Source: Bryobacterales bacterium
Lineage (GTDB): Bacteria; Acidobacteriota; Terriglobia; Bryobacterales; Bryobacteraceae
DNA: 64,000 bases
Direction of reading: 5' to 3'
Assembly: GCA_003164035.1 (NCBI GenBank)
Contig: PLRS01000162.1
Span: 1 to 64,000 of the forward strand
A model generated the notes under the pieces. It saw only the letters and a list, made by a program, of their open reading frames with translations, searched no databases and had not been told where the DNA came from. The position numbers and the translations under genes were made by a program. Shown here in pieces: positions 1 through 64,000 of the stretch. How positions within the stretch are numbered: position 1 is the first letter of the stretch; the number at the start of each line of letters is the position of its first letter.

Positions 1-1252
1 CTTATTTCGTTACGATCCCTTAGGCCCAGATGAGCGACCATGTCGGGATTTTCCGTGATTTCTTTGCGCAGGAGAGTGATCAGGTCCAGCGCCGAAGGTC
101 GGGCGGCGCGACGGCGCCATTTGGGAAGTGTGGCGTAGGCGTTGCCTCGTTCGGCGCCAAAGGCTTGTAACGAGGCCAGCAGGAGTGCGCTATAGCTGGC
201 CACGGCAAAAGCCGGCTGTTTGGGGACCGAAGTAACGTTCCATAACTGAGCCTGGCCGACCCCGAGAGCATCCTTCTCTTCCCGATGGTTGACCTCGATC
301 TGCCAACGGTCGAAGTAGATCTGGAGGAGTTGGCGCACCGTCCCGTGGACCACGGTCGTCAACAGGTAGGCGGGCCGACGGTAATAGTAACGACCGCTGA
401 GCCGTTTGCGATAGCGAGTCGGTCGGACCACCAGCAACCGCAGTACGCGCCTGCGGGCTCCGCCTTGCCAGTAAATTCCGCTGACTTCTTTGTACTCCAC
501 CTTGCGGCGTTTTCCCCCATAGAGGATTTTGGTGGTTTTCCAGGGTCTGGAGTCGTCGAGCCGCACTTGCTCGGGCGTGAATTTTTCTACCCCGTAGAAG
601 CGATGAGATCCAGTTCCAGCGGGGAGAGCGGGGGCGTGCGTTTTCCTTTTGATTTAGATGGAGACGGCTTGCGGTTGGGGAGCTTGTGGCGGGGACGCTT
701 GACCACCGAAACTTCCTCAAAAGCGATGGGCAAAGCGCGGGCGCCGACCTTGGCCCGACGAAACAAAGGCACCAACAACGAGGCCTGCAGGAAGCGTAGG
801 CCGAACATCAAGTTGACGTAAAACTTGGGAGAGAGCGGATCGCGCGGATAGAAGGCCTGCTGAATCCGCGGTCCGGTTTTGCGCCAGCGCGTATCGTCGA
901 TGGCCACGCCGATGTAGCGGCCGGGACACCAGGGAAGGGCTCGCTGGAGGATGGGGGTGAACCGTTGGGCCGGATCCCACTGGGAACGCGAGAAGAGAAA
1001 GTAATCGGCGCGCCAATCTCGATGCGCGCCGCCGTTGGTCCAAATGATGCGCGTGAGGGTGCGGCGTCCCAGGCAGATGAGGGTGCCCAGCGCTTGCCGC
1101 GCGGCCCGGAGGTAAGTATGGGCCTGGGGGAAGAGCGGCTCCCAACCGGCGACGATATCGAGAAAGCAGGCCAACAGGCTGCGGGGGCCTTCCGGTGGCG
1201 GACCTTCCGGAATGCGCCCTGGAACGGATGACAAGATGGTGGGTGGTTTCAT
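1..1252 (-). pseudogene. DDE transposase, -1 frameshift at a G4 run, 3' end beyond window
   Basis: Transposase of the DDE superfamily (IS4/IS701-like), which would cut and join DNA ends. The first part reads from ATG 1252 through VAIDDTRWRK, which probably carries the first catalytic Asp, to a stop at 587-589. A one-base step back at the GGGG run (590-593) re-enters a long frame that continues GVEKFTPEQVRLDDSRPW and then YFDRWQIEVNHREEKDALG, the region expected to hold the catalytic Glu (a YREK-like motif, near 290-245). This frame stays open to base 1. Without the shift the protein loses its catalytic Glu. The break could be a mutation or programmed frameshifting; no stimulatory structure is evident. 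ATG 1252 was chosen because it follows the upstream stop directly; an in-frame ATG also exists at 1276. Confidence 0.8.
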
Positions 1253-1253
1253 G

Positions 1254-2005
1254 TCAGTTCCGCGGGGGAGCGGCACACAACCGCTGGCGCCAGCGGCGGT
1301 GCAGAGGATATAAGAAGATCTGTTTGGGGACGTTGACGGTCTGGTGTGAGCGGTCCATGCGACCGCGTCCCTGGGTCATGCCGACGGTCGACTGTGATTG
1401 ACCACCAGGGGTAGATTGCGCTGGCGCATCGAATCGTTCCAGCCGATCCAGGAATCGCGTGGAGCCGTGCGCCAGGCGGCACTGGTAAATAACAAAGCGG
1501 CCAAGGGAGGGAGTTCCGCCTGTGCCGGGCGCACCCAGTAGCGGAGCTGCGCACCGTAGGGAGCGCGGTAGCCGAGGTAGTGATACTGGTCGAGATAAGC
1601 GCGGAAGAGACGACGCTGCTCCGCACTCCGGATGAGTTCGAGTTGAATGGGGCGGTAGTGACCGAGGGAGCCAGCGAGTAAAGTCGGCGCTGGGGCCGGT
1701 TCCGGGGCGAGTTTCGCCAGAGGGGAGCGAGGGGTCTTCGGTTGCGGGGCGGTGAGCCAGGGCAGCCATCCGCGGCGGTGCAGTTCCCGTAGGAACAAAT
1801 AACACTCGCGGCTTTTGAGCCCTCCGTTGGGGCGTCGCCATTCGAGCAATTCACAGAGGGTCGCGGCCAATTCGGTCCAGGCAAGATTGGCGCACTCGTG
1901 CGTGATCTGACGGATCAGCCCGAGTTCCGCATCGGTCAAAGCATGACTGCCAAACGCCAGACCATCGCCGATCACGACTGGCATGGTAACCGGCCTACAC
2001 TGCAA
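1254..2005 (-). pseudogene. DUF4338 / DruA-like protein with internal deletion
   Basis: The N-terminal frame (2005 to 1376) contains DQYHYLGYRAPYGAQLRYWV and AAWRTAPRDSWIGWNDSMR followed by LPLVVNHSR, typical of DUF4338 proteins, the family of Druantia DruA. It then stops. The family's C-terminal motif, VGMTQGRGRMDRS followed by a basic tail, appears immediately in another frame (about 1385 to 1254). The segment expected between these two blocks, roughly a hundred residues in intact relatives, is missing, so a deletion also changed the frame. A druBCDE set is absent and a transposase follows, so this is better read as a transposon-borne relative than as a defence gene. An alternative start is ATG 1984. 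Confidence 0.75.
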
Positions 2006-2090
2006 GTCTCCACGCCTACATTATCGGAATCCTCGGCCAAAGTTCAGCGAAATCTTCGCCGACGGATCTCAAAGATGTACAAACTCTAGG

Positions 2091-2137
2091 CGTCGAGTAG
2101 AGACTCGACGCGGCACGCAAGAGTGCGCGCGCCACGA
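2091..2137 (+). repeat. REP-like double hairpin (family D), copy 1
   Basis: Two adjacent imperfect palindromes: CGTCGAGT-AGAG-ACTCGACG at 2091-2110, then GCACGCAAGAGTGCGC ending in GCGCCACGA. The layout matches copy 2 (2778-2825), with paired base changes that keep both stems. It lies upstream of the broken REP-associated transposase. The rest of 2006-2349 shows no gene. Confidence 0.65.
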
Positions 2138-2349
2138 AAGCAATTCCGGAATCAGCCGAACAGGGTGACGCAGCGGTCGGCCTTATAATCCGGTTGCGTG
2201 CAGTCCGGCCACGGACGGTTGCCTAAATCGACCAAGGTGAAGTGGAAGGGTGGCTGCCAGCGCACCAGGAAATAAACGGGCGCGGACTCCTTAAGACCGC
2301 CATGAAAATCAAACTTGACCTGCCAGAGATCGGGCCGCTGCTCACAATG

Positions 2350-2842
2350 ACAAGTCATCGGGCGCAGCTTTCGTCTGGATGGATCGATATCTCGATGCAG
2401 CACGCACCGGACCCCTCTATCTGGCTCAGCGGCCAATCGCGAGCATCGTGGCCGCGTCTTCGCGGTGCGGAGTCCGGGCCATTACGATCTCGGCGCTTAC
2501 GCGATCATGGCCAACCATGTCCACGTGCTGCTGCGGCCGAAAGTCTTGCCATCGCGCCTGCTGCAATCGCTGAAAGGGGCGACCGCGCGGCAGGCAAACC
2601 TGCTCCTCGGGCGCACCGGAGAGACCTTCTAGAAAGCGGAGTCGTACGACCACCGGGTGAGAGATGAGGACGAATGGCACAGGATTGCGGCCTACATCGA
2701 GAACAACCCGGTAAGAGCGGGGCTGGTCAAACGCGCGGAGGATTACCCTTGGTCGAGTGCCACCGATCCAGGAGGAAGCGCCGAGACGAATCTCGGCGCT
2801 GCAGCCAGGAGTGGCTGCGCCACGACGACGCCGCGCTTCTGA
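2350..2842 (+). pseudogene. REP-associated tyrosine transposase (RAYT, Y1/HUH type), broken
   Basis: Remnant of a single-strand transposase that mobilises REP palindromes. The first part is MDRYLDAARTGPLYLA (from 2379). After a frameshift near 2450-2480 it resumes with YDLGAYAIMANHVHVLL, containing the HUH motif as HVH, and continues to TGETF, where a TAG (about 2629-2631) replaces what is usually a Trp codon. The same frame then reads WHRIAAYIENNPVRAGLVKR, with the presumed catalytic Tyr in YIENNP, and EDYPWSSA. With a frameshift and a nonsense codon it is not expected to make active protein. The last residues run into the downstream REP-like hairpins. Confidence 0.85.
2778..2825 (+). repeat. 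REP-like double hairpin (family D), copy 2
   Basis: GCCGAGA-CGAA-TCTCGGC (2780-2797) is followed by GCAGCCA-GGAG-TGGCTGC (2801-2818) and then GCGCCACGA. It overlaps the 3' end of the dead RAYT gene and has the same orientation and layout as copy 1. Confidence 0.7.
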
Positions 2843-2881
2843 GTCCACGCGCCGAACGCCCGCCAGTGCTATCGTATTCCT

Positions 2882-3382
2882 ATGAGTGCCGGGGCGCCGA
2901 TCTCCGTCGACGAATACCTGAACACTTCCTACGATCCGGACGTGGAATACGTGGACGGCGCGCTGGTGGAGAGAAACGTGGGCGATTGGCTGCATTCCCT
3001 GATTCAAAGGAATCTCATCGTAGCTCTCACGGTCAAGTATCCCCACATCTATGCAGTGCCGGAGTTTCGATCGCAGACGACGGACACCCGGTACCGGCTT
3101 CCAGGCGTGTGTGTGTTACTAACCGCGCCGGCCACGAGCTACCTGGCGGAGGCCGCGTTTCTGGCCATCGAGATCCTGTCCAAGGACGACGGTATGCCGG
3201 AGATGCTTGAAAAGCTCGAGGAGTACGAACTCAAGGGCGTGCGTAACATCTGGCTCGTCGATCCGCGCCGGCGCAAGATGTACGTATATGCCGATGGAGC
3301 GCTCACCGAAGTCCGCGGCGATGTGATCTTCACGGGCGATCGAGCCATCGAACTTCACCGCGGTGAGATTTTCAAGGCCTGA
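2882..3382 (+). CDS. Uma2-family (DUF820) PD-(D/E)XK nuclease-like protein, one catalytic Asp lost
   Basis: A 166-residue protein of the Uma2/DUF820 family, predicted PD-(D/E)XK-fold nucleases that are common in cyanobacteria and Acidobacteriota and of unclear role. Supporting motifs are ISVDEYL and VEYVDGALVER near the N-terminus, AIEILSKDD in the middle, and YELKGVRNIWLVDPRRRKMYVY near the C-terminus. Length is normal for the family. The motif usually read as R-[IV]-P-D-V is RLPGVCVL here (about residues 73-80), so the Asp expected to bind metal is Gly. The protein may be catalytically dead while remaining intact. It stands alone between a dead RAYT and a convergent gene. Confidence 0.8.
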   Translation: MSAGAPISVDEYLNTSYDPDVEYVDGALVERNVGDWLHSLIQRNLIVALTVKYPHIYAVPEFRSQTTDTRYRLPGVCVLLTAPATSYLAEAAFLAIEILSKDDGMPEMLEKLEEYELKGVRNIWLVDPRRRKMYVYADGALTEVRGDVIFTGDRAIELHRGEIFKA

Positions 3383-3403
3383 CGCGGCCTCACTAATACC
3401 CGA

Positions 3404-4225
3404 TTACGGCACAAACTCCACCGGGTAAAGCACCGGCTTGCCGCGCGCGGGAATCAGGCAACTTTCCACAATCGACAGGCACGACACTTGCGTGCCATCG
3501 CGGCCGAAGAAGATGAGATTGTCGCCGCTCTCCTCTGGGGACCGCGATCCGTGGCGCGCCGAGCGCACCCGCAGCGCACTGAGGTAATCGCAACTCGCCA
3601 CGGCGAGGCCGATGCCGCGCGCAACGGAGTAGTCCCACCCGTCGAAAATCCAATCCCACAGGGGCACCGGCGGCGCATGAGCCAGGTCGATTGCGCCCTG
3701 CACGGCGTGGCTCCGCTCAATCTGCTTCACGAAAGCCAGCGAGCCGGGATTGTGTTCCGACAGGTCCAGCGCCATCACGGAGTGCATCAGGCGCAGCCGC
3801 ACAATGCACTTCTCGGCCAGCGCCTCACCGGGAACCGGGAAGCCGGTCCGGGTTTCGCGGCGAATCGTCCGGTTAATGGTTCCGTCCCGGTTGACGCGGG
3901 AGTAGTGCAGCACCTCGGCGATCAGAGCCGGCTGCCCAAAGGTGCAATACAGACCGCCCGAGGCGGGCACGTCGGCGGTAAGCGGCTGGCCGCTGAAGCG
4001 ATTGGTATCGGAAGCCTCGTCGCGGATCACCAGTGCGGCCTGGTTCGCCTGCGTCCGCGGGAAGATCCCGTCCTTGTTAGGCGTGAAATACTTGATCGGA
4101 AACGACCGGTAAAGGTCCGGATCGCCCAGCACCAGCTCGGTCGGCACCGGCCCGCGGAGCGCAATGAGGCGTGAGACCTCTTTGTAGACGGCGCGCAGCA
4201 CGCTCGGATAACGGACGGATGGCAT
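3404..4225 (-). CDS. Hypothetical protein, 273 aa
   Basis: I do not recognise this protein. ATG 4225 was preferred over longer upstream options because a strong ribosome-binding site (GGCGGAGGAG, about 4235-4244) lies directly before it, while the upstream frame reads through repeat DNA. The sequence is soluble-looking with no signal peptide. It contains GGLYCTFGQPALIAEVLHY near residues 95-115 and a C-terminal ESCLIPARGKPVLYPVEF. The phrase around LYCTFGQPA with a following Glu is faintly like RES-domain toxins, but the similarity is too weak to assign. It is convergent with the Uma2-like gene. Confidence 0.7.
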   Translation of the reverse strand: MPSVRYPSVLRAVYKEVSRLIALRGPVPTELVLGDPDLYRSFPIKYFTPNKDGIFPRTQANQAALVIRDEASDTNRFSGQPLTADVPASGGLYCTFGQPALIAEVLHYSRVNRDGTINRTIRRETRTGFPVPGEALAEKCIVRLRLMHSVMALDLSEHNPGSLAFVKQIERSHAVQGAIDLAHAPPVPLWDWIFDGWDYSVARGIGLAVASCDYLSALRVRSARHGSRSPEESGDNLIFFGRDGTQVSCLSIVESCLIPARGKPVLYPVEFVP

Positions 4226-4342
4226 CGCGGATCTCCTCCGCCTAACCATGACACAGGCGCGGGGGCCATTCAAGTTGAAATGCGGCGATTTCGCCTCCAG
4301 CGTCAGCGAAGCTCCGCTTCGCCGAGGGACAGCCGGGCTGGC

Positions 4343-4487
4343 GTGGGCCAGACCATCGTGTCTTGTGGTCTGCCACTTGGTCACTGGATCGAGGGCGCTC
4401 CAGGGCGAGGGACATAGCGAGGGACGAGCACGAATAAACATGGTCGAGTGCCGGGTGTAGGGCAGACCACACAAGACGATGGTCTGC
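4343..4487. repeat. Palindromic repeat family A, inverted pair, copy 1
   Basis: Two imperfect palindromes, 4343-4376 (GGCCAGACCATCGTG...GTGGTCTGCC) and 4460-4487 (GGCAGACCACACAAGACG then ATGGTCTGC), lie in opposite orientation about 80 bp apart. The same unit recurs at 48514-48595. A family D half-unit (4491-4514, CCAAGAGTGGCTGCGCC) abuts its right end. The gap 4226-4610 holds these repeats and no gene I can support. Confidence 0.7.
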
Positions 4488-4610
4488 GGCGCTGCCAAGA
4501 GTGGCTGCGCCACGAGTACGCCTGCCCGTGAGTCGACGCGGGGTGGTGACCAGCACAAGGTTCGCAGCCTGCGAGCCGGGTGTTCACTTGAAACGACCCA
4601 AACCACACTA

Positions 4611-4970
4611 TTGATAGAGCTGATCTCCGCAAGCTGCCCGAACATCCCCGGCTCTTTCACGATCACAAACACGACTCCGGGTGGGGCCGGCGACACAGTG
4701 ACGGTCTCGGTGACCTATAACCCCATTTCGCCGGTCACCGCGCCTTTCCCGCAACCGGTCGCAGCGCCGCTAGTGACGATTGACGGGCAGCCCGCGCAAG
4801 TACTTTTCTACGCCGAGGCGCCAGGGCTCGTCGCCGGCGTGTTGCAGATCAATGTGCGGATTCCGACGAGTGTCAGTTCCGGCGCGGTGCCGGTCGTCGT
4901 CAGCATTGGGGGCGCCAGCTCGCAATTGACGGCTAACGGCACCGGGGCCGTGACCGTCTCTGTGCAGTAA
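4611..4970 (+). pseudogene. C-terminal remnant of a TIGR03437-type protein
   Basis: The frame encodes TVSVTYNPISP, then APLVTIDGQPAQVLFY, APGLVAGVLQINVRIP and PVVVSIGGASSQ, ending in a VTVSVQ terminus. These are hallmarks of the TIGR03437 C-terminal domain abundant in Solibacter-type genomes; an intact example ends the gene at 37336-38688. The first half of that domain and any signal peptide are missing, and the frame upstream runs through family A and D repeats. I read it as a truncated remnant rather than a functional small protein. Confidence 0.65.
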
Positions 4971-5011
4971 CGGCCCTGACGATATTGTGAATCAGCCCCG
5001 AGTGTCATCCC

Positions 5012-7441
5012 TCATTCCTCACGCAGGGCTTTCACGGGGTCTACGCGGGTGATGCGCAGGGCGGGCCAGAAGGCGGCGAACAATCCGGCAATGACGAGCA
5101 GCGCGGTCATGGCAAGAAACGAATACGGATCGAGCGGGGAGACGTTATGCACCAGGCTCTTCAGCAAACGCACTGTAGCCAGGCTGCCGGCCAGCCCTAA
5201 GGCTACGCCGATGCCGAGCAGGCGGGCGCTCAGGGTAATCATGGCTGCGATGACGCGTGAAGGACTGGCGCCCAGAGCTACGCGAATGCCGATTTCGCGC
5301 GTCTGTTGCGCCACCGCGTGCGACACCACTCCGTAAATGCCGGATAGCGCCAGAGCCAGGCCGAGCGCGGCGAAAATGGCGAACAGCAGCAGGTTGAAGC
5401 GCGGCGCGGCGTAGGCGTTTTCGACCAGCAGGGCTTCGAGCGGCTTTTCCTCCATCACGGGTTGGCCTGGATCGGCCGCGAATACTTGCGCCTTGATGGC
5501 GGGCGCGATGGCTTGCGGGCGCGCGGCCGTGAGCACGAAGAGACGGTCCGCCATTCCGGTCAAGGTGTATGGCACGAACATCTCGGGCCAGACTTGCACC
5601 GTGCCGAGCTCGTTGACGGTGTCTTCGACCACTCCGGCAATCTGAAAGGAGTCGTCAGTGAGGTGGAATGGCGGCATCTTCAGGCGCGGCACACGAACCA
5701 TGCGGCCGATGGCCTGGCCGTCGCCGTAATAACGCCGCGCGAAACCGCGGTTGACCACCACGATGCGCGCGGCCCGATTCACTTCCTGGGCCGTGAGCAG
5801 GCGGCCTTCGACGAGCCCGATGCCCATCACCTTCCAGTACTCTTGAGTAACCTGGTGGAACAGCACGACGTGTTGATCCTGGCGGGTGCTGCCGACCGGC
5901 ACAACCGGCATACCCCAGGAGTAGACGGGAGGCAAGCCGCTATTGACACCGACAGCGGCGACGCCGGGCACGGCGCGAATTCGCCGGAGCACGTCTTCAA
6001 AAAAGGCGGTGCGCTGAGGCAGTTCCGGGTAGCGCTCGTCGGAGAGGGGAACGCGCAGGGTCCAGATGCGGTCGGGGCGAAAGCCGAGGCGCACGTCTTC
6101 GATCGACTTCAGGGTTCGGATCATGAGGCTGGCGCCTACCAGCAGCATCAGCGAAAGCGCTACTTCGCCGGCCACCAGCGCGCCGCGCAGGAAGCGCTGT
6201 CCACGGCCCCCGACAGTGCCGCGCCCGGCCTCTTTCAGCACCGCCAAAATGTCAACGCCGGAAGCGTTCAGAGCGGGGGCGATGCCGAACAGCAAAGCCG
6301 AAAGCACCGATACGCCCAATGTGAAAAGCAGCACCATGCCGTTGATTTCGATTTTGGCTTCGTCGGGGATGGTATTGGGCGGGACCACGGCGACGATGCC
6401 GCGGATTCCGGCGAAGGCCAGGACGATGCCGATGGCGGCGCCGGCGAGCGCCAGCACCAGGCTTTCGGCAAGCAACTGTCGGATCACTCGCCAGCGCTGT
6501 GCGCCGAGCGAGACGCGGATGGCGATTTCGCGGCGGCGCGCCAGTGCGCGAGACAGCAGCAGGTTCGACACGTTCACGCAGGCGATCACCAGCAGCAGCC
6601 CCACCGCGCCGAACAGAATCCAGAGCGAGTCGCGAATGTCGCTGGGGAAGGTTTCTCCGAAATCGCGCAGCTCTACGCGCCAGGATTTGGGAAAGTCGTC
6701 CGGATGAAGGAGCTGGAGATGGTCGAACAAGGGTTTGAGTTGCGCGGTGGCTTGGTCCCGGGCGATGCCAGGCTTGAGCCGGCCGAGCAGGTGGACTTCG
6801 CGAACGCCCTCCACCGTTTCGCCGCGGTGAAACACGCCCGGCAGGTAAACGTCCGCGCCGCGCCACATGAAGCGCTGCGGCATGACGCCGATGACGGTGC
6901 GCATTTTGCCGTTGAGGCGCAGCTTGCGGCCGACGACGCCGGGGTCGCCGCCAAAGGCACGCTGCCAGAATTTGTAGCCGAGAACGGTGACGGACTCGGC
7001 GCCGGCGGCGGTATCGGGAGGGGCCGGAGCGCGGCCGATGAGCGGGGCGACGCCCATCACCTCGAAGGTGTTCATGGTGCAGTGATTGCCGCGGAGGCGC
7101 TGGGGTTCGCCGGCGCCGGTCCAGGTGACGTCGCTCCAGGTGGAAGCGACGACGCCGGAAAACACCGGGTTGCGTTCGGAGATTTCGAGAAAATCGTCGA
7201 TGGTGTAGTAACTGCCGTTGCCGCCGCGGCTTCCGCGCACGTTGACGCTCATCAGGCGGTCGGGTTGGCGATAGGGAAACGGATCGATGACCACGGCGTG
7301 AATCACGCTGTACATGGCGGTGCTTCCGCCGATGCCGAGAGCGAGCGAGCCGGTGGCCACGGCGGCAAACGCGCGGTTCGCGGCCAGATCGCGCCACCCG
7401 AAGCGCAGGTCGCGAAGAAAGTGAAAGAGCCAGCCGAGCAT
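5012..7441 (-). CDS. ADOP-type MacB/FtsX ABC transporter permease
   Basis: An 809-residue inner-membrane permease of the acidobacterial duplicated orphan permease family: two MacB_PCD/FtsX units in tandem. The N-terminus has LRFGWRDLAANRAFAAVA before the first membrane helix (GSLALGIGGSTAMYSVI). A first FtsX block sits around residues 270-400 (LLLVIACVNVSNLLLSRALA, RREIAIRVSLGA) and a second at the C-terminus (QTREIGIRVALGASPSRVI to RVDPVKALREE). Periplasmic domains lie between. No ATPase is adjacent, as is usual for this family. ATG 7441 was chosen over an ATG 48 bases upstream because AGGAGG precedes it at good spacing. The substrate cannot be inferred. Confidence 0.9.
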   Translation of the reverse strand: MLGWLFHFLRDLRFGWRDLAANRAFAAVATGSLALGIGGSTAMYSVIHAVVIDPFPYRQPDRLMSVNVRGSRGGNGSYYTIDDFLEISERNPVFSGVVASTWSDVTWTGAGEPQRLRGNHCTMNTFEVMGVAPLIGRAPAPPDTAAGAESVTVLGYKFWQRAFGGDPGVVGRKLRLNGKMRTVIGVMPQRFMWRGADVYLPGVFHRGETVEGVREVHLLGRLKPGIARDQATAQLKPLFDHLQLLHPDDFPKSWRVELRDFGETFPSDIRDSLWILFGAVGLLLVIACVNVSNLLLSRALARRREIAIRVSLGAQRWRVIRQLLAESLVLALAGAAIGIVLAFAGIRGIVAVVPPNTIPDEAKIEINGMVLLFTLGVSVLSALLFGIAPALNASGVDILAVLKEAGRGTVGGRGQRFLRGALVAGEVALSLMLLVGASLMIRTLKSIEDVRLGFRPDRIWTLRVPLSDERYPELPQRTAFFEDVLRRIRAVPGVAAVGVNSGLPPVYSWGMPVVPVGSTRQDQHVVLFHQVTQEYWKVMGIGLVEGRLLTAQEVNRAARIVVVNRGFARRYYGDGQAIGRMVRVPRLKMPPFHLTDDSFQIAGVVEDTVNELGTVQVWPEMFVPYTLTGMADRLFVLTAARPQAIAPAIKAQVFAADPGQPVMEEKPLEALLVENAYAAPRFNLLLFAIFAALGLALALSGIYGVVSHAVAQQTREIGIRVALGASPSRVIAAMITLSARLLGIGVALGLAGSLATVRLLKSLVHNVSPLDPYSFLAMTALLVIAGLFAAFWPALRITRVDPVKALREE

Positions 7442-7740
7442 GAATCCGCCTCCTTTTGGATACCATTGTACAGACTCGCACGCGCGCACGACGTTAGGTG
7501 GTTATGAAGGCATTCTTATGATTTATTTGGGGCGCGTTTTCGAGTCAGAGGGGATATACTCAAAGCAGGCGTTGCTGTTCAGCGAGTGTTAGTTCCGAGC
7601 TACAGCAGGCTCTTGTCCCGCCCGAAGGCCGAAAGGCCGGCACTCACCGAACGCGGCTCCGGTGCCGCCTGGTTACCCGCACAAACGGAAGCGGTATCTC
7701 CAGCCCGCAACGCGACTTTGGAACAGGAGATTACAAAGCG

Positions 7741-7902
7741 ATGGCAACGAATCCAAGTCCAGTCAGCGACGTGCTGCATTCCGAGAATCACAGTAAGTTG
7801 TCAACCGAGGAGATTGCGAAGGCTTTAGCGCGCCACAATAAGCACCACCCCAAGGCGGGGGCGGAAGCTTCTCAGAAACCGGTGAAGGGCGGCAAGAAGT
7901 AG
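7741..7902 (+). CDS. Small lysine-rich hypothetical protein, 53 aa
   Basis: A short frame, ATG at 7741 and TAG at 7900-7902, with an AGGAGA ribosome-binding site about nine bases upstream. The protein has a helical-looking middle (STEEIAKALARHNKHH) and a basic tail ending PVKGGKK. It has no recognised domain. Support is the ribosome-binding site and coding-like composition only. It is convergent with the MFS gene, whose stop lies 27 bp away. Confidence 0.5.
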   Translation: MATNPSPVSDVLHSENHSKLSTEEIAKALARHNKHHPKAGAEASQKPVKGGKK

Positions 7903-7928
7903 AAGGAATGCCCAATTAATCGACTCAG

Positions 7929-9128
7929 TCAGCGGCCGGACGCACGGGCGCCATACATGTTGCGAAGCCATGCCAGGGCCGACAAGACCAGGCCCCAGGC
8001 GCAGACGCCCGTCCATTGCCAGCGGCTCCATGCCACGGCCGAAAGGGCCGATCCAAGCGCGCCGCCGAGGAAGAAGAGAATCATATAGATGGTATTCAGT
8101 CGGCTTCTGGCGGCGCGGGACAGGGTAAAAATGCGCGACTGGTTGGAGATCTGCATGGACTGTTGGGCGATATCGAGCGCAATCACGCCGGCAATCAACC
8201 CGGCGATGTGGTAGCCGAATACCCAGAGGATGAGGTAAGCGAGGCTCATCAGCGCGAGGGCGAGGGCGAGGATGCGGCGGGAGCCGTAACGATCGGCCAG
8301 CCTGCCGGCGGGGGAAGCAATAAGGGCTCCGCCGGCGCCGAGCAGGCCGAAGCTGCCCGCGGCGGCCGCTCCCAGGCGGTAGTGCGGCGAGCCGAGAAAG
8401 AACGCCACATTTGTCCAGAAGGCGATGAACGAGGCGAAGGCCAGAGAGCCGATGGTGGAGGCCTCCCGCAAAAGCGGCTCGCCGCGCGCCAGATCCCACA
8501 GAGAGCGCAGGGCCGCGCCATAAGATAACCGCTGGGCAGGCGGAAGCACGGGCAGGCGCCACCAGAGCAGCGGCACAAAGGCGGCGGTGGAAGCGGCAGC
8601 CAGCAGGAACACGAACCGCCATCCCAGCACGTCGGACACGGCGCCGGACGCGGTGCGTCCCAACAGAACCCCGAGCAGCAGACCGGTCATCACCGTGCCG
8701 AGGGCGCGTCCGCTCTGGCCGGGGCCGACCAGCTCCTGCGCCAGCGGGACCATGATGTGAGTGACCGAGGCGGCCATTCCGATGGCCACGCTGGCAGCCA
8801 CCAGAATCCAGAATGACGGCGCAAGGTATGCGGCCATGAGAGCCAGCGACACGGCGGCGAACAGTTCGAGGATCAGCTTGCGGCGCTCGAGCACGTCGCC
8901 AAGGGGAACGAAGAGAAGAATTCCTGCCGCGTAACCGAGCTGGGTGGCGACGGCCACCGTTCCGCCGCGGCCGTGCGACACGTGGAACGCGCGGCTGATC
9001 TCGGCCAGCAGCGGCTGGTTGTAGTAGATGGTGGCGACACTGGCGCCGCAGGCCAGCCCGAGAAAGGGCAGCAATCCCCGGCGCGCGCGTGCGATGGGAG
9101 GGTCGAGAGGGGGAATCGGGGTCAACAT
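7929..9128 (-). CDS. MFS transporter (drug/sugar efflux type)
   Basis: A 399-residue major facilitator with about twelve hydrophobic helices. LGDVLERRKL is the conserved loop 2-3 motif (G-x-x-x-D-R-x-x-R/K-like) around residues 77-87, and IYYNQPLLAEISRAF (34-48) is typical of the YgaY/AraJ-like proton-driven exporters. GRLADRYGSRRIL around residues 275-290 is the matching motif of the second half. The length is full. The substrate is unknown and the gene stands alone, so a role in efflux is inferred from family alone. Confidence 0.85.
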   Translation of the reverse strand: MLTPIPPLDPPIARARRGLLPFLGLACGASVATIYYNQPLLAEISRAFHVSHGRGGTVAVATQLGYAAGILLFVPLGDVLERRKLILELFAAVSLALMAAYLAPSFWILVAASVAIGMAASVTHIMVPLAQELVGPGQSGRALGTVMTGLLLGVLLGRTASGAVSDVLGWRFVFLLAAASTAAFVPLLWWRLPVLPPAQRLSYGAALRSLWDLARGEPLLREASTIGSLAFASFIAFWTNVAFFLGSPHYRLGAAAAGSFGLLGAGGALIASPAGRLADRYGSRRILALALALMSLAYLILWVFGYHIAGLIAGVIALDIAQQSMQISNQSRIFTLSRAARSRLNTIYMILFFLGGALGSALSAVAWSRWQWTGVCAWGLVLSALAWLRNMYGARASGR

Positions 9129-9275
9129 TCAGGCTAGCACCCCATCGGCTGCGCCGATTGCTTTGTCCCCGCCAGACCGTTACCACTGCTACGCACTGTT
9201 ACCCGAGCGCCTTGACGTTCGCGCGAATCGCACCCTATAATAATGCACGCCGGAAACATCCGGCTCGGAGGAACT

Positions 9276-10106
9276 GTGAGACTTTCGGCCCTAGCCGCGG
9301 TTGTGGCGAGCGTACTTGTCGTCACGTCCGCAACCCACGCAGCCACACTGGTGGCTGCCTACACCTTCAATGGCAACCTCAACGCACAACAGGGCGGCGT
9401 GCCCGCTCTGGCCGCCACCAACCCGCTGGGCACCAATGCCTTCGGAACCGCAACCGTTTTGGGCAGTACCGAGTCGGTGTACTCCTTTAACAGCAGTAGC
9501 GGAAACAACGCGGGTTTGACCTTCAACGACGGCTCGAACCTGATCTCACCAACCTCATACTCGATTGAGATGGTTTTCGAGTTGGGCAGTTCGGAAAATT
9601 ACGCAAGTGGAGCATGGCTCCGGCTGGTCGACTCGCAAAACCGGCAGTCGGATGACGGCCTTTATGTTAACCCAAGTAGTGAATTCGCCATCTTCCCCGA
9701 TGGCAGTGGGACACCTGGCACCCTTTTCAGCCCAAACACCTATTTCGATTTGATCCTGACCGACGATGGGACCACGGCGAGTGTCTATATCAATGGAACT
9801 TTCGACTTTTCCGTTGCGAACCAGGGGGCGGGTCTCAACCAGCTGAATCTTTCCAACGCCAACAATCCGAACCAGCTTCTCAACCTGTTCCTGGACAATA
9901 CCGTCGCCGGCGGGCAGGGCGAATTTACCAGCGGCCAGATCGCTTTATTCGAAGCGTTTAACGGGGTATTGAGTTCGAGCGACGTTGCCACTTTGGCGGC
10001 CGATCCCTATGCCAACGCTTCGCCGGGCAACACGCCCGAGCCGGGGACCTGGGTGCTTCTAACGGCTGGCGGCGCCTTGCTGGCGTTCCGCAAGCGACGG
10101 GCATGA
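9276..10106 (+). CDS. PEP-CTERM sorted protein with LamG-like domain
   Basis: An exported protein of about 276 residues. It has a signal peptide (LSALAAVVASVLVVTSATHA), a beta-rich body resembling a concanavalin/LamG fold (TLVAAYTFNGNLNAQQGG, SYSIEMVFELG, DLILTDDGTTASVYING, NLFLDNT) and a C-terminal sorting tail: PEPGTWVLL, a hydrophobic stretch and FRKRRA. PEP-CTERM tails direct proteins to exosortase-linked processing at the cell surface. GTG 9276 is preferred because GGAGGA lies six bases upstream; the ATG at 9243 would place that site inside the gene. No exosortase gene is visible in the window. Confidence 0.85.
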   Translation: MRLSALAAVVASVLVVTSATHAATLVAAYTFNGNLNAQQGGVPALAATNPLGTNAFGTATVLGSTESVYSFNSSSGNNAGLTFNDGSNLISPTSYSIEMVFELGSSENYASGAWLRLVDSQNRQSDDGLYVNPSSEFAIFPDGSGTPGTLFSPNTYFDLILTDDGTTASVYINGTFDFSVANQGAGLNQLNLSNANNPNQLLNLFLDNTVAGGQGEFTSGQIALFEAFNGVLSSSDVATLAADPYANASPGNTPEPGTWVLLTAGGALLAFRKRRA

Positions 10107-10155
10107 GCCGCGGCGGAGGCTGTCAAGCCTGATGAGTGGAGATTAGATTCACATC

Positions 10156-10172
10156 CCGGCTATTTTTGCCGG
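10156..10172 (+). other. Short hairpin after the PEP-CTERM gene
   Basis: CCGGC-TATTTTT-GCCGG forms a five-base-pair stem between the PEP-CTERM gene and the CPBP gene. It has no following T tract, so it is a weak terminator candidate at best. The rest of 10107-10322 shows no gene. Confidence 0.3.
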
Positions 10173-10322
10173 CCCACAGTCTGGCTTTCACCGGATCCGG
10201 TTTCCGGTCATCGAGCACCCACTGATCGGCGGGCTTAGAATTGGGGCTGTCCGCCAAATGAGTGCGGACTCAGCGCCGCGAGTGTCCCCCGCAACCTGTT
10301 AGGATGCGAGTTTTAGGCACGT

Positions 10323-11207
10323 ATGGCTCAGACGGTATTGCGTTTGGCATTGGTGGCGCTGATCCTGGCTTTGTTTTCGGCCCGGTTGCAGCGGTTCGTT
10401 TCGGGCATTTTGCGCGCTCGCCCGGCGGTGTTCTGGCTGGCGCCGGTGCTCGGGACCGGCATATTTATGACCGCCGCGGCGATGGTGGGCGCGGCGAGCT
10501 GGCCGTTGGCGTTGGCAGCTCTGGTATACACCGCGGTGCCGTCGGCCTGCGCGGTCAGGCTCGGACCCGCCGCCAGCCCTCGGCCCCAGGCCCTCGATTT
10601 CGTGGCGATCCTGCTGCTCTGGCTGCCGCTGGAGTTGAACCTGGCCAAACCGCTGGTGCTGGCGGCGGCGCAAGGTTATCTGCATTCGGTGATCTACGGC
10701 GTGGCCATCCTCTTGGGCCTTGCGATCTTCCTCCTCTTTCGCGGGTTTTCGGGAATGAAATATAACCTGCCGCGCCGCCCACGGGACCTCTGGGTGGTGC
10801 TGGCCGGGTTCGTTGCCGCCGCTCCCGTACTCATCGGCATCGGCATCGCCATCGGCTTCATTCCGTTCCCGCATTTCCACCCGGCGACGCCCGGCCGAAT
10901 GGCCGCGGCCTTTGGCCTGATTTTCATCGGCACTGCGCTGCCCGAGGAAATCCTGTTTCGCGCGCTGATCCAGAACTTCATCCTGCAGCGCTGGGGAGAA
11001 ACTACCGCCGGCCTGGTAGCCGCCAGCGTGATCTTCGGCTGCTCCCATCTCAATAACGGCCCGCAGGCGCTGCCCAACTGGCGGTACGCGATTGTCGCCA
11101 GCTTCGCCGGTTTCGCCTACGGCAAAGTGTTTCAGAAATCGTCCAGCATTATCTCGTCGGCCCTATTTCACATGATGGTCGACTGGGTGAAGCATTTCTT
11201 CTTCTGA
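10323..11207 (+). CDS. CPBP-family intramembrane metalloprotease (CAAX/Abi type)
   Basis: A 294-residue membrane protein with about eight hydrophobic helices. The CPBP motifs are in order: ALPEEILFRALIQ (EExxxR, about residues 205-217), FGCSHLNNG (conserved His, about 238) and ALFHMMVD (second His region, about 281-285). In this family the Glu and His residues form the active site of a Rce1-like protease inside the membrane; bacterial members cleave membrane proteins or act in bacteriocin self-immunity. No bacteriocin genes are nearby, so the substrate is unknown. Confidence 0.88.
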   Translation: MAQTVLRLALVALILALFSARLQRFVSGILRARPAVFWLAPVLGTGIFMTAAAMVGAASWPLALAALVYTAVPSACAVRLGPAASPRPQALDFVAILLLWLPLELNLAKPLVLAAAQGYLHSVIYGVAILLGLAIFLLFRGFSGMKYNLPRRPRDLWVVLAGFVAAAPVLIGIGIAIGFIPFPHFHPATPGRMAAAFGLIFIGTALPEEILFRALIQNFILQRWGETTAGLVAASVIFGCSHLNNGPQALPNWRYAIVASFAGFAYGKVFQKSSSIISSALFHMMVDWVKHFFF

Positions 11208-11281
11208 GCAAGCTTTCAGCAGTCAGCTTTCAGCGTTCACTAAGTGCTCGACTTCGGAACTACGGCCACGGACTAAATTAA

Positions 11282-11347
11282 GCAACCGCTCCCTCACGGT
11301 CTCGGTTACGCGCCTTTTCGAGCCGCGACCGTGAGGGAGCGGTTGCC
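11282..11347. repeat. Palindromic repeat family B, copy 1
   Basis: GCAACCGCTCCCTCACGGT at the left is mirrored by ACCGTGAGGGAGCGGTTGC at the right, with a short centre. It lies between the convergent CPBP and GH97 genes. No T tract follows either arm. Confidence 0.85.
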
Positions 11348-11398
11348 GGCGATCGGCACGATTATTCCCCGACGGTCCCTAATATGTTGACCGCATCT

Positions 11399-13348
11399 TC
11401 ACTCCGCGCGGAACCGGATGGCCGCTCCTCCGCCGGAGGCCAGTTTCAGGTGCAGCATCGCGGCTGGGGTGACGCGCTGTACCGAGATTTCGGTGTGCTT
11501 GGGATGGTCGCCGGCGTCGGAGGCGTCGGCATAGATTTCGGCGGCGTAATTGCCGTGGCCCAGGAATTCCAGCGGCAGATCCACCTCCGCTCCGTGCCAG
11601 CCGGTGATGGCGCCCACGTACCATTCCTTGCCCTTGCGCCGCGCCACGGCAATGAATTCGCCCGGCCTGCCGCTCACCACCTTGGTTTCATCCCAGGCGT
11701 TGGGGACGGCCCGGATGAACTCGAACTCGTTCTGGCCTTTGTACGCTTCCGGATAATCGGAGATCATCTGGAAGCCGCTCTCGAAAACCACGTACAGCGC
11801 CAATTCGTGGGCGCGCGTTCCCATCACCATCGGTTTCTTATTGCGTGGCACGAACTCGGCGCGAGTGACGTTGTCGAATCCGCCGGGCGTGTAATCCATC
11901 GGACCGGCCAGGGCGCGGGTGAAGGCCAGCATCAGGTTGTGTTCGGGTGTGACGCGCCCACTCCATTTGCTGTACTCCAATCCCATGACGCCTTCCCTGG
12001 TCATCTGATTCGGCCAGGTGCGGTCGATGCCGTCCGGTTTATACGCGCCGTGAAAGTCGATCATCAGATGATGGGCGGCGGCTGTCTGCAGCACGCGGTG
12101 ATAGAAGCCGACCATCCACTGGTCGTCGCGATTCATGAAATCGATCTTGACCCCGGCGATACCCCATTTTTCGAATAGCGGAAAGGCTTCGTCGATCTGG
12201 CGATCGATGTCGGTCCAATGGGCCCACAGCCAGATGCGCACATTTTTGGTTTTGCCGTAATCGAGAATGGCTGGCATGTCGATATTAGGGTTGGTGCGGG
12301 TGAGGTCGGCGTGGGAGGAGTTGGGGCCGGTGCTCTGGTACGCCCACCCGGCGTCGATCAACAGGTAGGGAAAACCGGAGGAGGCGCAGAAATCGATGTA
12401 GTGCTTCATCGTCGCGGTATTCATGCCGGGGGTAAAATCCACTCCTTCGGCCCAGGTGCCGTTCCACCAGTCCCAGGCGGTCTTGCCGGGCTTGATCCAA
12501 CTGGTATCGGCGATGGCGGAAGGCGGATTCAGGCTGGTGACGATGTTCGACTCCACCAGCCGGCCGGGCTGGTCACCAATTAAGAGCACCCGCCAGGGCG
12601 TCGTCATGGGAGCCGGAACGGCCACGGCGAGGTCCTTGTCTTCGACCGATGGCGAAAGCCGCGAAGAAAGCACCAACGCGTCCGGCGAATTGTGTTCCAG
12701 ATACATGCCGGCATAGTTATCGATATCGGCTTCGGTGATGGCCACCCACGCGGCGCCCGGCACTTCGGCCAGGAAAGGAAGGCCGATCAGTTCCTTGGGG
12801 TGAATGGCGCTCAGCGGCAGGGTGACGTAAGCGTCTTCGTAGGGCGTTTGAAATCCGTCGAGCAGGAGCGGATAGGTGGCGCCATCCTTGGCCAAGTGGA
12901 AGGTGGTGCGCTCGGTGGCGAGGCGGATCTCGTCCAGGCCGGCTTGTTTCGGCACCACGTAGCGAAAAGCCACGCCGTCGTCGAAGGCACGGGCTTCGAG
13001 CTGCAGTTTGCGGTGCGGCGCCTCGGTCTCTTCCAGCTCGAGCGCCAGGCTGCGGTAGACGCTGTGAACCGTGGACGCCTTGCCGTGGAGGAGCGAGTAG
13101 GTTTCGTCTCCCGCGCCCGGCGTCGCATGTATGATGCGGACGTGCGCGCCCAGCACCGGCTGGCCGGCCAGTTCCAGGCCGAGGGTCGATTTCAATACCA
13201 CCGGCTTGCCGCGGAAGTTCACCGTGTAGGCGAGTTGGCCGCCATCGGCGGTAACGGCCATTTCGAGGGCGCCCGAAGGCGAAGTTGCGGAGGATTGCGC
13301 GGCGGCGGCGACAACCGAAAGTATGCTCATCACGACGAGGTTTCGCAT
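11399..13348 (-). CDS. Glycoside hydrolase family 97 (alpha-glucosidase/galactosidase), secreted
   Basis: A 649-residue secreted enzyme with an N-terminal signal peptide (RNLVVMSILSVVAAAAQS). The order is the GH97 N-terminal beta-sandwich (residues about 25-275), the catalytic barrel (TAWDWWNGTWAEGVDFTPG, YLLIDAGWAY, GVKIDFMNRDDQ, MIDFHGAYKPDGIDRTWPN, EGVMGLEYSKW) and a C-terminal beta domain. The Asp in VKIDFM is where retaining members (GH97b-like) carry the nucleophile, so a retaining alpha-galactosidase-type mechanism is more likely than the SusB inverting type; this is inference. ATG 13348 starts at the signal peptide; the frame is open further upstream but without sense. It is divergent from the metallophosphoesterase. 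Confidence 0.88.
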   Translation of the reverse strand: MRNLVVMSILSVVAAAAQSSATSPSGALEMAVTADGGQLAYTVNFRGKPVVLKSTLGLELAGQPVLGAHVRIIHATPGAGDETYSLLHGKASTVHSVYRSLALELEETEAPHRKLQLEARAFDDGVAFRYVVPKQAGLDEIRLATERTTFHLAKDGATYPLLLDGFQTPYEDAYVTLPLSAIHPKELIGLPFLAEVPGAAWVAITEADIDNYAGMYLEHNSPDALVLSSRLSPSVEDKDLAVAVPAPMTTPWRVLLIGDQPGRLVESNIVTSLNPPSAIADTSWIKPGKTAWDWWNGTWAEGVDFTPGMNTATMKHYIDFCASSGFPYLLIDAGWAYQSTGPNSSHADLTRTNPNIDMPAILDYGKTKNVRIWLWAHWTDIDRQIDEAFPLFEKWGIAGVKIDFMNRDDQWMVGFYHRVLQTAAAHHLMIDFHGAYKPDGIDRTWPNQMTREGVMGLEYSKWSGRVTPEHNLMLAFTRALAGPMDYTPGGFDNVTRAEFVPRNKKPMVMGTRAHELALYVVFESGFQMISDYPEAYKGQNEFEFIRAVPNAWDETKVVSGRPGEFIAVARRKGKEWYVGAITGWHGAEVDLPLEFLGHGNYAAEIYADASDAGDHPKHTEISVQRVTPAAMLHLKLASGGGAAIRFRAE

Positions 13349-14618
13349 GAGCAATACTATAGCGCCGGGCTTGGGCGAAGCGCGCCGCCGGCATGCCACA
13401 ATAACAGTATTGATCTTCCCCATCGTTCTCGCCATTCTGCTAATCAGCCAGGTTTATTGGGCCATTCGCGGGTTGAAGCTGGCCCGGCGCCGGATTCGCT
13501 CGCGCGGTCTGCGGCTCGCCGTGTGCTGCGCCGTGCTGGCTTTCTACACGCTGGCCTTCGCCTATTACACCGGCCGGATCGGAGGGCGCTTCACCCCGGT
13601 TGCGCTGACGCCGGCCGACGCGGTATTGTCGGCGCCGCTGGCGTGGTGGATTTCGAGCTCTCTGGTAGCGTTCCTGCTGCTGCTTTTGCTGGCCGTGCCG
13701 AAAGGCATCGAGGCCGCCGCGCGTAAGCTTCGACCGCCGCTTGGCCGGGCCGTAGAATCGCCGGACCGGCGCCAGTTTCTGCAGCGCACCACCGCCATCG
13801 TCACCGGCGCGCCCTTCGTTGCCGGCGCTTACGGTCTGCTCTACGGCCGGCTCAATCTGGAAACCACCTCGCCCCGAATTCATCTGCCCCGCCTGCCCCG
13901 CTCCTTCGACGGCTTTCGCATCTGCCAGTTGTCCGATATCCATATCGGCCCGTTCATGCCCGCCGCCCAGATTCGCAAATACGCCGCCATCGCCAACGCG
14001 CTCAAGCCGGATCTCATCGTGCTCACCGGCGATTTCGTAACCTTCGACCCCTCCACCCAATACGCGGTGGTGGAGGCCCTGTCCGGCCTGCGGGCGCCGT
14101 TCGGTGTCTTCGGATGCCTGGGCAACCACGATGCCTGGGCTGGGGTGGAAGACTCCATCGCGGAGTTGTTCCGCCGGGTGGGGTACCGGATCCTTCGCGC
14201 CGAGGCCGTCGCCATCCGCAGCCACGGGGAAGAGCTCAATCTGATCGGGGTGGATTTTGAGAGCCCCAGGCGCTTCGGACCGTCGGCGCCGGTGAAACAT
14301 CTGCTGCGCGACATCGAGCCGCTGTTGGCGGCCGACCGCGTCAATGTTCTTTTGAGCCACAACCCGGATACCTTCGATCGCGCCGCGGCGCTGGGGATCG
14401 ATCTGAGCCTCGCCGGGCACACCCACGGCGGCCAAGCCGCGCTGGAATTTATCAGCCCGGAAATCGCGCCCAGCCGCCTGGTGACGCCCTACGTCGCCGG
14501 TTGGTTTCGGCAACCCGGCGGCCAGCTTTACGTCAACCGCGGCATCGGCACCATCGGCGTGCCGATCCGGATTGGCGCGCCGCCGGAAATCACGGTGTAT
14601 GAACTAGGGCGAAGTTAG
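13347..14618 (+). CDS. Membrane-anchored metallophosphoesterase (YkuE/YaeI type)
   Basis: A calcineurin-like phosphoesterase behind three N-terminal membrane helices. A twin-arginine-like patch (DRRQFLQRTTAIVTGAP, about residue 138) precedes the catalytic domain. All metal motifs are present in order: LSDIHIG, LTGDFV, GNHDAW, LLSHNPD and GHTHGGQ. YkuE/YaeI relatives hydrolyse phosphodiester or UDP-linked lipids near the membrane; the substrate here is unknown. The start is uncertain. ATG 13347 overlaps the divergent GH97 start by two bases, and a TTG at 13410 would begin right at the first membrane helix; neither has a good ribosome-binding site. Confidence 0.85.
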   Translation: MSNTIAPGLGEARRRHATITVLIFPIVLAILLISQVYWAIRGLKLARRRIRSRGLRLAVCCAVLAFYTLAFAYYTGRIGGRFTPVALTPADAVLSAPLAWWISSSLVAFLLLLLLAVPKGIEAAARKLRPPLGRAVESPDRRQFLQRTTAIVTGAPFVAGAYGLLYGRLNLETTSPRIHLPRLPRSFDGFRICQLSDIHIGPFMPAAQIRKYAAIANALKPDLIVLTGDFVTFDPSTQYAVVEALSGLRAPFGVFGCLGNHDAWAGVEDSIAELFRRVGYRILRAEAVAIRSHGEELNLIGVDFESPRRFGPSAPVKHLLRDIEPLLAADRVNVLLSHNPDTFDRAAALGIDLSLAGHTHGGQAALEFISPEIAPSRLVTPYVAGWFRQPGGQLYVNRGIGTIGVPIRIGAPPEITVYELGRS

Positions 14619-14697
14619 AAGTCAGCAGACAGAAGTCAGAATGAACATGGCGGCACGCTGCATCGCCGCCCCGCATTTTGCGCGACAATGAGAGCTG

Positions 14698-16172
<1,475 letters not shown>

Positions 16173-16176
<4 letters not shown>

Positions 16177-16634
16177 ACAAAATGTTGAAAGTGGGCGACG
16201 TGGCTCCCGATATCGAATTGCAGACCGATGCGGGCGAGACTTTTCACCTTTCGGACTCAAAGGGCAAGCGCGTGGTCTTGTATTTCTATCCACGGGCGGA
16301 CACGCCGGGGTGTACCGTCGAAGCCTGCGAGTTCCGCGACCATTTGAAAAAGTTTGCCGCCAAAGGGGCGGCCGTGGTGGGCGTCTCTCCCGACAAGCCC
16401 GCCGCGCAGGCCAAGTTCAAGACCAAGTTCAATCTCCCCTTCGCGCTGCTGGCCGACGACCAGAAGGCCGCCGCCCAAGCCTACGGCGTCTGGAAAGAAA
16501 AAAGCATGTATGGCAAGAAGGTGATGGGCATCGAGCGCACCACCTTCGTGATCGGCCCCGACGGCAAGATCGAAAAGATGTACGCCAAGGTGAAAGCCGC
16601 CGGCCACGCCGAAAAAGTGCTGTCCGAACTGTAA
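16173..16634 (+). CDS. bcp: Thioredoxin-dependent peroxiredoxin of the BCP/PrxQ type
   Basis: A 153-residue cytoplasmic peroxidase that reduces hydroperoxides using thioredoxin. The motif ADTPGCTVEACEFRD holds the peroxidatic Cys47 and a second Cys52, the CxxxxC spacing of 2-Cys BCP proteins. VVLYFYPR, GVSPD and IERTTFVIGPDGKI are further family blocks. The GTG start at 16173 overlaps the gatB stop (GTGA), suggesting translational coupling; ATG 16182 is the alternative. A strong intrinsic terminator follows at 16685-16711. Confidence 0.96.
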
Positions 16635-16684
16635 GGCCAGCCAGCCGGTTGCCACCGTGCCGCACGGCGTTTTCCTGGGTAGCG

Positions 16685-16711
16685 CCGGCGACCTTTGTCG
16701 CCGGTGTTTTT
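16685..16711 (+). terminator. Intrinsic terminator of the gatB-bcp operon
   Basis: A perfect eight-base-pair stem CCGGCGAC / GTCGCCGG with a CTTT loop is followed by TGTTTTT. It lies 50 bp after the bcp stop and is the clearest rho-independent terminator in the window. Confidence 0.88.
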
Positions 16712-16792
16712 GATTAGTTGTGGCGCCCGGATTTCGCCGGCAGTTCCGGCTCCCCGGCTTGCCATGGCCCACACCTTCCCGCGGCCGCGCCT

Positions 16793-16856
16793 GGGTGCTT
16801 AACCGATCTGTGGATTTCGCGGTTGCCGGGAACTTCCCCAGATCGGTAAGGCACCC
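16793..16856. repeat. Short relative of palindromic family B (outer arms only)
   Basis: GGGTGCTTAACCGATCTG at the left is nearly mirrored by CAGATCGGTAAGGCACCC at the right. The same outer arm with GGATTTCGC next to it is found in the long copy at 36955-37114, but the GCAACCGCTCCC core is absent here. It looks like an internally deleted version. Confidence 0.6.
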
Positions 16857-16906
16857 GCCGCGCTTTCGGTTCGCCGGGAAAGCCGGAATCATGCTGTCAT
16901 GTGTAC

Positions 16907-19381
16907 ATGTTGGTATCGAGCAAAGGCATTCTGGTGTTGGCCTGCGGTGCGCTGTGGGCGTCTCCTCCGGTTGCCTCGAATTCGGCTGACGTTCTTCAGC
17001 CGGACCGGTTCCGCCACTACGTGGAAGCGTTCAACCGGGACGATCCGGAAGGACGGACGAACCTGATTACGAATGCCGAAGCCTGGGACTGGATGAAGCA
17101 AAACATCCCCTTCTTCGAGTCTTCCGACAAATCGATCGAGGAAATGTACTACTTCCGATGGTGGGAGTTCCGAAAGCACATCCGCCAGACGCCGGCGGGC
17201 TTTGTGATCACGGAGTTCCTGCCGGACGTGCCCTGGGCGGGAGCGGAAAACACCGTCAGCGCCTCCGCCGGCCACCATTTCTACGAGGGCCGCTGGCTGC
17301 GCGATCCGGAATACCTGAGAGAGTACGCGCGGTTCTGGTTCAACCCGGAAGCGAGGCCGCGGCTCTACAGCTTCTGGGTAGCGGACGCAATCCACGCCTG
17401 GTCGATGGTGACTCACGATCAGCAGCTTGCCATCGATCTGCTGCCCGCCCTGGTCGGGAACTACGAGCAGTGGGAAAGGACACACCAGGACGCGAGTGGC
17501 CTGTTCTGGCAGATCGACGATCGCGACGGGATGGAAATCTCCATTGGCGGCGGCGGATACCGGCCCACCATCAACAGCTACATGTACGGCGACGCCGTAG
17601 CGCTGGGAGACATGGCTAAATGGGCCTGGAAGAACGACCTTTCGCTGGACTTCCGCATGAAAGCGGCGCGGCTGCGCGCCCTGGTGGAGGACCGTCTGTG
17701 GGATGAGACTCGCGGGTTTTACGAGACCATCCCGCGGGGCGACAACCACCAATGGGTGGACGTCCGGGAAGAGGTCGGATATGTCCCGTGGTACTTCAAC
17801 CTCCCACTCCCCGGACATGAGTTAGCGTGGAAGCAACTAACCGACGACGGGGGCTTCGCGGCGCCTTTCGGGCCGACGACCGCCGAGCGGCGCAACCCGC
17901 GGTTCATGTTCGCCCATCCTCACGAGTGTCTGTGGAACGGCCCGTCCTGGCCCTTTGCCACGTCGCAGACGCTCACCGCCATGGCCAACCTTCTCAATAA
18001 CTACAAACAGACCTACGTCGGCCGGCGGGACTATCTGGCGCTGCTGCGGACTTACACGAAATCGCAGCACCTGAAGCTGCCCAGCGGCCGGACGATTCCC
18101 TGGATCGACGAAGATCTGGATCCGTTGCACGGTAACTGGATCGCCCGTGACATGCTGTACCGGATGACGCCGGCCGAACAGGCGGCCAAGGGCGGCAAGG
18201 ACCGGGGCCGCGACTACAATCACTCTACTTACAACGACCTGGTGATCACCGGCCTGGTGGGCCTGCGCCCGCGCCTGGACAACCGGGTGGAAGTGAATCC
18301 CCTGATTCCCGAGGGAGCAATCGATTACTTCTGCCTGGACCGGGTTCGCTATCACGGCTGGGATTTGACGATTTTCTACGACCGCGCCGGCACGCGGTAC
18401 GGAAGGGGCAAGGGCCTTCGCATATTTGCCGATGGGCGGGAAATCGGTTCGGCCCCGGACCTGGGATGGCTTATGGTGGATCTGCCGCAGACCGCGCCGG
18501 GCTGGGTCAAATCGCCGGCAAACCCGGTCATCGGCGGGAAGTTCGGCACCGTGTTCGACATCGCCGTGCTGGCCGATGGCGGCAAGTACAAGATGTGGGG
18601 CTCCTGGCGACCGAAGAAGAGCATCGCGCTGTTTGAAAGCTCGGACGGCATACACTGGAACGAACCGGTCGTCGTGCTCTCACCCAACCCCGGCACCGCC
18701 TGGGAGGAAGACATCAACCGTCCCAGCGTGCTCAAGAAGGCCGACGGCTACCACATGTGGTACACGGGCCAGGCCGGCGGCAAGCACTCGTGGATCGGCT
18801 ATGCCACCAGTCCGGACGGGAAAGTGTGGAAGCGAGTGAGCGAAACGCCGGTGCTATCGCCCGATCTTCCGTGGGAAAAAGTGGCGGTCATGTGTCCGAA
18901 CGTGCTTTGGGACGAAGCGGCCGGGCTGTATCGAATGTGGTATTCGGGCGGCGAGCAGTACGAACCCGATGCCATCGGCTACGCCACCAGCCCCGATGGC
19001 CTTCACTGGACCAAGGAGCCGGCAAATCCGGTCTTCCGCCCCAATCCCGCGGCGGTTTGGGAGCAGGCCCGCGTGGCGGGAGCGCAGGTGCTTCGCTTCG
19101 ACAACTGGTTCTACATGTTCTACATCGGCTACCGCGATATCGACCATGCGCAGATCGGAGTAGCCCGGTCGCGCGACGGCGTCACCAACTGGCAGCGCAA
19201 TCCGCGCAACCCGATTGTGCGGCCCGGACAAGACGCCTTCGATCAGGACGCCTGCTACAAGCCCTACGCGGTCTTCGACGGCCGCCGCTGGATGCTCTGG
19301 TACAACGGGCGGCACGGTTGGCTGGAGCAGATCGCCTTGGCCACTCACGAAGGCGCGGACCTGGGATTCGGCGACAAGTGA
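16907..19381 (+). CDS. Two-module secreted glycosidase: MGH1/GH63-like barrel fused to a GH43/GH130-like beta-propeller
   Basis: About 824 residues with a signal peptide (SSKGILVLACGALWASPPVA). Residues about 30-500 form an (alpha/alpha)6-type module: GLFWQIDDRDGMEISIGG, then PHECLWNGPSWPFATSQT, the WxGPxWP block of mannosylglycerate-hydrolase-like and GH63 enzymes, and DYNHSTYNDLVITGL. From about residue 530, repeated blades follow with GYATSPDGKVW, MWYSGG, YATSPDGLHW, FYMFYIGY and MLWYNG, typical of five-bladed GH43/GH32/GH130-like propellers. Either module could be catalytic; an oligosaccharide substrate is inferred. ATG 16907 is preferred over GTG 16901. It is monocistronic, with a family B repeat downstream. 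Confidence 0.8.
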   Translation: MLVSSKGILVLACGALWASPPVASNSADVLQPDRFRHYVEAFNRDDPEGRTNLITNAEAWDWMKQNIPFFESSDKSIEEMYYFRWWEFRKHIRQTPAGFVITEFLPDVPWAGAENTVSASAGHHFYEGRWLRDPEYLREYARFWFNPEARPRLYSFWVADAIHAWSMVTHDQQLAIDLLPALVGNYEQWERTHQDASGLFWQIDDRDGMEISIGGGGYRPTINSYMYGDAVALGDMAKWAWKNDLSLDFRMKAARLRALVEDRLWDETRGFYETIPRGDNHQWVDVREEVGYVPWYFNLPLPGHELAWKQLTDDGGFAAPFGPTTAERRNPRFMFAHPHECLWNGPSWPFATSQTLTAMANLLNNYKQTYVGRRDYLALLRTYTKSQHLKLPSGRTIPWIDEDLDPLHGNWIARDMLYRMTPAEQAAKGGKDRGRDYNHSTYNDLVITGLVGLRPRLDNRVEVNPLIPEGAIDYFCLDRVRYHGWDLTIFYDRAGTRYGRGKGLRIFADGREIGSAPDLGWLMVDLPQTAPGWVKSPANPVIGGKFGTVFDIAVLADGGKYKMWGSWRPKKSIALFESSDGIHWNEPVVVLSPNPGTAWEEDINRPSVLKKADGYHMWYTGQAGGKHSWIGYATSPDGKVWKRVSETPVLSPDLPWEKVAVMCPNVLWDEAAGLYRMWYSGGEQYEPDAIGYATSPDGLHWTKEPANPVFRPNPAAVWEQARVAGAQVLRFDNWFYMFYIGYRDIDHAQIGVARSRDGVTNWQRNPRNPIVRPGQDAFDQDACYKPYAVFDGRRWMLWYNGRHGWLEQIALATHEGADLGFGDK

Positions 19382-19415
19382 GTCAGCCGTCACGGAATAA
19401 TTGTTCCAATCTTCG

Positions 19416-19485
19416 GCAACCGCTCCCTTACGGTCGCGGCTCGGACTCGCGCATTTCCGAGCCGCGACCGTAAGGGAGCGGTTGC
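19416..19485. repeat. Palindromic repeat family B, copy 2
   Basis: GCAACCGCTCCCTTACGGT is mirrored by ACCGTAAGGGAGCGGTTGC. It lies between the convergent glycosidase and 2H phosphoesterase genes. The flank reading GTAATTGCGAAACC on its right recurs inverted on the left of copy 3. Confidence 0.88.
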
Positions 19486-19527
19486 AGGGTGTGTGACCGT
19501 AATTGCGAAACCAAGTACTAAGTCGCC

Positions 19528-20265
19528 CTATTGGAGCGGCAGGAGCGATCCGCCCATAACCATGGGCCCGTACCGTGAGATTCGACCGTGCATGCCATAC
19601 CAGGTCGCACCCCATGTCAGCCAGACCGGCGACAGGACCCAGGGCGTGTCCACAGTAACCTCGCAGTGATTGAGGACCTCGACCCACTGTGCGGCGGGGG
19701 TCCTCAACGGTGCGATGTATCGGAGCAAAGTGACATGAGCCGACATGGGTGGATAGCGAGACTCGACGGACACTCCGTTACGCGCGAGATCCTCCCGGAT
19801 CGCCTGGCGCAGTTGCTGCAGCCGTGCGTCCGAAGGCAGGAAGTTAAGCGCCGCGCCCCTGCCGTCGTACGCAAGCACGAGCGAATCGAGGCCGGCCGGA
19901 GACTCCCTTTCCAACAATCGCGCAACCGACCGTGCCGCCGCCGCGATTCGATTCGCGTCCTCCCGCGTGCGGCCGGTACAAATCTCGGCGACAGTCAAAT
20001 GTAAGTCCCGTCGAGGATAGTAATACTGAGCGGGTTCGTATTGGAACAGGCGGAGCTGAATGGCCGAGATACACTTGACCACTTCCCGGTTCGGCCGGCA
20101 GATAAGGGCTACGCCGAACCTAAGGTCCGAGCCTTTTCCGCGGAGTTCCCTTACTAATACGTCGTCTATGACAATGCCGGTTGCGAGCAGCTCTCTTTCG
20201 CCATTCTGTTTATACTGGGCGATTGTCCGAATAAATGCTTCCCGACCGGTCACGACAGGTGACAT
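19528..20265 (-). CDS. 2H phosphoesterase superfamily protein (LigT/2'-5' ligase-like)
   Basis: A 245-residue soluble protein. It carries the two H-x-T/S motifs that define 2H phosphoesterases: DLHLTVAEI (about residues 87-95) and MSAHVTLLRYI (about 178-188), roughly 90 residues apart as the fold requires. Such enzymes open or form cyclic and 2'-5' phosphodiesters on RNA or nucleotides. The exact substrate is unknown, and the C-terminal WLTWGATWYGMHG is not a recognised motif. A small same-strand gene ends 28 bp upstream, suggesting a two-gene operon. Confidence 0.75.
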   Translation of the reverse strand: MSPVVTGREAFIRTIAQYKQNGERELLATGIVIDDVLVRELRGKGSDLRFGVALICRPNREVVKCISAIQLRLFQYEPAQYYYPRRDLHLTVAEICTGRTREDANRIAAAARSVARLLERESPAGLDSLVLAYDGRGAALNFLPSDARLQQLRQAIREDLARNGVSVESRYPPMSAHVTLLRYIAPLRTPAAQWVEVLNHCEVTVDTPWVLSPVWLTWGATWYGMHGRISRYGPMVMGGSLLPLQ

Positions 20266-20292
20266 CGCACCGATGGTACCAAACCGCCCTCC

Positions 20293-20553
20293 CTACCCGA
20301 TCGCCGCCTGCCCAGCCGCCTGCGCGGCGCTGGCCGGCGTGGAAGAGGGAGCACTCTCGCCCTGGTGGACGCGGGACATCAGGAAATCGAATTCAACGGG
20401 TTGACCGGCCGCGGTAAACCATTGTGCGCCGGAGCGCTTCAATTCGATGGCGTCCTCAAACCCGGCTATGGCGACGCGCATGCAGTTCTTTCTCTGCGCG
20501 AGCAGCACGGCTTCAATGATGATCCCAATCGGAAATCTGATAAACATGTACAT
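20293..20553 (-). CDS. Small hypothetical protein, 86 aa
   Basis: A same-strand frame just upstream of the 2H phosphoesterase gene. The central section (KNCMRVAIAGFEDAIELKR, then QWFTAAGQPVEFDFLMS) looks protein-like; the tail is low-complexity Ala/Ser/Gln. No domain is recognised and the ribosome-binding site is poor. Its main support is position in a likely operon. Confidence 0.5.
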   Translation of the reverse strand: MYMFIRFPIGIIIEAVLLAQRKNCMRVAIAGFEDAIELKRSGAQWFTAAGQPVEFDFLMSRVHQGESAPSSTPASAAQAAGQAAIG

Positions 20554-20784
20554 TTCTGGGCGCCCTTTCTCGGCGTTAAGCAGAGTATGTGGATCAATGC
20601 AGTCCGATTACAATGCTGACCTTCGTTATGGCCCGAGCGGTACTGCCGAAGCCCGCTCGGACGGAAGGGCGATTCTCGCTTCCTCCCAAACCGCCAGCCC
20701 GGAAACCCTCGTATGTAATTCAGGTGGCGAAAAGTGGCTTCCGCGGCTATAATTCCTGGAGCGGCCGAAATACCCGGCGACTGT

Positions 20785-21363
20785 ATGTTTCCGCTGATCC
20801 TCGCGGTTGTAGCGAAGGGCGATGGCGAGCTGATGATCCGCCTGCAACGGCGCGACCCGCAAGCGCTCGCGGAGTTGTACGACCGCTACGGCCAAATGGT
20901 ATTTCGGCTGATTCTGCGCATGGTTCGGGACAACGGCGCGGCCGAGGACCTGGTGCAGGAGACCTTCCTGCGGGTGTGGAACCGGGTCGGTGGATTCGAT
21001 TCCGATCGCGGCGCGGTGGGCCCGTGGCTGCTCGCGGTAGCCCGCAACCGTGCCATCGATTACCTTCGCTCGAAAGGCCACCGAACCGAAAGCACCATCG
21101 ATCTGAACGAAACCGAACATCCCGCGCTATTTGCGGACCTTCCCACCGACGTGTTCCATTTCGATCTCGTCCGGCAGGTGAAGCGAGCCCTCGAACAGCT
21201 CGATTCCCAGGCGCGCGAAGCCATTGAGCTGGCCTATTTCGAGGGGATGTCTCAAAGCGAGATCGCGGCACGGATGGGCCAGCCATTGGGCACCGTCAAG
21301 ACCTGGATGCGCCGGGCGTTGCAGCAGATGCGTAAAGCGTTGGGAGGCGCGATCACCGCATGA
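20785..21363 (+). CDS. ECF-type RNA polymerase sigma factor (SigK/RskA-linked group)
   Basis: Region 2 reads ALAELYDRYGQMVFRLILRMV, then AAEDLVQETFLRVW and PWLLAVARNRAIDYLRS. Region 4 reads QLDSQAREAIELAYFEGMSQSEIA followed by MGQPLGTVKTWMRRALQQMRKAL, a helix-turn-helix for the -35 element. The gene's TGA overlaps the ATG of an RskA-like anti-sigma factor (ATGA), so the two are translationally coupled. It probably controls the downstream DUF4331/TPR genes and itself. ATG 20785 is a compromise; 20734 and 20833 are alternatives, none with a good ribosome-binding site. Confidence 0.92.
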   Translation: MFPLILAVVAKGDGELMIRLQRRDPQALAELYDRYGQMVFRLILRMVRDNGAAEDLVQETFLRVWNRVGGFDSDRGAVGPWLLAVARNRAIDYLRSKGHRTESTIDLNETEHPALFADLPTDVFHFDLVRQVKRALEQLDSQAREAIELAYFEGMSQSEIAARMGQPLGTVKTWMRRALQQMRKALGGAITA

Positions 21364-22091
21364 CTTGCGACGAACTGCGCCCCGATTATCTGCTCTATGC
21401 CCTCGGTGTGCTGGAGGAACCCGAGAGGAGCGAGGTGCGCGCCCACCTGGAGCGCGGCTGCGAAGCCTGCGCGGCGGGCCTCGGCGAGGCGCGCGCGCTG
21501 GCATTCGCCATGGGCGCCTCCGGGGACGGTCCCGCGCCGCCGCGGCAATTGCGCGGCCGCATTCTGGCGGCGGCCGGGGGAGTTCCCCAGAGGCGCTGGA
21601 GCTGGTTTACGGCACTTGTAGCGGCGGGATCGACGGCGCTCGCAGCCGCCGGTTTGATCCTCTACCAGGCCCACAATTTCCGCGCGGAGTTGGCCGAGGC
21701 GCGGATCGAGATCGAGCGCAGCGGCGCCGAAGCCGCCGATTTGCGCCAGGCTTTGGACCTGATCCAGGCTCCCGAAACGCGCGAAGTCACCTTCGGCCAG
21801 GACCAACCTGCGCCGCCGCGCGGACGGGTGTTTTTCCACCCCTCGGGCGTGCTGCTGGTGGCCTCCCGGCTGCCCGCGCCGCCGCCCGGCAAGACTTACG
21901 AAATGTGGCTGATTCGCGGCGGTAAACCGGTGCCCGCCGGGCTGTTCACCTCCAACCGGCAGGGCAACGCGATCTACCTTTATCGCCCGCCCACGCCGCC
22001 GGCGGCGACCGACGTCGTAGCCGTCACGCTCGAAGCCGAGGGCGGCGTCGACGCGCCCACCTCGACGCCCGTCATCTCCGCCCCGCTGTAA
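21360..22091 (+). CDS. RskA-like membrane anti-sigma factor
   Basis: A 243-residue anti-sigma factor. The N-terminal domain (DELRPDYLLYALGVLEEPERSEVRAHLERGC, residues 3-33) is the zinc-finger-like sigma-binding fold. One membrane helix follows (WFTALVAAGSTALAAAGLILY, about 81-101), then a coiled-coil stretch and a C-terminal RskA domain outside the membrane (GRVFFHPSGVLLVASRLPAPPPGKTYEMWLI). Such proteins hold their sigma factor at the membrane until a signal leads to release, often by proteolysis. The sigma gene is directly upstream and coupled. Confidence 0.9.
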   Translation: MTCDELRPDYLLYALGVLEEPERSEVRAHLERGCEACAAGLGEARALAFAMGASGDGPAPPRQLRGRILAAAGGVPQRRWSWFTALVAAGSTALAAAGLILYQAHNFRAELAEARIEIERSGAEAADLRQALDLIQAPETREVTFGQDQPAPPRGRVFFHPSGVLLVASRLPAPPPGKTYEMWLIRGGKPVPAGLFTSNRQGNAIYLYRPPTPPAATDVVAVTLEAEGGVDAPTSTPVISAPL

Positions 22092-22186
22092 CTCCCGGAT
22101 GTAATTCTTCATCGCTATCGAATCCGATCGCTCTCCCGCATCGTAGTTAACCGATGAAACCCATTCCACTCAGGGAGACACTCTCG

Positions 22187-23683
22187 ATGACAATTCGAAG
22201 ACCGCTGTTACAACCCGCACTTACTGTGGCCATGGCCGCGCTGCTGGCTCAAACGCCCGCCGGCTTCGCCGCCAGCCATAGGGAAGCGCCCATAACCGCC
22301 TTGGATCAGAAGGCCGACATCACCGACTGGTTCGCCTTCGTGAGTCCGGAGAATCCGGACCGGGCGGTGCTGATCCTCAATGTCGATCCGTTCCTCGAGC
22401 CCTCGAACGGGCCGAATTACTTCCCGTTCGATCCGGGCATCCTGTACGAAATGAAGATCGATAACAACCTCGACGGAATCCCCGACATCACTTTTCAATT
22501 CCGCTTCAAGACACAATACACCAACCCCGGCGTCTTCACCGGCTATGTTGGCGGCCTGCTCGGAATTCCGCCTATTACTTCGCTTTCCGGTCCCGGTTCG
22601 CAGGGTTTGAACCTGATTCAGACCTACGAGGTAACCATGGTGACTCCGACGCTGCGCGAAGAGTTGAACAACGGGCAGACGCTCTACGCCGTTCCCACCA
22701 ACGTCGGGCCGCGCACCATGCCTAACTACGGCGTATTGCGCGCGCAGGGCGTTTACACGCTGCTCGACGGCATCCGGGTTTTCGCCGGCACCGTGGCCGA
22801 CCCCTTCTTTGTGGACCTCGGGGCGGCTTTCGATTCGCTCAACTTTCGCACCGCGGCCGGCGGCGGCGTGCTGAGCGCGGCCGTGGACGCCGACGACGCC
22901 CATAATTACGCGCCCAACGCGCTGGCCGGGTTCAATGTGAACACCCTCATGCTGGAGGTGCCGATCGCCATGCTTACATCAGGCGGCAAAGAGTACGCCG
23001 CCAGCAACAAACTGGCCGTCATCGGCACCTACGGCACCACTTCGCGGCAAAAGCTGAGCGTCCTGCGCGACGGAGGGACCCAAGGCACTTGGGCGCAGGT
23101 GCAGCGGCTCGGCAATCCGCTGATCAACGAACTGATCATCGGGACAGGCTCCAAGGACCGCTTCAGCATGGACGATCCCACCAACGACGCACAGTTTGCG
23201 AGCTTCTTCCTGAATCCGCTGCTGGCCCAGATTTTCTCGAGCATCGGCATCCCCGTGCCGCCCGCGCCGCGCACCGATCTGCTGCCGCTGGTGCAGTACA
23301 TGGCGCCGATCTGTCCCGGGTGCGCCGCCAGCGACGCCGGCCCCATCGCCGACCTGCTGCGGCTCAACACCGGCATCCCGCCGACCGCCTTCGGCTCGCA
23401 GAAGCGGCTCGGCTTTCTGGCCGGAGATAACGCGGGCTTCCCCAACGGCCGCCGGCCGGTGGACGACGTCATCGATATCGCCGCGCGAGCGGTGGGAGGC
23501 ATCCTGGCCAACAGCACCAAGTACGGCACGCTCATTGGCGACGGCGTCAACACTTCCAGCTCCCAACTGACGGGGACGTTCCCGTTCCTGGCTCCGGCCT
23601 ATGACGGCAGGGACAGCGCCCACGCCGGTCCCGGCCAACCGGGTTGCGCCAATCAGCCGGGCGGAATCTGTCCGGTGAACTAG
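22187..23683 (+). CDS. DUF4331 secreted protein
   Basis: About 498 residues with a signal peptide (RPLLQPALTVAMAALLAQTPAGFA) and a mature N-terminus ASHREAPITALDQKADITDWFAF, the diagnostic DUF4331 start. Other blocks are DRAVLILNVDPF, ITFQFRF and DDAHNYAPNALAGFNVNTLMLEVP. The function of DUF4331 is unknown. The gene follows the sigma/anti-sigma pair at about 95 bp, and a TPR gene follows, an arrangement that suggests membership of the regulon. ATG 22187 is preferred over 22154 because it begins at the signal peptide and has AGGGAG upstream. Confidence 0.88.
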   Translation: MTIRRPLLQPALTVAMAALLAQTPAGFAASHREAPITALDQKADITDWFAFVSPENPDRAVLILNVDPFLEPSNGPNYFPFDPGILYEMKIDNNLDGIPDITFQFRFKTQYTNPGVFTGYVGGLLGIPPITSLSGPGSQGLNLIQTYEVTMVTPTLREELNNGQTLYAVPTNVGPRTMPNYGVLRAQGVYTLLDGIRVFAGTVADPFFVDLGAAFDSLNFRTAAGGGVLSAAVDADDAHNYAPNALAGFNVNTLMLEVPIAMLTSGGKEYAASNKLAVIGTYGTTSRQKLSVLRDGGTQGTWAQVQRLGNPLINELIIGTGSKDRFSMDDPTNDAQFASFFLNPLLAQIFSSIGIPVPPAPRTDLLPLVQYMAPICPGCAASDAGPIADLLRLNTGIPPTAFGSQKRLGFLAGDNAGFPNGRRPVDDVIDIAARAVGGILANSTKYGTLIGDGVNTSSSQLTGTFPFLAPAYDGRDSAHAGPGQPGCANQPGGICPVN

Positions 23684-23716
23684 GCGCTCGGTTTCGCAAT
23701 TATGGAGACGTATTAG

Positions 23717-23830
23717 GCAACCGCTCCCTTACGGTCGCGGCTCTGACCCGAACACTCGATCCTGGTGCCAGCATGCTCGAGTTTGCGATAAAGCCGCGGG
23801 TCAGAGCCGCGACTGTCAAGGAGCGGTTGC
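23717..23830. repeat. Palindromic repeat family B, copy 3 (long centre)
   Basis: GCAACCGCTCCCTTACGGTC at the left and GACTGTCAAGGAGCGGTTGC at the right enclose a further nested palindrome (CTGACCCG ... CGGGTCAG). It sits between DUF4331 and the TPR gene. The left flank GGTTTCGCAATTA matches the flank of copy 2. Confidence 0.85.
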
Positions 23831-23891
23831 CATGAATACGACACTAACTTTCGAATTGGTGTCCTAAGCAAAAGTACGTGGCGCGGACTCT

Positions 23892-23964
23892 TCCCGACTT
23901 ATCGGGACGATTGGTTCGCAGAACGTGCCCGCATGAGTGCGGACATGGCAGCCTGAGAGGCTGC
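23892..23964 (+). promoter_or_regulatory. Three tandem hairpins in the leader of the TPR gene
   Basis: TCCCGA-CTTA-TCGGGA (23892-23907), CCGCA-TGAG-TGCGG (23929-23942) and GCAGCC-TGAGA-GGCTGC (23948-23964) are three perfect small hairpins in a row, ending 22 bases before the AAGGAG ribosome-binding site. They could be operators, mRNA-stabilising structures or decayed REP units. Confidence 0.45.
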
Positions 23965-23998
23965 TCCACGCAAACTTTTATTCAAAAGGAGAACAAAT

Positions 23999-25162
23999 AT
24001 GAAAAAACGAACGATCGCCATCCTGTTTTCGATCCTTCCGGCCTTTGCCGCCACACCGGCCGAAACCGCCATCCGCAAGGCGCAGGATGAGGTTGCCAAG
24101 CGGCTCGACTACAGTCCCTCCTACAACGCGCTGGCGATGGCTTATGCGCGCCGCGCCCGCGAGACCTCCGACGTCGCCTTCTACGCCAAGGCGGAAGAGA
24201 CCCTGAAACGGTCCTTCGCCCTGGCTCCCGATAATTACGAAGGGCTCAAGGTGGAAACCTGGCTGCTGCTGGGCCGCCACGAATTTGCCAGAGCCCGCGA
24301 AGTCGCAACCAGGCTCAATCGCCAGACTCCCGACGACGTCACCGTCTACGGCTACCTGGCCGACGCCAACGCCGAGCTGGGCAATTACAAAGAGGCCGTC
24401 GATGCCGTCCAGTGGATGCTCAATCTGCGACCGGGCAACGTGCCGGGCCTCACTCGCGCCGCCTATCTGCGCGAGTTGCACGGCGACCTCGAGGGAGCCA
24501 TCGATCTGATGCAGCGCGCGTACGATTCCACTCCTTACCAGGAACTGGAAGACCGCGCCTGGCTGCTCACCCAGATTTCCCACTTGCACCTGGGCGCCGG
24601 CCGCCTTCCCGAGGCCGAGAAATTCGCCAATGGCGCGTTGGGCGTTTTCCCGGACTACCACTACGCCCTAGGCGTGCTGGGCCAAGTTCGGATGACACAG
24701 AGACGCTACGACGAAGCCGTCTCGCTGTTCCAAAAGCGCTACGCCACCGCGCCGCACGCGGAAAACCTCTTCGCCGTCGCCGAAGCGCTGGAGCACGCCG
24801 GCCGGCACCAGGAAGCCGCTCTGGCGTTCGCCGATTTCGAGCGGCGGGCGCTACAGGAATCGGCCCAGGCCGATAACGCCAATCACGAACTGGTGGCCTA
24901 CTACATCGACTATGCCCATCAACCCGAAAAGGCGCGCCGCATCGCGGAAGCCGAACTTGCCCGCCGCCACGATGCGTTTACGCTGGACGCCTACGCCTGG
25001 TCCTGGGCCGCCGCCGGAGACTACCCGCGCGCCAGCTTAGAAATGCAAAAAGCCCTCGCCTTCGGTCTCAAAGACCCCAAAGTAATCGAGCATGCCCGCG
25101 CTATCGCGGAGCATTGCGGGGCGGACTGCCAGGCTGGCGCGGCAACCCTTGGCTCGCGTTGA
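23999..25162 (+). CDS. Secreted TPR-repeat protein
   Basis: 387 residues with a signal peptide (KKRTIAILFSILPAFAATPA) and a solenoid of about eight tetratricopeptide-like repeats, for example DVTVYGYLADANAELGNYKEAVDAV, ISHLHLGAGRLPEAEKFANGAL and YALGVLGQVRMTQRRYDEAVSLF. It is probably a periplasmic protein-interaction scaffold. It has one of the best ribosome-binding sites in the window (AAGGAG, seven bases from ATG). It follows DUF4331 on the same strand, and co-occurrence with the sigma/RskA pair suggests a joint envelope-stress or metal-response role, which is inference. Confidence 0.85.
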   Translation: MKKRTIAILFSILPAFAATPAETAIRKAQDEVAKRLDYSPSYNALAMAYARRARETSDVAFYAKAEETLKRSFALAPDNYEGLKVETWLLLGRHEFARAREVATRLNRQTPDDVTVYGYLADANAELGNYKEAVDAVQWMLNLRPGNVPGLTRAAYLRELHGDLEGAIDLMQRAYDSTPYQELEDRAWLLTQISHLHLGAGRLPEAEKFANGALGVFPDYHYALGVLGQVRMTQRRYDEAVSLFQKRYATAPHAENLFAVAEALEHAGRHQEAALAFADFERRALQESAQADNANHELVAYYIDYAHQPEKARRIAEAELARRHDAFTLDAYAWSWAAAGDYPRASLEMQKALAFGLKDPKVIEHARAIAEHCGADCQAGAATLGSR

Positions 25163-25369
25163 GTGCGGCGCGCGTCCAAGATGCAACTGGATGGCATAAC
25201 GGCGCCGGCTAAGCCGCGTGGAAAGACATGGCCACCGAGGGACACCGCGAAAACGCAAATTCGGGGATTTCGGCGTTTATCGGAGTTCATCGGTGGCTTC
25301 TATTGAATTCCTGCGGGCCCGTTCCCGCATCGGCCGCGAACGATTTCAGGCCTTTTGGTCAGTTTTCAG

Positions 25370-25398
25370 TTGACAATCAGTTGCAAATTAGCTTTAAT
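25370..25398 (+). promoter_or_regulatory. Near-consensus sigma-70 promoter of the TonB-dependent receptor gene
   Basis: TTGACA at 25370-25375, a 17-base spacer and TTTAAT at 25393-25398 (five of six to TATAAT). The start codon at 25495 leaves a leader of about 90 bases. The remainder of 25163-25369 holds an imperfect palindrome (GCCACCGAGGG ... TTCATCGGTGGC, about 25230-25300) and no gene. Confidence 0.7.
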
Positions 25399-25494
25399 GT
25401 GTTTTCCATGAACGCACGCGAACGAGGCCGCCCGCATCGGTTTGGGGCGGCAATACGAAGCAGATGTTCCCGCAACGGGAACGGGACCTATCTC

Positions 25495-28400
25495 ATGACG
25501 AAGTGGAAGTCCGGCTGGCGATGCGCGCTCCTAGCTCTGGCTCTGCTAGCGGCAGCGCGCGTCTGGGCATTTGCCGCGGGCAGCGTCTCCGGAACGGTGA
25601 ATGACCCAAGCGGCGCCGCGATTCCCGGCGCCCGGCTCACGCTGGTCAACGCCGCGCTCAAGACGGAATTACGGGCACGCACCGATGGGCAGGGCTTCTA
25701 TTCCTTCCCTGCCCTCCCCGTGGGTGTATACGTTTTGACCGTAGAAGCGGCCGGCTTCCGGAGCCAGCAAAAGACTCATCTGAGCGTCGACACCGATGCC
25801 GCGCTGCGCGTCGACACCGTCCTGGAGGTCGGTCAACGGTCCGAGGCGGTCACGGTCACCGAAACCGAGGAAACCGTTCAGACCCAGGTCGACACCGTGG
25901 CGACCCATCTCGGCGAGGTGGTATCCGACAGGCAGATCGAGGCGCTTCCCCTGAACGGACGCAGCTACACGGATCTGCTCGCCATTCAACCTGGCGTGGC
26001 TCCGGTGACGACGCTCACGCCCACCTCGGTGATCATGGCGGGAGTGACGGGAACGATCAACCCATCCGGCGATCTGAATCCTGGCGACGTCTCGATCGAC
26101 GGTCAGCGGGAATCCTCGAACGGGTTCATGATGAATGCCGTCGACGTGCAGGAGCACATGAACGGGGGCACGTCGGTAATCCCGAATCTCGACGCGATCC
26201 AGCAGTTCCGCGTTCTCACCAACAACTTCGACCCCGAATACGGCAATTACAACGGCGGCATGATTAATGTCGTAACCAAGTCGGGCAGCAATGCCATTCG
26301 TGGCGACGCATTCGAGTTTTTGCGAAATACCGCTCTCGACGCCAGGAATTTCTTCGACGCCGCCCGGGGCGACTTCCGGCAGAATCAGTTCGGCGGCGTG
26401 ATCGGCGGCCCGGTTCGGAGGGACCGGGTATTCTTCTTTCTCGACTATCAGGGAACGCGCACCGTGGAAGGCATCGCTTCGCCCGAAACTTCCGTGCCTT
26501 CCTTGCAGGATCGCGCCGGAAATTTCGGCGATATCGCGAGCACGCTGACCGGGACCGTGAGCGGACCCTATACGGCGGACCTGCTCATGCAGAAGCTCGG
26601 CTACGGCGTTTCCGAAGGCGAGCCATATTACACCACGGGCTGCTCCAACACTTCCACTTGTGTCTTTCCAAATGCCGTGATTCCGGCCAGGGCCTGGTCG
26701 GCGCCGGCGGTGAATCTGCTGAGTTACATTCCCCTGCCCAACATCGGCACGAATCTGTTTGCGACCTCGGCCTATCCGGAAACCGTACGGGACGACAAAG
26801 CTGGCGCTCGAATCGACGCCAATACACGCCTAGGTCAGCTTTTCGGCTACTATTTCGCCGATAACTACCGGCTGGATAATCCCTATCCCGGCGCTCAAGG
26901 TGGAGCGAACATTCCCGGCTTTGACGCCTTGACCATCGGCCAGGCGCAGATGTTGACGATAGGCGACACCCAGGTCGTCAGCCCCACCACGGTGAACGAG
27001 TTCCACGTCGGCCTGCTGCGCAACGCCAATGATATCGGCCAGCCGCGCGGCGGCCTGGGAGTGACTCTTCAGTCACAAGGCTTCGTGACGGGCGTTGGCA
27101 CCCCGGGCATCGTCGTGCAGGCTCCGCAGTTTGAAGGCGTCGAGAATATCGTATTCCCTTCGTTCGCCATGGGTGTTCCAACCGCCAACGTCGATCAGTG
27201 GAACAGCACGATTTATGTGAGTGACAACTTGTCGAAGCTTGTCGGCAAACATACCCTCAAATTCGGCGGTCAGTTTCACTACGACCAGGTCAATGAATCG
27301 CCCAACGCGACGTTCAATGGAACGTTCAATATCGACGGGACGGAAACCGGGTCGCCCTTCGCGGATTTCTTATTAGGATTCGCCAGCAATTATACCCAGA
27401 CCTCGGGCCAGCACTTTTATTTGCGAAACCGCTACGAGGCGGCATTTGTGGAAGATAGCTGGCGAGCGAAGAGCAATCTCACCCTGAACCTGGGCCTGCG
27501 CTGGGACCTGATTATGCCCTGGTGGGAGAAGTATGACCAGATCCAGACCATCGTTCCCGGCGAGCAATCGGTACTGTACCCCAATGCAGTGAACGGATTG
27601 GTGGTCCCCGGCGATCCGGGCATTCCGTCGACGCTTTCGCCAACCCGGTCTCACAACTTCGCTCCCAGAATCGGCCTGGCATACTCTCCGCACGCCGACT
27701 CCGGATTTCTAAAGAGTCTGTTAGGCGAGGCGGGAAAGAGCAGCATTCGCGCCAGTTATGGCATGTTCTACACGGCATATCCCGGGTTGACGGCGGGAAT
27801 CATGTATGGCGTCCCTCCCTACGGGTCCACTTATCTGAGTCCGGCGCCGCCGCTGCTCCCGACACCCTTCATCAACTCATCCGATGGCGTACAGAATACG
27901 GATCCATTTCCGTTAGACTTCCCGCCGCACAGTGTGTCAGCGGCCAGTCCGTACGCCGGATTTAATTTCGGGGCGGTCACTCCCATCAGCGCCGATCCAT
28001 ACTTCTATTACCGCAACACCGTCCCTTATACGGAAAACTACATGCTGTCTTTTCAGCGGCAGATCCGCAACGGCGCGCTGTTGACGGTGAGCTATGCGGG
28101 CAATGAAGGCCACCATTTGTTGGTCCTGGTCCCGGCCAACCCTGGCAATCCGGCGCTGTGCCTAAGCCTCAGCCAACAGGGCGAGGTAGCTCCGGGCGGC
28201 TCCACCTGCGGTCCGTTCGGCGAAGATGCCGCCTACACGTCCGCATCCGGCAAAGTGTACCAGGGAACCCGCGCCGGCCTGGGTTCGAACTATGGATCGA
28301 TGACGGCGCAGAAGTCCGTCGGCAATTCCGATTACAACGCCCTCGAGGCCAATCTGCGCTTCACGGCCGGCGCCCGAACCACGGTTCTGGTGGGGTACAC

Positions 28401-29043
28401 GTATTCGAAATCGATCGACCAGGCGTCGAACCTCGGCGAGCAGACCAATCCCTTCAATGCCAGCCTCACGCGCGTGATTTCCTCGTGGGACATGACTGAC
28501 AACTTCGTGGCGACTTACACCTACTCCCTGCCATTCGAGCGATTACTCGGGCGCAACCGCCTGGCCGAGGGATGGAGCCTCTCCGGAACCACGCGCTTCA
28601 GTACCGGATTCCCAGTGACGCTTGCCGACGATTCGGACCGGTCGTTACTCGGGACTCTCGGCAATGGCGTCAACAACGAACTGCTCGACACCCCGCGGAT
28701 GACGTCGGGACCGATCGAAATCAACACCAATCCTCGCAACGGGCGGCCGGAGTTCAACACCAGCCTGTTCGCGCCGGAGACACTGGGACAGCTTGGCAAC
28801 GCGGCCCGGCGTTTCTTCCACGGCCCGGGCATCGATAACTTCGACGTCGAAATCAGCAAAACGGTGCCCATCGCCGAATCGAAATCGCTCGATTTTCGCG
28901 TGGAAGCGTTCAACGCGTTCAACCACGCCCAGTTCTATGGCGCGGCCGCGGTGGACGGCGAAATCGACGACCCGAGTTTTGGCCGCGTCGTGAGCGCGGC
29001 CGCGCCACGGCTGGTTCAACTCGCAGTCAAATTGGTCTTCTGA
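25495..29043 (+). CDS. Oar-like TonB-dependent outer-membrane receptor with carboxypeptidase-regulatory domain
   Basis: About 1182 residues. The order is a signal peptide (CALLALALLAAARVWAFA), a CarboxypepD_reg beta-sandwich (GSVSGTVNDPSGAAIPGA to VEAAGFRSQ, about 25-105), a plug (QIEALPLNGRSYTDLLAIQPG, MINVVTKSGSNAIRG) and a long beta-barrel (FGGQFHYDQV, LNLGLRWDLIMP, SIRASYGMFY) ending VQLAVKLVF with the terminal aromatic needed for outer-membrane insertion. This is the very common acidobacterial Oar-like class, usually linked to import of large organic substrates. ATG 25495 starts at the signal peptide; the frame is open for 267 bases upstream but contains the promoter. Confidence 0.9.
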   Translation: MTKWKSGWRCALLALALLAAARVWAFAAGSVSGTVNDPSGAAIPGARLTLVNAALKTELRARTDGQGFYSFPALPVGVYVLTVEAAGFRSQQKTHLSVDTDAALRVDTVLEVGQRSEAVTVTETEETVQTQVDTVATHLGEVVSDRQIEALPLNGRSYTDLLAIQPGVAPVTTLTPTSVIMAGVTGTINPSGDLNPGDVSIDGQRESSNGFMMNAVDVQEHMNGGTSVIPNLDAIQQFRVLTNNFDPEYGNYNGGMINVVTKSGSNAIRGDAFEFLRNTALDARNFFDAARGDFRQNQFGGVIGGPVRRDRVFFFLDYQGTRTVEGIASPETSVPSLQDRAGNFGDIASTLTGTVSGPYTADLLMQKLGYGVSEGEPYYTTGCSNTSTCVFPNAVIPARAWSAPAVNLLSYIPLPNIGTNLFATSAYPETVRDDKAGARIDANTRLGQLFGYYFADNYRLDNPYPGAQGGANIPGFDALTIGQAQMLTIGDTQVVSPTTVNEFHVGLLRNANDIGQPRGGLGVTLQSQGFVTGVGTPGIVVQAPQFEGVENIVFPSFAMGVPTANVDQWNSTIYVSDNLSKLVGKHTLKFGGQFHYDQVNESPNATFNGTFNIDGTETGSPFADFLLGFASNYTQTSGQHFYLRNRYEAAFVEDSWRAKSNLTLNLGLRWDLIMPWWEKYDQIQTIVPGEQSVLYPNAVNGLVVPGDPGIPSTLSPTRSHNFAPRIGLAYSPHADSGFLKSLLGEAGKSSIRASYGMFYTAYPGLTAGIMYGVPPYGSTYLSPAPPLLPTPFINSSDGVQNTDPFPLDFPPHSVSAASPYAGFNFGAVTPISADPYFYYRNTVPYTENYMLSFQRQIRNGALLTVSYAGNEGHHLLVLVPANPGNPALCLSLSQQGEVAPGGSTCGPFGEDAAYTSASGKVYQGTRAGLGSNYGSMTAQKSVGNSDYNALEANLRFTAGARTTVLVGYTYSKSIDQASNLGEQTNPFNASLTRVISSWDMTDNFVATYTYSLPFERLLGRNRLAEGWSLSGTTRFSTGFPVTLADDSDRSLLGTLGNGVNNELLDTPRMTSGPIEINTNPRNGRPEFNTSLFAPETLGQLGNAARRFFHGPGIDNFDVEISKTVPIAESKSLDFRVEAFNAFNHAQFYGAAAVDGEIDDPSFGRVVSAAAPRLVQLAVKLVF

Positions 29044-29398
29044 TGTTCCGGCGGTGTTGCAAATACGAGTTGCGTGATTCTCGCGATCAGCCCTTCGGCG
29101 CTTTCGAGAAAGGATCCGCGGGCGCTGTCCAGAAGTGATCCAGCCGGTCCGTTGCTAGCCCTCGAACGGCGCGTCGCTACTGGCCGGATAGGCGGTATAC
29201 GGGTGGGAGGCGTAAACGATTCGCCGCGGATCGGTAAACGCTGCGAGACCACAACCGATCTGGTACCTTCGCGATTGCGGATCTGCCGCTATGGCAGCCG
29301 GGAAGAGCAATCCGCCCGCGCTGCTCGTCAACTCCTAAGACCAAGTCGCTCGGCCAAACAACGTTGCTAACTGCGGCCGGTTTCATTCGTCCCGGTAG

Positions 29399-29442
29399 TT
29401 GACAGGGGCACTATCGCTCAGATATATTTTATCAAGATATAT
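29399..29442 (+). promoter_or_regulatory. PadR promoter and direct-repeat operator, nearly leaderless
   Basis: TTGACA (29399-29404), an 18-base spacer and TATATT (29423-29428) place transcription start only a few bases before ATG 29441. Two exact AGATATAT repeats (29420-29427 and 29435-29442), 15 bases apart, overlap the -10 element and the start codon. This suits autorepression by the PadR product. The gap 29044-29398 shows neither a gene nor a convincing terminator. Confidence 0.6.
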
Positions 29443-29779
29443 GTTGCCGATTGATAACGCGCGGAAGAATGGCAGCGCCGAGCTTCTCATCCTCGCCCAG
29501 CTCGAAACCCGGCCGCGTCACGGTTATGAAATCGCCTCCGAGATCGAGCGCCGTTCCGGCGGCGCCGTAAGCTTCCAGCCGGCCTCGCTCTATCCCGTTC
29601 TGTATCGAATGGAGCGGGAAGGGTGGATCGCCGGACGATGGGTCGAAAAGGCCGGCCAGCACCGCCGCCGCTATTACAGACTGACAGGTTCGGGCCGGAA
29701 GCAACTCGCCGCTCAACGGTCGAGTTGGTCCGCGTTCCTGGCTGGACTTCGTCAAACCGCGGGATTGCAAGATGCCTGA
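29441..29779 (+). CDS. PadR-family transcriptional regulator
   Basis: 112 residues. The winged helix reads LLILAQLETRPRHGYEIASEIERRSGG, then FQPASLYPVLYRMEREGWIAGRW and RRRYYRLTGSGRKQLA, the PadR signature. A C-terminal helix for dimerisation follows. The ATG of the downstream ADOP permease lies inside the end of this gene, the usual PadR-ADOP pairing, so it probably represses the permease and itself. ATG 29441 was chosen over 29399 because the latter would place the promoter inside the coding region. Confidence 0.9.
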   Translation: MLPIDNARKNGSAELLILAQLETRPRHGYEIASEIERRSGGAVSFQPASLYPVLYRMEREGWIAGRWVEKAGQHRRRYYRLTGSGRKQLAAQRSSWSAFLAGLRQTAGLQDA

Positions 29780-32470
29780 CTTCCGCGCCTACATTAGAGA
29801 GCATCTTCCGCCGCTGGGCGCCTCCGGAGCCAAAGAGGCGGAGGTTATCGAGGAACTCGCGCTCGATTTCGAGGAGCGTTACAAAAGCGCGCTTCGCGGC
29901 GGCCTCGATCCCGGCGAAGCATGGCGCAAAATTCAAAGCCAGACGGAATGGCCCCAGTTGGCTCGCGATTTCACCGCCATGCTGGCTTCCGCCGAGCCCG
30001 ATCCCCCAAAGAGGTTACTCCCCGTGCTGAATTTCTGGAACGATGTCCGATACGCCGCAAGGACGCTGCGGAACAACCCTGGATTCACGGCGGTGGCGGT
30101 GTTCACGCTGGCGCTCTGCCTGGGCGCCAATCTGACAATCTTCGCCGTGGTGGATTCGATCCTGCTCCGGCCTCTGCCTTTTCCGCATGCCGATCGCCTG
30201 GTTAGCGCTTTTCATAGCTACCCAAAAATCGGGACTCCGCACAGCACCGCGTCGCTGCCGAATTATTACGATTATCGCGAGAAGATCAAAGCCTTCGCAT
30301 CCACGGCGATCATCACGGAAAATAGCGAGCACGCGATCGTCGGCGCGGCGGGCTCGCCCTCCAGCGTGGAACGCGACCGGGTGTCGCCCGAGTTTTTCAG
30401 CACGCTGGGCGTCAAGCTCCTGATGGGACGTTCCTTTACAGACCAGGAGATGGTCTACTCCAGGAGCGGAGTCGCGATTCTCACGTACCCATTCTGGCGC
30501 GCTTACTTCGACCTCGATCCCAACGTGATCGGCCGGACTTTTCAGATGGACGGATCTACCACCACGGTTGTGGGCGTTCTGCCTCCGGACTTCCGCTTTC
30601 TATCGCGCCGGACGCAGTTCTATATTCCGGCGGCGTCGGATCCGGCGGAGCGCGCCATCGATCAGCGCCACAACAATACCCACATACTCATCGCCCGTCT
30701 GGCGCCGGACGCCACCATCTCCACGGCGCGCGCCCAGATTGCGGCGCTCGATGCCGCGCAAATCAAGGACGATCCTTTCGCCGAGAATCTGAAGGCGATG
30801 GGCTTTGTCAGCATGGTGAGCGGCCTGCAGGAGGACCACGTGGCGGCTATCAAGCCGACCCTGCTGCTGCTCGAGGGTGGCGTGCTGTGCTGCTTCTGAT
30901 CGGCAGCGTCAACCTGGTAAACCTGCTGCTCATCCGCGCCAGCGGGCGCGCCAGGGAGTTGGCCATCCGCCAGTCCCTGGGCGCCAGCCACTGGCACGTG
31001 ATGCGCCAGGTGATGACGGAAACAGTTCTCCTCTGTTTGGTGGGCGGGCTGTGCGGCTTGGCCCTCGCGGGGGGTGGCATCGGCCTTTTGCAGACGCTCG
31101 GCGTGGACCAATTGCCGTTAGGAGCCTACATCGGCTTCGATGGGCGCTTCGCCCTGGTGGCTCTGTCCGGAACCGTGGTCCTGGGGATATTGATCGCGCT
31201 CCCGGTTGCCTGGTTTAGTGTCCGCGTCCACTTAGCCAACGCCTTCCGGTCCGCGTCGCGCAGCGCCACTACCAACCGCGCGGCACAACGCCTTCGCCAT
31301 AGCTTCATCGTCGCCCAGATCTGCCTGGCGTTTGTGTTGTTGGCGGGCGCCGGACTCCTGGGAATCAGCTTGAAGCACGTCATGGAAACCTCCCCGGGCT
31401 TCCAAGCGGGACAGGTCCTCGCCGGTGCACTGAGTCTGCCGTATAAGAAGTATCCGGACCCAGCCGCCCGCCTCGCGCTGATTGAACGCCTGCTAGCGGC
31501 CATTCAAAACCAATCCGGAGTGGCTTCCGCGGCGGTTGGCAACCTGGCGCCCTTTGGCGGAAACGATAGCAGCGGGGTCACGGCGGTGGAGGGCGTCGAG
31601 ATCGCAAACGGCGGCTCGCAGCAGGACCACTACCGAAACGGCGTTGTAGGCGACTACTGGCGGGCGCTGGATATCCCGCTGCTCCGGGGGCGCCTCTTGG
31701 AAGATGCCGACAATCGACGCAAACAGCGCGTCTGCGTGGTCGATCGGGCCTTTGCCCGCCGCTACTGGCCCGGTTGCAGTCCCCTGGGGCGCCGTCTCAA
31801 CGACGGCCCCGTATTCAACAAGGACGAAGCGTTCACAATTGTCGGCGTAGTCGGCACGGTAAAGCAAAACAAGCTCGATGACGCCAACCCCAAGGGGACC
31901 ATCTACTATCCCTACAAATACTGGCCGGATCCCTCCATCTCCGTCTTAGTGCGGACAGGGATGGCTACCGAGGCGATGGCCCCGGTACTCCGGAGGACAG
32001 CCCTCGCTGTCGATCCGGAGCTGCCCTTCTACAATTTGAAGCCGATGCGGAGCCTGATCGGCGAGAGCGTCGTCACGCGCCGTTCGCCTGCGGTGCTCGC
32101 CGGGATCTTCGCCGTTGTCGCGCTGTTGCTTACGGCGGTCGGCACTTACGGCGTGCTGGCTTACGCCGTCGGCCAACGCCGCCGCGAAATCGGCGTGCGC
32201 ATGGCGCTGGGCGCCCGGCAGCAACAGGTGCTCCGCCAATTCCTCGGCCTTGGGGCAAAACTGCTTCTGGCCGGAATCAGTTTCGGCATGCTCGGCGCGT
32301 GGGCAACCGGCCGGGTGATGCAGCATCTGCTCTTCGGCGTCGGTTCGGTTCACCTCGGCGTCGTAGCCGCTACAGCCGGGTTGATGATCGGCGTGGTGCT
32401 GCTTGCGACCTCTCTCCCAGCCTATTCCGCCTCGCGCGTCTCTCCGACCGAGGCGCTCCGCGACGAATAG
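29772..32470 (+). pseudogene. ADOP-type ABC permease split by a 5-bp tandem duplication
   Basis: The first frame (29772-30899) has the N-terminal prefix domain found in PadR-linked ADOPs (PDFRAYIREHLPPLGA to ARDFTAMLASA), the first MacB_PCD domain (DVRYAARTLRNNPGFTAVAV, then LPNYYDYREKIKAF) and then TLLLLEGGVLCCF-stop. The second frame (from GTG 30887) continues LLLIGSVNLVNLLLIRASGR, the rest of the first FtsX block and the whole second unit to SPTEALRDE. GTGCT occurs twice in tandem at 30882-30891; removing one copy restores GGVLLLIGSVNLVNLL, the expected family sequence. The repaired protein would be about 898 residues. As it stands the gene is broken or phase-off. Confidence 0.85.
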
Positions 32471-32725
32471 GGGCAGGCGCGTCAGCGCTATTGCAGCGAG
32501 TGCTGCCGGGAGGCGGCGCGGAAGTGGTCGCGGTGGAAGGCGCAACGACCCCAAACTGCACGCCAGCGGCTGGATGACGGCCGTCCGCATCTCGTTTCCG
32601 ATCCCAGTCCCGTTGTCGGAGTGGGCCACTTTAGCCAAGCCCTACTGGATCACTCTTGCCGAGCGTCGAAGATCAGCACGATTCACCGGATCGTCGTGCA
32701 AGAAGCGCGCAGATCGGGTTGATGC

Positions 32726-32731
32726 TAAAAT
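32726..32731 (+). promoter_or_regulatory. Extended -10 promoter of tRNA-Ser
   Basis: TGC-TAAAAT (TG at 32723-32724, hexamer 32726-32731) is an extended -10 element about 15 bases before the tRNA. No clear -35 is seen. 32471-32722 holds no gene I can support. Confidence 0.45.
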
Positions 32732-32745
32732 GGCTTTATCGTCGC

Positions 32746-32835
32746 GGAGAGGTGGCAGAGTGGTCGATTGCGGCGGTCTCGAAAACCGTTGACCCTTTAC
32801 GGGGTCCGGGAGTTCGAATCTCCCCCTCTCCGCCA
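32746..32835 (+). tRNA. tRNA-Ser(CGA), CCA encoded
   Basis: The acceptor arm GGAGAGG (32746-32752) pairs with CCTCTCC (32825-32831), followed by a G discriminator and an encoded CCA. The anticodon loop is CT-CGA-AA with a GCGGT/ACCGT stem. A long variable arm (GACCCTTTACGGGGTC) marks a class II serine tRNA, and the T arm contains GTTCGAATC. It decodes UCG. Confidence 0.96.
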
Positions 32836-32860
32836 GCTACCTTCGGTCCGCGAACGCCTC

Positions 32861-33754
32861 TCAGTGCGAGCCGCCCTCATACTTGCGTTCCCCGGCGGTG
32901 ATCGCCAGCGCGAGCCGGTTCTGCGGAGGAGGCAGCGGGCAAGTGGCGTAATCGGTAAACGCGCAAGGCGGGTTTTGGGCCTTATTGAAATCGAGAGTCA
33001 CGAACCCATCGCGCGCCGGTTCGGAATAGAGGAAGCGCGAGGCGGGATAGGTGGTCTTTCCGCTAGTCTGATCGCGAAGAACGAAGAACAGCCGCTTGCC
33101 TTCGCCGGCAGCCTGGAGGCGAAAGGTCTTGCCATCGCGTTCGAATGCCGCGTAGCCGGGACTGTCGGAAGTTTCCTGTTCGCCGATGACGGTGTCGAAA
33201 ACCAGCTTGGTGGCGGTTGGGGCGGGGATAAACTTGGCGGTAATCTGCCAATCCTCGTCCACCGGGTACCAGCTCAGATGGGTGAACTCGCGGCGCGCTT
33301 TGCTGTTATTGTCCTTGAGGCGCAACGCCAGGCGGGCGCCGCGCTTGATCAGCAGCAACTGCAGCGGGCCGGCGACAAGCGCGTCGGAACCGTCCGGGTG
33401 GATTTCCGCGTTGGTTACCGGCTTGCCATGTAAAGTTACCGCGCGGTCGCGCCCGGTGAAGGTGGCGCGATCCGAGTGGATTTCGATCGCCCCGAGGTGA
33501 GCGGGCGCGGATTCGGGCAGCAAAATGTCGTTGCTGGCATCGCTGCCGATGCTGTTCGGGCCTTCCTTTAGCCAGAACAGGCCGCTGACGGTAAGCCAGC
33601 CGCCATCGGCCCTGAGGGCGGCTTCGCGCTTTTGCCGCCACTGTTCGATTTCCTCGCGATAGCGCGCGTCGATGGTTTCAGCCATAACTCGAGCCGGTTT
33701 CAGCGCCAATAGTGGCAAGAGCCGCGAGAGGTCGCGGCGCGTCAGATAGGTCAC
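32861..33754 (-). CDS. DUF1684 protein with Tat-like signal peptide
   Basis: 297 residues. DUF1684 blocks are ADGGWLTVSGLFWLKEGPNSIGSD (about residues 53-76), PGYAAFERDGKTFRLQA, then DFNKAQNPPCAFTDYATCPLPPPQNRL and the C-terminal IxAGE(R)xY ending. The family's function is unknown. GTG 33754 is chosen because GAGGAG lies eight bases upstream and the product begins with a twin-arginine-like leader (LTRRDLSRLLPLLALKPARVMA), implying export of a folded protein. A separate promoter (33791-33819) drives it although it lies directly downstream of the kinase gene. Confidence 0.82.
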   Translation of the reverse strand: MTYLTRRDLSRLLPLLALKPARVMAETIDARYREEIEQWRQKREAALRADGGWLTVSGLFWLKEGPNSIGSDASNDILLPESAPAHLGAIEIHSDRATFTGRDRAVTLHGKPVTNAEIHPDGSDALVAGPLQLLLIKRGARLALRLKDNNSKARREFTHLSWYPVDEDWQITAKFIPAPTATKLVFDTVIGEQETSDSPGYAAFERDGKTFRLQAAGEGKRLFFVLRDQTSGKTTYPASRFLYSEPARDGFVTLDFNKAQNPPCAFTDYATCPLPPPQNRLALAITAGERKYEGGSH

Positions 33755-33790
33755 GGGAGCGCTCCTCGGTAATATATAGTAATTAGATAG

Positions 33791-33819
33791 ACAATAGGGT
33801 ATTTTAGTCGTCATGTCAA
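33791..33819 (-). promoter_or_regulatory. Sigma-70 promoter of the DUF1684 gene
   Basis: On the minus strand, TTGACA (33819-33814), a 17-base spacer and TATTGT (33796-33791). The leader to GTG 33754 is about 30 bases and includes GAGGAG. Confidence 0.65.
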
Positions 33820-33850
33820 GCGAATCACCTATTTCAACCCGATTCGCTTG
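33817..33850. promoter_or_regulatory. Inverted repeat overlapping the DUF1684 -35 element
   Basis: CAAGCGAATC (33817-33826) and GATTCGCTTG (33841-33850) are perfect ten-base arms around a 14-base centre that includes the kinase stop codon. One arm overlaps the TTGACA element by three bases. With no T tract after it on the minus strand, an operator is more likely than a terminator. Confidence 0.5.
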
Positions 33851-36327
33851 ACCAGGGCGACGAATGGCGGATCGTTGCGCATTTGGGCGAACGCCGGGTT
33901 CACGGCCAGGTTGAGCACCTGGAATTCGCGCAGTTCCGCCGATTTCTGCAACCATTTCACCGTCTGGGCGTGGTCGCCCAAGGCCGCCCAGCACAGCGCG
34001 AACCACTGGCGGAAGACGCGCCGATCCTGCCCGTACTCGGTCTCCAGTTGGCGGAGCAGGCGCAGCGCTTCCTCGCGCCGGCCCAAGTGGGCCAGCGCCA
34101 TCACCTCAAGCACCCGGCTGGGGGGGAACTTGGCCTCCAGCGGGCGGACGTCCGCCAGAGCCAGGTCCGCCTGGCCCGCCTCAACGTAAGTGAGGTTCAG
34201 CATGATCCGGGGATTGAGTTGGCCGGGGAAGTGTTCGAGGAGTTGCCGGTCGAGCGCGATGGCTTCCGGAAACCGGCCCTCCCAGTAACGAACGGCACCG
34301 ACGTAGGTAATCGTCACCGCATTCAGCGGATCCATGGACAGGGCCGCCGCCATCCGCCGATCGGCTTCGGCAAACCGGCCGCGGTAGGCCAAAAGCAAAC
34401 CGTAGTTATTTTCGGCGGGGACGCTCGGCCCGTTGCGCGAGGCTAACCGCAACTCCCGCTCCGCCCCGGCCCAGTCCCAGTCGGTGTTCATCGCGATCAA
34501 GCCCAAATTGGCGTGAGCTTCCGCCAGATCGGGGTCCAGCGTGAGCGCCTTGCGGTAGAGATCCTTCACTTCGCGCACTTCCGCCGGCGTAGGGGCGCGG
34601 CCGCTGACTCCCGCCAGGCCGAACTTCGCCACCGCCAACCGGGACCAGGCCGCGGCGTACTCGGGGTCGATTCGGACGGCCCGTTCCAGGCCCTGTTCGG
34701 CCCGCTTGACGGCGTCCGGCGTGAGCGCCTCCAAGTCGAAGGTCGCTCGCAGAAACAGATCGTGCGCTTCCTCGACGGGGACGTGGCGGGAGGCGAAGCT
34801 CGTGCCGGAATTCACCTGCAGGACACGGGCGACGGCTTCGGCGATCTCCGATTGGACGGTCAGCAGGTTCCTGGCCGGCCGGTCGTAGGTTTCCGACCAG
34901 ACCAGCGATCCGTCGGAGGAGCGCTCAAGCTGGGCGCTGATTCGGATTTGCTCGCCGGACCACGCCACGCTTCCTTCCAGGATATGAGTAACGTGGAGTT
35001 GCCGGCTCACCTCGCGAGGGTCGGCGCGCTTGCCCTTGAACACAAAGGCGGACGTGTGGGCCACCACCCGGAGCGATTTGACCCGCACCAGTTGGTCGGT
35101 GATTTCGTCGGTGAGTCCCTCGGCGAAATACTCCTTCGACGGATCGGCGCCGGGACTGGCGAATGGCAGGACCACGATCGAAGAGGGTTCGCCGGCGGAA
35201 TGTGTTCGGAGCAACTTCAGCGCGCCGGCCAATCCTCCAACGGCGAGAAGCCCGGCGGCCAGCAAAGCCCAAATCCGGCGCGACATTTTTCGCGCGGGCG
35301 CCGGCGCGCGCACGCGCTCTCCTTCCAGGTAGCGCACCAGGTCCGCATCCATCTCGGCGGCGGATCGATAGCGGCTGGCGGCATTCCCGCTCAGCGCCTT
35401 CGCCACAATGGCTTCGAGCGGCGCGTCGAGCCGGGGCGGTTCAAGCCGCTCATCGGCGACGGCATTCGCCGCGCTGGCCGCCGGGGGCCAGTCGATCCGG
35501 TGGGGTAAGCGGCCGGTGAGCAGGCGATACAGCAACACGCCGGCCGAATAGAGGTCGGAAGCGAAGGTGACCGGCTCGCCGCGCACCTGCTCCGGGCTGG
35601 CATACTCCGGAGTGAAGGCGAACCCGCCCGTCCTGGTGAGAGCGGTTTCGGCGGTGGCGTCAACCAGCCGCGCGATGCCGAAGTCCAGCAGCTTCACATT
35701 GCCCGATTCGTCCACCAGAAGGTTGGACGGCTTCACGTCGCGGTGGATCACGTGGCGGCCGTGCACGTAGGCCAGGGCATCCAGAACCTGCCGCACAAGA
35801 GCGATGCGCGCGCGGGTATCGAGGCGATGGGCGTCGCAGTAGCGGTCGACGGTCAGGCCCTCGACGAATTCCATCACCAGGTAGGGCAGACCGGTTTCGG
35901 AAACGCCCCCGTCGATCAGGCGTGCCACTTTGGGATGATCCAGGCTGGCCAGAAACTGGCGCTCGCGGCGGAAGCGTTCTTCGATCTCGTGGGAGGCCAT
36001 GGCCAGCGGCACAACCTTCACGGCCGCCGACATGCGGAAGGCCCCGTCGGCCCGTTCCGCCAGATAAACCGTTCCCATGCCGCCGCGCCCGAGCAGTTTC
36101 ACCGCCTGCCAGGCGCCGAACCGCGGCAAACGCAGCGCGGGCGCGGGCGCCACGGCCCGGATGCGTTCGTGGTCTTCGACGAGAAGGGTTACCTCGGCGC
36201 GCAGGTTCTCGTCGTCGGCGCACAGCTCGCCGATCAACGTGTCCCGCTCCACTCCCGGCGGCCGTTCGATAGCCGCGTAGAAGATCTCTTCTACCTCCCG
36301 AAATCGTTCCAGTGCGGCCGGATTCAT
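33829..36327 (-). CDS. Membrane-spanning Ser/Thr protein kinase with FlgO/TolB-like and TPR domains
   Basis: 832 residues. The kinase domain (about 70-330) has LLGRGGMGTVYLAE (P-loop), AAVKVVP (Lys), HRDVKPSNLLVD (catalytic loop), KLLDFGIARLV (DFG) and YASPEQVRGE. One membrane helix follows (IWALLAAGLLAVGGLAGALKLL, about 345-366). Then comes a TolB/FlgO-like domain (SIVVLPFASPGADPSKEYFAEGLTDEI, VTHILEGSV) and C-terminal TPRs. This is the typical acidobacterial receptor kinase. An ECF sigma gene ends 11 bp upstream on the same strand, so sigma and kinase are co-transcribed. The phosphorylation target is unknown. Confidence 0.93.
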   Translation of the reverse strand: MNPAALERFREVEEIFYAAIERPPGVERDTLIGELCADDENLRAEVTLLVEDHERIRAVAPAPALRLPRFGAWQAVKLLGRGGMGTVYLAERADGAFRMSAAVKVVPLAMASHEIEERFRRERQFLASLDHPKVARLIDGGVSETGLPYLVMEFVEGLTVDRYCDAHRLDTRARIALVRQVLDALAYVHGRHVIHRDVKPSNLLVDESGNVKLLDFGIARLVDATAETALTRTGGFAFTPEYASPEQVRGEPVTFASDLYSAGVLLYRLLTGRLPHRIDWPPAASAANAVADERLEPPRLDAPLEAIVAKALSGNAASRYRSAAEMDADLVRYLEGERVRAPAPARKMSRRIWALLAAGLLAVGGLAGALKLLRTHSAGEPSSIVVLPFASPGADPSKEYFAEGLTDEITDQLVRVKSLRVVAHTSAFVFKGKRADPREVSRQLHVTHILEGSVAWSGEQIRISAQLERSSDGSLVWSETYDRPARNLLTVQSEIAEAVARVLQVNSGTSFASRHVPVEEAHDLFLRATFDLEALTPDAVKRAEQGLERAVRIDPEYAAAWSRLAVAKFGLAGVSGRAPTPAEVREVKDLYRKALTLDPDLAEAHANLGLIAMNTDWDWAGAERELRLASRNGPSVPAENNYGLLLAYRGRFAEADRRMAAALSMDPLNAVTITYVGAVRYWEGRFPEAIALDRQLLEHFPGQLNPRIMLNLTYVEAGQADLALADVRPLEAKFPPSRVLEVMALAHLGRREEALRLLRQLETEYGQDRRVFRQWFALCWAALGDHAQTVKWLQKSAELREFQVLNLAVNPAFAQMRNDPPFVALVKRIGLK

Positions 36328-36338
36328 AGCGGTGGCGT

Positions 36339-36902
36339 TCAGGCCAGGCAGCGGCGCAGCCAGGCCAGGGAAAAATGCAGGTTGCGTTGCACGGTCCGGC
36401 TGGAAAGCTCCAGAATTTCCGCGGTTTCGTCCACGGTGCAGCCGAAAAAGTAGTGCAGCTCGACCATGCGGGTCTTGACGGGATCGTATTCGGCCAGATC
36501 GTCGAGAGCCTGGGAAAGATCGAGCGACTCGGCGTTCTCGCCGCCCAGCCAGGCCAATTCCGCGTCGAGCGGCGCGCGCTGCCAGCCCAAACCGCGCTTT
36601 TGCGATTTGGCCTTGCGCGCGGAATCGATCAGGACCCGGCGGGTGAGCTGCGCGGCGAAGGTGAAGAAGTGCGCGCGGTCCTTGAGCGTCAGCCGGCGCA
36701 CGCGCAACAAGTCGAGAAAGACTTCATTGACCACTGCCGTGGGTTGCAAGGTATGGTCCGGCCGCTCTTGGCGCAGGTAGGCTTCGGCGATCGCGTGAAG
36801 CCGGTCGTATACCAAAGGGGCCAACGCCTCGACCGCTCCGGCATCTCCCCGCTCCCAGCGCGCCAGGAGCGCGGTAATCTCCCCTTGCCCGGTATCCACC
36901 AT
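36339..36902 (-). CDS. ECF sigma factor of the TIGR02999-like acidobacterial group
   Basis: 187 residues. Region 2 reads ITALLARWERGDAGAVEALAPLVYDRLHAIAEAYLRQE, PTAVVNEVFLDLLR and AHFFTFAAQLTRRVLIDSAR. Region 4 reads YDPVKTRMVELHYFFGCTVDETAEIL and SSRTVQRNLHFSLAWLRRCL. The HTLQPTAVVNEVFLDL block is typical of the TIGR02999 group, usually found next to Ser/Thr kinases as here. ATG 36902 gives the family's usual N-terminus; the frame is open upstream only through repeat DNA. Confidence 0.9.
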   Translation of the reverse strand: MVDTGQGEITALLARWERGDAGAVEALAPLVYDRLHAIAEAYLRQERPDHTLQPTAVVNEVFLDLLRVRRLTLKDRAHFFTFAAQLTRRVLIDSARKAKSQKRGLGWQRAPLDAELAWLGGENAESLDLSQALDDLAEYDPVKTRMVELHYFFGCTVDETAEILELSSRTVQRNLHFSLAWLRRCLA

Positions 36903-36954
36903 ATTCCATGATAAGACATCCGGGTCTGCCCCGGCCGGTGGAAGCGGTACCGCA

Positions 36955-37114
36955 GGGCGCTTAACCGAGTTGGCGGAGTTAGTTCCCGGCAACCGCCCCC
37001 TGACGGTCGCGGCTCGGTAAGTGACTGCAAACACGCGGCGTCCGTAACCGAGCCGCGACCGTCAGGGAGCGGTTGCCGGGCCTCAACTGCGAAATCCCCG
37101 GATCGGTTAAGCAC
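36955..37114. repeat. Palindromic repeat family B, copy 4 (full-length form)
   Basis: This is the most complete member. Outer arms GCGCTTAACCGA (left) and TCGGTTAAGCAC (right) enclose the shared core, GCAACCGCCCCCTGACGGTC (from 36989) mirrored by GACCGTCAGGGAGCGGTTGC (to 37076). The size of about 160 bp and the nested symmetry are MITE-like. It lies in the 433-bp divergent gap between the sigma gene and the TIGR03437 gene; the remainder of that gap (37115-37335) shows no gene. Confidence 0.8.
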
Positions 37115-37335
37115 CCGGTACCGCACGCGCTGGTACGGCACTCGAAAATTGGAGCGCCTCAATTCATGTAAGGCGCAATTCGGGGCAAAAAGCCGCCATT
37201 TGAGGCAGAAATAGACCTTTTTGTCCGCTTTTGACCGATTGCTGCGCCGTCTTAAGTGGACCGCTAGGCAGATGCCGAATGCGTCCGGTTGCCCGGTCAC
37301 GCGGAATCCAGATGCCCGCTGCAAGGGAGGAAACG

Positions 37336-38688
37336 ATGACACCGATAAGATTCTCGACGGTTGGAGCGCTTGCCCTCACGGCCTTTGTCGGCGCCGGTGC
37401 GGCCAGAGCCGATACGGTCGCCATTAACCTACCCGGTCCCATTAACCCGGAGGCCGGTTTTGTTCAGCCATTCAACTACACCCAGGGAAGCTATCTCATG
37501 GGTTTCGTGTTCCGGGCGAACAGCCCGATCAGCGTCACCCAGCTCGGCTTCTACGACTCGAATCTGACCGGTGTGCCCGAAACGTTTGTGAACTCCCCGG
37601 TTGGAGTTTACGACATGAGCACCAATACCCTTCTGACTTCGGCCACGGTGCACGCATCGGACCCGGCCACCGGCTTGTTCCGATACGTCTCGATTAGTCC
37701 ACTCGCGCTCAACACCAAAGACACCTACGCGGTCGTCGGGGTCACGGGTACCAACTACTACACGGTGGGAGTGCAGGCGGGCGCCGCGCCCGTAAACGCC
37801 GCGATCGTCTATGTGAGCCCTGCCTACTACAGCCCCGGCGGGGCGGACACGCAAACCACCACGCTCGTCGAACCGGATTACTTTTCGGTGGGCAACATTT
37901 TCGGCACCGTCCCCCCTCCGGCCACCCTCAACGATTTTGGGCCGAATTTCCAGTTCACGGCGACCAACAGCACCCCCACCATCACCTCGGTTTCCAACGC
38001 GGCCAGCGGCCAGAACGGCGTTTCAGCCGGAACCTACGTTTCCATCTACGGGACCAACTTCGCCGCCGCCGGCTTCTCCGATACCTGGGGCAATTCGATT
38101 GTCGGCGGCGCGCTGCCCACCAAGCTCGACGGCGTCGCTGTCGACATCGGCGGCGTGCCCGCCTACGTCGTGGCGCTCACTCCCGGGCAGATCAACGTCC
38201 TCGCTCCCAACCTCGGAACCGGTACCATGCCGGTCACCGTGACCACGGCGGCGGGCACCAGCGCGCCTTTCACCGTCACCGCGCTGGCCGAGCAGCCCGC
38301 GTTCTTCCTCTGGCCCGGCACCGCCGCCGTGGCGACTCACCTGGACTACACCTATGCGGTGAAGAATGGGACCTTTCAGATACCCACTGTGCCTGCCAAG
38401 CCGGGCGAGGCGGTCATTCTGTGGGGAACCGGGTTCGGCCCCACCACGCCCACGGCCCCTAGCGGCCAGGTAGTGTCGGGCGGCCCGTACGTGGTCGATG
38501 GCGTCACCGTCACCGTCGGCGGCATCGCGGCGCAAGTGTATGGCGTCGCATTGGCGTCGGGGCTCGCCGGGCTCTATCAGGCGGCCATTGAGGTGCCGCC
38601 CAGCCTGGCCAATGGCGATTACCCGGTGGTAGCCGCCGTAAGCGGTCAGCAGTCGCCCACGGGCGTAGTCCTTACCGTTCAACAGTAG
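37336..38688 (+). CDS. Secreted protein with C-terminal TIGR03437 domain
   Basis: About 450 residues with a signal peptide (RFSTVGALALTAFVGAGAARA). Residues about 25-210 form a beta-rich domain (AGFVQPFNYTQGSYLMGFVF, ISVTQLGFYDSN, PVGVYDMSTNTLL) I cannot name. From about 215 it has the TIGR03437 domain: SVSNAASGQNGVSAGTYVSI, GVAVDIGGVPAYVVALTPGQ, PGEAVILWGTGFGPTTPT and a terminal YPVVAAVSGQQSPTGVVLTV. The family is characteristic of Solibacter-type genomes and is presumed extracellular; its role is unknown. ATG 37336 is preceded by GGGAGG at good spacing. Confidence 0.85.
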   Translation: MTPIRFSTVGALALTAFVGAGAARADTVAINLPGPINPEAGFVQPFNYTQGSYLMGFVFRANSPISVTQLGFYDSNLTGVPETFVNSPVGVYDMSTNTLLTSATVHASDPATGLFRYVSISPLALNTKDTYAVVGVTGTNYYTVGVQAGAAPVNAAIVYVSPAYYSPGGADTQTTTLVEPDYFSVGNIFGTVPPPATLNDFGPNFQFTATNSTPTITSVSNAASGQNGVSAGTYVSIYGTNFAAAGFSDTWGNSIVGGALPTKLDGVAVDIGGVPAYVVALTPGQINVLAPNLGTGTMPVTVTTAAGTSAPFTVTALAEQPAFFLWPGTAAVATHLDYTYAVKNGTFQIPTVPAKPGEAVILWGTGFGPTTPTAPSGQVVSGGPYVVDGVTVTVGGIAAQVYGVALASGLAGLYQAAIEVPPSLANGDYPVVAAVSGQQSPTGVVLTVQQ

Positions 38689-38694
38689 GGCGGA

Positions 38695-38868
38695 GGATCA
38701 CAGGACAATTATCTTTATACTCACGAGACCGTCTGGAACCGGACCACCGAGCTGCTAATCAAAGCCGATCCCGATCGCTACCAAATCGTGGATACCCCCA
38801 ATTATCTGGAAAGGCAGTCGATGAGCCAATCGTTCATCGCCACGACCTCAGGGGTGACCCTCGGCTGA
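38695..38868 (+). other. Start-less coding-like fragment
   Basis: A frame reading SQDNYLYTHETVWNRTTELL, then PDRYQIVDTPNYLERQSM, then a stop at about 38866-38868. It looks like real protein in composition but has no start codon and no recognised domain. It is probably the 3' end of a lost gene. Confidence 0.35.
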
Positions 38869-38911
38869 GTCACGAGTCCGAGCGGGCCGGAATCCATCAG
38901 CAGATAGCGAT

Positions 38912-39136
38912 TCACGGAAAGACGGGGCTTTCGGGCGGACGATTCGCGTTGAAGGCGGCCTTGAGCTGGGCTAATTCTTTTTCAGCACGGGCAATGGCGG
39001 CCGGATCGTCGGAGGCGTCCTCCCGCGTCCACCGCTCGAGGAGCGCAATGGTGGCTGAGTTATCGGGAGGCGGGCTGGCGTCACGCCCCGTGGCGGAAGC
39101 GCGGAACCAGACGGATCGGCGTAGTGTTGTGGGCAT
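38912..39136 (-). CDS. Small hypothetical protein, 74 aa
   Basis: The C-terminal half (ALLERWTREDASDDPAAIARA, then EKELAQLKAAFNANR) resembles a class of small proteins with a D-[AT]-[ST]-D-D-P acidic motif followed by a helix, found beside toxin-like genes in cyanobacteria and Acidobacteriota. I know of no assigned function. The N-terminal 25 residues are poorly constrained, so the true start may lie further in. It stands alone, divergent from the S41 protease. Confidence 0.5.
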   Translation of the reverse strand: MPTTLRRSVWFRASATGRDASPPPDNSATIALLERWTREDASDDPAAIARAEKELAQLKAAFNANRPPESPVFP

Positions 39137-39320
39137 TCGTCAAGCCCCTTTTCGGACAAGGGTTCCTCTACTATGATCCAGCAAAGCGTTTTGATCTGCA
39201 ACGCACCCGCGGAATTGTAGGCGGATCGCGCGGGACGGAAAAGTCCGTGCATTCGCCCAACGGCTCGCCCGCGCCTTTCGCCGCGGTAGAATTGAAGTTA
39301 CTCCACAGGGCTGAGGTTTC

Positions 39321-40790
39321 GTGACTCGACTCCTATCGCGCATCGTAATTGCCTTATTCCTTTCCGCATTTGCCCGGGCCGCGGACGATAGCCTGGAATC
39401 GCGGATGAAGACCGTGATGACGGCCTATGCGCTGGCGGAGGAGAACGCCGCCGACCCGGTCAATTCCGAGCAGGTGTTCTACCAGGGCGCGATTCCCGGC
39501 TTGCTCCGCGGGCTCGATCCTCACTCGGTCTTCTTCGACCCGGGCCAGTTCGAGCAGCTCAAGAAGATGGAATCGTCCACCCAAAAGGGGTTCGGCAGCG
39601 TGGTGTCCCTGCTGCCGGGGCGAGTGATCGTGCTGCAGGCGCTCCCGGGCACGCCGTCCGCTAAGGCGGGTCTGTCGCCGGGCGACGAGATTCTGGCGGT
39701 GAACGGCTACATCGTGGCGCGGCTGGACCTGGACCAACTGACCGAACTGCTGGCCGCCTCGCGCCAGCGCCAGGCCCAGCTCGACGTGCGCCGCCCCGGC
39801 AACTCGCGATCCGTACACATGGTGCTGGTCCCGGAAGACATGCAATCGCCCAGCGTGGACCGCGCGTTTCTTCTGTCGCCGGGCGTAGGCTACATCCGCG
39901 TGTCGAGTTTCGACGAAAGCACCGGGCGCGACGTGAAGGCGGCCATCGACAAACTCGGCGCCGACCAACTCACGGCGCTGGTTCTCGACCTGCGCAATAA
40001 TCCGGGCGGGGTGGTCGCCTCGGCGCTCGAAACCGCGTCGCTGTTTCTCTCTCCCGGCCAGAAGATCTTTTCCGTGCGCGGACGGGGCGCACCGGAGAAA
40101 GCTGAGTTCGTTCCCCCCAACGCCAAGCCGTACGGATCGAAACTGGCCGTCCTCATTAATGCGAAAAGCGCCAGCGCCGCCGAAATCCTAACCGGGGCGC
40201 TCCAGGACCACGACCGCGGCATCGTGCTGGGGGAAGTCAGCTACGGCAAGGGTCTGGTGCAATCCGTCTTCCCCATGAGCGAGGGCACGGGCCTGGCGCT
40301 GACGACGGCGCTTTATTACACGCCCAGCGGCCGCTCCATCCAAAAGCCCCTGGACTCGCATTTTCAGCTCGGCGGCACCACCGCGCACCCCAACCAGCAA
40401 AGCGACTTCACCACCGACAAAGGCCGCAAAGTGACTGGCGGCGGCGGCATCCAGCCCGATATCCCGGTCGGGCCGGAGCCGATGAACCGCCTGCGCGCGG
40501 CCATGGAAGCCAGCGGATCGTTTACCACTTTCGCTACCCAGTATCTGCAGATCCACAAAGTGACCGGGCAATTCGAAGTGACACCGCCGCTCCTCGACGA
40601 GTTTCAGGTCTTCCTGAGCCAGCGCGACATCCAGCCCGGAGTGGCCGATTGGTTGAATGAGCGCGACTACGTCAGCAGCCGTCTCAAGACCGAAATCTTC
40701 AACCAGGCTTTCAGTGTGGAGCAGGGCGACCAGGTGGAAGCCCAGCGCGACCCGGTGATCCAAAAGGCGCTGGCGGAACTGGCGAAGTAG
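39321..40790 (+). CDS. S41-family C-terminal processing peptidase (CtpA/Prc-like)
   Basis: 489 residues with a signal peptide (RLLSRIVIALFLSAFARAAD). A PDZ domain spans about residues 85-170 (GFGSVVSLLPGRVIVLQALPG, AGLSPGDEILAVNG). The peptidase core follows, with VLDLRNNPGGVV, INAKSASAAEILTGAL (Ser285 as nucleophile) and EVSYGKGLVQSVF (Lys310 general base and Gln314), the same 25-residue Ser-Lys spacing as Prc. The C-terminal helical domain is present. It cleaves exposed C-termini of periplasmic proteins. The start is GTG 39321 with GAGG upstream. Confidence 0.93.
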   Translation: MTRLLSRIVIALFLSAFARAADDSLESRMKTVMTAYALAEENAADPVNSEQVFYQGAIPGLLRGLDPHSVFFDPGQFEQLKKMESSTQKGFGSVVSLLPGRVIVLQALPGTPSAKAGLSPGDEILAVNGYIVARLDLDQLTELLAASRQRQAQLDVRRPGNSRSVHMVLVPEDMQSPSVDRAFLLSPGVGYIRVSSFDESTGRDVKAAIDKLGADQLTALVLDLRNNPGGVVASALETASLFLSPGQKIFSVRGRGAPEKAEFVPPNAKPYGSKLAVLINAKSASAAEILTGALQDHDRGIVLGEVSYGKGLVQSVFPMSEGTGLALTTALYYTPSGRSIQKPLDSHFQLGGTTAHPNQQSDFTTDKGRKVTGGGGIQPDIPVGPEPMNRLRAAMEASGSFTTFATQYLQIHKVTGQFEVTPPLLDEFQVFLSQRDIQPGVADWLNERDYVSSRLKTEIFNQAFSVEQGDQVEAQRDPVIQKALAELAK

Positions 40791-40848
40791 CGGAAACTTT
40801 CGGCCAGCGGAAAGCAGCCGGGAGGGCCTGATCCAACGTCCTCATCGA

Positions 40849-41365
40849 TTGCACATTCAGGGTGGTATTGTTGTTTTTCGACGTTCGGATCACGACAGAG
40901 CCACGTTGGCCTTCGCCGCGACGGCCACCGCGGGTGCCTTCGCGCTGCACACGCATTTGGCCGCCATTGAGGAGCGTCGAGCGGAGAACGCTCAGAGTCT
41001 CATAAGGCGGTGGAATGCCCCCGATATGCTGCCGGTCAGGTTGGTCCTGCGAGAGATTACCGAAAACAGGTTGGAGCCGGCGAGCCTCCAAAGGAGCGTC
41101 AAGGGAGGCGAGGTGCCCCCCCGATAAGGATAGCAAGAGGGCGGGCTTGGTAACGGTCTTGAATTTTTACGAGGAACTTGCGATCGCTGCTCTGCGAAAC
41201 ACCGCGGACGAGGACCGCCTTTATGCCTTTTTCGCCGGCATCATCCAGCAGTCTGCTACATGCTTGGAAGGCTGGATCAAAAGTGAACGTGCCATCGATA
41301 ACGAACCCGATTACTATTGCGAGTTCCTGAAACTTGTGGCAAGGTGGGCGGCGTGGAAGAAATAG
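40849..41365 (+). pseudogene. DUF4760-like membrane protein frameshifted at a C7 tract
   Basis: The first frame (TTG 40849) encodes a membrane helix (LAFAATATAGAFALHTHLAA) then ENAQSLIRRWNAPD and LVLREITENRLEPASL, and stops just after a run of seven C (about 41116-41122). Deleting one C continues it as EVPPDKDSKRAGLVTVLNFYEELAIAAL, then YAFFAGIIQQSATCLEGWIK and CEFLKLVARWAAWKK. A membrane helix followed by LNFYEELAIA and a C-terminal E(F)xxLxxxW is typical of DUF4760-like small proteins of unknown function. It is either a pseudogene or switched by tract length. Confidence 0.65.
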
Positions 41366-41479
41366 GGTGGCGAAATTCCTCGACGCACTTTCACCCGATC
41401 ATTCCGCTATATTTGACCATGAGTTCATTCTACCATGAGCACGGTACAGGTACGCCGCCGCCAAGCCTGCGGGAATTCG

Positions 41480-42691
41480 CTACCCGCCCGAAACAGGCCT
41501 GACGCGCTGGCCGGGCTCTAGCGTCGCGTCGCTTGGCAACGCCACCTGGTCGCCTTCCCTCAGGCCCTCTAGAATCTGGATGGTCGTGACCGTGCCGATA
41601 CCGGTCTTCACCGGCCGGTGCTCCACCGTATCGCCGCGCAGCCGGAACACCCAATCGCCGGTGGCATCGTGGTGGAGAGCCTCCTTGGGGATGACGATGG
41701 CGTCCTCGGCCACCGCGGTGCGAATCTCGGCATCCACGTTGACGCCGGGCAGCAACTCGCCGCCGGGGTTTTCAATGGTGCAGACCACCTCCCCTACCTG
41801 GCGCGTGCCCAGGGTTTGGATCGAGGTGGGCATCTGTTCCACGCGGCCCTCCCAGCGCTTGCCGGGCAAGGCTTCCCAGGTAATCCCAACCGGCTGATCC
41901 TTGGCCACGCGGCCCAGCAGGGGTTCGTCGACGTAGACGCGCACGCGCACGCGGTCCAGGCGGCCGACATTGGCCACCAGGTCGCCCGGATTCAGGTACG
42001 CGCCCGGTCGCACGGCCAGTTGATAGACGACGCCGGCCAGCGGGGAGTGCAGCACGCTTAGCGCCTGGCGGGTGCGCGCCAGAGCCAGAGCCGCCTCCGC
42101 GCCAGCCAGGCGGGCGCGGGCCCCTTCCACGTCGCCGGCGGGCACCAGTGAATCGCGGCGCGTTTCCAGGCCGCGGATTTCAAGCTCCAGCGCCTGCGCC
42201 TTGTCGGCCGCCGTTTGCACTTCCAATCGGGTGGCGGCCTGTTTTTGCTCCAGCCTTTGGAGAGCCTGGTATTCCCTGGTTTCGGTAGCGAGGTCGAACC
42301 GGGCGCGCGCCAGGCTGTTCTCGATCTCCGCCACTTCGGCGGGCCGGCCGCCTTGTTCGAGCGCATTCAAAGCGGCCCGCGCTTCGGCCACGCGCGCCTG
42401 GGCCGTTTCGAGCCCCGCCTGCAAACTGGGATCGGAGGTCTCCGCCAGCACCGCGCCCTTGGCTACACGGTCGCCTTCATGGACCGGCACGCGAACCACC
42501 AGCGCGGCGCTTTCCGCGCGCACCGCCTGCCATTCCAGCGGCTCCACTTTGCCATTGGTCGGCAAGGTTCCGACCAATCGTTGTCGCCCGGCGCGGGCAA
42601 ACGGCACCAGGGGCGGCTTGCTCTTGCGCAACAGGCCCCCGCCGATCGCCAACGCCGCCGCGACTAGAATCACCACCAGCCACTTTTTCAT
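41480..42691 (-). CDS. Membrane fusion protein (HlyD/MacA-type periplasmic adaptor), orphan
   Basis: 403 residues. An N-terminal membrane anchor (WLVVILVAAALAIGGGLL) is followed by a biotinyl-lipoyl half (ESAALVVRVPVHEGDRVAKGAVLAE), a coiled-coil hairpin (about residues 90-200, QARVAEARAALNALEQ), the second lipoyl half (LHSPLAGVVYQLAVRPGAYLNPGD) and beta-barrel and membrane-proximal domains. Such adaptors bridge inner-membrane pumps to an outer-membrane channel. No pump or TolC gene is adjacent. Its ATG overlaps the stop of the HDAC-like gene, so it is the last gene of a pta-HDAC-adaptor operon. Confidence 0.9.
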   Translation of the reverse strand: MKKWLVVILVAAALAIGGGLLRKSKPPLVPFARAGRQRLVGTLPTNGKVEPLEWQAVRAESAALVVRVPVHEGDRVAKGAVLAETSDPSLQAGLETAQARVAEARAALNALEQGGRPAEVAEIENSLARARFDLATETREYQALQRLEQKQAATRLEVQTAADKAQALELEIRGLETRRDSLVPAGDVEGARARLAGAEAALALARTRQALSVLHSPLAGVVYQLAVRPGAYLNPGDLVANVGRLDRVRVRVYVDEPLLGRVAKDQPVGITWEALPGKRWEGRVEQMPTSIQTLGTRQVGEVVCTIENPGGELLPGVNVDAEIRTAVAEDAIVIPKEALHHDATGDWVFRLRGDTVEHRPVKTGIGTVTTIQILEGLREGDQVALPSDATLEPGQRVRPVSGG

Positions 42692-43623
42692 GAGACAGTC
42701 ACCGCCTGGGCGGTGTGAGCCCGCAGCAGATCGCGCGCCACGGCGGCGGTGGCGGCGTGAATGGCGATGGTATCTTCCACGTTATTGGCATAACCGCCGG
42801 CCAGCACGATGGCCACCGGAATCTGCCGCCGGAGCGCCGTGCCGATCACCAGGCGGTCGCGCGCCTCCAGCCCTTGAAAGGTCAGGTCGAGCCCGCCGAG
42901 CTGATCGTCCCGATACGGGTCTGCCCCGGCGACATAGATCATCAGCTCCGGAGAAAAGCGCGCCAACGCTTCGCCCAGGCCGTCTCCCAGCCGCTGCAGG
43001 TACTCCCAGTCGCCGGCGCCGCCATCCAGGTGAATGTCCAGATCGGAGGGCGGCTTTTCGTACGGGTAGTTGTCAAACTGGTGAATCGACAGGGTGAATA
43101 CCGAGGGATCCTGGGCGAAGATAGAGGCCGTGCCATTGCCGTGGTGTACGTCGCAATCCACCACCATCGCACGGCGAATGGCGCCGTCGCGCTCCAGCAC
43201 GCGGATGGCTACGGCCATGTCGTTGATGGCGCAGAAACCTTCCCCATGCCCCGCGAACGCGTGGTGAAATCCGCCGCCCACGTTGTAGCACACCCCCTGT
43301 TCCAGGGCCAGCCGCGCGGCCAGGGTAGTACCCGCGGCAGCCAGGAAAAAGGCTTCCACCATGTGACGGGAATAGGGAATTTCCAGGCGCAGAATGTCAC
43401 TGTAACTCATGGTGCCGTCGCGAAGCTTGCCGATCCAGGCGGCATCGTGGGCCAGCAGCAGGTCTGCCTCGGAGATGGGGTCGGGTGTAATGAAATCGTC
43501 TTCCTCGGCAAAGCCTGTGCGCAGCATGCGCTCCCGCAGCCATCGGTATTTGCGGGATGGGAACACGTGCTCGCCCAGGTTCAGGTCGTATCGTTCGTGA
43601 TAGACCAGCCGGAACGGGAGCAT
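42688..43623 (-). CDS. Class II-type histone deacetylase family hydrolase
   Basis: 311 residues of the HDAC/acetoin-utilisation/acetylpolyamine-amidohydrolase fold. Active-site blocks are YNVGGGFHHAFAGHGEGFCAIND (tandem His), VDCDVHHGNGTA (zinc Asp and His), VAGADPYRDDQLGGL (zinc Asp) and VLAGGYA. It removes acyl groups from lysine or polyamine substrates. It sits five bases after pta, whose product handles acetyl phosphate and acetyl-CoA, and overlaps the adaptor gene (ATGA). The link to acetate metabolism is inferred from this arrangement. Confidence 0.92.
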   Translation of the reverse strand: MLPFRLVYHERYDLNLGEHVFPSRKYRWLRERMLRTGFAEEDDFITPDPISEADLLLAHDAAWIGKLRDGTMSYSDILRLEIPYSRHMVEAFFLAAAGTTLAARLALEQGVCYNVGGGFHHAFAGHGEGFCAINDMAVAIRVLERDGAIRRAMVVDCDVHHGNGTASIFAQDPSVFTLSIHQFDNYPYEKPPSDLDIHLDGGAGDWEYLQRLGDGLGEALARFSPELMIYVAGADPYRDDQLGGLDLTFQGLEARDRLVIGTALRRQIPVAIVLAGGYANNVEDTIAIHAATAAVARDLLRAHTAQAVTVS

Positions 43624-43628
43624 GGCAC

Positions 43629-44624
43629 CTACGGATTCTCCGACTGCAACGACGTAACCACGGCAACGTTAAAGATGTTCTCGGCCGTACTGCCGCGGGA
43701 AAGATCGTTGGCCGGCTTGGCCAGGCCCTGCAGAAAGGGGCCGATGGGCATCGATCCGCCCAGGCGTTCCAGCAGCTTGTTGGCGATATTCGCGCTGCCC
43801 AGGTCGGGAAAGATCAGCGTATTGGCGCGGCCGCCTACCGGGGAGCCCGGCGCTTTCGATTTCGCCACCAGCGCGCACACCGCCGCATCCGCCTGAAGTT
43901 CGCCATCCACCTTCAGATCCGGAGCGCGGGCTTTCACTATTCTGTACGCCTCAATTACTTTGTCCACGTCCGGGTGCTTTGTGTCGCCCTTGGTGGAAAA
44001 GCTGAGCAAGGCCACCAAAGGCTCGGTGTTGATTAGAGTGCGGGTGCTTTCGGCGGTGGCGATGGCGATATCGGCCAGTTGGACGGCGGTCGGGCGTACC
44101 ACCACGGCGCAATCGGCGAACGCGAACAGGCCGTTGTGGCCTTGCGAACGGTCGCGCAGCGCCACGATGAACACGCTCGAAACCAGCCGCGCGCGCGGAT
44201 GCACCCCTACCGCATGCAGCGCGGCGCGCACGGTTTCGCCGGTGCTGTTGACGGCGCCCCCCACGCTGCCGGCCGCGTCCCCGGCGGCTACCATCAGCGC
44301 GGCGAAATAAAGCGGCTTGCGCGCGATGGCGGCCGCTTCGATGGCGGTGATGCCCTTGGCGCGGCGGCGTTCATAGTAGATGGCGGCGTACTTGGAACCT
44401 TCCGGCGCCGTTGCCGGATCGATAAAGCGAACGCCTTCCGGAGCGTCGGCCGGTTTGCGCCCGATCAATACCGGCTTCGCCAGCCCTTCCCGCACCAGCC
44501 GCGCCGCCGCTTCCAAAACGCGCGGGTCCTCGCCTTCGGGAAACACAATCGTCTTCTTCAGCTTGCGGGCCCGCTCGATAAGCCCGGACATAAACGCTCG
44601 TGCCGATTCCGGAATATCCGCCAT
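43629..44624 (-). CDS. pta: Phosphate acetyltransferase
   Basis: 331 residues, the length of a short-form Pta. It catalyses acetyl-CoA plus phosphate to acetyl phosphate plus CoA in the cytoplasm. Blocks: [45 protein letters not shown], then [21 protein letters not shown] and [15 protein letters not shown]. No acetate kinase is adjacent. It is the first gene of a likely operon with the HDAC-like gene and the adaptor. Confidence 0.94.
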
Positions 44625-44673
44625 GGAAAAAATTGAGTGTAGCAGGTGTGAGGCGGCGGTTGAGGTATATGCT

Positions 44674-46038
44674 TCACTTCCGAATCATCGGGACCAGTTT
44701 TTCCGCGCAGGCGTTGGGAGGCCCTTTTCCCGGCTTGCCTTCCACCCGGACGTCTTCGCCCTCGGGGCGGAAGTTCACCGCCCCCGGACCCAGCACAAAG
44801 TCGGCATGCTCGGCGTGAACGCCAGGAAACGGCGCGGCAAAGTAGACATTGTCGAAGGTCATTTGCAGGCGGTGCTTGGCATCGAAACCATCAAGCGTCA
44901 CTTTACCTCCACCTTCCACCACCACGTCGCGCAAAACGATTCCGGTCGCGACCGGGATCCGGCTGCCGTCTCTGCCCCCATGCTCGTAGTCGGCATCCAT
45001 CAAGATGGGGTTTCGATTGTTGCGGATACAGACGTCCTGGTAAACAATATCTTGAACTAACCCGCCGCGAGTGGAATTGGACTTGATGCGGATGCCGTTA
45101 TCGGCGCCATCGATGGAGAGGTCGGTAACGCGGATGGAATCGGCGCCGCCGTAGGTCTCGCTGCCGATGGACATGCCGTGGCCGTAATAGAAATGGTTGT
45201 GAGCGATGGTCATGTGCGAGACGTGGCCGCCGGCTTTAATGGCGACATTGTCGTCGCCAGTCGAAATGTAGCAATGGGTGATGGTGACGTTGGTGGAGGA
45301 GCCTGGGTCGATGCCGTCGGTGTTGCGCGCGTTGCGCGGCGTATCGATGATGACGCCCCATGCGGTAAAGCCATTGCCATTACCGTAATACACGTGAAAA
45401 TTCGCGGAGTTCTTGAGGGTGATTTTGTAGAGCGTGAAGTCGTCGCAGTGGGAAAGCACGATCAGGCGCGGTACGTGCTGGCTGCCACCGCCGCGCGCCT
45501 GTTCGGCGAGTTGCCACCAGGTAACGGACTTGCCGAGGAGCATGGCCCAGCCGCGCCCGTCAATCACGCCTTCTCCCATCACCGCCGCGCCGGAAACGCC
45601 CGATCCGGCGATGAGCGGCTTGCAGCCGGGGCTTGAAGTCTTAGCTACGATCCCGCAGCTACCTGGCTCAATCTCAAAGAGTTGTGGATCGCGCGAGCCA
45701 AACAGAATCGCCCCGGCGTCGACCACCAGCGCCACGCCGGCGCGCAGAGAAAGCGGCCCGGAAAGAAAGGCGTTGTGCGCGCCATCGGCCTTCAGCTCCA
45801 CGGCCCGGCCTTTAGGACAAGCGTCGATGGCCTGCTGAATGCGGCTGGTATCGAGCTTCGCTTCGTCGGATTCGGCCAGCGTTTTGTTACCATCGATGGC
45901 GGTGAGGTTGGCGGTCACCACCGTGCAACTGGGCGGAATCGCGGGCTCGGTGACGCGGCGAGTATCCTGGGCCTGGAGGGCAAGCGGCACGAGAGCCGCC
46001 GCCAGCGCCAGGCAGAACGGCATACCGGGTTTCATCAC
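44674..46038 (-). CDS. Glycoside hydrolase family 28 (polygalacturonase-like), secreted
   Basis: 454 residues with a signal peptide ([22 protein letters not shown]). It has a right-handed beta-helix with all GH28 catalytic blocks: [12 protein letters not shown] (NTD), [13 protein letters not shown] (DD), GHGMSIGSE (GHG) and [14 protein letters not shown] (RIK). It hydrolyses galacturonosyl linkages of pectin or rhamnogalacturonan. It lies apart from the larger saccharide cluster at 51.6-60.9 kb but fits the same substrate range. A half copy of repeat family C lies just upstream of it (46062-46088). Confidence 0.93.
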
Positions 46039-46061
46039 TATATAGTGTCGCCCAGATCGGC

Positions 46062-46088
46062 CGCGACAGGCCGGGAGGCCTGTCCCAC
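46062..46088. repeat. Half copy of repeat family C
   Basis: GCGACAGGCCGGGAGGCCTGTCCCAC-type end, the same as one arm of the full copies at 51510-51586 and 52762-52842. It lies between the GH28 start and the DUF2760 gene. Confidence 0.75.
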
Positions 46089-46118
46089 TGTTATCCTAAA
46101 TCTTCGGAGCTGAATCAT

Positions 46119-46655
46119 TTGAATCGAATTGCACTGGCTTTTCGCAGTTTCTTCCAATTGTTGTTCTCGGGCAAGCTGTCGGACGGCACCCTGGCCGACC
46201 TGCGGCTGTCGCGGCGGGAAGCGTCACCGGGCAAACCAGCCGCCAAGCCCACCCTTGCCGCCGTGCCACCGGCCGCGCGCGTTTCCGACGGCGCGCTTCA
46301 ACTTCTCGCCATTCTGCAGCGCGACTCGCGCCTGGTCGACTTCCTGATGGAAGACATCTCCGCTTACGCCGACGACCAAATCGGCGCCGCCGTGCGCGAG
46401 TTGCACGATCAGTGCCGCGACGCGCTGGCCCGCTACGTCGGTTTGGCCCCGGTGATCGATGGCGTGGAGGGCACTTTCGCCAAAGCGCCGGGCGAACCTG
46501 CCGCCGTCAAATTTGTCGGCAACGTGCCGGCCAAACCGCCGGCCGGCGGTACTTTGCGCCATAAAGGCTGGAAAGCGGTTAAGATCGACTTGCCCTCGCT
46601 ACCAGCCAAACAGGACGCCACCATCATCGCCCCGGCCGAAATCGAAATCGAGTAA
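46119..46655 (+). CDS. DUF2760 protein, first gene of an Hsp70-like cluster
   Basis: 178 residues, start TTG with GGAG about ten bases upstream. The conserved DUF2760 domain starts near residue 60 (GALQLLAILQRDSRLVDFLMEDISAYADDQIGAAVRELHDQCR), continues LARYVGLAPVIDGVEGT and ends TLRHKGWKAVKIDLPSLP. An N-terminal amphipathic or membrane-touching segment (ALAFRSFFQLLF) precedes a flexible Ala/Pro linker. The domain is uncharacterised but regularly found before Hsp70-like genes, as here: the first Hsp70 begins six bases after its stop. A substrate or adaptor role for the Hsp70 pair is inferred. Confidence 0.85.
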   Translation: MNRIALAFRSFFQLLFSGKLSDGTLADLRLSRREASPGKPAAKPTLAAVPPAARVSDGALQLLAILQRDSRLVDFLMEDISAYADDQIGAAVRELHDQCRDALARYVGLAPVIDGVEGTFAKAPGEPAAVKFVGNVPAKPPAGGTLRHKGWKAVKIDLPSLPAKQDATIIAPAEIEIE

Positions 46656-46661
46656 ACCGCC

Positions 46662-48497
46662 TTGCCGCCTCCAGCAGCCAAATTCGTTATCGGAATCGAC
46701 TTGGGCACCACCAACTCCGCGCTCTCTTACGCCAAGGTGGAAGCCGTCGCCGACCCGTTCGCACCCGCCGGCGTGGAATTGCTGCCCATCCCGCAACTGG
46801 CCAACCCCGGCGAAGTGCGGGACGAACCGCTGCTGCCTTCGTTCCTGTATCTGCCCGCGGCCGCGGAGTTTCCGGCGGGCACGCTGGCGCTGCCGTGGGA
46901 TTCGGAGCGGAGCTTCGTCACCGGCTCGCTGGCGCAAAAGCGCGGCGGCGAAAACGCCGGCCGGCTGGTGTCCTCGGCCAAATCGTGGCTGTCCCATTCG
47001 GGCGTCGACCGAACTTCGCCGCTGGTCCCCTTCCGCGCGCCCGAAGGAGTCGACAAAATTTCCCCGGTCGTTGCCAGCCGCCGCTACCTGGAACACCTGC
47101 GCGAAGCCTGGGACTACAAGATGCCCGAGGACCCGTTCGCCGCGCAGCACGTACTGGTGACCGTGCCCGCCTCGTTCGACGCGGTGGCGCGGGAGCTGAC
47201 CCTGGCCGCGGCCGAGCAGGCCGGTTATCGCGACGTGACCCTGCTCGAAGAACCCCAGGCCGCTTTCTACGCCTGGATCGAGCGCCATCCGGATTGGCGC
47301 GAGCGGGTGACGGTGGGCGACCTGATTCTGGTGGTCGATATCGGCGGCGGCACCACCGATTTCACCCTCATCGCCGTCACCGAAGCGAACGGCGAGTTGC
47401 AGCTCGAACGCGTGGCCGTGGGCGAGCACATCCTGCTGGGCGGCGACAATATCGATCTGGCGCTGGCCGGCGCCGTGGCCGAACGGCTGGCGCAGAAGGG
47501 CACGCGCCTGGATTCGCGCCAAATGCAGGCGCTTTGGAATAACTGCCGCACGGCCAAGGAAAAATTGCTGGAGCCGGGCAACAAGGCCAAAGAGCAGGCG
47601 GTCACGATTCTGGGGAAAGGATCCGGGCTGGTGGGAGGAACCATCAAAGCTTCGCTGCTCCGGGAAGATATCGAACGCATCCTCTCCGCCGGCTTCCTGC
47701 CCGAAGTGGCCAGCACCGACATGCCCGCGCAGCAGCGCCGCGTGGGGCTGCAGGAGTTGGGCCTACCCTACGCCGCCGATGCCGCCATCACCCGTCACCT
47801 GGCGCGCTTTCTGCGCCAGCAGGCCGCCACCCAGCGCGGCACCGTGCGCAGCGGACCGAGCGGCCTGGCGTGCCCCAGCCACGTGCTCTTCAACGGCGGC
47901 GTGCTCAATGCCGCCGAGGTGCGCGAAAGAATTCTCGAGACGCTCGGCCGCTGGCTCGCCGCCGAGGGCATGAACAAAGTGCAGCCGCTCGCCGGCGAGG
48001 ATTTGATGCACGCGGTTTCGCGCGGGGCGGCTTATTACGGGCTGGCGCGAATGGGGCGAGGCGTGCGCATCCGCGGCGGCGTGCCGCGCAGCTACTACGT
48101 CGGCATCGAATCCGCCATGCCCACCGTTCCCGGCTTCCCCGCCCCGCTCAAAGCGTTGAATGTGGTCCCCTTCGGTATGGAAGAAGCCAGCGAGGCGCGC
48201 ATCCCCAATCGCGAATTCGGCCTGGTGGTGGGCCAACCCGCCGAGTTCCGCTTCTTCACCTCCACCGCCCGCAAACAGGACCAGCCCGGCGACCTCATCG
48301 AGGACCTGGGCGACGAGCTCGAAGAGCTCGCTCCCATGGAAGTCACTTTCGCCGGCGGTGAAAGCTCGAGCGAGGTGGTCCCGGTTTCCTTCGAATCCGT
48401 CGTCACCGAAACCGGCGTGCTGCAGCTCTGGTGCGTGGCCCGCGACGGCCGCCGCTGGAAACTCGAATTCAACGTCCGCGAGCGGGTGAGAGCATGA
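46662..48497 (+). CDS. Divergent Hsp70-family ATPase, member 1
   Basis: 611 residues, TTG start six bases after DUF2760. The actin-like ATPase is complete: VIGIDLGTTNSALSYAK (phosphate 1), VSSAKSWLSHSGVDR (Lys equivalent to DnaK Lys70), LLEEPQAAFYAWI, VVDIGGGTTDFTLIAV (phosphate 2) and HVLFNGGVLNAAEVRERI (adenosine). The C-terminal 130 residues do not resemble the DnaK substrate-binding domain and there is no lid or EEVD-like tail. No DnaJ or GrpE gene is nearby. It is likely a specialised chaperone acting with the second Hsp70 and DUF2760. Confidence 0.9.
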   Translation: MPPPAAKFVIGIDLGTTNSALSYAKVEAVADPFAPAGVELLPIPQLANPGEVRDEPLLPSFLYLPAAAEFPAGTLALPWDSERSFVTGSLAQKRGGENAGRLVSSAKSWLSHSGVDRTSPLVPFRAPEGVDKISPVVASRRYLEHLREAWDYKMPEDPFAAQHVLVTVPASFDAVARELTLAAAEQAGYRDVTLLEEPQAAFYAWIERHPDWRERVTVGDLILVVDIGGGTTDFTLIAVTEANGELQLERVAVGEHILLGGDNIDLALAGAVAERLAQKGTRLDSRQMQALWNNCRTAKEKLLEPGNKAKEQAVTILGKGSGLVGGTIKASLLREDIERILSAGFLPEVASTDMPAQQRRVGLQELGLPYAADAAITRHLARFLRQQAATQRGTVRSGPSGLACPSHVLFNGGVLNAAEVRERILETLGRWLAAEGMNKVQPLAGEDLMHAVSRGAAYYGLARMGRGVRIRGGVPRSYYVGIESAMPTVPGFPAPLKALNVVPFGMEEASEARIPNREFGLVVGQPAEFRFFTSTARKQDQPGDLIEDLGDELEELAPMEVTFAGGESSSEVVPVSFESVVTETGVLQLWCVARDGRRWKLEFNVRERVRA

Positions 48498-48513
48498 TCG
48501 CAGCTATCCTCCC

Positions 48514-48595
48514 TGTGGGGCAGACCATCGTTTTTTGTGGTCTGCCACCCAAGCTCCTTCATGGCAAACCACGAAAAACGATGGTCTGCCCCACA
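48514..48595. repeat. Palindromic repeat family A, copy 2, between the Hsp70 genes
   Basis: Perfect 22-base arms, 48514-48535 (GGGGCAGACCATCG within) and 48574-48595 (CGATGGTCTGCCCC within), enclose a 38-base centre that contains nested half-palindromes. It starts 17 bases after the first Hsp70 stop and ends nine bases before the second Hsp70 ATG, so it fills the intergenic mRNA and the normal ribosome-binding position. Confidence 0.88.
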
Positions 48596-48603
48596 ATGAC
48601 ACC

Positions 48604-51267
48604 ATGAAGATCGGCATCGACCTCGGCACCACCAATTCCGCCCTGGCTTACATCGACGAACGCGAAGCCGAGGACCGCGATTTCCCGCCTATCCGCATTT
48701 TCGAAACCCCGCAACTGGTCGCCGCCGGCCGCATCGAACCGCGCCGCACCTTGCCCTCGTTCCTCTTTTTAGAAGACGGCCAGCCGGTCGGCCTCTACGC
48801 CCGCGAGCAGGGCGCACTCATCCCCACCCGGCTGGTGCATTCCGCCAAGTCCTGGCTCTCGAATCCCGACGTCGACCGCACCGCCAAAATTCTTCCCTGG
48901 GATTCACAGGAGACCGGCCGCGTCCTCTCGCCGGTAGAAGTCTCTTCGCGCTTTCTGGCCAAGTTCCGCGAAGAGTGGGACCGCACCCAGCACACTTCGC
49001 TGGCCCAGCAGGACGTGGTGCTGACCGTGCCCGCTTCCTTCGACGAGGAAGCCCGCGAGCTGACCGTGATGGCCGCTCGCGATGCGGGTATCGAGCGGCT
49101 GACCTTGCTCGAAGAGCCGGCCGCCGCGTTCTATTCGTGGATCTCCGCCAACCTGGCGCAATCGCGCAAGAAGCTGGTGGATGGCGAAACCGTGCTCGTC
49201 TGCGACGTGGGCGGCGGCACCAGCGATTTCAGCCTGATTCGCGTTTCGCGCGAAGGCGACCTGGTGAACTTCACCCGCACCGCCGTGGGCAAACACCTGC
49301 TGCTGGGCGGCGACAATCTGGATCTCACTCTCGCCTGGCTGGTGGAGGCCAAGCTGGGCAAGCAGCTTTCCATTCGCCAGCGCAGCGGTTTGCGTCGGCA
49401 GTGCTCGGCGGCCAAGGAGCGGTTGCTCAACGACCCGAATCTGAAGTCTGTCGAGATTACCGTGCTCGGCACCGGCTCGGCGTTGATCGGCAAATCGCTC
49501 AAGACCGAAATCCTGCGCCAGGAAGCGCTGGAGCTGGCACTCGAAGGTTTTCTCCCCTTTTCCGCTCGCGGCGAAGCGCCCAAGGAAGAGAAGCGCAGCC
49601 TGTTCCGGGAACTGGGCCTGCCCTACGTCACCGACCCCGCCATCACCCGCCATCTCAATGTGTTTCTCGAAAGCGCCATCGGGTCCGCCGGCCACGAGCC
49701 CGACGCCATTCTGTTCAACGGCGGCTTCTTCATCCCGCAAATCCTGCGCGAGCGCGTGGCCGACGTGCTCTGCCGCTGGTACGGACGCCGCCCGGAGATC
49801 CTCGAAAATAGCGACCTGGACCTGGCCGTGGCCCGCGGCGCGGCCTATTACAGCTATGCGCGCAGTACCGGAGGCGGCATCCTGGTGCGCGGCGGCCTGC
49901 CGCGAACCTATTACATCGCGTTGGGCGAAGTCCGCGACGGCAAATTCCCCGCCGTGTGCCTGGTGCCGCGCGGGGCCGAAGAAGGTTCGGCGGTCTCGAT
50001 CGATAACGACGCCCTGCAACTGGTCGCCAATCGCCCGGTCGGCTTCCGTCTCTATAGCTCGCTCGCCCGCGCCGAAGACAAGCTGGGCGACGTGGTGGAA
50101 TTCGCGGCCGACGACGAAAGCCTGCACCGGCACGCGCCCTTGCACGCCGTGATCCGCTTCGGCAAGAAAGCCGAGGAGCGTCTGATTCCGGTGAAGCTGG
50201 GCGCGCGGCTCACCGAGGTCGGCACCCTCGAAACCTGGTGCGAATCGAAGATCAGCGACAATCGCTGGAACCTGGAATTCGCCCTCCGCAAACAGACGGC
50301 CCAGCCGGCCGAACGCCGCGCCGCGGCGGTAATGAGTGAGCAGGCGCTGAAAGGTTCGCTGGAATCGATTACGGTCATGTTTTCGCCTAGCGCCAAAGCG
50401 CCCTTTCCGCCCGAGGAGCTGCCTGCCCGCCTGGAACAGAGCATGGGCCTGGGCCGCAATTCGTGGCCCGTCGCCGCCATTCGCCAGATGGCCGATGCGT
50501 TTCTGGCGGCCGCGGACGGGCGCAAGAAGTCGGCCGCGTTCGAAATTCGCTGGCTCAACCTGGCCGGCTTCTGCCTCCGCCCCGGCTTCGGATTTCCCGG
50601 CGACGACTTTCGCATCGAGCAGGCCCGGCGCGTCTACTCGAGCGGCCTCGCCTACTCCAATCAGGCTCAATGCGAAATCGATTGGTGGATCTTCTGGGGA
50701 CGCCTCGCCGGCGGCTTGAATCGTAATCAGCAGACCGATATTTACCAGCGCCTCTCGGCGTTTCTGCTGCCGCGAGGCTCGAAGAAACCGCCGCGCCTGA
50801 ATCCGTCGCTGCTGCGCGAAATGTGGCGCACCGCGTCCAGCCTGGAGCTTTTGCCGGTGGGCACCAAGACCGAGCTCGGCGATGCGCTCGTCAAGCGAGT
50901 CAGGTCCGGCGATTACAAAGAGAGCGAGCTGTGGTGCCTGTTGCGATTGGGCGCGCGCAAGCTATTCTACGGCCCCATCAACCTGGTCGTGCCCCCGGCG
51001 GTCGCCGCGCGCTGGGCCGAAGCGCTGCTCGCCATCCCCGCCGCGGCCGATGCCCTGGCCGCTATCGCCCGCCGCACCGAAGACCCCACCCGCGATCTGC
51101 CCATCGCCACCCGCAACACCGTTCGCGCCAAGCTGGCGCAGCACGCCCACGCCGACCGCTTGCTGCCCATCCTCGATGGCGAAGCCGAAGACGACCGGGC
51201 GCTAGGCCGCATCTTCGGCGAGGAACTGCCCTCCGGCCTGGTGATGGTGGACCAGCCGGTAGAGTGA
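48604..51267 (+). CDS. Divergent Hsp70-family ATPase, member 2, with long C-terminal DUF3731-like extension
   Basis: 887 residues. The ATPase reads KIGIDLGTTNSALAYIDE, VHSAKSWLSNPDVDR, LLEEPAAAFYSWI, VCDVGGGTSDFSLIRV and AILFNGGFFIPQILRERV. After a short beta domain (residues about 490-570), a helical extension of about 300 residues follows (ALKGSLESITVMFSPSAKAPFPP, WLNLAGFCLRPGFGFPGDDFR, WWIFWGRLAGGLNRNQQ, LWCLLRLGARKLFYGPIN), matching the DUF3731 type. ATG 48604 follows the inverted repeat; no ribosome-binding site is visible. It is paired with member 1 and DUF2760 on the same strand. Confidence 0.9.
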   Translation: MKIGIDLGTTNSALAYIDEREAEDRDFPPIRIFETPQLVAAGRIEPRRTLPSFLFLEDGQPVGLYAREQGALIPTRLVHSAKSWLSNPDVDRTAKILPWDSQETGRVLSPVEVSSRFLAKFREEWDRTQHTSLAQQDVVLTVPASFDEEARELTVMAARDAGIERLTLLEEPAAAFYSWISANLAQSRKKLVDGETVLVCDVGGGTSDFSLIRVSREGDLVNFTRTAVGKHLLLGGDNLDLTLAWLVEAKLGKQLSIRQRSGLRRQCSAAKERLLNDPNLKSVEITVLGTGSALIGKSLKTEILRQEALELALEGFLPFSARGEAPKEEKRSLFRELGLPYVTDPAITRHLNVFLESAIGSAGHEPDAILFNGGFFIPQILRERVADVLCRWYGRRPEILENSDLDLAVARGAAYYSYARSTGGGILVRGGLPRTYYIALGEVRDGKFPAVCLVPRGAEEGSAVSIDNDALQLVANRPVGFRLYSSLARAEDKLGDVVEFAADDESLHRHAPLHAVIRFGKKAEERLIPVKLGARLTEVGTLETWCESKISDNRWNLEFALRKQTAQPAERRAAAVMSEQALKGSLESITVMFSPSAKAPFPPEELPARLEQSMGLGRNSWPVAAIRQMADAFLAAADGRKKSAAFEIRWLNLAGFCLRPGFGFPGDDFRIEQARRVYSSGLAYSNQAQCEIDWWIFWGRLAGGLNRNQQTDIYQRLSAFLLPRGSKKPPRLNPSLLREMWRTASSLELLPVGTKTELGDALVKRVRSGDYKESELWCLLRLGARKLFYGPINLVVPPAVAARWAEALLAIPAAADALAAIARRTEDPTRDLPIATRNTVRAKLAQHAHADRLLPILDGEAEDDRALGRIFGEELPSGLVMVDQPVE

Positions 51268-51297
51268 GATTTCGCTAATTCCGAGGAGGCTAGCCTC

Positions 51298-51504
51298 ATG
51301 CGAAAATTTCTGCAATACATCACCAATAACGAGGCAAGATCCCGCCACGAAGAGTCCTTCGATGCGGTCTTTTGGGTCATAGAAACACTCGCCCTGATCT
51401 TTGGGATATGGATCCTTCTCGCCAGGCATGACCCCGAGTGGATACCATTTCTCGTCATCGAATACTGCTGGGCAATGGACAACCTGCGCCACAATCGCCC
51501 TTAG
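51298..51504 (+). CDS. Small membrane protein, 68 aa
   Basis: A short protein with a good ribosome-binding site (GAGGAGG, nine bases from the ATG). A hydrophobic helix (VFWVIETLALIFGIWILLA, about residues 24-42) is followed by a second apolar stretch (WIPFLVIEYCWAM). The N-terminus is charged. No domain is recognised. It follows the second Hsp70 by 30 bp on the same strand and is probably the last gene of that operon. Confidence 0.6.
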   Translation: MRKFLQYITNNEARSRHEESFDAVFWVIETLALIFGIWILLARHDPEWIPFLVIEYCWAMDNLRHNRP

Positions 51505-51509
51505 ACCGA

Positions 51510-51586
51510 GTGGGACAGGCCTCCTGGCCTGTCGTAGCCGCGAAGCGGCTCTTCCAGCCAGCGACAGGCCGGGAGGCCTGTCCCAC
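51510..51586. repeat. Palindromic repeat family C, copy 1
   Basis: GTGGGACAGGCCTCCTGGCC at the left and GGCCGGGAGGCCTGTCCCAC at the right enclose a centre reading GTAGCCGCGAAGCGGCTCTT then CCAGCCAGCGACAG. It lies 24 bp after the stop of the mutarotase-fold gene. Confidence 0.88.
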
Positions 51587-51610
51587 CAAACGCAGGCACT
51601 TGGCGCTCCC

Positions 51611-52663
51611 TCAAACCACGTTCAGTTCTTCTTCCGTTTCGGGAATCGCTTCCGCCGTGGTGACGAACGCCGAATACTCCACCGTCACCGCCGTCTGGGC
51701 CGGAAACCAGCGGTACCCAGGCTCGCCGAAAAGCCGTCCCCTGCCGATCATCTGGCGTCGCGATTCCGGCATCGGTGAGGCGCCGAACTCGATTCCCCGT
51801 GTCACCGTTTCTCCGTTCCAGGGCGGCGTGGTACGGCCCTGGTTTTCTTCCCAGATGCCGACCCACGGGAAATCCGCACGCTTCCAGATGTACCCCACCA
51901 GAACCTTCGTCTTGGGCGACCAGGCAAAAAAGAACGCCCTCTCGCGGCTGGGATCCATGAGGTGAGTGGTGAAGCCCCCGCTCACTCGCGCGGCGGTAAA
52001 CGTCCTCAGGTCAGACGTGCCGCCATCCACGCGCGGCACCAGCGGCCAGTCGAACTCGGCGCCCGGCTGCATATAATCGGCGTTGCCGAAAGGTCCCTCG
52101 AATACCTTCGAACGCGTGGCCGGCAGGCGAAACTGGGTCGACCCTTTCTCCAGGAACGGCGGTCCCAAAGTCACATGCTCCGTCCAGGCCGCTGGATGGT
52201 CCAGCTTGGAGAGGTTCCGAACGGTCTCGGAAATTCGCACGAAGGAGCCATCCAGGCGGACGCGCCGCTCGAAGGCCAGTTGCGCCTCCGGCAGGTCCGC
52301 GCTAATTGTCAACCCGCCGTCCGATTCCGCGATCCGGTGGCGCACCACCGGTGCCTCGCCGTGGACCGTAATCCCCGCCGCCGCTTCTTCCGCCGACGGG
52401 CCGCCGAAGGTGTCCAGACACAGGTTATGGCCCATGATGCCAGCCAGCAGTTTGCTTTCCGAATCGTTGCCGTATTGGGGATGCAGGCCGGGGTCGTAGG
52501 CCGAAGGCTCCATGGAGGGCCAGGGCGGCGTCCACAACGGGTTCACGCCGGTCGGTTTGTGCTGGATCTCGGCGATGTGCCCGCCCCCCTCCAGCACGGT
52601 CACGCGCAGATGCTGGTTCTCGATCTCAACCGCGCGCCGGTTCCGATAACTAATGGTCGGCAT
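51611..52663 (-). CDS. Aldose-1-epimerase (mutarotase)-fold protein
   Basis: 350 residues without a signal peptide. The overall beta pattern is that of galactose-mutarotase-like proteins: AVEIENQHLRVTVLEGGGHIAEIQHKPTG at the start, ISETVRNLSKLDHPAAWTEHVTLGPPF in the middle, and GIWEENQGRTTPPWNG, ETVTRGIEFGASPMPESRRQ near the end. The TEHVTLGPPF block supplies the central His of this fold. The sugar substrate is unknown. Repeat family C copies in opposite orientation flank the gene closely on both sides. Confidence 0.7.
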   Translation of the reverse strand: MPTISYRNRRAVEIENQHLRVTVLEGGGHIAEIQHKPTGVNPLWTPPWPSMEPSAYDPGLHPQYGNDSESKLLAGIMGHNLCLDTFGGPSAEEAAAGITVHGEAPVVRHRIAESDGGLTISADLPEAQLAFERRVRLDGSFVRISETVRNLSKLDHPAAWTEHVTLGPPFLEKGSTQFRLPATRSKVFEGPFGNADYMQPGAEFDWPLVPRVDGGTSDLRTFTAARVSGGFTTHLMDPSRERAFFFAWSPKTKVLVGYIWKRADFPWVGIWEENQGRTTPPWNGETVTRGIEFGASPMPESRRQMIGRGRLFGEPGYRWFPAQTAVTVEYSAFVTTAEAIPETEEELNVV

Positions 52664-52761
52664 AACTTAATCAGTAACACACGACGTTGTGGGGCGGGCC
52701 CTCGGCCTGCGGCGGCCTCCCAGGCCGCCTTGCTCGCAACCCAGCCAATCTGCCCGTTATA

Positions 52762-52842
52762 GTGGGACAGGCCTCCTGGCCTGTCCTGTCGCTGGCTGGA
52801 AAAGCCGCTTCGCGCTACGACAGGCCGGGAGGCCTGTCCCAC
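52762..52842. repeat. Palindromic repeat family C, copy 2 (inverted relative to copy 1)
   Basis: The same ends as copy 1, but the centre (CTGTCGCTGGCTGGAAAAGC then CGCTTCGCGCTACGACAG) is the reverse complement of copy 1's, so the two copies face each other around the mutarotase-fold gene. It ends 13 bp from the stop of the next gene. Confidence 0.88.
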
Positions 52843-52854
52843 CGAAAGCACACT

Positions 52855-55800
52855 CTATAGCCCGCCAATCCGCGTCCGCACCGCGTACAGAGCCGATTGC
52901 GTCAGAATGAACAGTGTGCGGCGGTCCTTCCCGCCGAAAACCAGGTCGAGCGGACGCTCCGGCACCGCAATCATATCGATCGGCTTCCCCGCCGCGTTGT
53001 ACACGAACACTTGTCCCGCGGCGAGATAGACGTTCCCGGCACTATCCTGGGTCAGGCTCTCTCCGCCTTGCTCGGCAAAGACTTTGAGCCCCGCAAGAGT
53101 CCCATCCGCATTCACGCTGCCGCTATAAGTCCTCTGCTCCGATTCGTTGGTGACATAGAACGGCTTCCCGGGAACGGCCGTCACCAGGCCGAACGCCTGC
53201 AGGATATCGCCGAACTTATATCCGAAGTAGGGTGGCCCCTGAACGAAAGCATCGTCGGCCGGAATGAAAACGCTGCCATCCGGAGAGACGTACTGATACT
53301 GCATTGGTGTGGTGACAACCTTGGTGAAGAGTTGCTCCAGCGTAGTGTATTCGTAAGTCCTGGTGGAAAGCGTATTGCTGAAATCGCCATTTACATAGTA
53401 GTTCACCGGCAGAATTGCCGACGCTCCCGGCCGCTGGGTGGTACGCTCCGGCGCCAGAATCCCGACTTCGTCTTCCGGCTTGTCCGGACGGAACCAATAC
53501 ACGGTCAAACCCTTCCCACCCGAAGATACAACCATCAGATCGCCCGCTTTGTCGAAGGCGAGATTCACCGGATCGAGCGGATTATCGCGGACCACCGCCA
53601 GGTCCTTCTTTTCCGGCGACCAGCGGTAGATCAGTTGCTGGTGCGCGTCCACGAAATACAATTGACCGTTGGCGTCCACGGCCGCGCCGGAAATGTTGTA
53701 GAAACCGCCCCACAGCTTCTCCACCGCGGCTCCGGAGGCGAGCACGGCGGACGCTCCGCCAGCCTTTGGCGGAGCCGGTTTGCCCGGAATATCCAGCCAC
53801 GCGAACTCCCGGTCGCGTACCTGGGCACCATGCGTCCGATCGACAATGCAGTCCTCGAACGGTACCTTGCCCGATCGGGTGATCTGGCCGCAGCCGTTTT
53901 CGCCGCACCGGGCCGCCGCGCTGTTGTGATCCACGTGGACATTCCGGAAGCGTATGTCACTCGACTCATATAAGTGAACCGCGTACGGCACCGGGTGATA
54001 GCTTCTCACCACGCGGTAGCCATGATAGTTCGCGATGGTGATGTTCTTCGAATTATCGATCTCGAGCGAGATCGCCGCCGCGCTTTCCTCCCGCTCTCCC
54101 TCTGTCTGCAGCGCGTAGAGCTCCCAATTGGCCGCGTGGTCGATCTTGATTTCGGTGCGGACGTGGTGCTCCGACGACAGCTCATAGACATGGCCCGGTG
54201 TGGTGGTGTCGGAGATATAAAGGCCAGTCTGCGCGAAGGTGGAGGGCGTCCAGATATTGGCGAAAGTGCCACCGCCGCCGTGGGTGATCCACAGGCTGGG
54301 ATACTGCCCGTCCCAGCGCCGGTGCGGGTCCGGATCGGAGGCCAGATTGGGGGCATAAGGGTTCACCCGCTGGCCGTTGGGGCCATCGGTTCCGTGGCCT
54401 CCCAGGAAGCGCACGTCGTCCATCAGCGAATCCTTGCCCGCCATCCACAACGCGGCCACCGCGCGGCTGTTGATCCCGCCGGTGTAGAGGCCGATGCCGG
54501 TCACGATATTGTCTCCTCCGCGGGGAGCCTCCAGCAGCGGCCGCGGCGCGCCCGGTCCCTGGAAACCCGGCGTGGAATCGAGAATATCGAACTGTGTCTG
54601 GTCCGGATGAAGCCCGATCAGCACGCTCTCCGGACCCAGCTTCAACGTATCGCTGACGACGTAGTGGCCGGAAGGAATGTAAAGCACGCGATGCTCCGCG
54701 ATCGCCTTCTGAATCAGGGCCGTCTCATCGGTCTTGCCGTCGCCTTTGGCGCCCAGTGTCCGCAAGTTCACCCACTCGGCCATCGGCGGCAAGCCGCGGA
54801 TCGCGCTCGGCGTGGATGGCGGCACAGTCTTCAAAGGCGCGGCATGGTAGCTGGTCTTGATTTCGCCGATGGCGCCTTCCGCGGCGAAAGTGAGGCCGTG
54901 CGACAGGGCAGTTACCTCGTATATCTCTCCCGCCCCGGCAAGCTGCCGCCCGCTCTCTCGAAATCGCGCAAAGACGGGCACCTGGCGGCAAACGATGTTT
55001 TCCAGGTTGATCTCCGTCATCCGGCTGTTCTCATTGCCGATCAGGATGGCGGGGCCGCCGATGTTCTCGAACCGCGCGTCCTTTACCCAAAGCTGGTCGG
55101 AATAATGCGGGTCGATGGCGATGGCGGTGGGCACGTTTCGAAACTCATCGTGGACCAGCGTCAGCCCCGCCTCGTTCTCCCGTATCGCCGCCTCCCGCTG
55201 GCCGTCGAAGGTCGAATCGATCAGCGTGAATTGCCAGGCCGCCGACGGTTTGCGCGTGAGGATGCCATACCGGCCGCCGTGAAAATGCAGGTCTTCCCCC
55301 TCGTTGCCCACATCCTGGAGGCCCGCCAGGCCGGAGCCGATCTGGAAATCCATGTGTGCCAGATAGCCGTGCTGCGCTACGTGAAAACGGATGCCGACGG
55401 CCGCCGCGTTGTCAGCGCCGATCTCGAAATCGATGTTGCTCATGGCGGAATAGAACGTGCCCGGATTGGCATCGAAGATCGTCGAATCTGGCGGAACCGT
55501 TCCCGGCGGCGGATCCGGCATCCGGAAACCCCGGCCCGCGAAGGGGCCGCCGTTCTGTCTCCGTCCTCCCGCGAAGAAAAACATGCAGCCGATTCCCTGC
55601 TGGAATCCCGGCGTGCCGCCCGCCAGCACGAACACCGGACGCTTCCCGCCATAGCCGATCAGCCGCACGCCCGGCCAAACATAAATGGTCCGGGTCACAC
55701 GATAGCGGCCCTCCTGAATAAAGACGATTCCTTCGCGGGTCGTCTCCTGGACTTTGTCCACCGCAGCCTGAACCGCCGCGCTATCGTCGGCCACGCCATC

Positions 55801-55935
55801 GCCTTTGGCCCCGAACTGACCCGCCTCCAGGTATACCGCCTTGGGATCGTCCAGCCGCGCGGGGTAAAACGATGCCCCGCGCGAAGGCAAGCCGCTCGCC
55901 GCCAAAATCACTCCCAGCGCTATGAGTTCTCGCAC
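52855..55935 (-). CDS. Giant secreted protein: two pectate-lyase-fold modules plus SMP-30/NHL-like propeller
   Basis: 1026 residues with a signal peptide (LIALGVILAASGLPSRGA). Module 1 (about 25-350) starts AGQFGAKGDGVADDSAAVQAAV and module 2 (about 385-720) starts LRTLGAKGDGKTDETALIQKAI; both are the Pectate_lyase_3/GH55-like opening of a right-handed beta-helix. From about 745 a propeller follows: LWGGFYNISGAAVDANGQLYFVD, VNLAFDKAGDLMVVSS, YVSPDGSVFIP and LTQDSAGNVYLAAGQVFVYN, as in SMP-30/gluconolactonase proteins. Polysaccharide cleavage or binding is inferred. Confidence 0.82.
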   Translation of the reverse strand: MRELIALGVILAASGLPSRGASFYPARLDDPKAVYLEAGQFGAKGDGVADDSAAVQAAVDKVQETTREGIVFIQEGRYRVTRTIYVWPGVRLIGYGGKRPVFVLAGGTPGFQQGIGCMFFFAGGRRQNGGPFAGRGFRMPDPPPGTVPPDSTIFDANPGTFYSAMSNIDFEIGADNAAAVGIRFHVAQHGYLAHMDFQIGSGLAGLQDVGNEGEDLHFHGGRYGILTRKPSAAWQFTLIDSTFDGQREAAIRENEAGLTLVHDEFRNVPTAIAIDPHYSDQLWVKDARFENIGGPAILIGNENSRMTEINLENIVCRQVPVFARFRESGRQLAGAGEIYEVTALSHGLTFAAEGAIGEIKTSYHAAPLKTVPPSTPSAIRGLPPMAEWVNLRTLGAKGDGKTDETALIQKAIAEHRVLYIPSGHYVVSDTLKLGPESVLIGLHPDQTQFDILDSTPGFQGPGAPRPLLEAPRGGDNIVTGIGLYTGGINSRAVAALWMAGKDSLMDDVRFLGGHGTDGPNGQRVNPYAPNLASDPDPHRRWDGQYPSLWITHGGGGTFANIWTPSTFAQTGLYISDTTTPGHVYELSSEHHVRTEIKIDHAANWELYALQTEGEREESAAAISLEIDNSKNITIANYHGYRVVRSYHPVPYAVHLYESSDIRFRNVHVDHNSAAARCGENGCGQITRSGKVPFEDCIVDRTHGAQVRDREFAWLDIPGKPAPPKAGGASAVLASGAAVEKLWGGFYNISGAAVDANGQLYFVDAHQQLIYRWSPEKKDLAVVRDNPLDPVNLAFDKAGDLMVVSSGGKGLTVYWFRPDKPEDEVGILAPERTTQRPGASAILPVNYYVNGDFSNTLSTRTYEYTTLEQLFTKVVTTPMQYQYVSPDGSVFIPADDAFVQGPPYFGYKFGDILQAFGLVTAVPGKPFYVTNESEQRTYSGSVNADGTLAGLKVFAEQGGESLTQDSAGNVYLAAGQVFVYNAAGKPIDMIAVPERPLDLVFGGKDRRTLFILTQSALYAVRTRIGGL

Positions 55936-56005
55936 CGATCTCTCCTCAACCTCGTGGTTGTTGCAAGCTCATTCTATCTCGCGTCGATCTCGCCGCCGCC
56001 CTCGC

Positions 56006-59000
56006 TCACTTCGCCAAATTGAACCCCTCCACCACTACCTTTGGCCGCTCCCCGCGCGTGTCCGCGTCCTCCAGGCGAGTCACAATCGTCTTCCGCTCGT
56101 CCGGCATCAGCGCCACGTAGTTGTCGCTATAGATCGCCGGCAGAATGCGGTCGCCCGTTTGTTCGCGCACGGCCTTCACGCGCACCATCAGCGCCGGCTG
56201 CGCGGAGGTATTGTGCAGTTGCGTGGTCAGCACCCACCCGTCGCGCCGTTCGATCGTGGTGTTCGCTTCCACCGTGACCTTGGGCAGCGCGCGGATGGCG
56301 GCGAAATGGTTTTCCGCCGTGCCGCGCATATAGAAATTTTCCGAAACCACTTCGCCCGCGCGCGTCAGCTTCAAACGAATGAAGTGTATCGGCGTGAGTC
56401 CTGCCGGGTACTCCAGATGAATGGGCGCAACCGTGCTGTCTTCGCCGCTCTCCACCGCCGCGCTCTTCTCCCATTTCACGCTTCCATCCAGGTTCAGAAT
56501 CTGCGCCGAAACGCTGAGGCCCGTGGCGTTGCCGCCGCTGTAGTTCACCACTTCCACGTTGTCGCCCACCGGGTTCCATTGCACGTGCAGCGGCTCGGAA
56601 CCTTTCTTGGCGCCAAAATAACCGCCGTTCACCTCAAAGTAGTAGTCGTAAGTCTGCCACACGAACGATGGCCACGCCGGATGGCTCATCCACAGCAGCA
56701 TGCCCATGCGGTTGCGGCTCTGCGCTTCGAACATGGCCCGGTACCCGTCGTAGTTGATGAACTGCGCCAGCCCGGTCCATTCCGCCGCGTCTTTCGCCCC
56801 GCCGTAGCCGACGTCGATCGCCTCGCGGAAAGCCGCCCCGCCCTGCGCCCCCTGCAGAACGAAATCGTGCAGAGCCCAAACGTCGTCCTGCGGCCATAGA
56901 TCCTCCTCCGGCATCATGGCGCGCAGGCTGTCAAAGGTCGGAATGTCGGGCATGCCAAGCTCGCTGTGCATCTTCGGGGTAGCGCGCTGGGCGAAGTAAA
57001 AGCGCGGCGGCATGGCGCGATACGGCCCATGCCCGCTGACCACGTCGTCCGCCGAGCTGGGAATGTAATGAAGCGACGGCGCCAGCTCCGCCAGAATGCG
57101 GCGCAGCCCCCGCTCGATCGGGTCCGGCGGATAGCCTTCGTTACGCCCCACGTACAGCCCGATCGAAGCGTGCCGCCGGTTGCGCAGAACGTAGTCGCGC
57201 GCGTTGGCCAGGAACATGGCATTGTCGTTCGGGTCCGGCCCGTCAAACGGATTGGCCAGCCAGAAATCCTGCCATACCACGATGCCGTATTTATCGCAGG
57301 CATCGTAAAATGCGTCGTCGCCGGTTTGCCCCACCCAGTTGCGGATCATGGTGAAATTCTGGTCGCGGTGATAGCGCACCGCCGCATCGTATTCGCGCGC
57401 GCGATACCGCAGCATCGATTCCGGAAATCCCCAGCTTCCGCCGCGCCCCACGAATCGCCGCCCGTTGATCCAGATGCGCAGCGTGTGATTGTCTTCGCTG
57501 TAAGTGAAACGGCGCACGCCGGCGCGGAACAATTGCCGATCGGACACCGCGCCGCCGATGGCGAAGCCCACCTCCACCGGGTACAGGTTCGGCTCGCCAT
57601 AGCCATTGGGCCACCACAATTTCGGCTTTTGCAAATGCAGCGTCGGGTGGTCGGCCGCATCGAGTTTGACCACGCGGCTTTCGTGCGCCGCCAGCGTCAC
57701 CGCCTGTTCGAAACCTGCTTCGCCGAACCGTCCGCGCAGCATTCCGCTCACCGGCGCGCCGCTGCGGTTCACCAGGTTCGTCTCGATATGCATATCCGCG
57801 CTCGATCCATCCGCCGCCAGCGCCACCGTATCGGCCTCGGAATTCTCTACCGTCACCGCGCCGCTCTGGGTCAGAGACACGCCGGCCCAAATTCCGGTGT
57901 CGCGCCCGCGAACCGTCGGAATCCAGTCCCAGCCGATGGCGGCGTGGTAGGTGGGGTTGTCGGCCCCCGGAGCGCCGCCGTTCTTGGTCGGATATTGCAG
58001 CGTTTTCTCCTTCACGCTGCCTGGCGTCGCCAGCTTCTCCACCCGCACCGCCAGGGCGTTCACCTGGCCCGGGCGCACCAGCGCCGTCACGTCGAAGCGT
58101 GCCCGCACGAACCCACCTTCGATCCGTCCCAACCGCTGCCCGTTCAGAAACACTTCCGCCTTCCAGTTGATGCCGTCGAAGTCCAGGAACGCGCGCCGGC
58201 CCGCCACCAGCCGAGGCGCGGTGAATTCGTCGCGATACCAGAAATCGCCGCAGAAGAAAGAATCCGAGATGGCGAGCTGGTTGGCGCCGAAGTTAGGATC
58301 GGGAATCGCGCCCGCATTCCACCAACTCGAAATCACCGTGGCGGGAACCGTGGCAACCATCCACGACGAATCGGCGAACCCCGGCGTCGCGAGCGCCGCA
58401 CCGGCCGCATGAACCTGCGATGCGCGTTCGATCCGCCATTTGCCTCCCGCCAGCTCCAGCCGCCCATCCGCGCTCACCGCGGCCGGCGCCCGCTTGGCCT
58501 TCGGCACCGGCCCGCCTTTGCCATACACTTCGAACTCGCTCAAGATGTACGGCTCGTCAGCCTGCGCGCGCGTCAGCCACAGCCGCACCCAGCGCGCGTG
58601 GGCCGGGCTCGCCAGATGGATATCGTCGGTCAATCCGGCGCCTTCCGCCAGCGGCTGCAGGGTGCGCCATGCGTGGCCGCCATCGGAGATTTGAATCTCA
58701 CCCGTCGCCGCGCGATGAATCCAGTAAAGCGCCACTCGGTCGAAGGTGCAGTCCGCTCCCAGGTCCACCGAAACCCATTCGCTGCCCGCGCCGGCGCTCC
58801 GCCACGCGCTGGTGAAGTCGTACGGGCCGCCAACGCGTACCCGCTGTTGTCCGCGATAGAACCGCGCTTCGGCCACGTGCCACTCCACCGGCCGGCCGCT
58901 TTCGAAATCGAAGCGATAGAAACGCACCGCCGCGCTGCTTGCGGGCCAGCCGATCGATGCCTTCCACTCGCCGGTGGGATGGGCCATGCCATAAGCGCGT

Positions 59001-59506
59001 CCCAATTCCCGCCAAGCCTTGCCATCGGCCGACCCCGAAACCACCGCCGCCCATTCCTGGTTTTCCGGCGGACGGCCTTCCACCGTGCCTTCCAGTTCCA
59101 CCCGGTCGATTCCCGGCGGCGCGTCACCGCCCCATTCCAGTTCCACCCACGTCCGCGTCCCGCTCAGGTCGACCGTGGTCCACCAATTATCGTCGAACAG
59201 CAGCTCCCGCTGATTCTTCGGCACCATCCCCTGCTGGCTCGTCCGCACCGCGATCCACCGCGGCTGGCGCGTTTCGCGAATCCCATCCGTCACAAGCTGG
59301 GCCGTCAGGTTGTAATCGTAGCTGCTCGATTGATACGCCGGCCGGTGCAGCGCCAGGTTGCGGTAAGTGGTGGAATCGATTTCGAAGGAAGGAGACCAAT
59401 CCTCGCGCGGATCGCCCGGATAGACGCCGACGCCGCGGGTGTAAATCTGCGCCGCCAGCGGCGAGATCGCCGCCAGCAGCAGAATCAGTTCTCGATGGAA
59501 CATCAT
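56006..59506 (-). CDS. GH2-family glycosidase with two discoidin-like domains, secreted
   Basis: 1166 residues with a signal peptide (RELILLLAAISPLAAQ). Two F5/8-type discoidin-like domains come first (about 45-225 LALHRPAYQSSSYDYN, and 225-330 WVSVDLGADCTFDRVALYWI). The GH2 part follows: a jelly-roll (FWYRDEFTAPR, FDGINWKAEVFLNGQRLG), an Ig-like domain (LWWPNGYGEPNLYPVEV) and a barrel with MIRNWVGQTGDDAFYDACDKYGI, GLYVGRNEGYPP (acid/base Glu) and MHSELGMPDIP (nucleophile Glu). The closest types are beta-mannosidase and exo-beta-glucosaminidase. It is part of the saccharide cluster. Confidence 0.88.
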   Translation of the reverse strand: MMFHRELILLLAAISPLAAQIYTRGVGVYPGDPREDWSPSFEIDSTTYRNLALHRPAYQSSSYDYNLTAQLVTDGIRETRQPRWIAVRTSQQGMVPKNQRELLFDDNWWTTVDLSGTRTWVELEWGGDAPPGIDRVELEGTVEGRPPENQEWAAVVSGSADGKAWRELGRAYGMAHPTGEWKASIGWPASSAAVRFYRFDFESGRPVEWHVAEARFYRGQQRVRVGGPYDFTSAWRSAGAGSEWVSVDLGADCTFDRVALYWIHRAATGEIQISDGGHAWRTLQPLAEGAGLTDDIHLASPAHARWVRLWLTRAQADEPYILSEFEVYGKGGPVPKAKRAPAAVSADGRLELAGGKWRIERASQVHAAGAALATPGFADSSWMVATVPATVISSWWNAGAIPDPNFGANQLAISDSFFCGDFWYRDEFTAPRLVAGRRAFLDFDGINWKAEVFLNGQRLGRIEGGFVRARFDVTALVRPGQVNALAVRVEKLATPGSVKEKTLQYPTKNGGAPGADNPTYHAAIGWDWIPTVRGRDTGIWAGVSLTQSGAVTVENSEADTVALAADGSSADMHIETNLVNRSGAPVSGMLRGRFGEAGFEQAVTLAAHESRVVKLDAADHPTLHLQKPKLWWPNGYGEPNLYPVEVGFAIGGAVSDRQLFRAGVRRFTYSEDNHTLRIWINGRRFVGRGGSWGFPESMLRYRAREYDAAVRYHRDQNFTMIRNWVGQTGDDAFYDACDKYGIVVWQDFWLANPFDGPDPNDNAMFLANARDYVLRNRRHASIGLYVGRNEGYPPDPIERGLRRILAELAPSLHYIPSSADDVVSGHGPYRAMPPRFYFAQRATPKMHSELGMPDIPTFDSLRAMMPEEDLWPQDDVWALHDFVLQGAQGGAAFREAIDVGYGGAKDAAEWTGLAQFINYDGYRAMFEAQSRNRMGMLLWMSHPAWPSFVWQTYDYYFEVNGGYFGAKKGSEPLHVQWNPVGDNVEVVNYSGGNATGLSVSAQILNLDGSVKWEKSAAVESGEDSTVAPIHLEYPAGLTPIHFIRLKLTRAGEVVSENFYMRGTAENHFAAIRALPKVTVEANTTIERRDGWVLTTQLHNTSAQPALMVRVKAVREQTGDRILPAIYSDNYVALMPDERKTIVTRLEDADTRGERPKVVVEGFNLAK

Positions 59507-59525
59507 GGCCGTTACCTCGTTTCAA

Positions 59526-59609
59526 AACGACCGCTACCTGACGGTCGCGGCTCGGTAAAACGGGCGGAATCGTCGCGCTTCCGAGCCGCGACCGTCAGGG
59601 AGCGGTTAC
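59526..59609. repeat. Palindromic repeat family B, copy 5
   Basis: CGACCGCTACCTGACGGTCG at the left is mirrored by CGACCGTCAGGGAGCGGTTA at the right. It lies between the GH2 start and the 3' end of the symporter gene, and the right arm contains the symporter's stop codon and last residues. Confidence 0.85.
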
Positions 59610-60887
59610 ACGCCGCGACCCTACAAATCCGTAAAACACAATATATAGGTAGCAAACCGCGGGCAGCAGAAACGCGATCTGCAAGCCGATCCGGTCCGCC
59701 AGCGCGCCTTCCGCGATGGGAATGATGGCGCCGCCCACGATGGCCGCGATCAGGATTCCCGATCCCTGCCCCGTCAGCTTCCCCAACCCGTCGATCCCCA
59801 GCGTGAAGATACTCGGAAACATGGTGGAATTCATCAGCCCCACCAGGATGATGCTCCACATCGCCGCCTGCCCGCTCGTCCCCACCGACGTCAGCACCAG
59901 CGCGCAGGCCGCCAGCGCGCTCAGCCCCAGCAACGTCCCGGTTCGCACCACCCGCAGAATCGCCGACCCCGCGAACCGCCCCACCATGGCCCCGCCCCAG
60001 TACAGCGACACATATTTCGCCGCCTGCTGCGCGCCCAGCCCGGCGATTTTGGGCTGCATGAAATAGCTCACCAGAAAACTGCCGATGGCCACTTCCGCTC
60101 CCACATAAAGAAAGATGGCCACCGCTCCCAGCACCAGCGGCCGATGCCGCCAGGCCGTGTCGCCCTCCACGTGGGTGTGATGGCTGGGGTCTTCGATCGA
60201 GGCCAGCGTCGGCAGGCGAAACCACGCGATCGCCAGCGCCAGCAGTCCCAGCAGAATGGCGATTCCCACGTAGGGCTTGATCACCGTGGAAGCCTCCAGC
60301 AGCTTGTGCGCCTGCACCTGCACCGCCGTCATGCCGGCGGTTTCGTTGGTGCCGGTGGCGGCGGAGAGAATCAGGAAACCGCCCACCCACGGCCCAATCG
60401 TGGTCCCGAGCGAGTTCAGCGCCTGCGCCAAGTTGAGACGGCTCGACGCGCCTTCCGGCGGCCCCAGCACCGCTACGTACGGATTGGCCGATACCTGCAG
60501 CAGCGTCATCCCCGACGCCACCACGAACAGGCCGGAGAGAAATACCCCGTAACTCGGAATCGTCGCCGCCGGCACGAACATCAGCGCGCCCAACCCCATC
60601 ACCCCCAGCCCCACCGCGATGCTGCGGTGATACCCAATCCACGCAATCACTTTGGCCGCCGGCATCGACATCAGGAAATACGCCGAGAAGAAAGTGAACT
60701 GAATCAGCATCGTCTCGGTGTAATTGAGCGCGAAAATGGCCTTCAGGTGGGGCACCAGGATGTCGTTGAGCACGGTCACGAATCCCCACATAAAGAAGAC
60801 CGACGAAATCACGGCCATGGCGGAGCCATAACTCCGCGAAGGTACCGGCGCGGCCGCCGCGCGAGGTTCGGATCGGTTGATGTTCAT
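59595..60887 (-). CDS. FucP/GluP-type sugar:proton symporter (MFS)
   Basis: About 430 residues with about twelve helices. MAVISSVFFMWGFVTVLNDIL opens the first helix and the FucP/GluP signature LLQVSANPYVAVLG ... SSRLNLAQALNSLGTTIGPWVGG lies around residues 125-180. These carriers import fucose, glucose, galactose or similar monosaccharides with protons, fitting uptake of sugars released by the neighbouring GH2 and pectate-lyase-type enzymes. ATG 60887 is preferred over 60941. The last residues (RRVTAP-stop) are encoded by the family B repeat, so the native C-terminus was probably replaced when the repeat inserted. Confidence 0.9.
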   Translation of the reverse strand: MNINRSEPRAAAAPVPSRSYGSAMAVISSVFFMWGFVTVLNDILVPHLKAIFALNYTETMLIQFTFFSAYFLMSMPAAKVIAWIGYHRSIAVGLGVMGLGALMFVPAATIPSYGVFLSGLFVVASGMTLLQVSANPYVAVLGPPEGASSRLNLAQALNSLGTTIGPWVGGFLILSAATGTNETAGMTAVQVQAHKLLEASTVIKPYVGIAILLGLLALAIAWFRLPTLASIEDPSHHTHVEGDTAWRHRPLVLGAVAIFLYVGAEVAIGSFLVSYFMQPKIAGLGAQQAAKYVSLYWGGAMVGRFAGSAILRVVRTGTLLGLSALAACALVLTSVGTSGQAAMWSIILVGLMNSTMFPSIFTLGIDGLGKLTGQGSGILIAAIVGGAIIPIAEGALADRIGLQIAFLLPAVCYLYIVFYGFVGSRRVTAP

Positions 60888-60958
60888 GGCGAAAAGCGGC
60901 CTCGGCTCGACCGAAGCCCGTAATATTAAAGCACGCGGCACGGTGCGCCGGCAGCGTT

Positions 60959-61168
60959 AAGGCGATCAAGAACCGCCGGGTCTACAGAACTCCGTCGTAT
61001 GCCGACTCCAACCAATTCCTGGACGAGCCCCTGTTGCTCGATTGGCTTGCGGAAATCATTCATCCGGATGCAATGCCTCGTCGCCTTCGTGCGGAATACA
61101 GAGAAACCTATCGGGAAGTGTTTCACTACGGTCTGACCGACGATGCGATCGATCGTGCCATTACCTGA
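60959..61168 (+). other. Start-less coding-like fragment, about 70 aa
   Basis: An open frame reading KAIKNRRVYRTPSYADSNQF, LDEPLLLDWLAEIIHPDAM and YREVFHYGLTDDAIDRAIT, then TGA. It is clearly protein-like but lacks ATG/GTG/TTG near its start and is open further upstream without sense. No domain is recognised. It lies directly before the radical-SAM-like fragment and may be part of the same decayed locus. Confidence 0.45.
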
Positions 61169-61263
61169 AAGAAAATCTGCATTCGGCCGAATACGAGCGG
61201 TTCATGAGGCAAGTTGATTCTCCGCAAGCGGAGGGCCGAGTCCGGAATCGGTAATTCTGCATT

Positions 61264-62094
61264 ATGCTTGGCGGCCTGAAGATGCTCCCCGACGACGAGA
61301 TGCGGAAATGGCTGCTGGTGAGGCGGGAACTCGGTATCGACAGCGTTGGCGCCGCCATGGCGGGGCACGGACTGGTACACGATCGGTGGAATGGGCGTGA
61401 AGGCGACTTTGAATTCCCGATGAGGACACAGCGGCTCGCCAGGGAACTGGGTATCGGCGTGCATCAGTGGCTTTTTGTGACAAAATCCACGCTACCCATC
61501 CTCGATGAGACAGTGGAAATACTGGATTCCTTTGTCGGCCCGGCCACGGAGCGGAACGCCAGGCTCTTCCTGGCAGCCGGATACGGTGCGCACCACGAAG
61601 ACGAACGCATTACCGAGCGCGATCTGGACCAGTTGCCAACGTGGGTAGTGGACAGCTTCAATGCAAACAGATCCGCGAGCCTCCGCCCGGAACGGGAATG
61701 GATCGAACTGTTTCGCAAGGATACAACGCCGCTGGAAGAAGACGTTCTGCTGCAGTTGTACGTGGACGACGACAATATCGACCGGATTGAAGCGACCTCC
61801 TGCGAGGAGACTTTTGCGGATCTGGAACGGCGCACTCGCGCGGTCTTCGCCAGTATGCCCAGCCGTGAGGAGCTGCGTGAAGCGTGCGGAGATCCCGATG
61901 GAACCAAAATCTACGAATTCCCCATGGACATCGAACGTGCCTGGTTGGATCGATACCTTGATAGGCAACCGCTCCATCTCGACTGGAGCCTGACGCGGGA
62001 TCTTGTGGGGAGGTCCCGTTCCAAGAATCCGCCGCCACTGGTGCGGCTGGGAAGCGCGAACCGGCTTCGCAATGGAAACTCTGAAGTAGTATAA
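61264..62094 (+). CDS. Radical-SAM-like protein lacking the cluster-binding region
   Basis: 276 residues. The stretch GHGLVHDRWNGREGDFEFPMRTQRLARELGIGVHQWLFVTKSTLPILDETVEIL (about 35-87) is laid out like the middle of a radical SAM barrel (gxxxxHDxxxGRxGxF, then a helix and a gixvxxxxxxTK-xNL strand). The CxxxCxxC motif that binds the 4Fe-4S cluster should lie upstream, and neither this frame nor the 95 bp before it supplies it. The C-terminal half is not recognised. I read it as an N-terminally truncated enzyme; an unrelated intact protein is possible. Confidence 0.5.
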   Translation: MLGGLKMLPDDEMRKWLLVRRELGIDSVGAAMAGHGLVHDRWNGREGDFEFPMRTQRLARELGIGVHQWLFVTKSTLPILDETVEILDSFVGPATERNARLFLAAGYGAHHEDERITERDLDQLPTWVVDSFNANRSASLRPEREWIELFRKDTTPLEEDVLLQLYVDDDNIDRIEATSCEETFADLERRTRAVFASMPSREELREACGDPDGTKIYEFPMDIERAWLDRYLDRQPLHLDWSLTRDLVGRSRSKNPPPLVRLGSANRLRNGNSEVV

Positions 62095-62104
62095 ATGAGG
62101 CGCA

Positions 62105-62836
62105 GTGGCTCACACAGAAACGATAATAGAGAGACCTCAAGTAGAGGCGCGAGAACACCGTCGAAGCGGCCGGGCCAACATCCTCATCCTGGGCTTGTTC
62201 GCAGTCCTCGCCGCGCTCATGATCGGTTCGCTCACCCTCGGCCGTTATCCCGTCCCGGTGGGCCAGATTATCCACATCTTGCTCACTACGTCACCGCTGC
62301 ACGCGACTCGGTCGTACGCAGACCAACCCTGGGTGGTGGTGGAAATCATCCGTCTGCCGAGCATTCTGGTAGTGACCCTGGCGGGCATGGGACTGGCGCT
62401 CTCCGGCGCGGCGATGCAGGGCGTATTCCGTAATCCGCTGGTGGGGCCGGAGGTCGCGGGCGTTTCTTCCGGGGCGGCCTGCGGCGGAGTCCTGGCGATT
62501 ATGCTCTCGCTGCCCATGCTAGGAGTGGTCGCGCTGGCCTTTGGATTTGGTCTGCTGGCCCTGACCGCGGCACTCGGCTTGGCCAAGCTTTCCGGCACGG
62601 GCAGCATGCTCGCGCTGGTGCTCTCCGGCGTAATCGTCGGCTCTCTCTTCTCGGCGGCGGTCGGGCTGATGGAAACGCTCGCGGATCCATCGTCGAAGTT
62701 GCCTACCATCCTGTTTTGGCTGCTGGGCAGCTTTGCCGGCGCCACTTATGAAAAAGTGGCGATCATTTCGGGCGTGACTCTGGTTGCCGGGACGCTCCTG
62801 TTTTTGGAAGACACAGGGCAGGGGGTGGAAGCGTGA
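62105..62836 (+). CDS. FecCD-type ABC permease, C-terminally truncated
   Basis: 243 residues against the usual 320-350. The first six or seven helices are normal: IRLPSILVVTLAGMGLALSGAAMQGVFRNPLVGPEVAGVSSGAACGG is the family signature (about residues 80-125). After TYEKVAIISGVTLVAGTLLF the last third is missing and an unrelated short tail (EDTGQGVEA) leads to the stop. Intact members import iron-siderophores, haem or cobalamin with a periplasmic binding protein. The stop overlaps the GTG of the ATPase gene. Transport is unlikely with this deletion. Confidence 0.85.
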   Translation: MAHTETIIERPQVEAREHRRSGRANILILGLFAVLAALMIGSLTLGRYPVPVGQIIHILLTTSPLHATRSYADQPWVVVEIIRLPSILVVTLAGMGLALSGAAMQGVFRNPLVGPEVAGVSSGAACGGVLAIMLSLPMLGVVALAFGFGLLALTAALGLAKLSGTGSMLALVLSGVIVGSLFSAAVGLMETLADPSSKLPTILFWLLGSFAGATYEKVAIISGVTLVAGTLLFLEDTGQGVEA

Positions 62837-63618
62837 GTGATGCGGCGATTCGTTTCGACGCGCTCGGGCATGCCTATCGCCCCGCCCATTGGCTATTCCG
62901 AAATTACAGCGCTGTGGTAAAGCGGGGGAGCGTTTTCGCGCTGCTTAGCCCGAATGGATGTGGTAAGACCACGCTGCTGAGGATTCTGCTGGGAGCGCTC
63001 AAGCCGGCCGAGGGGTCCTTCTCCATCCACGGCAAGACGGCTTTCGTCCCTCAGCTTTTTCAAGTCAGCTTCGACTACACGGTCCTGGACATGGTGCTGA
63101 TGGGACGCGCCAAACACGTCGGTCTGTTTTCCCAGCCATCGACCAGGGACGAGGACGCTGCCCTGGCCGTACTCGACCGCTTCGGAATTTCGGACTTCGC
63201 GGCACGGCCATTCCACGAGTTATCCGGCGGCGAGCGGCAGTTGGTGATTCTTGCCCGTGCGGTGGTTTCCGACGCCGTTACCCTGATCCTTGACGAACCA
63301 ACTTCCGCACTGGATCTTAAGAATCAGATGCTGATTCTCGACTGGATCGGCCGGCTGTCTCACCAGGATGGATTGACCGTAGTCTTCACCACGCATCACC
63401 CGCACCACGCCTTGGCCGTGGCGGACAACGCGTTATTAATGCTTGGCGGCAGCGAGGTTACTTGCGGTCCGGTCGACGAAGTATTGAACGAGCCCAATCT
63501 CCATCGCTTGTATGGCGTGGACATCAAGCGTCTCTCCTTCGAATACAAGCGGCGGACGATCGAGACACTGGTGCCGGTGTATGCGAAGACCCATTCGCCG
63601 CGCGGGAGTGCGCCATAA
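62833..63618 (+). CDS. FepC/BtuD-type ABC transporter ATPase
   Basis: 261 residues. Walker A is LLSPNGCGKTTLL (about residues 37-49) with Ser in place of the usual first Gly. The Q-loop is VPQLF, the signature HELSGGERQLVILARA, Walker B VTLILDEPTSALD and the H-loop VVFTTHHPHHA. It is a siderophore/cobalamin-type energy-coupling subunit and overlaps the truncated FecCD permease gene by four bases (GTGA). No binding protein is in the window. Confidence 0.9.
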   Translation: MSDAAIRFDALGHAYRPAHWLFRNYSAVVKRGSVFALLSPNGCGKTTLLRILLGALKPAEGSFSIHGKTAFVPQLFQVSFDYTVLDMVLMGRAKHVGLFSQPSTRDEDAALAVLDRFGISDFAARPFHELSGGERQLVILARAVVSDAVTLILDEPTSALDLKNQMLILDWIGRLSHQDGLTVVFTTHHPHHALAVADNALLMLGGSEVTCGPVDEVLNEPNLHRLYGVDIKRLSFEYKRRTIETLVPVYAKTHSPRGSAP

Positions 63619-63781
63619 GCCAGGCGTTCCTAGTACCGTGGCGCGCGCGCTCCCCATACGAGCTGCGGGGCGGGCAATTCTGCCCACAGCCGGCCGGGCT
63701 CACGCCAACGCGGTGCCCTGGAACGCCGCGGCCCTTCTCACTGCATTCGCTGGTATGATCAAAGTCAAAGAGCCAAACTCC

Positions 63782-64000
63782 ATGCGCTATACTGTCGTCC
63801 TCGAACGGGAAAATGACGGGGGATACGTCGCCATCGTGCCCGCACTGCCCGGCTGCGTATCCCAAGGCGACACTCATGATGAGGTCTTGAGGAACATCCG
63901 CGAAGCCGCGGATCTATACATCGAGGACTGTATCGCCGCTGGCGACCCGGTCCCGTCCGAAGCTGGCAGAGAATACTTCGAGATCAAGACCGGCACGCGG
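63782..64000 (+). CDS. hicB: HicB-family antitoxin, 3' end at or beyond the window edge
   Basis: RYTVVLERENDGGYVAIVPALPGCVSQGDTHDEVL then REAADLYIEDCIAAGDPVPSE is the HicB partial RNase-H fold that binds and neutralises the HicA mRNA interferase. The frame is open for 73 codons to the window end, close to the usual full length. A hicA gene is not upstream within 160 bp, so it would have to follow outside the window. ATG 63782 gives the standard N-terminus; ATG 63755 in the same frame is the alternative. Confidence 0.85.
   Translation, partial: MRYTVVLERENDGGYVAIVPALPGCVSQGDTHDEVLRNIREAADLYIEDCIAAGDPVPSEAGREYFEIKTGTR

Follow-up and report, generated by a model that had tools for sequence, protein, structure and literature searches.

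The window analysed here, a 64,000-nt stretch from a Bryobacterales bacterium (GCA_003164035.1, contig PLRS01000162.1, positions 1-64,000, forward strand), contains genes for a DUF2760 protein and two Hsp70-like ATPases, here HspA and HspB, arranged head to tail on the + strand. An initial annotation, made from the sequence alone, had grouped these genes with a 68-aa ORF as a candidate chaperone system, and its four + strand ORFs and the gaps of 6, 106 and 30 bp between them were confirmed. The features are:

46119..46655, + strand: DUF2760 protein, 178 aa, TTG start (PF10816, 133.5 bits; model pLDDT 91.5)
46119..46199, + strand: helical start of DUF2760 (residues 1-27), where copies from other phyla carry transmembrane segments (helices at 3-17 and 22-27 in the model; N-termini compared)
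46614..46652, + strand: conserved tail that closes DUF2760 with the residues APAEIEIE (homologue comparison)
46662..48497, + strand: HspA, 611-aa Hsp70-like ATPase with nucleotide-binding domain (NBD) and C-terminal β-region, no extension (PF00012, 57.2 bits; aligned to HspB over 596 columns)
48514..48595, no strand assigned: hairpin repeat with 34-nt arms, 94% complementary; a dispersed repeat, not part of the conserved module
48604..51267, + strand: HspB, 887-aa Hsp70-like ATPase with DUF3731 (PF00012, 77.7 bits; PF12531, 238 bits; model pLDDT 86.1)
48604..49878, + strand: NBD of HspB, residues 1-425 (over this span, VIA-align gives Z 38 against DnaK NBDs)
49891..50283, + strand: predicted β-domain of HspB, ~residues 430-560, at the SBDβ position (model strands 435-557; Foldseek alignments)
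50335..51246, + strand: helical domain of HspB with DUF3731, residues 578-881 (PF12531 at 643-881; model helices from 579)
51298..51504, + strand: ORF of 68 aa containing a hydrophobic segment; specific to its lineage and outside the conserved module (present in 1/41 genomes)

Pfam bore out the proposed protein families at the scores given above, with gathering cut-offs of 25 bits for DUF2760 and 20.6 bits for HSP70. The PF10816 match spans model positions 3-124 of 124, and that of PF12531 covers positions 1-248 of 248. The hairpin repeat, which fills the gap between the HspA and HspB genes in the window, has 109 local matches genome-wide, on both strands.

Both ATPases belong to the Hsp70 superfamily (PF00012), their NBDs scoring above cut-off and their nucleotide-site residues being conserved: all 18 NBD positions checked were invariant in 26 HspA and 34 HspB sequences, in agreement with the earlier claim that the ATPase residues are kept. 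Canonical DnaK or HscA status is not indicated for either protein, as HspA and HspB reached at most 73.9 and 96.2 bits, respectively, with NCBIfam equivalog models, against cut-offs of at least 620 for the DnaK/HscA models listed. For both, the best NCBIfam scores came from HscA models, far under the cut-off. Comparison of their junctions with those of three reference DnaKs indicated the aliphatic interdomain linker (VLLLD type) to be absent from both. Phylogenetically, HspA and HspB form two fully supported groups that each span several phyla, and their divergence is, judged from these trees, ancient (the long branches L034_A and L034_B were left out of the second tree, and L121 was left out of the Acidobacteriota HspB tree).

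Residues 1-562 of HspB are predicted to adopt a DnaK-like fold; indeed, Foldseek aligned the HspB model over ~600 columns to chains comprising NBD and SBDβ. In sequence, HspA aligns with HspB end to end, β-region included, and terminates with this region, with no α-lid apparent in the alignment. When compared with a DnaK profile of two sequences (the Miltoncostaea DnaK, L172, was left out as the linker pattern missed it), the HspB β-domain gave an hhalign probability of 0.2 against SBDβ and the C-terminal helices one of 0.1 against the lid, i.e. no profile similarity. Likewise, a β-domain profile retrieved no match among PDB sequences at E 5. Peptide binding by this domain remains putative because it lacks sequence similarity to the DnaK SBDβ. 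A DUF3731 profile matched RopGEF8 over ~110 residues at E 0.009, too weakly to be of use. L121 and L104 were left out of the domain sets. The suggestion that neither ATPase has a DnaK-like substrate-binding domain holds at the level of sequence (hhalign), but not for the predicted HspB fold, which includes a β-domain, nor for HspA, which aligns to HspB throughout; what the two proteins lack is the aliphatic linker and, in the case of HspA, apparently the α-lid. By size alone, HspB resembles MXAN_5323 of Myxococcus xanthus, a 925-aa protein assigned to cd10170, for which a published deletion strain has sporulation and H2O2 phenotypes (PMC8265645).

The DUF2760 protein, encoded by a single-copy gene in the window's genome, begins with a membrane-type or helical segment, continues into a conserved core and ends in a fixed tail. 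Its TTG start lines up with the starts of acidobacterial homologues. A transmembrane-type segment precedes the core at all 13 non-acidobacterial loci (two segments at 10 of them) and is also present in both copies from Bradyrhizobium plasmids. Among Acidobacteriota, 40 of 45 copies have no such segment and the window's protein, like most of these, carries a short N-terminal helix only; membrane binding through this helix would be an uncontrolled guess from its composition. At the other end, 51 of 58 homologues carry the motif AE[IVLMF]E, which stops two residues short of the C-terminus (L037 was left out of the alignment owing to a stop codon at the coordinates used), and the predicted model shows the tail ordered on the monomer. 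DUF2760 was the only Pfam family found in the protein at E values up to 1, with no J-domain match. Searches against PDB sequences (best E 0.37), of the model fold with Foldseek (no match at E ≤0.001) and VIA (best Z 4.0), and against phage records (no match) returned no relative.

Spacing between the module genes is short or overlapping across the loci compared, with a 4-bp overlap at the HspA-HspB junction in many acidobacterial relatives. DUF2760 lies upstream of HspB at 58 of 63 informative loci. Four loci (L069, L072, L119, L139) hold HspB with no DUF2760 in more than 5 kb upstream, and at L066 DUF2760 and HspA are inverted and ~6 kb away from HspB. Among 199 Acidobacteriota genomes, the same five carry DUF3731 and DUF2760 above cut-off, 31 of 61 relatives have both, and the module is near-universal in the window's family (33/37). 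HspA was found in none of 13 DUF3731-negative genomes. The co-occurrence of DUF2760, Hsp70 and DUF3731 proposed at the outset is thus borne out. The three-gene set was seen in at least four phyla. One of the searches kept the best 80 matches, and its counts by phylum are no census. DUF2760, HspA and HspB are inherited together and constitute a real, old gene set. In a single genome, G007, a divergent DUF2760 occurs alone, with neither ATPase. In nine HspB genomes checked, HspA was sited elsewhere in four and not detectable in five; the four relocated copies speak against loss of HspA as a general reading. The relocated copies had no DUF2760 alongside and no common neighbour in the stretches read.

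As to further partners, no J-protein or GrpE was present among the four flanking genes scanned with Pfam, as initially noted. Away from the Bryobacterales-type loci, 27 loci were compared, and none of the other neighbour families recurred at more than three of them (ORFs on or inside module genes excluded). Bryobacterales-type loci feature a recurrent AIRS-family gene (35 loci) and a recurrent MerR-HTH/TPR gene (26 loci), counted among the partly redundant L038-L160; we take these to be thiL and HspR. Loci L038-L065 and L066-L123 overlap in genomes, and their counts were kept separate. CIRCE, HAIR and sigma-32 patterns were not clearly more frequent in 57 upstream regions than in shuffled sequence; the best HAIR match had 3 mismatches vs 4 in one shuffle.

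The reading we prefer, at a probability of roughly 0.45, is that the genes encode a chaperone module of Hsp70 type, dedicated to work on the cytoplasmic side of the inner membrane, with DUF2760 recruiting the Hsp70 pair. It is favoured by the co-occurrence and close spacing of the genes, the invariant NBD positions, the ancient HspA/HspB split, the transmembrane-type segments and the tail motif of DUF2760, the DnaK-like fold predicted for HspB 1-562 and a functional parallel, HscC with DjlB/DjlC. Here, the DUF2760 N-terminus would sit in or on the membrane, and its core or tail would recruit HspB, and HspA. Both ATPases might bind and release client segments by ATP use via lidless β-domains, while the helical DUF3731 region of HspB could replace the lid or supply a partner or exchange function from within the protein. 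The minimal form would be HspB and DUF2760, on which HspA, as a second ATPase, would depend. Several observations count against this reading: HspB loci and relocated HspA copies devoid of DUF2760, the inverted, distant DUF2760 and HspA at L066, the lone DUF2760 of G007, the lack of sequence similarity between the β-domain and the DnaK SBDβ, the prevalence of acidobacterial copies free of a transmembrane-type segment, and the predicted order of the tail. A bolder version appears unlikely: an Hsp70 machine without J-proteins and GrpE, in which membrane DUF2760 would take the J-protein's part (recruitment and ATPase trigger via the tail), DUF3731 that of lid and exchange factor, and HspA that of a dispensable second motor.

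Conversely, DUF2760 might be a dedicated membrane-associated client, its assembly or on/off state being set by its own Hsp70 pair, much as HscA serves one scaffold protein. The one-to-one co-inheritance of DUF2760 and HspB, the best NCBIfam scores coming from HscA models, albeit far under cut-off, and the conserved, exposed C-terminal tail would suit a client; however, DUF2760 is small and of no recognised catalytic fold, and its occurrence without ATPases in G007 weakly opposes strict dependence. We consider this improbable.

Still less probable is a soluble pair akin to Hsp70/Hsp110, in which HspB, with its helical domain, would serve HspA mainly in nucleotide exchange or as a holdase, any membrane link being secondary. 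The paralogues are of unequal length and share NBD and β-region, HspA occurs only where DUF3731 is present, and the Hsp110 Sse1 is among the structural matches of HspB. Yet Sse1 ranked under ordinary Hsp70s, all catalytic positions are kept in both NBDs, and five of the nine genomes checked retain HspB with no detectable HspA.

A mobile accessory or anti-phage module, whose Hsp70s would sense or protect against infection, is very doubtful. Two conjugative Bradyrhizobium plasmids hold the complete set, a Thiodictyon plasmid carries DUF2760 and HspA among annotated anti-phage genes, and CoCoNuT systems contain Hsp70-like domains (PMC11090510). However, the module is near-universal in the window's family, beside recurrent chromosomal neighbours, and PADLOC-DB 2.0.0 returned nothing for DUF2760 and, for HspA and HspB, only ~90 NBD residues of PDC-M61B (588 positions). 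Phage records matching HspB numbered 35, over at most 28% of the protein and, among the 15 listed, exclusively in the NBD; its C-terminal half had no relative in viral contigs, and a viral structure library yielded mainly general Hsp70s. The module was rejected as phage cargo, since phage matches are limited to part of HspB and DUF2760 has none.

That the 68-aa protein is the complex's membrane anchor, as first proposed, can be practically dismissed despite its shared strand, 30-bp gap, hydrophobic segment and purine-rich GAGGAGG upstream: unsupported because the ORF is an orphan, with no Pfam family above cut-off, nothing homologous across 40 further genomes and a best E of 0.26 in the other loci compared, it was likewise rejected as a module member expected to stay with this neighbourhood. 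With its membrane-type N-terminus in other phyla, DUF2760 is the likelier membrane link. Checked for lost co-occurrence and lost ATPase residues, three of the four genes originally grouped together stand, while the 68-aa gene falls.

In the usual description, an Hsp70 machine has three components: the Hsp70 itself, a J-protein and an exchange factor. The three-gene set retains the Hsp70 motor, doubles it, dispenses with the usual linker and adds a different partner that is apparently membrane-linked. It points to a chaperone machine without prior description, widely shared but unstudied; the names DUF2760 and DUF3731 were absent from the literature searched. If our membrane reading is true, the module would offer a compact system for other ways to trigger and reset an Hsp70 motor, and a route to what gets chaperoned at the bacterial inner membrane.

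Among known systems, HspA and HspB share with DnaK and HscA the NBD fold and the catalytic residues, and a β-domain is predicted after the NBD of HspB, but they differ in the missing aliphatic linker, the apparent lack of a lid in HspA and scores far under the equivalog cut-offs. As in Hsp110/Hsp70, there are two unequal Hsp70-fold candidate partners, Sse1 being a structural match only; in contrast, the extra domain of HspB is DUF3731, which does not resemble the DnaK lid at the profile level, and HspB occurs without HspA. In CoCoNuT CnuD/CnuC, an Hsp70-like NBD/SBD is followed in type III-A CnuC by a HEAT-like helical domain, an arrangement akin to ours; according to their authors, however, CnuDs are very poor ATPases located in nuclease operons (PMC11090510), whereas HspA and HspB have intact sites, and nuclease genes were not seen as recurring neighbours at module loci. 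Finally, the non-canonical Hsp70 HscC of E. coli is encoded near the tail-anchored J-proteins DjlB and DjlC, and a plasma-membrane role was proposed (PMC8215388). In both cases the gene of an atypical Hsp70 lies close to that of a small partner anchored in the membrane, the anchoring of DUF2760 being putative; in contrast, DUF2760 has no J-domain match and carries its membrane segments N-terminally, and the window's module comprises two Hsp70s instead of one, plus DUF3731.

The four open reading frames lie on the plus strand at the positions and with the gaps (6, 106 and 30 bp) stated in the initial annotation, which was right about the operon. The Pfam assignments across it are DUF2760, HSP70, and HSP70 plus DUF3731, and the 68-aa ORF matches no family above the cut-off. 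The operon and the repeats around it are:

46119-46655, plus strand, DUF2760 gene
46662-48497, plus strand, HspA, 611-aa Hsp70-like ATPase
48604-51267, plus strand, HspB, 887-aa Hsp70-like ATPase with C-terminal DUF3731
51298-51504, plus strand, 68-aa ORF with a hydrophobic segment
48514-48595, hairpin repeat (arms of 34 nt) in the HspA-HspB gap
46064-46096, 51509-51594 and 52761-52850, second palindromic repeat family, GTGGGACAGGCC...GGCCTGTCCCAC, on both sides of the operon

The hairpin has 109 local matches in the genome (both strands, the palindrome counting twice), and is therefore a dispersed REP-like element. Pfam identifies the four flanking genes as a GH28 enzyme, a phosphate acetyl/butyryltransferase, a histone-deacetylase-like protein and a sub-threshold DUF4432 match; the claim that no J-protein or GrpE is nearby thus holds for these four. 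The window derives from contig 74 of an 8.0-Mb draft genome that, by its nearest named records, would belong with Bryobacterales- and Solibacter-type Acidobacteriota. This genome also has a DnaK-like gene and one or more other genes of Hsp70 type. The match to the DnaK-like gene is the genome's best for HSP70 (contig 76, 72071-73852) and falls into three pieces with the middle one in another frame, reflecting either an assembly error or real frameshifts.

DUF2760, HspA and HspB form a module. A survey of 199 Acidobacteriota genomes, counting that of the window, found DUF3731 and DUF2760 above the cut-off in one and the same set of five, with a DUF2760 match below the threshold in a sixth. Across 61 relatives, DUF3731 occurs in 33, DUF2760 in 32 and both in 31, every carrier belonging to the window's family (DUF3731 in 33/37 genomes within it, 0/24 relatives outside). 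The two genomes with DUF3731 but without DUF2760 are 84% and 62% complete, and the one with DUF2760 only, G007, has a divergent copy, around which 16 kb of sequence matched neither HspA nor HspB:

L156 (G007 locus) 7818-8378, minus strand, lone divergent DUF2760 gene, without DUF3731

DUF2760 is present in 27 and HspA in 19 of 28 family loci around HspB; in the single locus without DUF2760, the contig starts inside HspA. Four of the nine genomes lacking HspA at the locus have it elsewhere (59-78% identity), with neither DUF2760 nor a common neighbour within the stretches read, and it was not found in the other five, whose drafts are 91-98% complete. Nor was HspA found in any of 13 DUF3731-negative genomes chosen from the 28 negatives among the relatives, where Hsp70 matches were weak and general only. 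HspA therefore follows HspB, which can occur without it. On the Acidobacteriota HspB tree, HspA presence at the locus switches at least five times on starred branches and eight times by parsimony. Bryobacterales-type loci often encode, close to the module, a TPR-repeat protein with a MerR-type HTH (L041 3596-4552 and homologues; 26 of loci L038-L160, partly from the same genomes), which is possibly a regulator.

Querying named genomes with the C-terminal half of HspB, we kept the best 80 loci: 61 from Acidobacteriota, 13 from Thermodesulfobacteriota, three from Nitrospirota, two from Myxococcota (labelled so only via a 'Deltaproteobacteria' title) and one from Pseudomonadota. DUF2760 lies 5′ of HspB in 58 and HspA in 38 of the 63 loci having at least 4 kb upstream or a visible DUF2760, an inclusion that biases the count toward DUF2760; when the set is narrowed to the 52 loci in which upstream sequence reaches 4 kb or more, DUF2760 precedes HspB in 47. 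No upstream DUF2760 was seen in L069, L072, L119 and L139, and in L066 DUF2760 and HspA are inverted, ~6 kb from HspB. The HspA-HspB junction is often a 4-bp overlap in Acidobacteriota and a 16-283 bp spacing in other phyla. Three Thermodesulfobacteriota loci have MlaE-type lipid-transport permease genes close to the module (L126 11133-12257, called by Pfam; L143 1604-2749 and L144 2093-3226, which cluster with it). Plasmids of Burkholderia, Caballeronia, a Comamonadaceae strain, Bradyrhizobium (two conjugative) and Thiodictyon also carry the module (DUF2760 6/6, HspA 6/6 and HspB 5/6 in the six records examined). On the conjugative Bradyrhizobium plasmid pCB82_1 (L034 6378-14889) it is followed by groES and groEL. 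On Thiodictyon plasmid pTs485 (L036 197-14717), genes annotated as anti-phage surround DUF2760 and one HspA-type gene, and HspB is missing.

The 68-aa gene is outside this conserved system. It is present in 1/41 genomes, the window's own, and had no match better than E 0.26 in the other module loci compared, leaving its supposed role as membrane anchor unsupported; it may be a real gene, since GAGGAGG lies just upstream of its start.

HspA and HspB are 39% identical over 596 profile columns, sharing the NBD and a C-terminal β-region, beyond which HspB has ~300 extra residues. In a tree of 60 proteins, one branch (100% SH-aLRT) splits HspA (26) from HspB (34), each side including Acidobacteriota, Thermodesulfobacteriota, Nitrospirota and Pseudomonadota; the split was reproduced with 58 rows and only the columns common to both, DUF3731 left out. 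This pattern suggests a duplication predating the spread of the module, by descent or transfer. Neither set varies at any of the 18 NBD positions checked, which upholds the ATPase assignment; these positions include residues that, by motif, we take to match DnaK Lys70, Glu171 and Thr199. The aliphatic linker after the NBD, present in three reference DnaKs, is absent at the HspA and HspB junctions.

The HspB model (pLDDT 86.1, pTM 0.63) places the NBD to about residue 425, strands at 435-557 and helices from 579. Foldseek put full-length ATP-state DnaK at the top (E 4e-23), with BiP next and Hsp110 Sse1 further down; nearly all VIA-align rows (Z ~37-38) cover the NBD only, with one of 50 (9a5j, itself an integrative model) covering residues 1-562. 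Profile comparison with two DnaKs gave probabilities of 99.7 for the NBD, 0.2 for the β-region against the SBD and 0.1 for DUF3731 against the lid, and the β-domain of HspB therefore rests on prediction. The earlier claim that an SBD is missing stands as regards profile similarity but is too strong given the putative β-domain that the model places after the NBD, for which peptide binding is a candidate role.

In the confident DUF2760 model (pLDDT 91.5, pTM 0.64), a linker connects a short N-terminal helix to a compact helical core that includes small strands, and the fold bears no convincing resemblance to solved structures. A transmembrane-type segment (Kyte-Doolittle, 19 residues, threshold 1.8) precedes the core in 13/13 non-acidobacterial proteins of the scanned loci, ten having two, while 40/45 acidobacterial ones have none and 5/45 have one; the reading frame was followed for as many as 130 open codons upstream, so start sites are not fixed in this call. 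Visual inspection finds two hydrophobic segments in each of the two Bradyrhizobium copies, and the N-termini in Acidobacteriota and Burkholderiales show a shorter, moderately amphipathic stretch (judged without a computed control). At the opposite terminus, 51/58 proteins carry an AE[IVLMF]E motif that ends exactly two residues short of the C-terminus. Both termini are compatible with a membrane adaptor that has a putative partner-binding tail, but the model predicts this tail to be ordered on the monomer.

Most likely, DUF2760 would tether HspB, along with any HspA, to the inner membrane or recruit it there, and at that site the ATPases would act on membrane-linked clients through an ATP cycle. 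Co-inheritance, intact ATPase residues and membrane-type N-termini in other phyla are the computed part of this mechanism; we infer membrane binding in the window's species, recruitment, client handling and a lid or exchange function of DUF3731.

The module is real, conserved and undescribed, the names DUF2760 and DUF3731 having no occurrence in the literature searched. Six cd10170 Hsp70-like genes are reported for Myxococcus xanthus in one study, where deletion of MXAN_5323 (925 aa), like that of four other hsp70 genes, lowered sporulation and survival after H2O2 (PMC8265645); by its length, MXAN_5323 is a candidate HspB. Among known systems, E. coli HscC with the tail-anchored DjlB/DjlC comes closest, a likeness in function only, because Pfam finds no J-domain in the DUF2760 protein; for HscC and its partners, a function at the plasma membrane has been suggested (PMC8215388).
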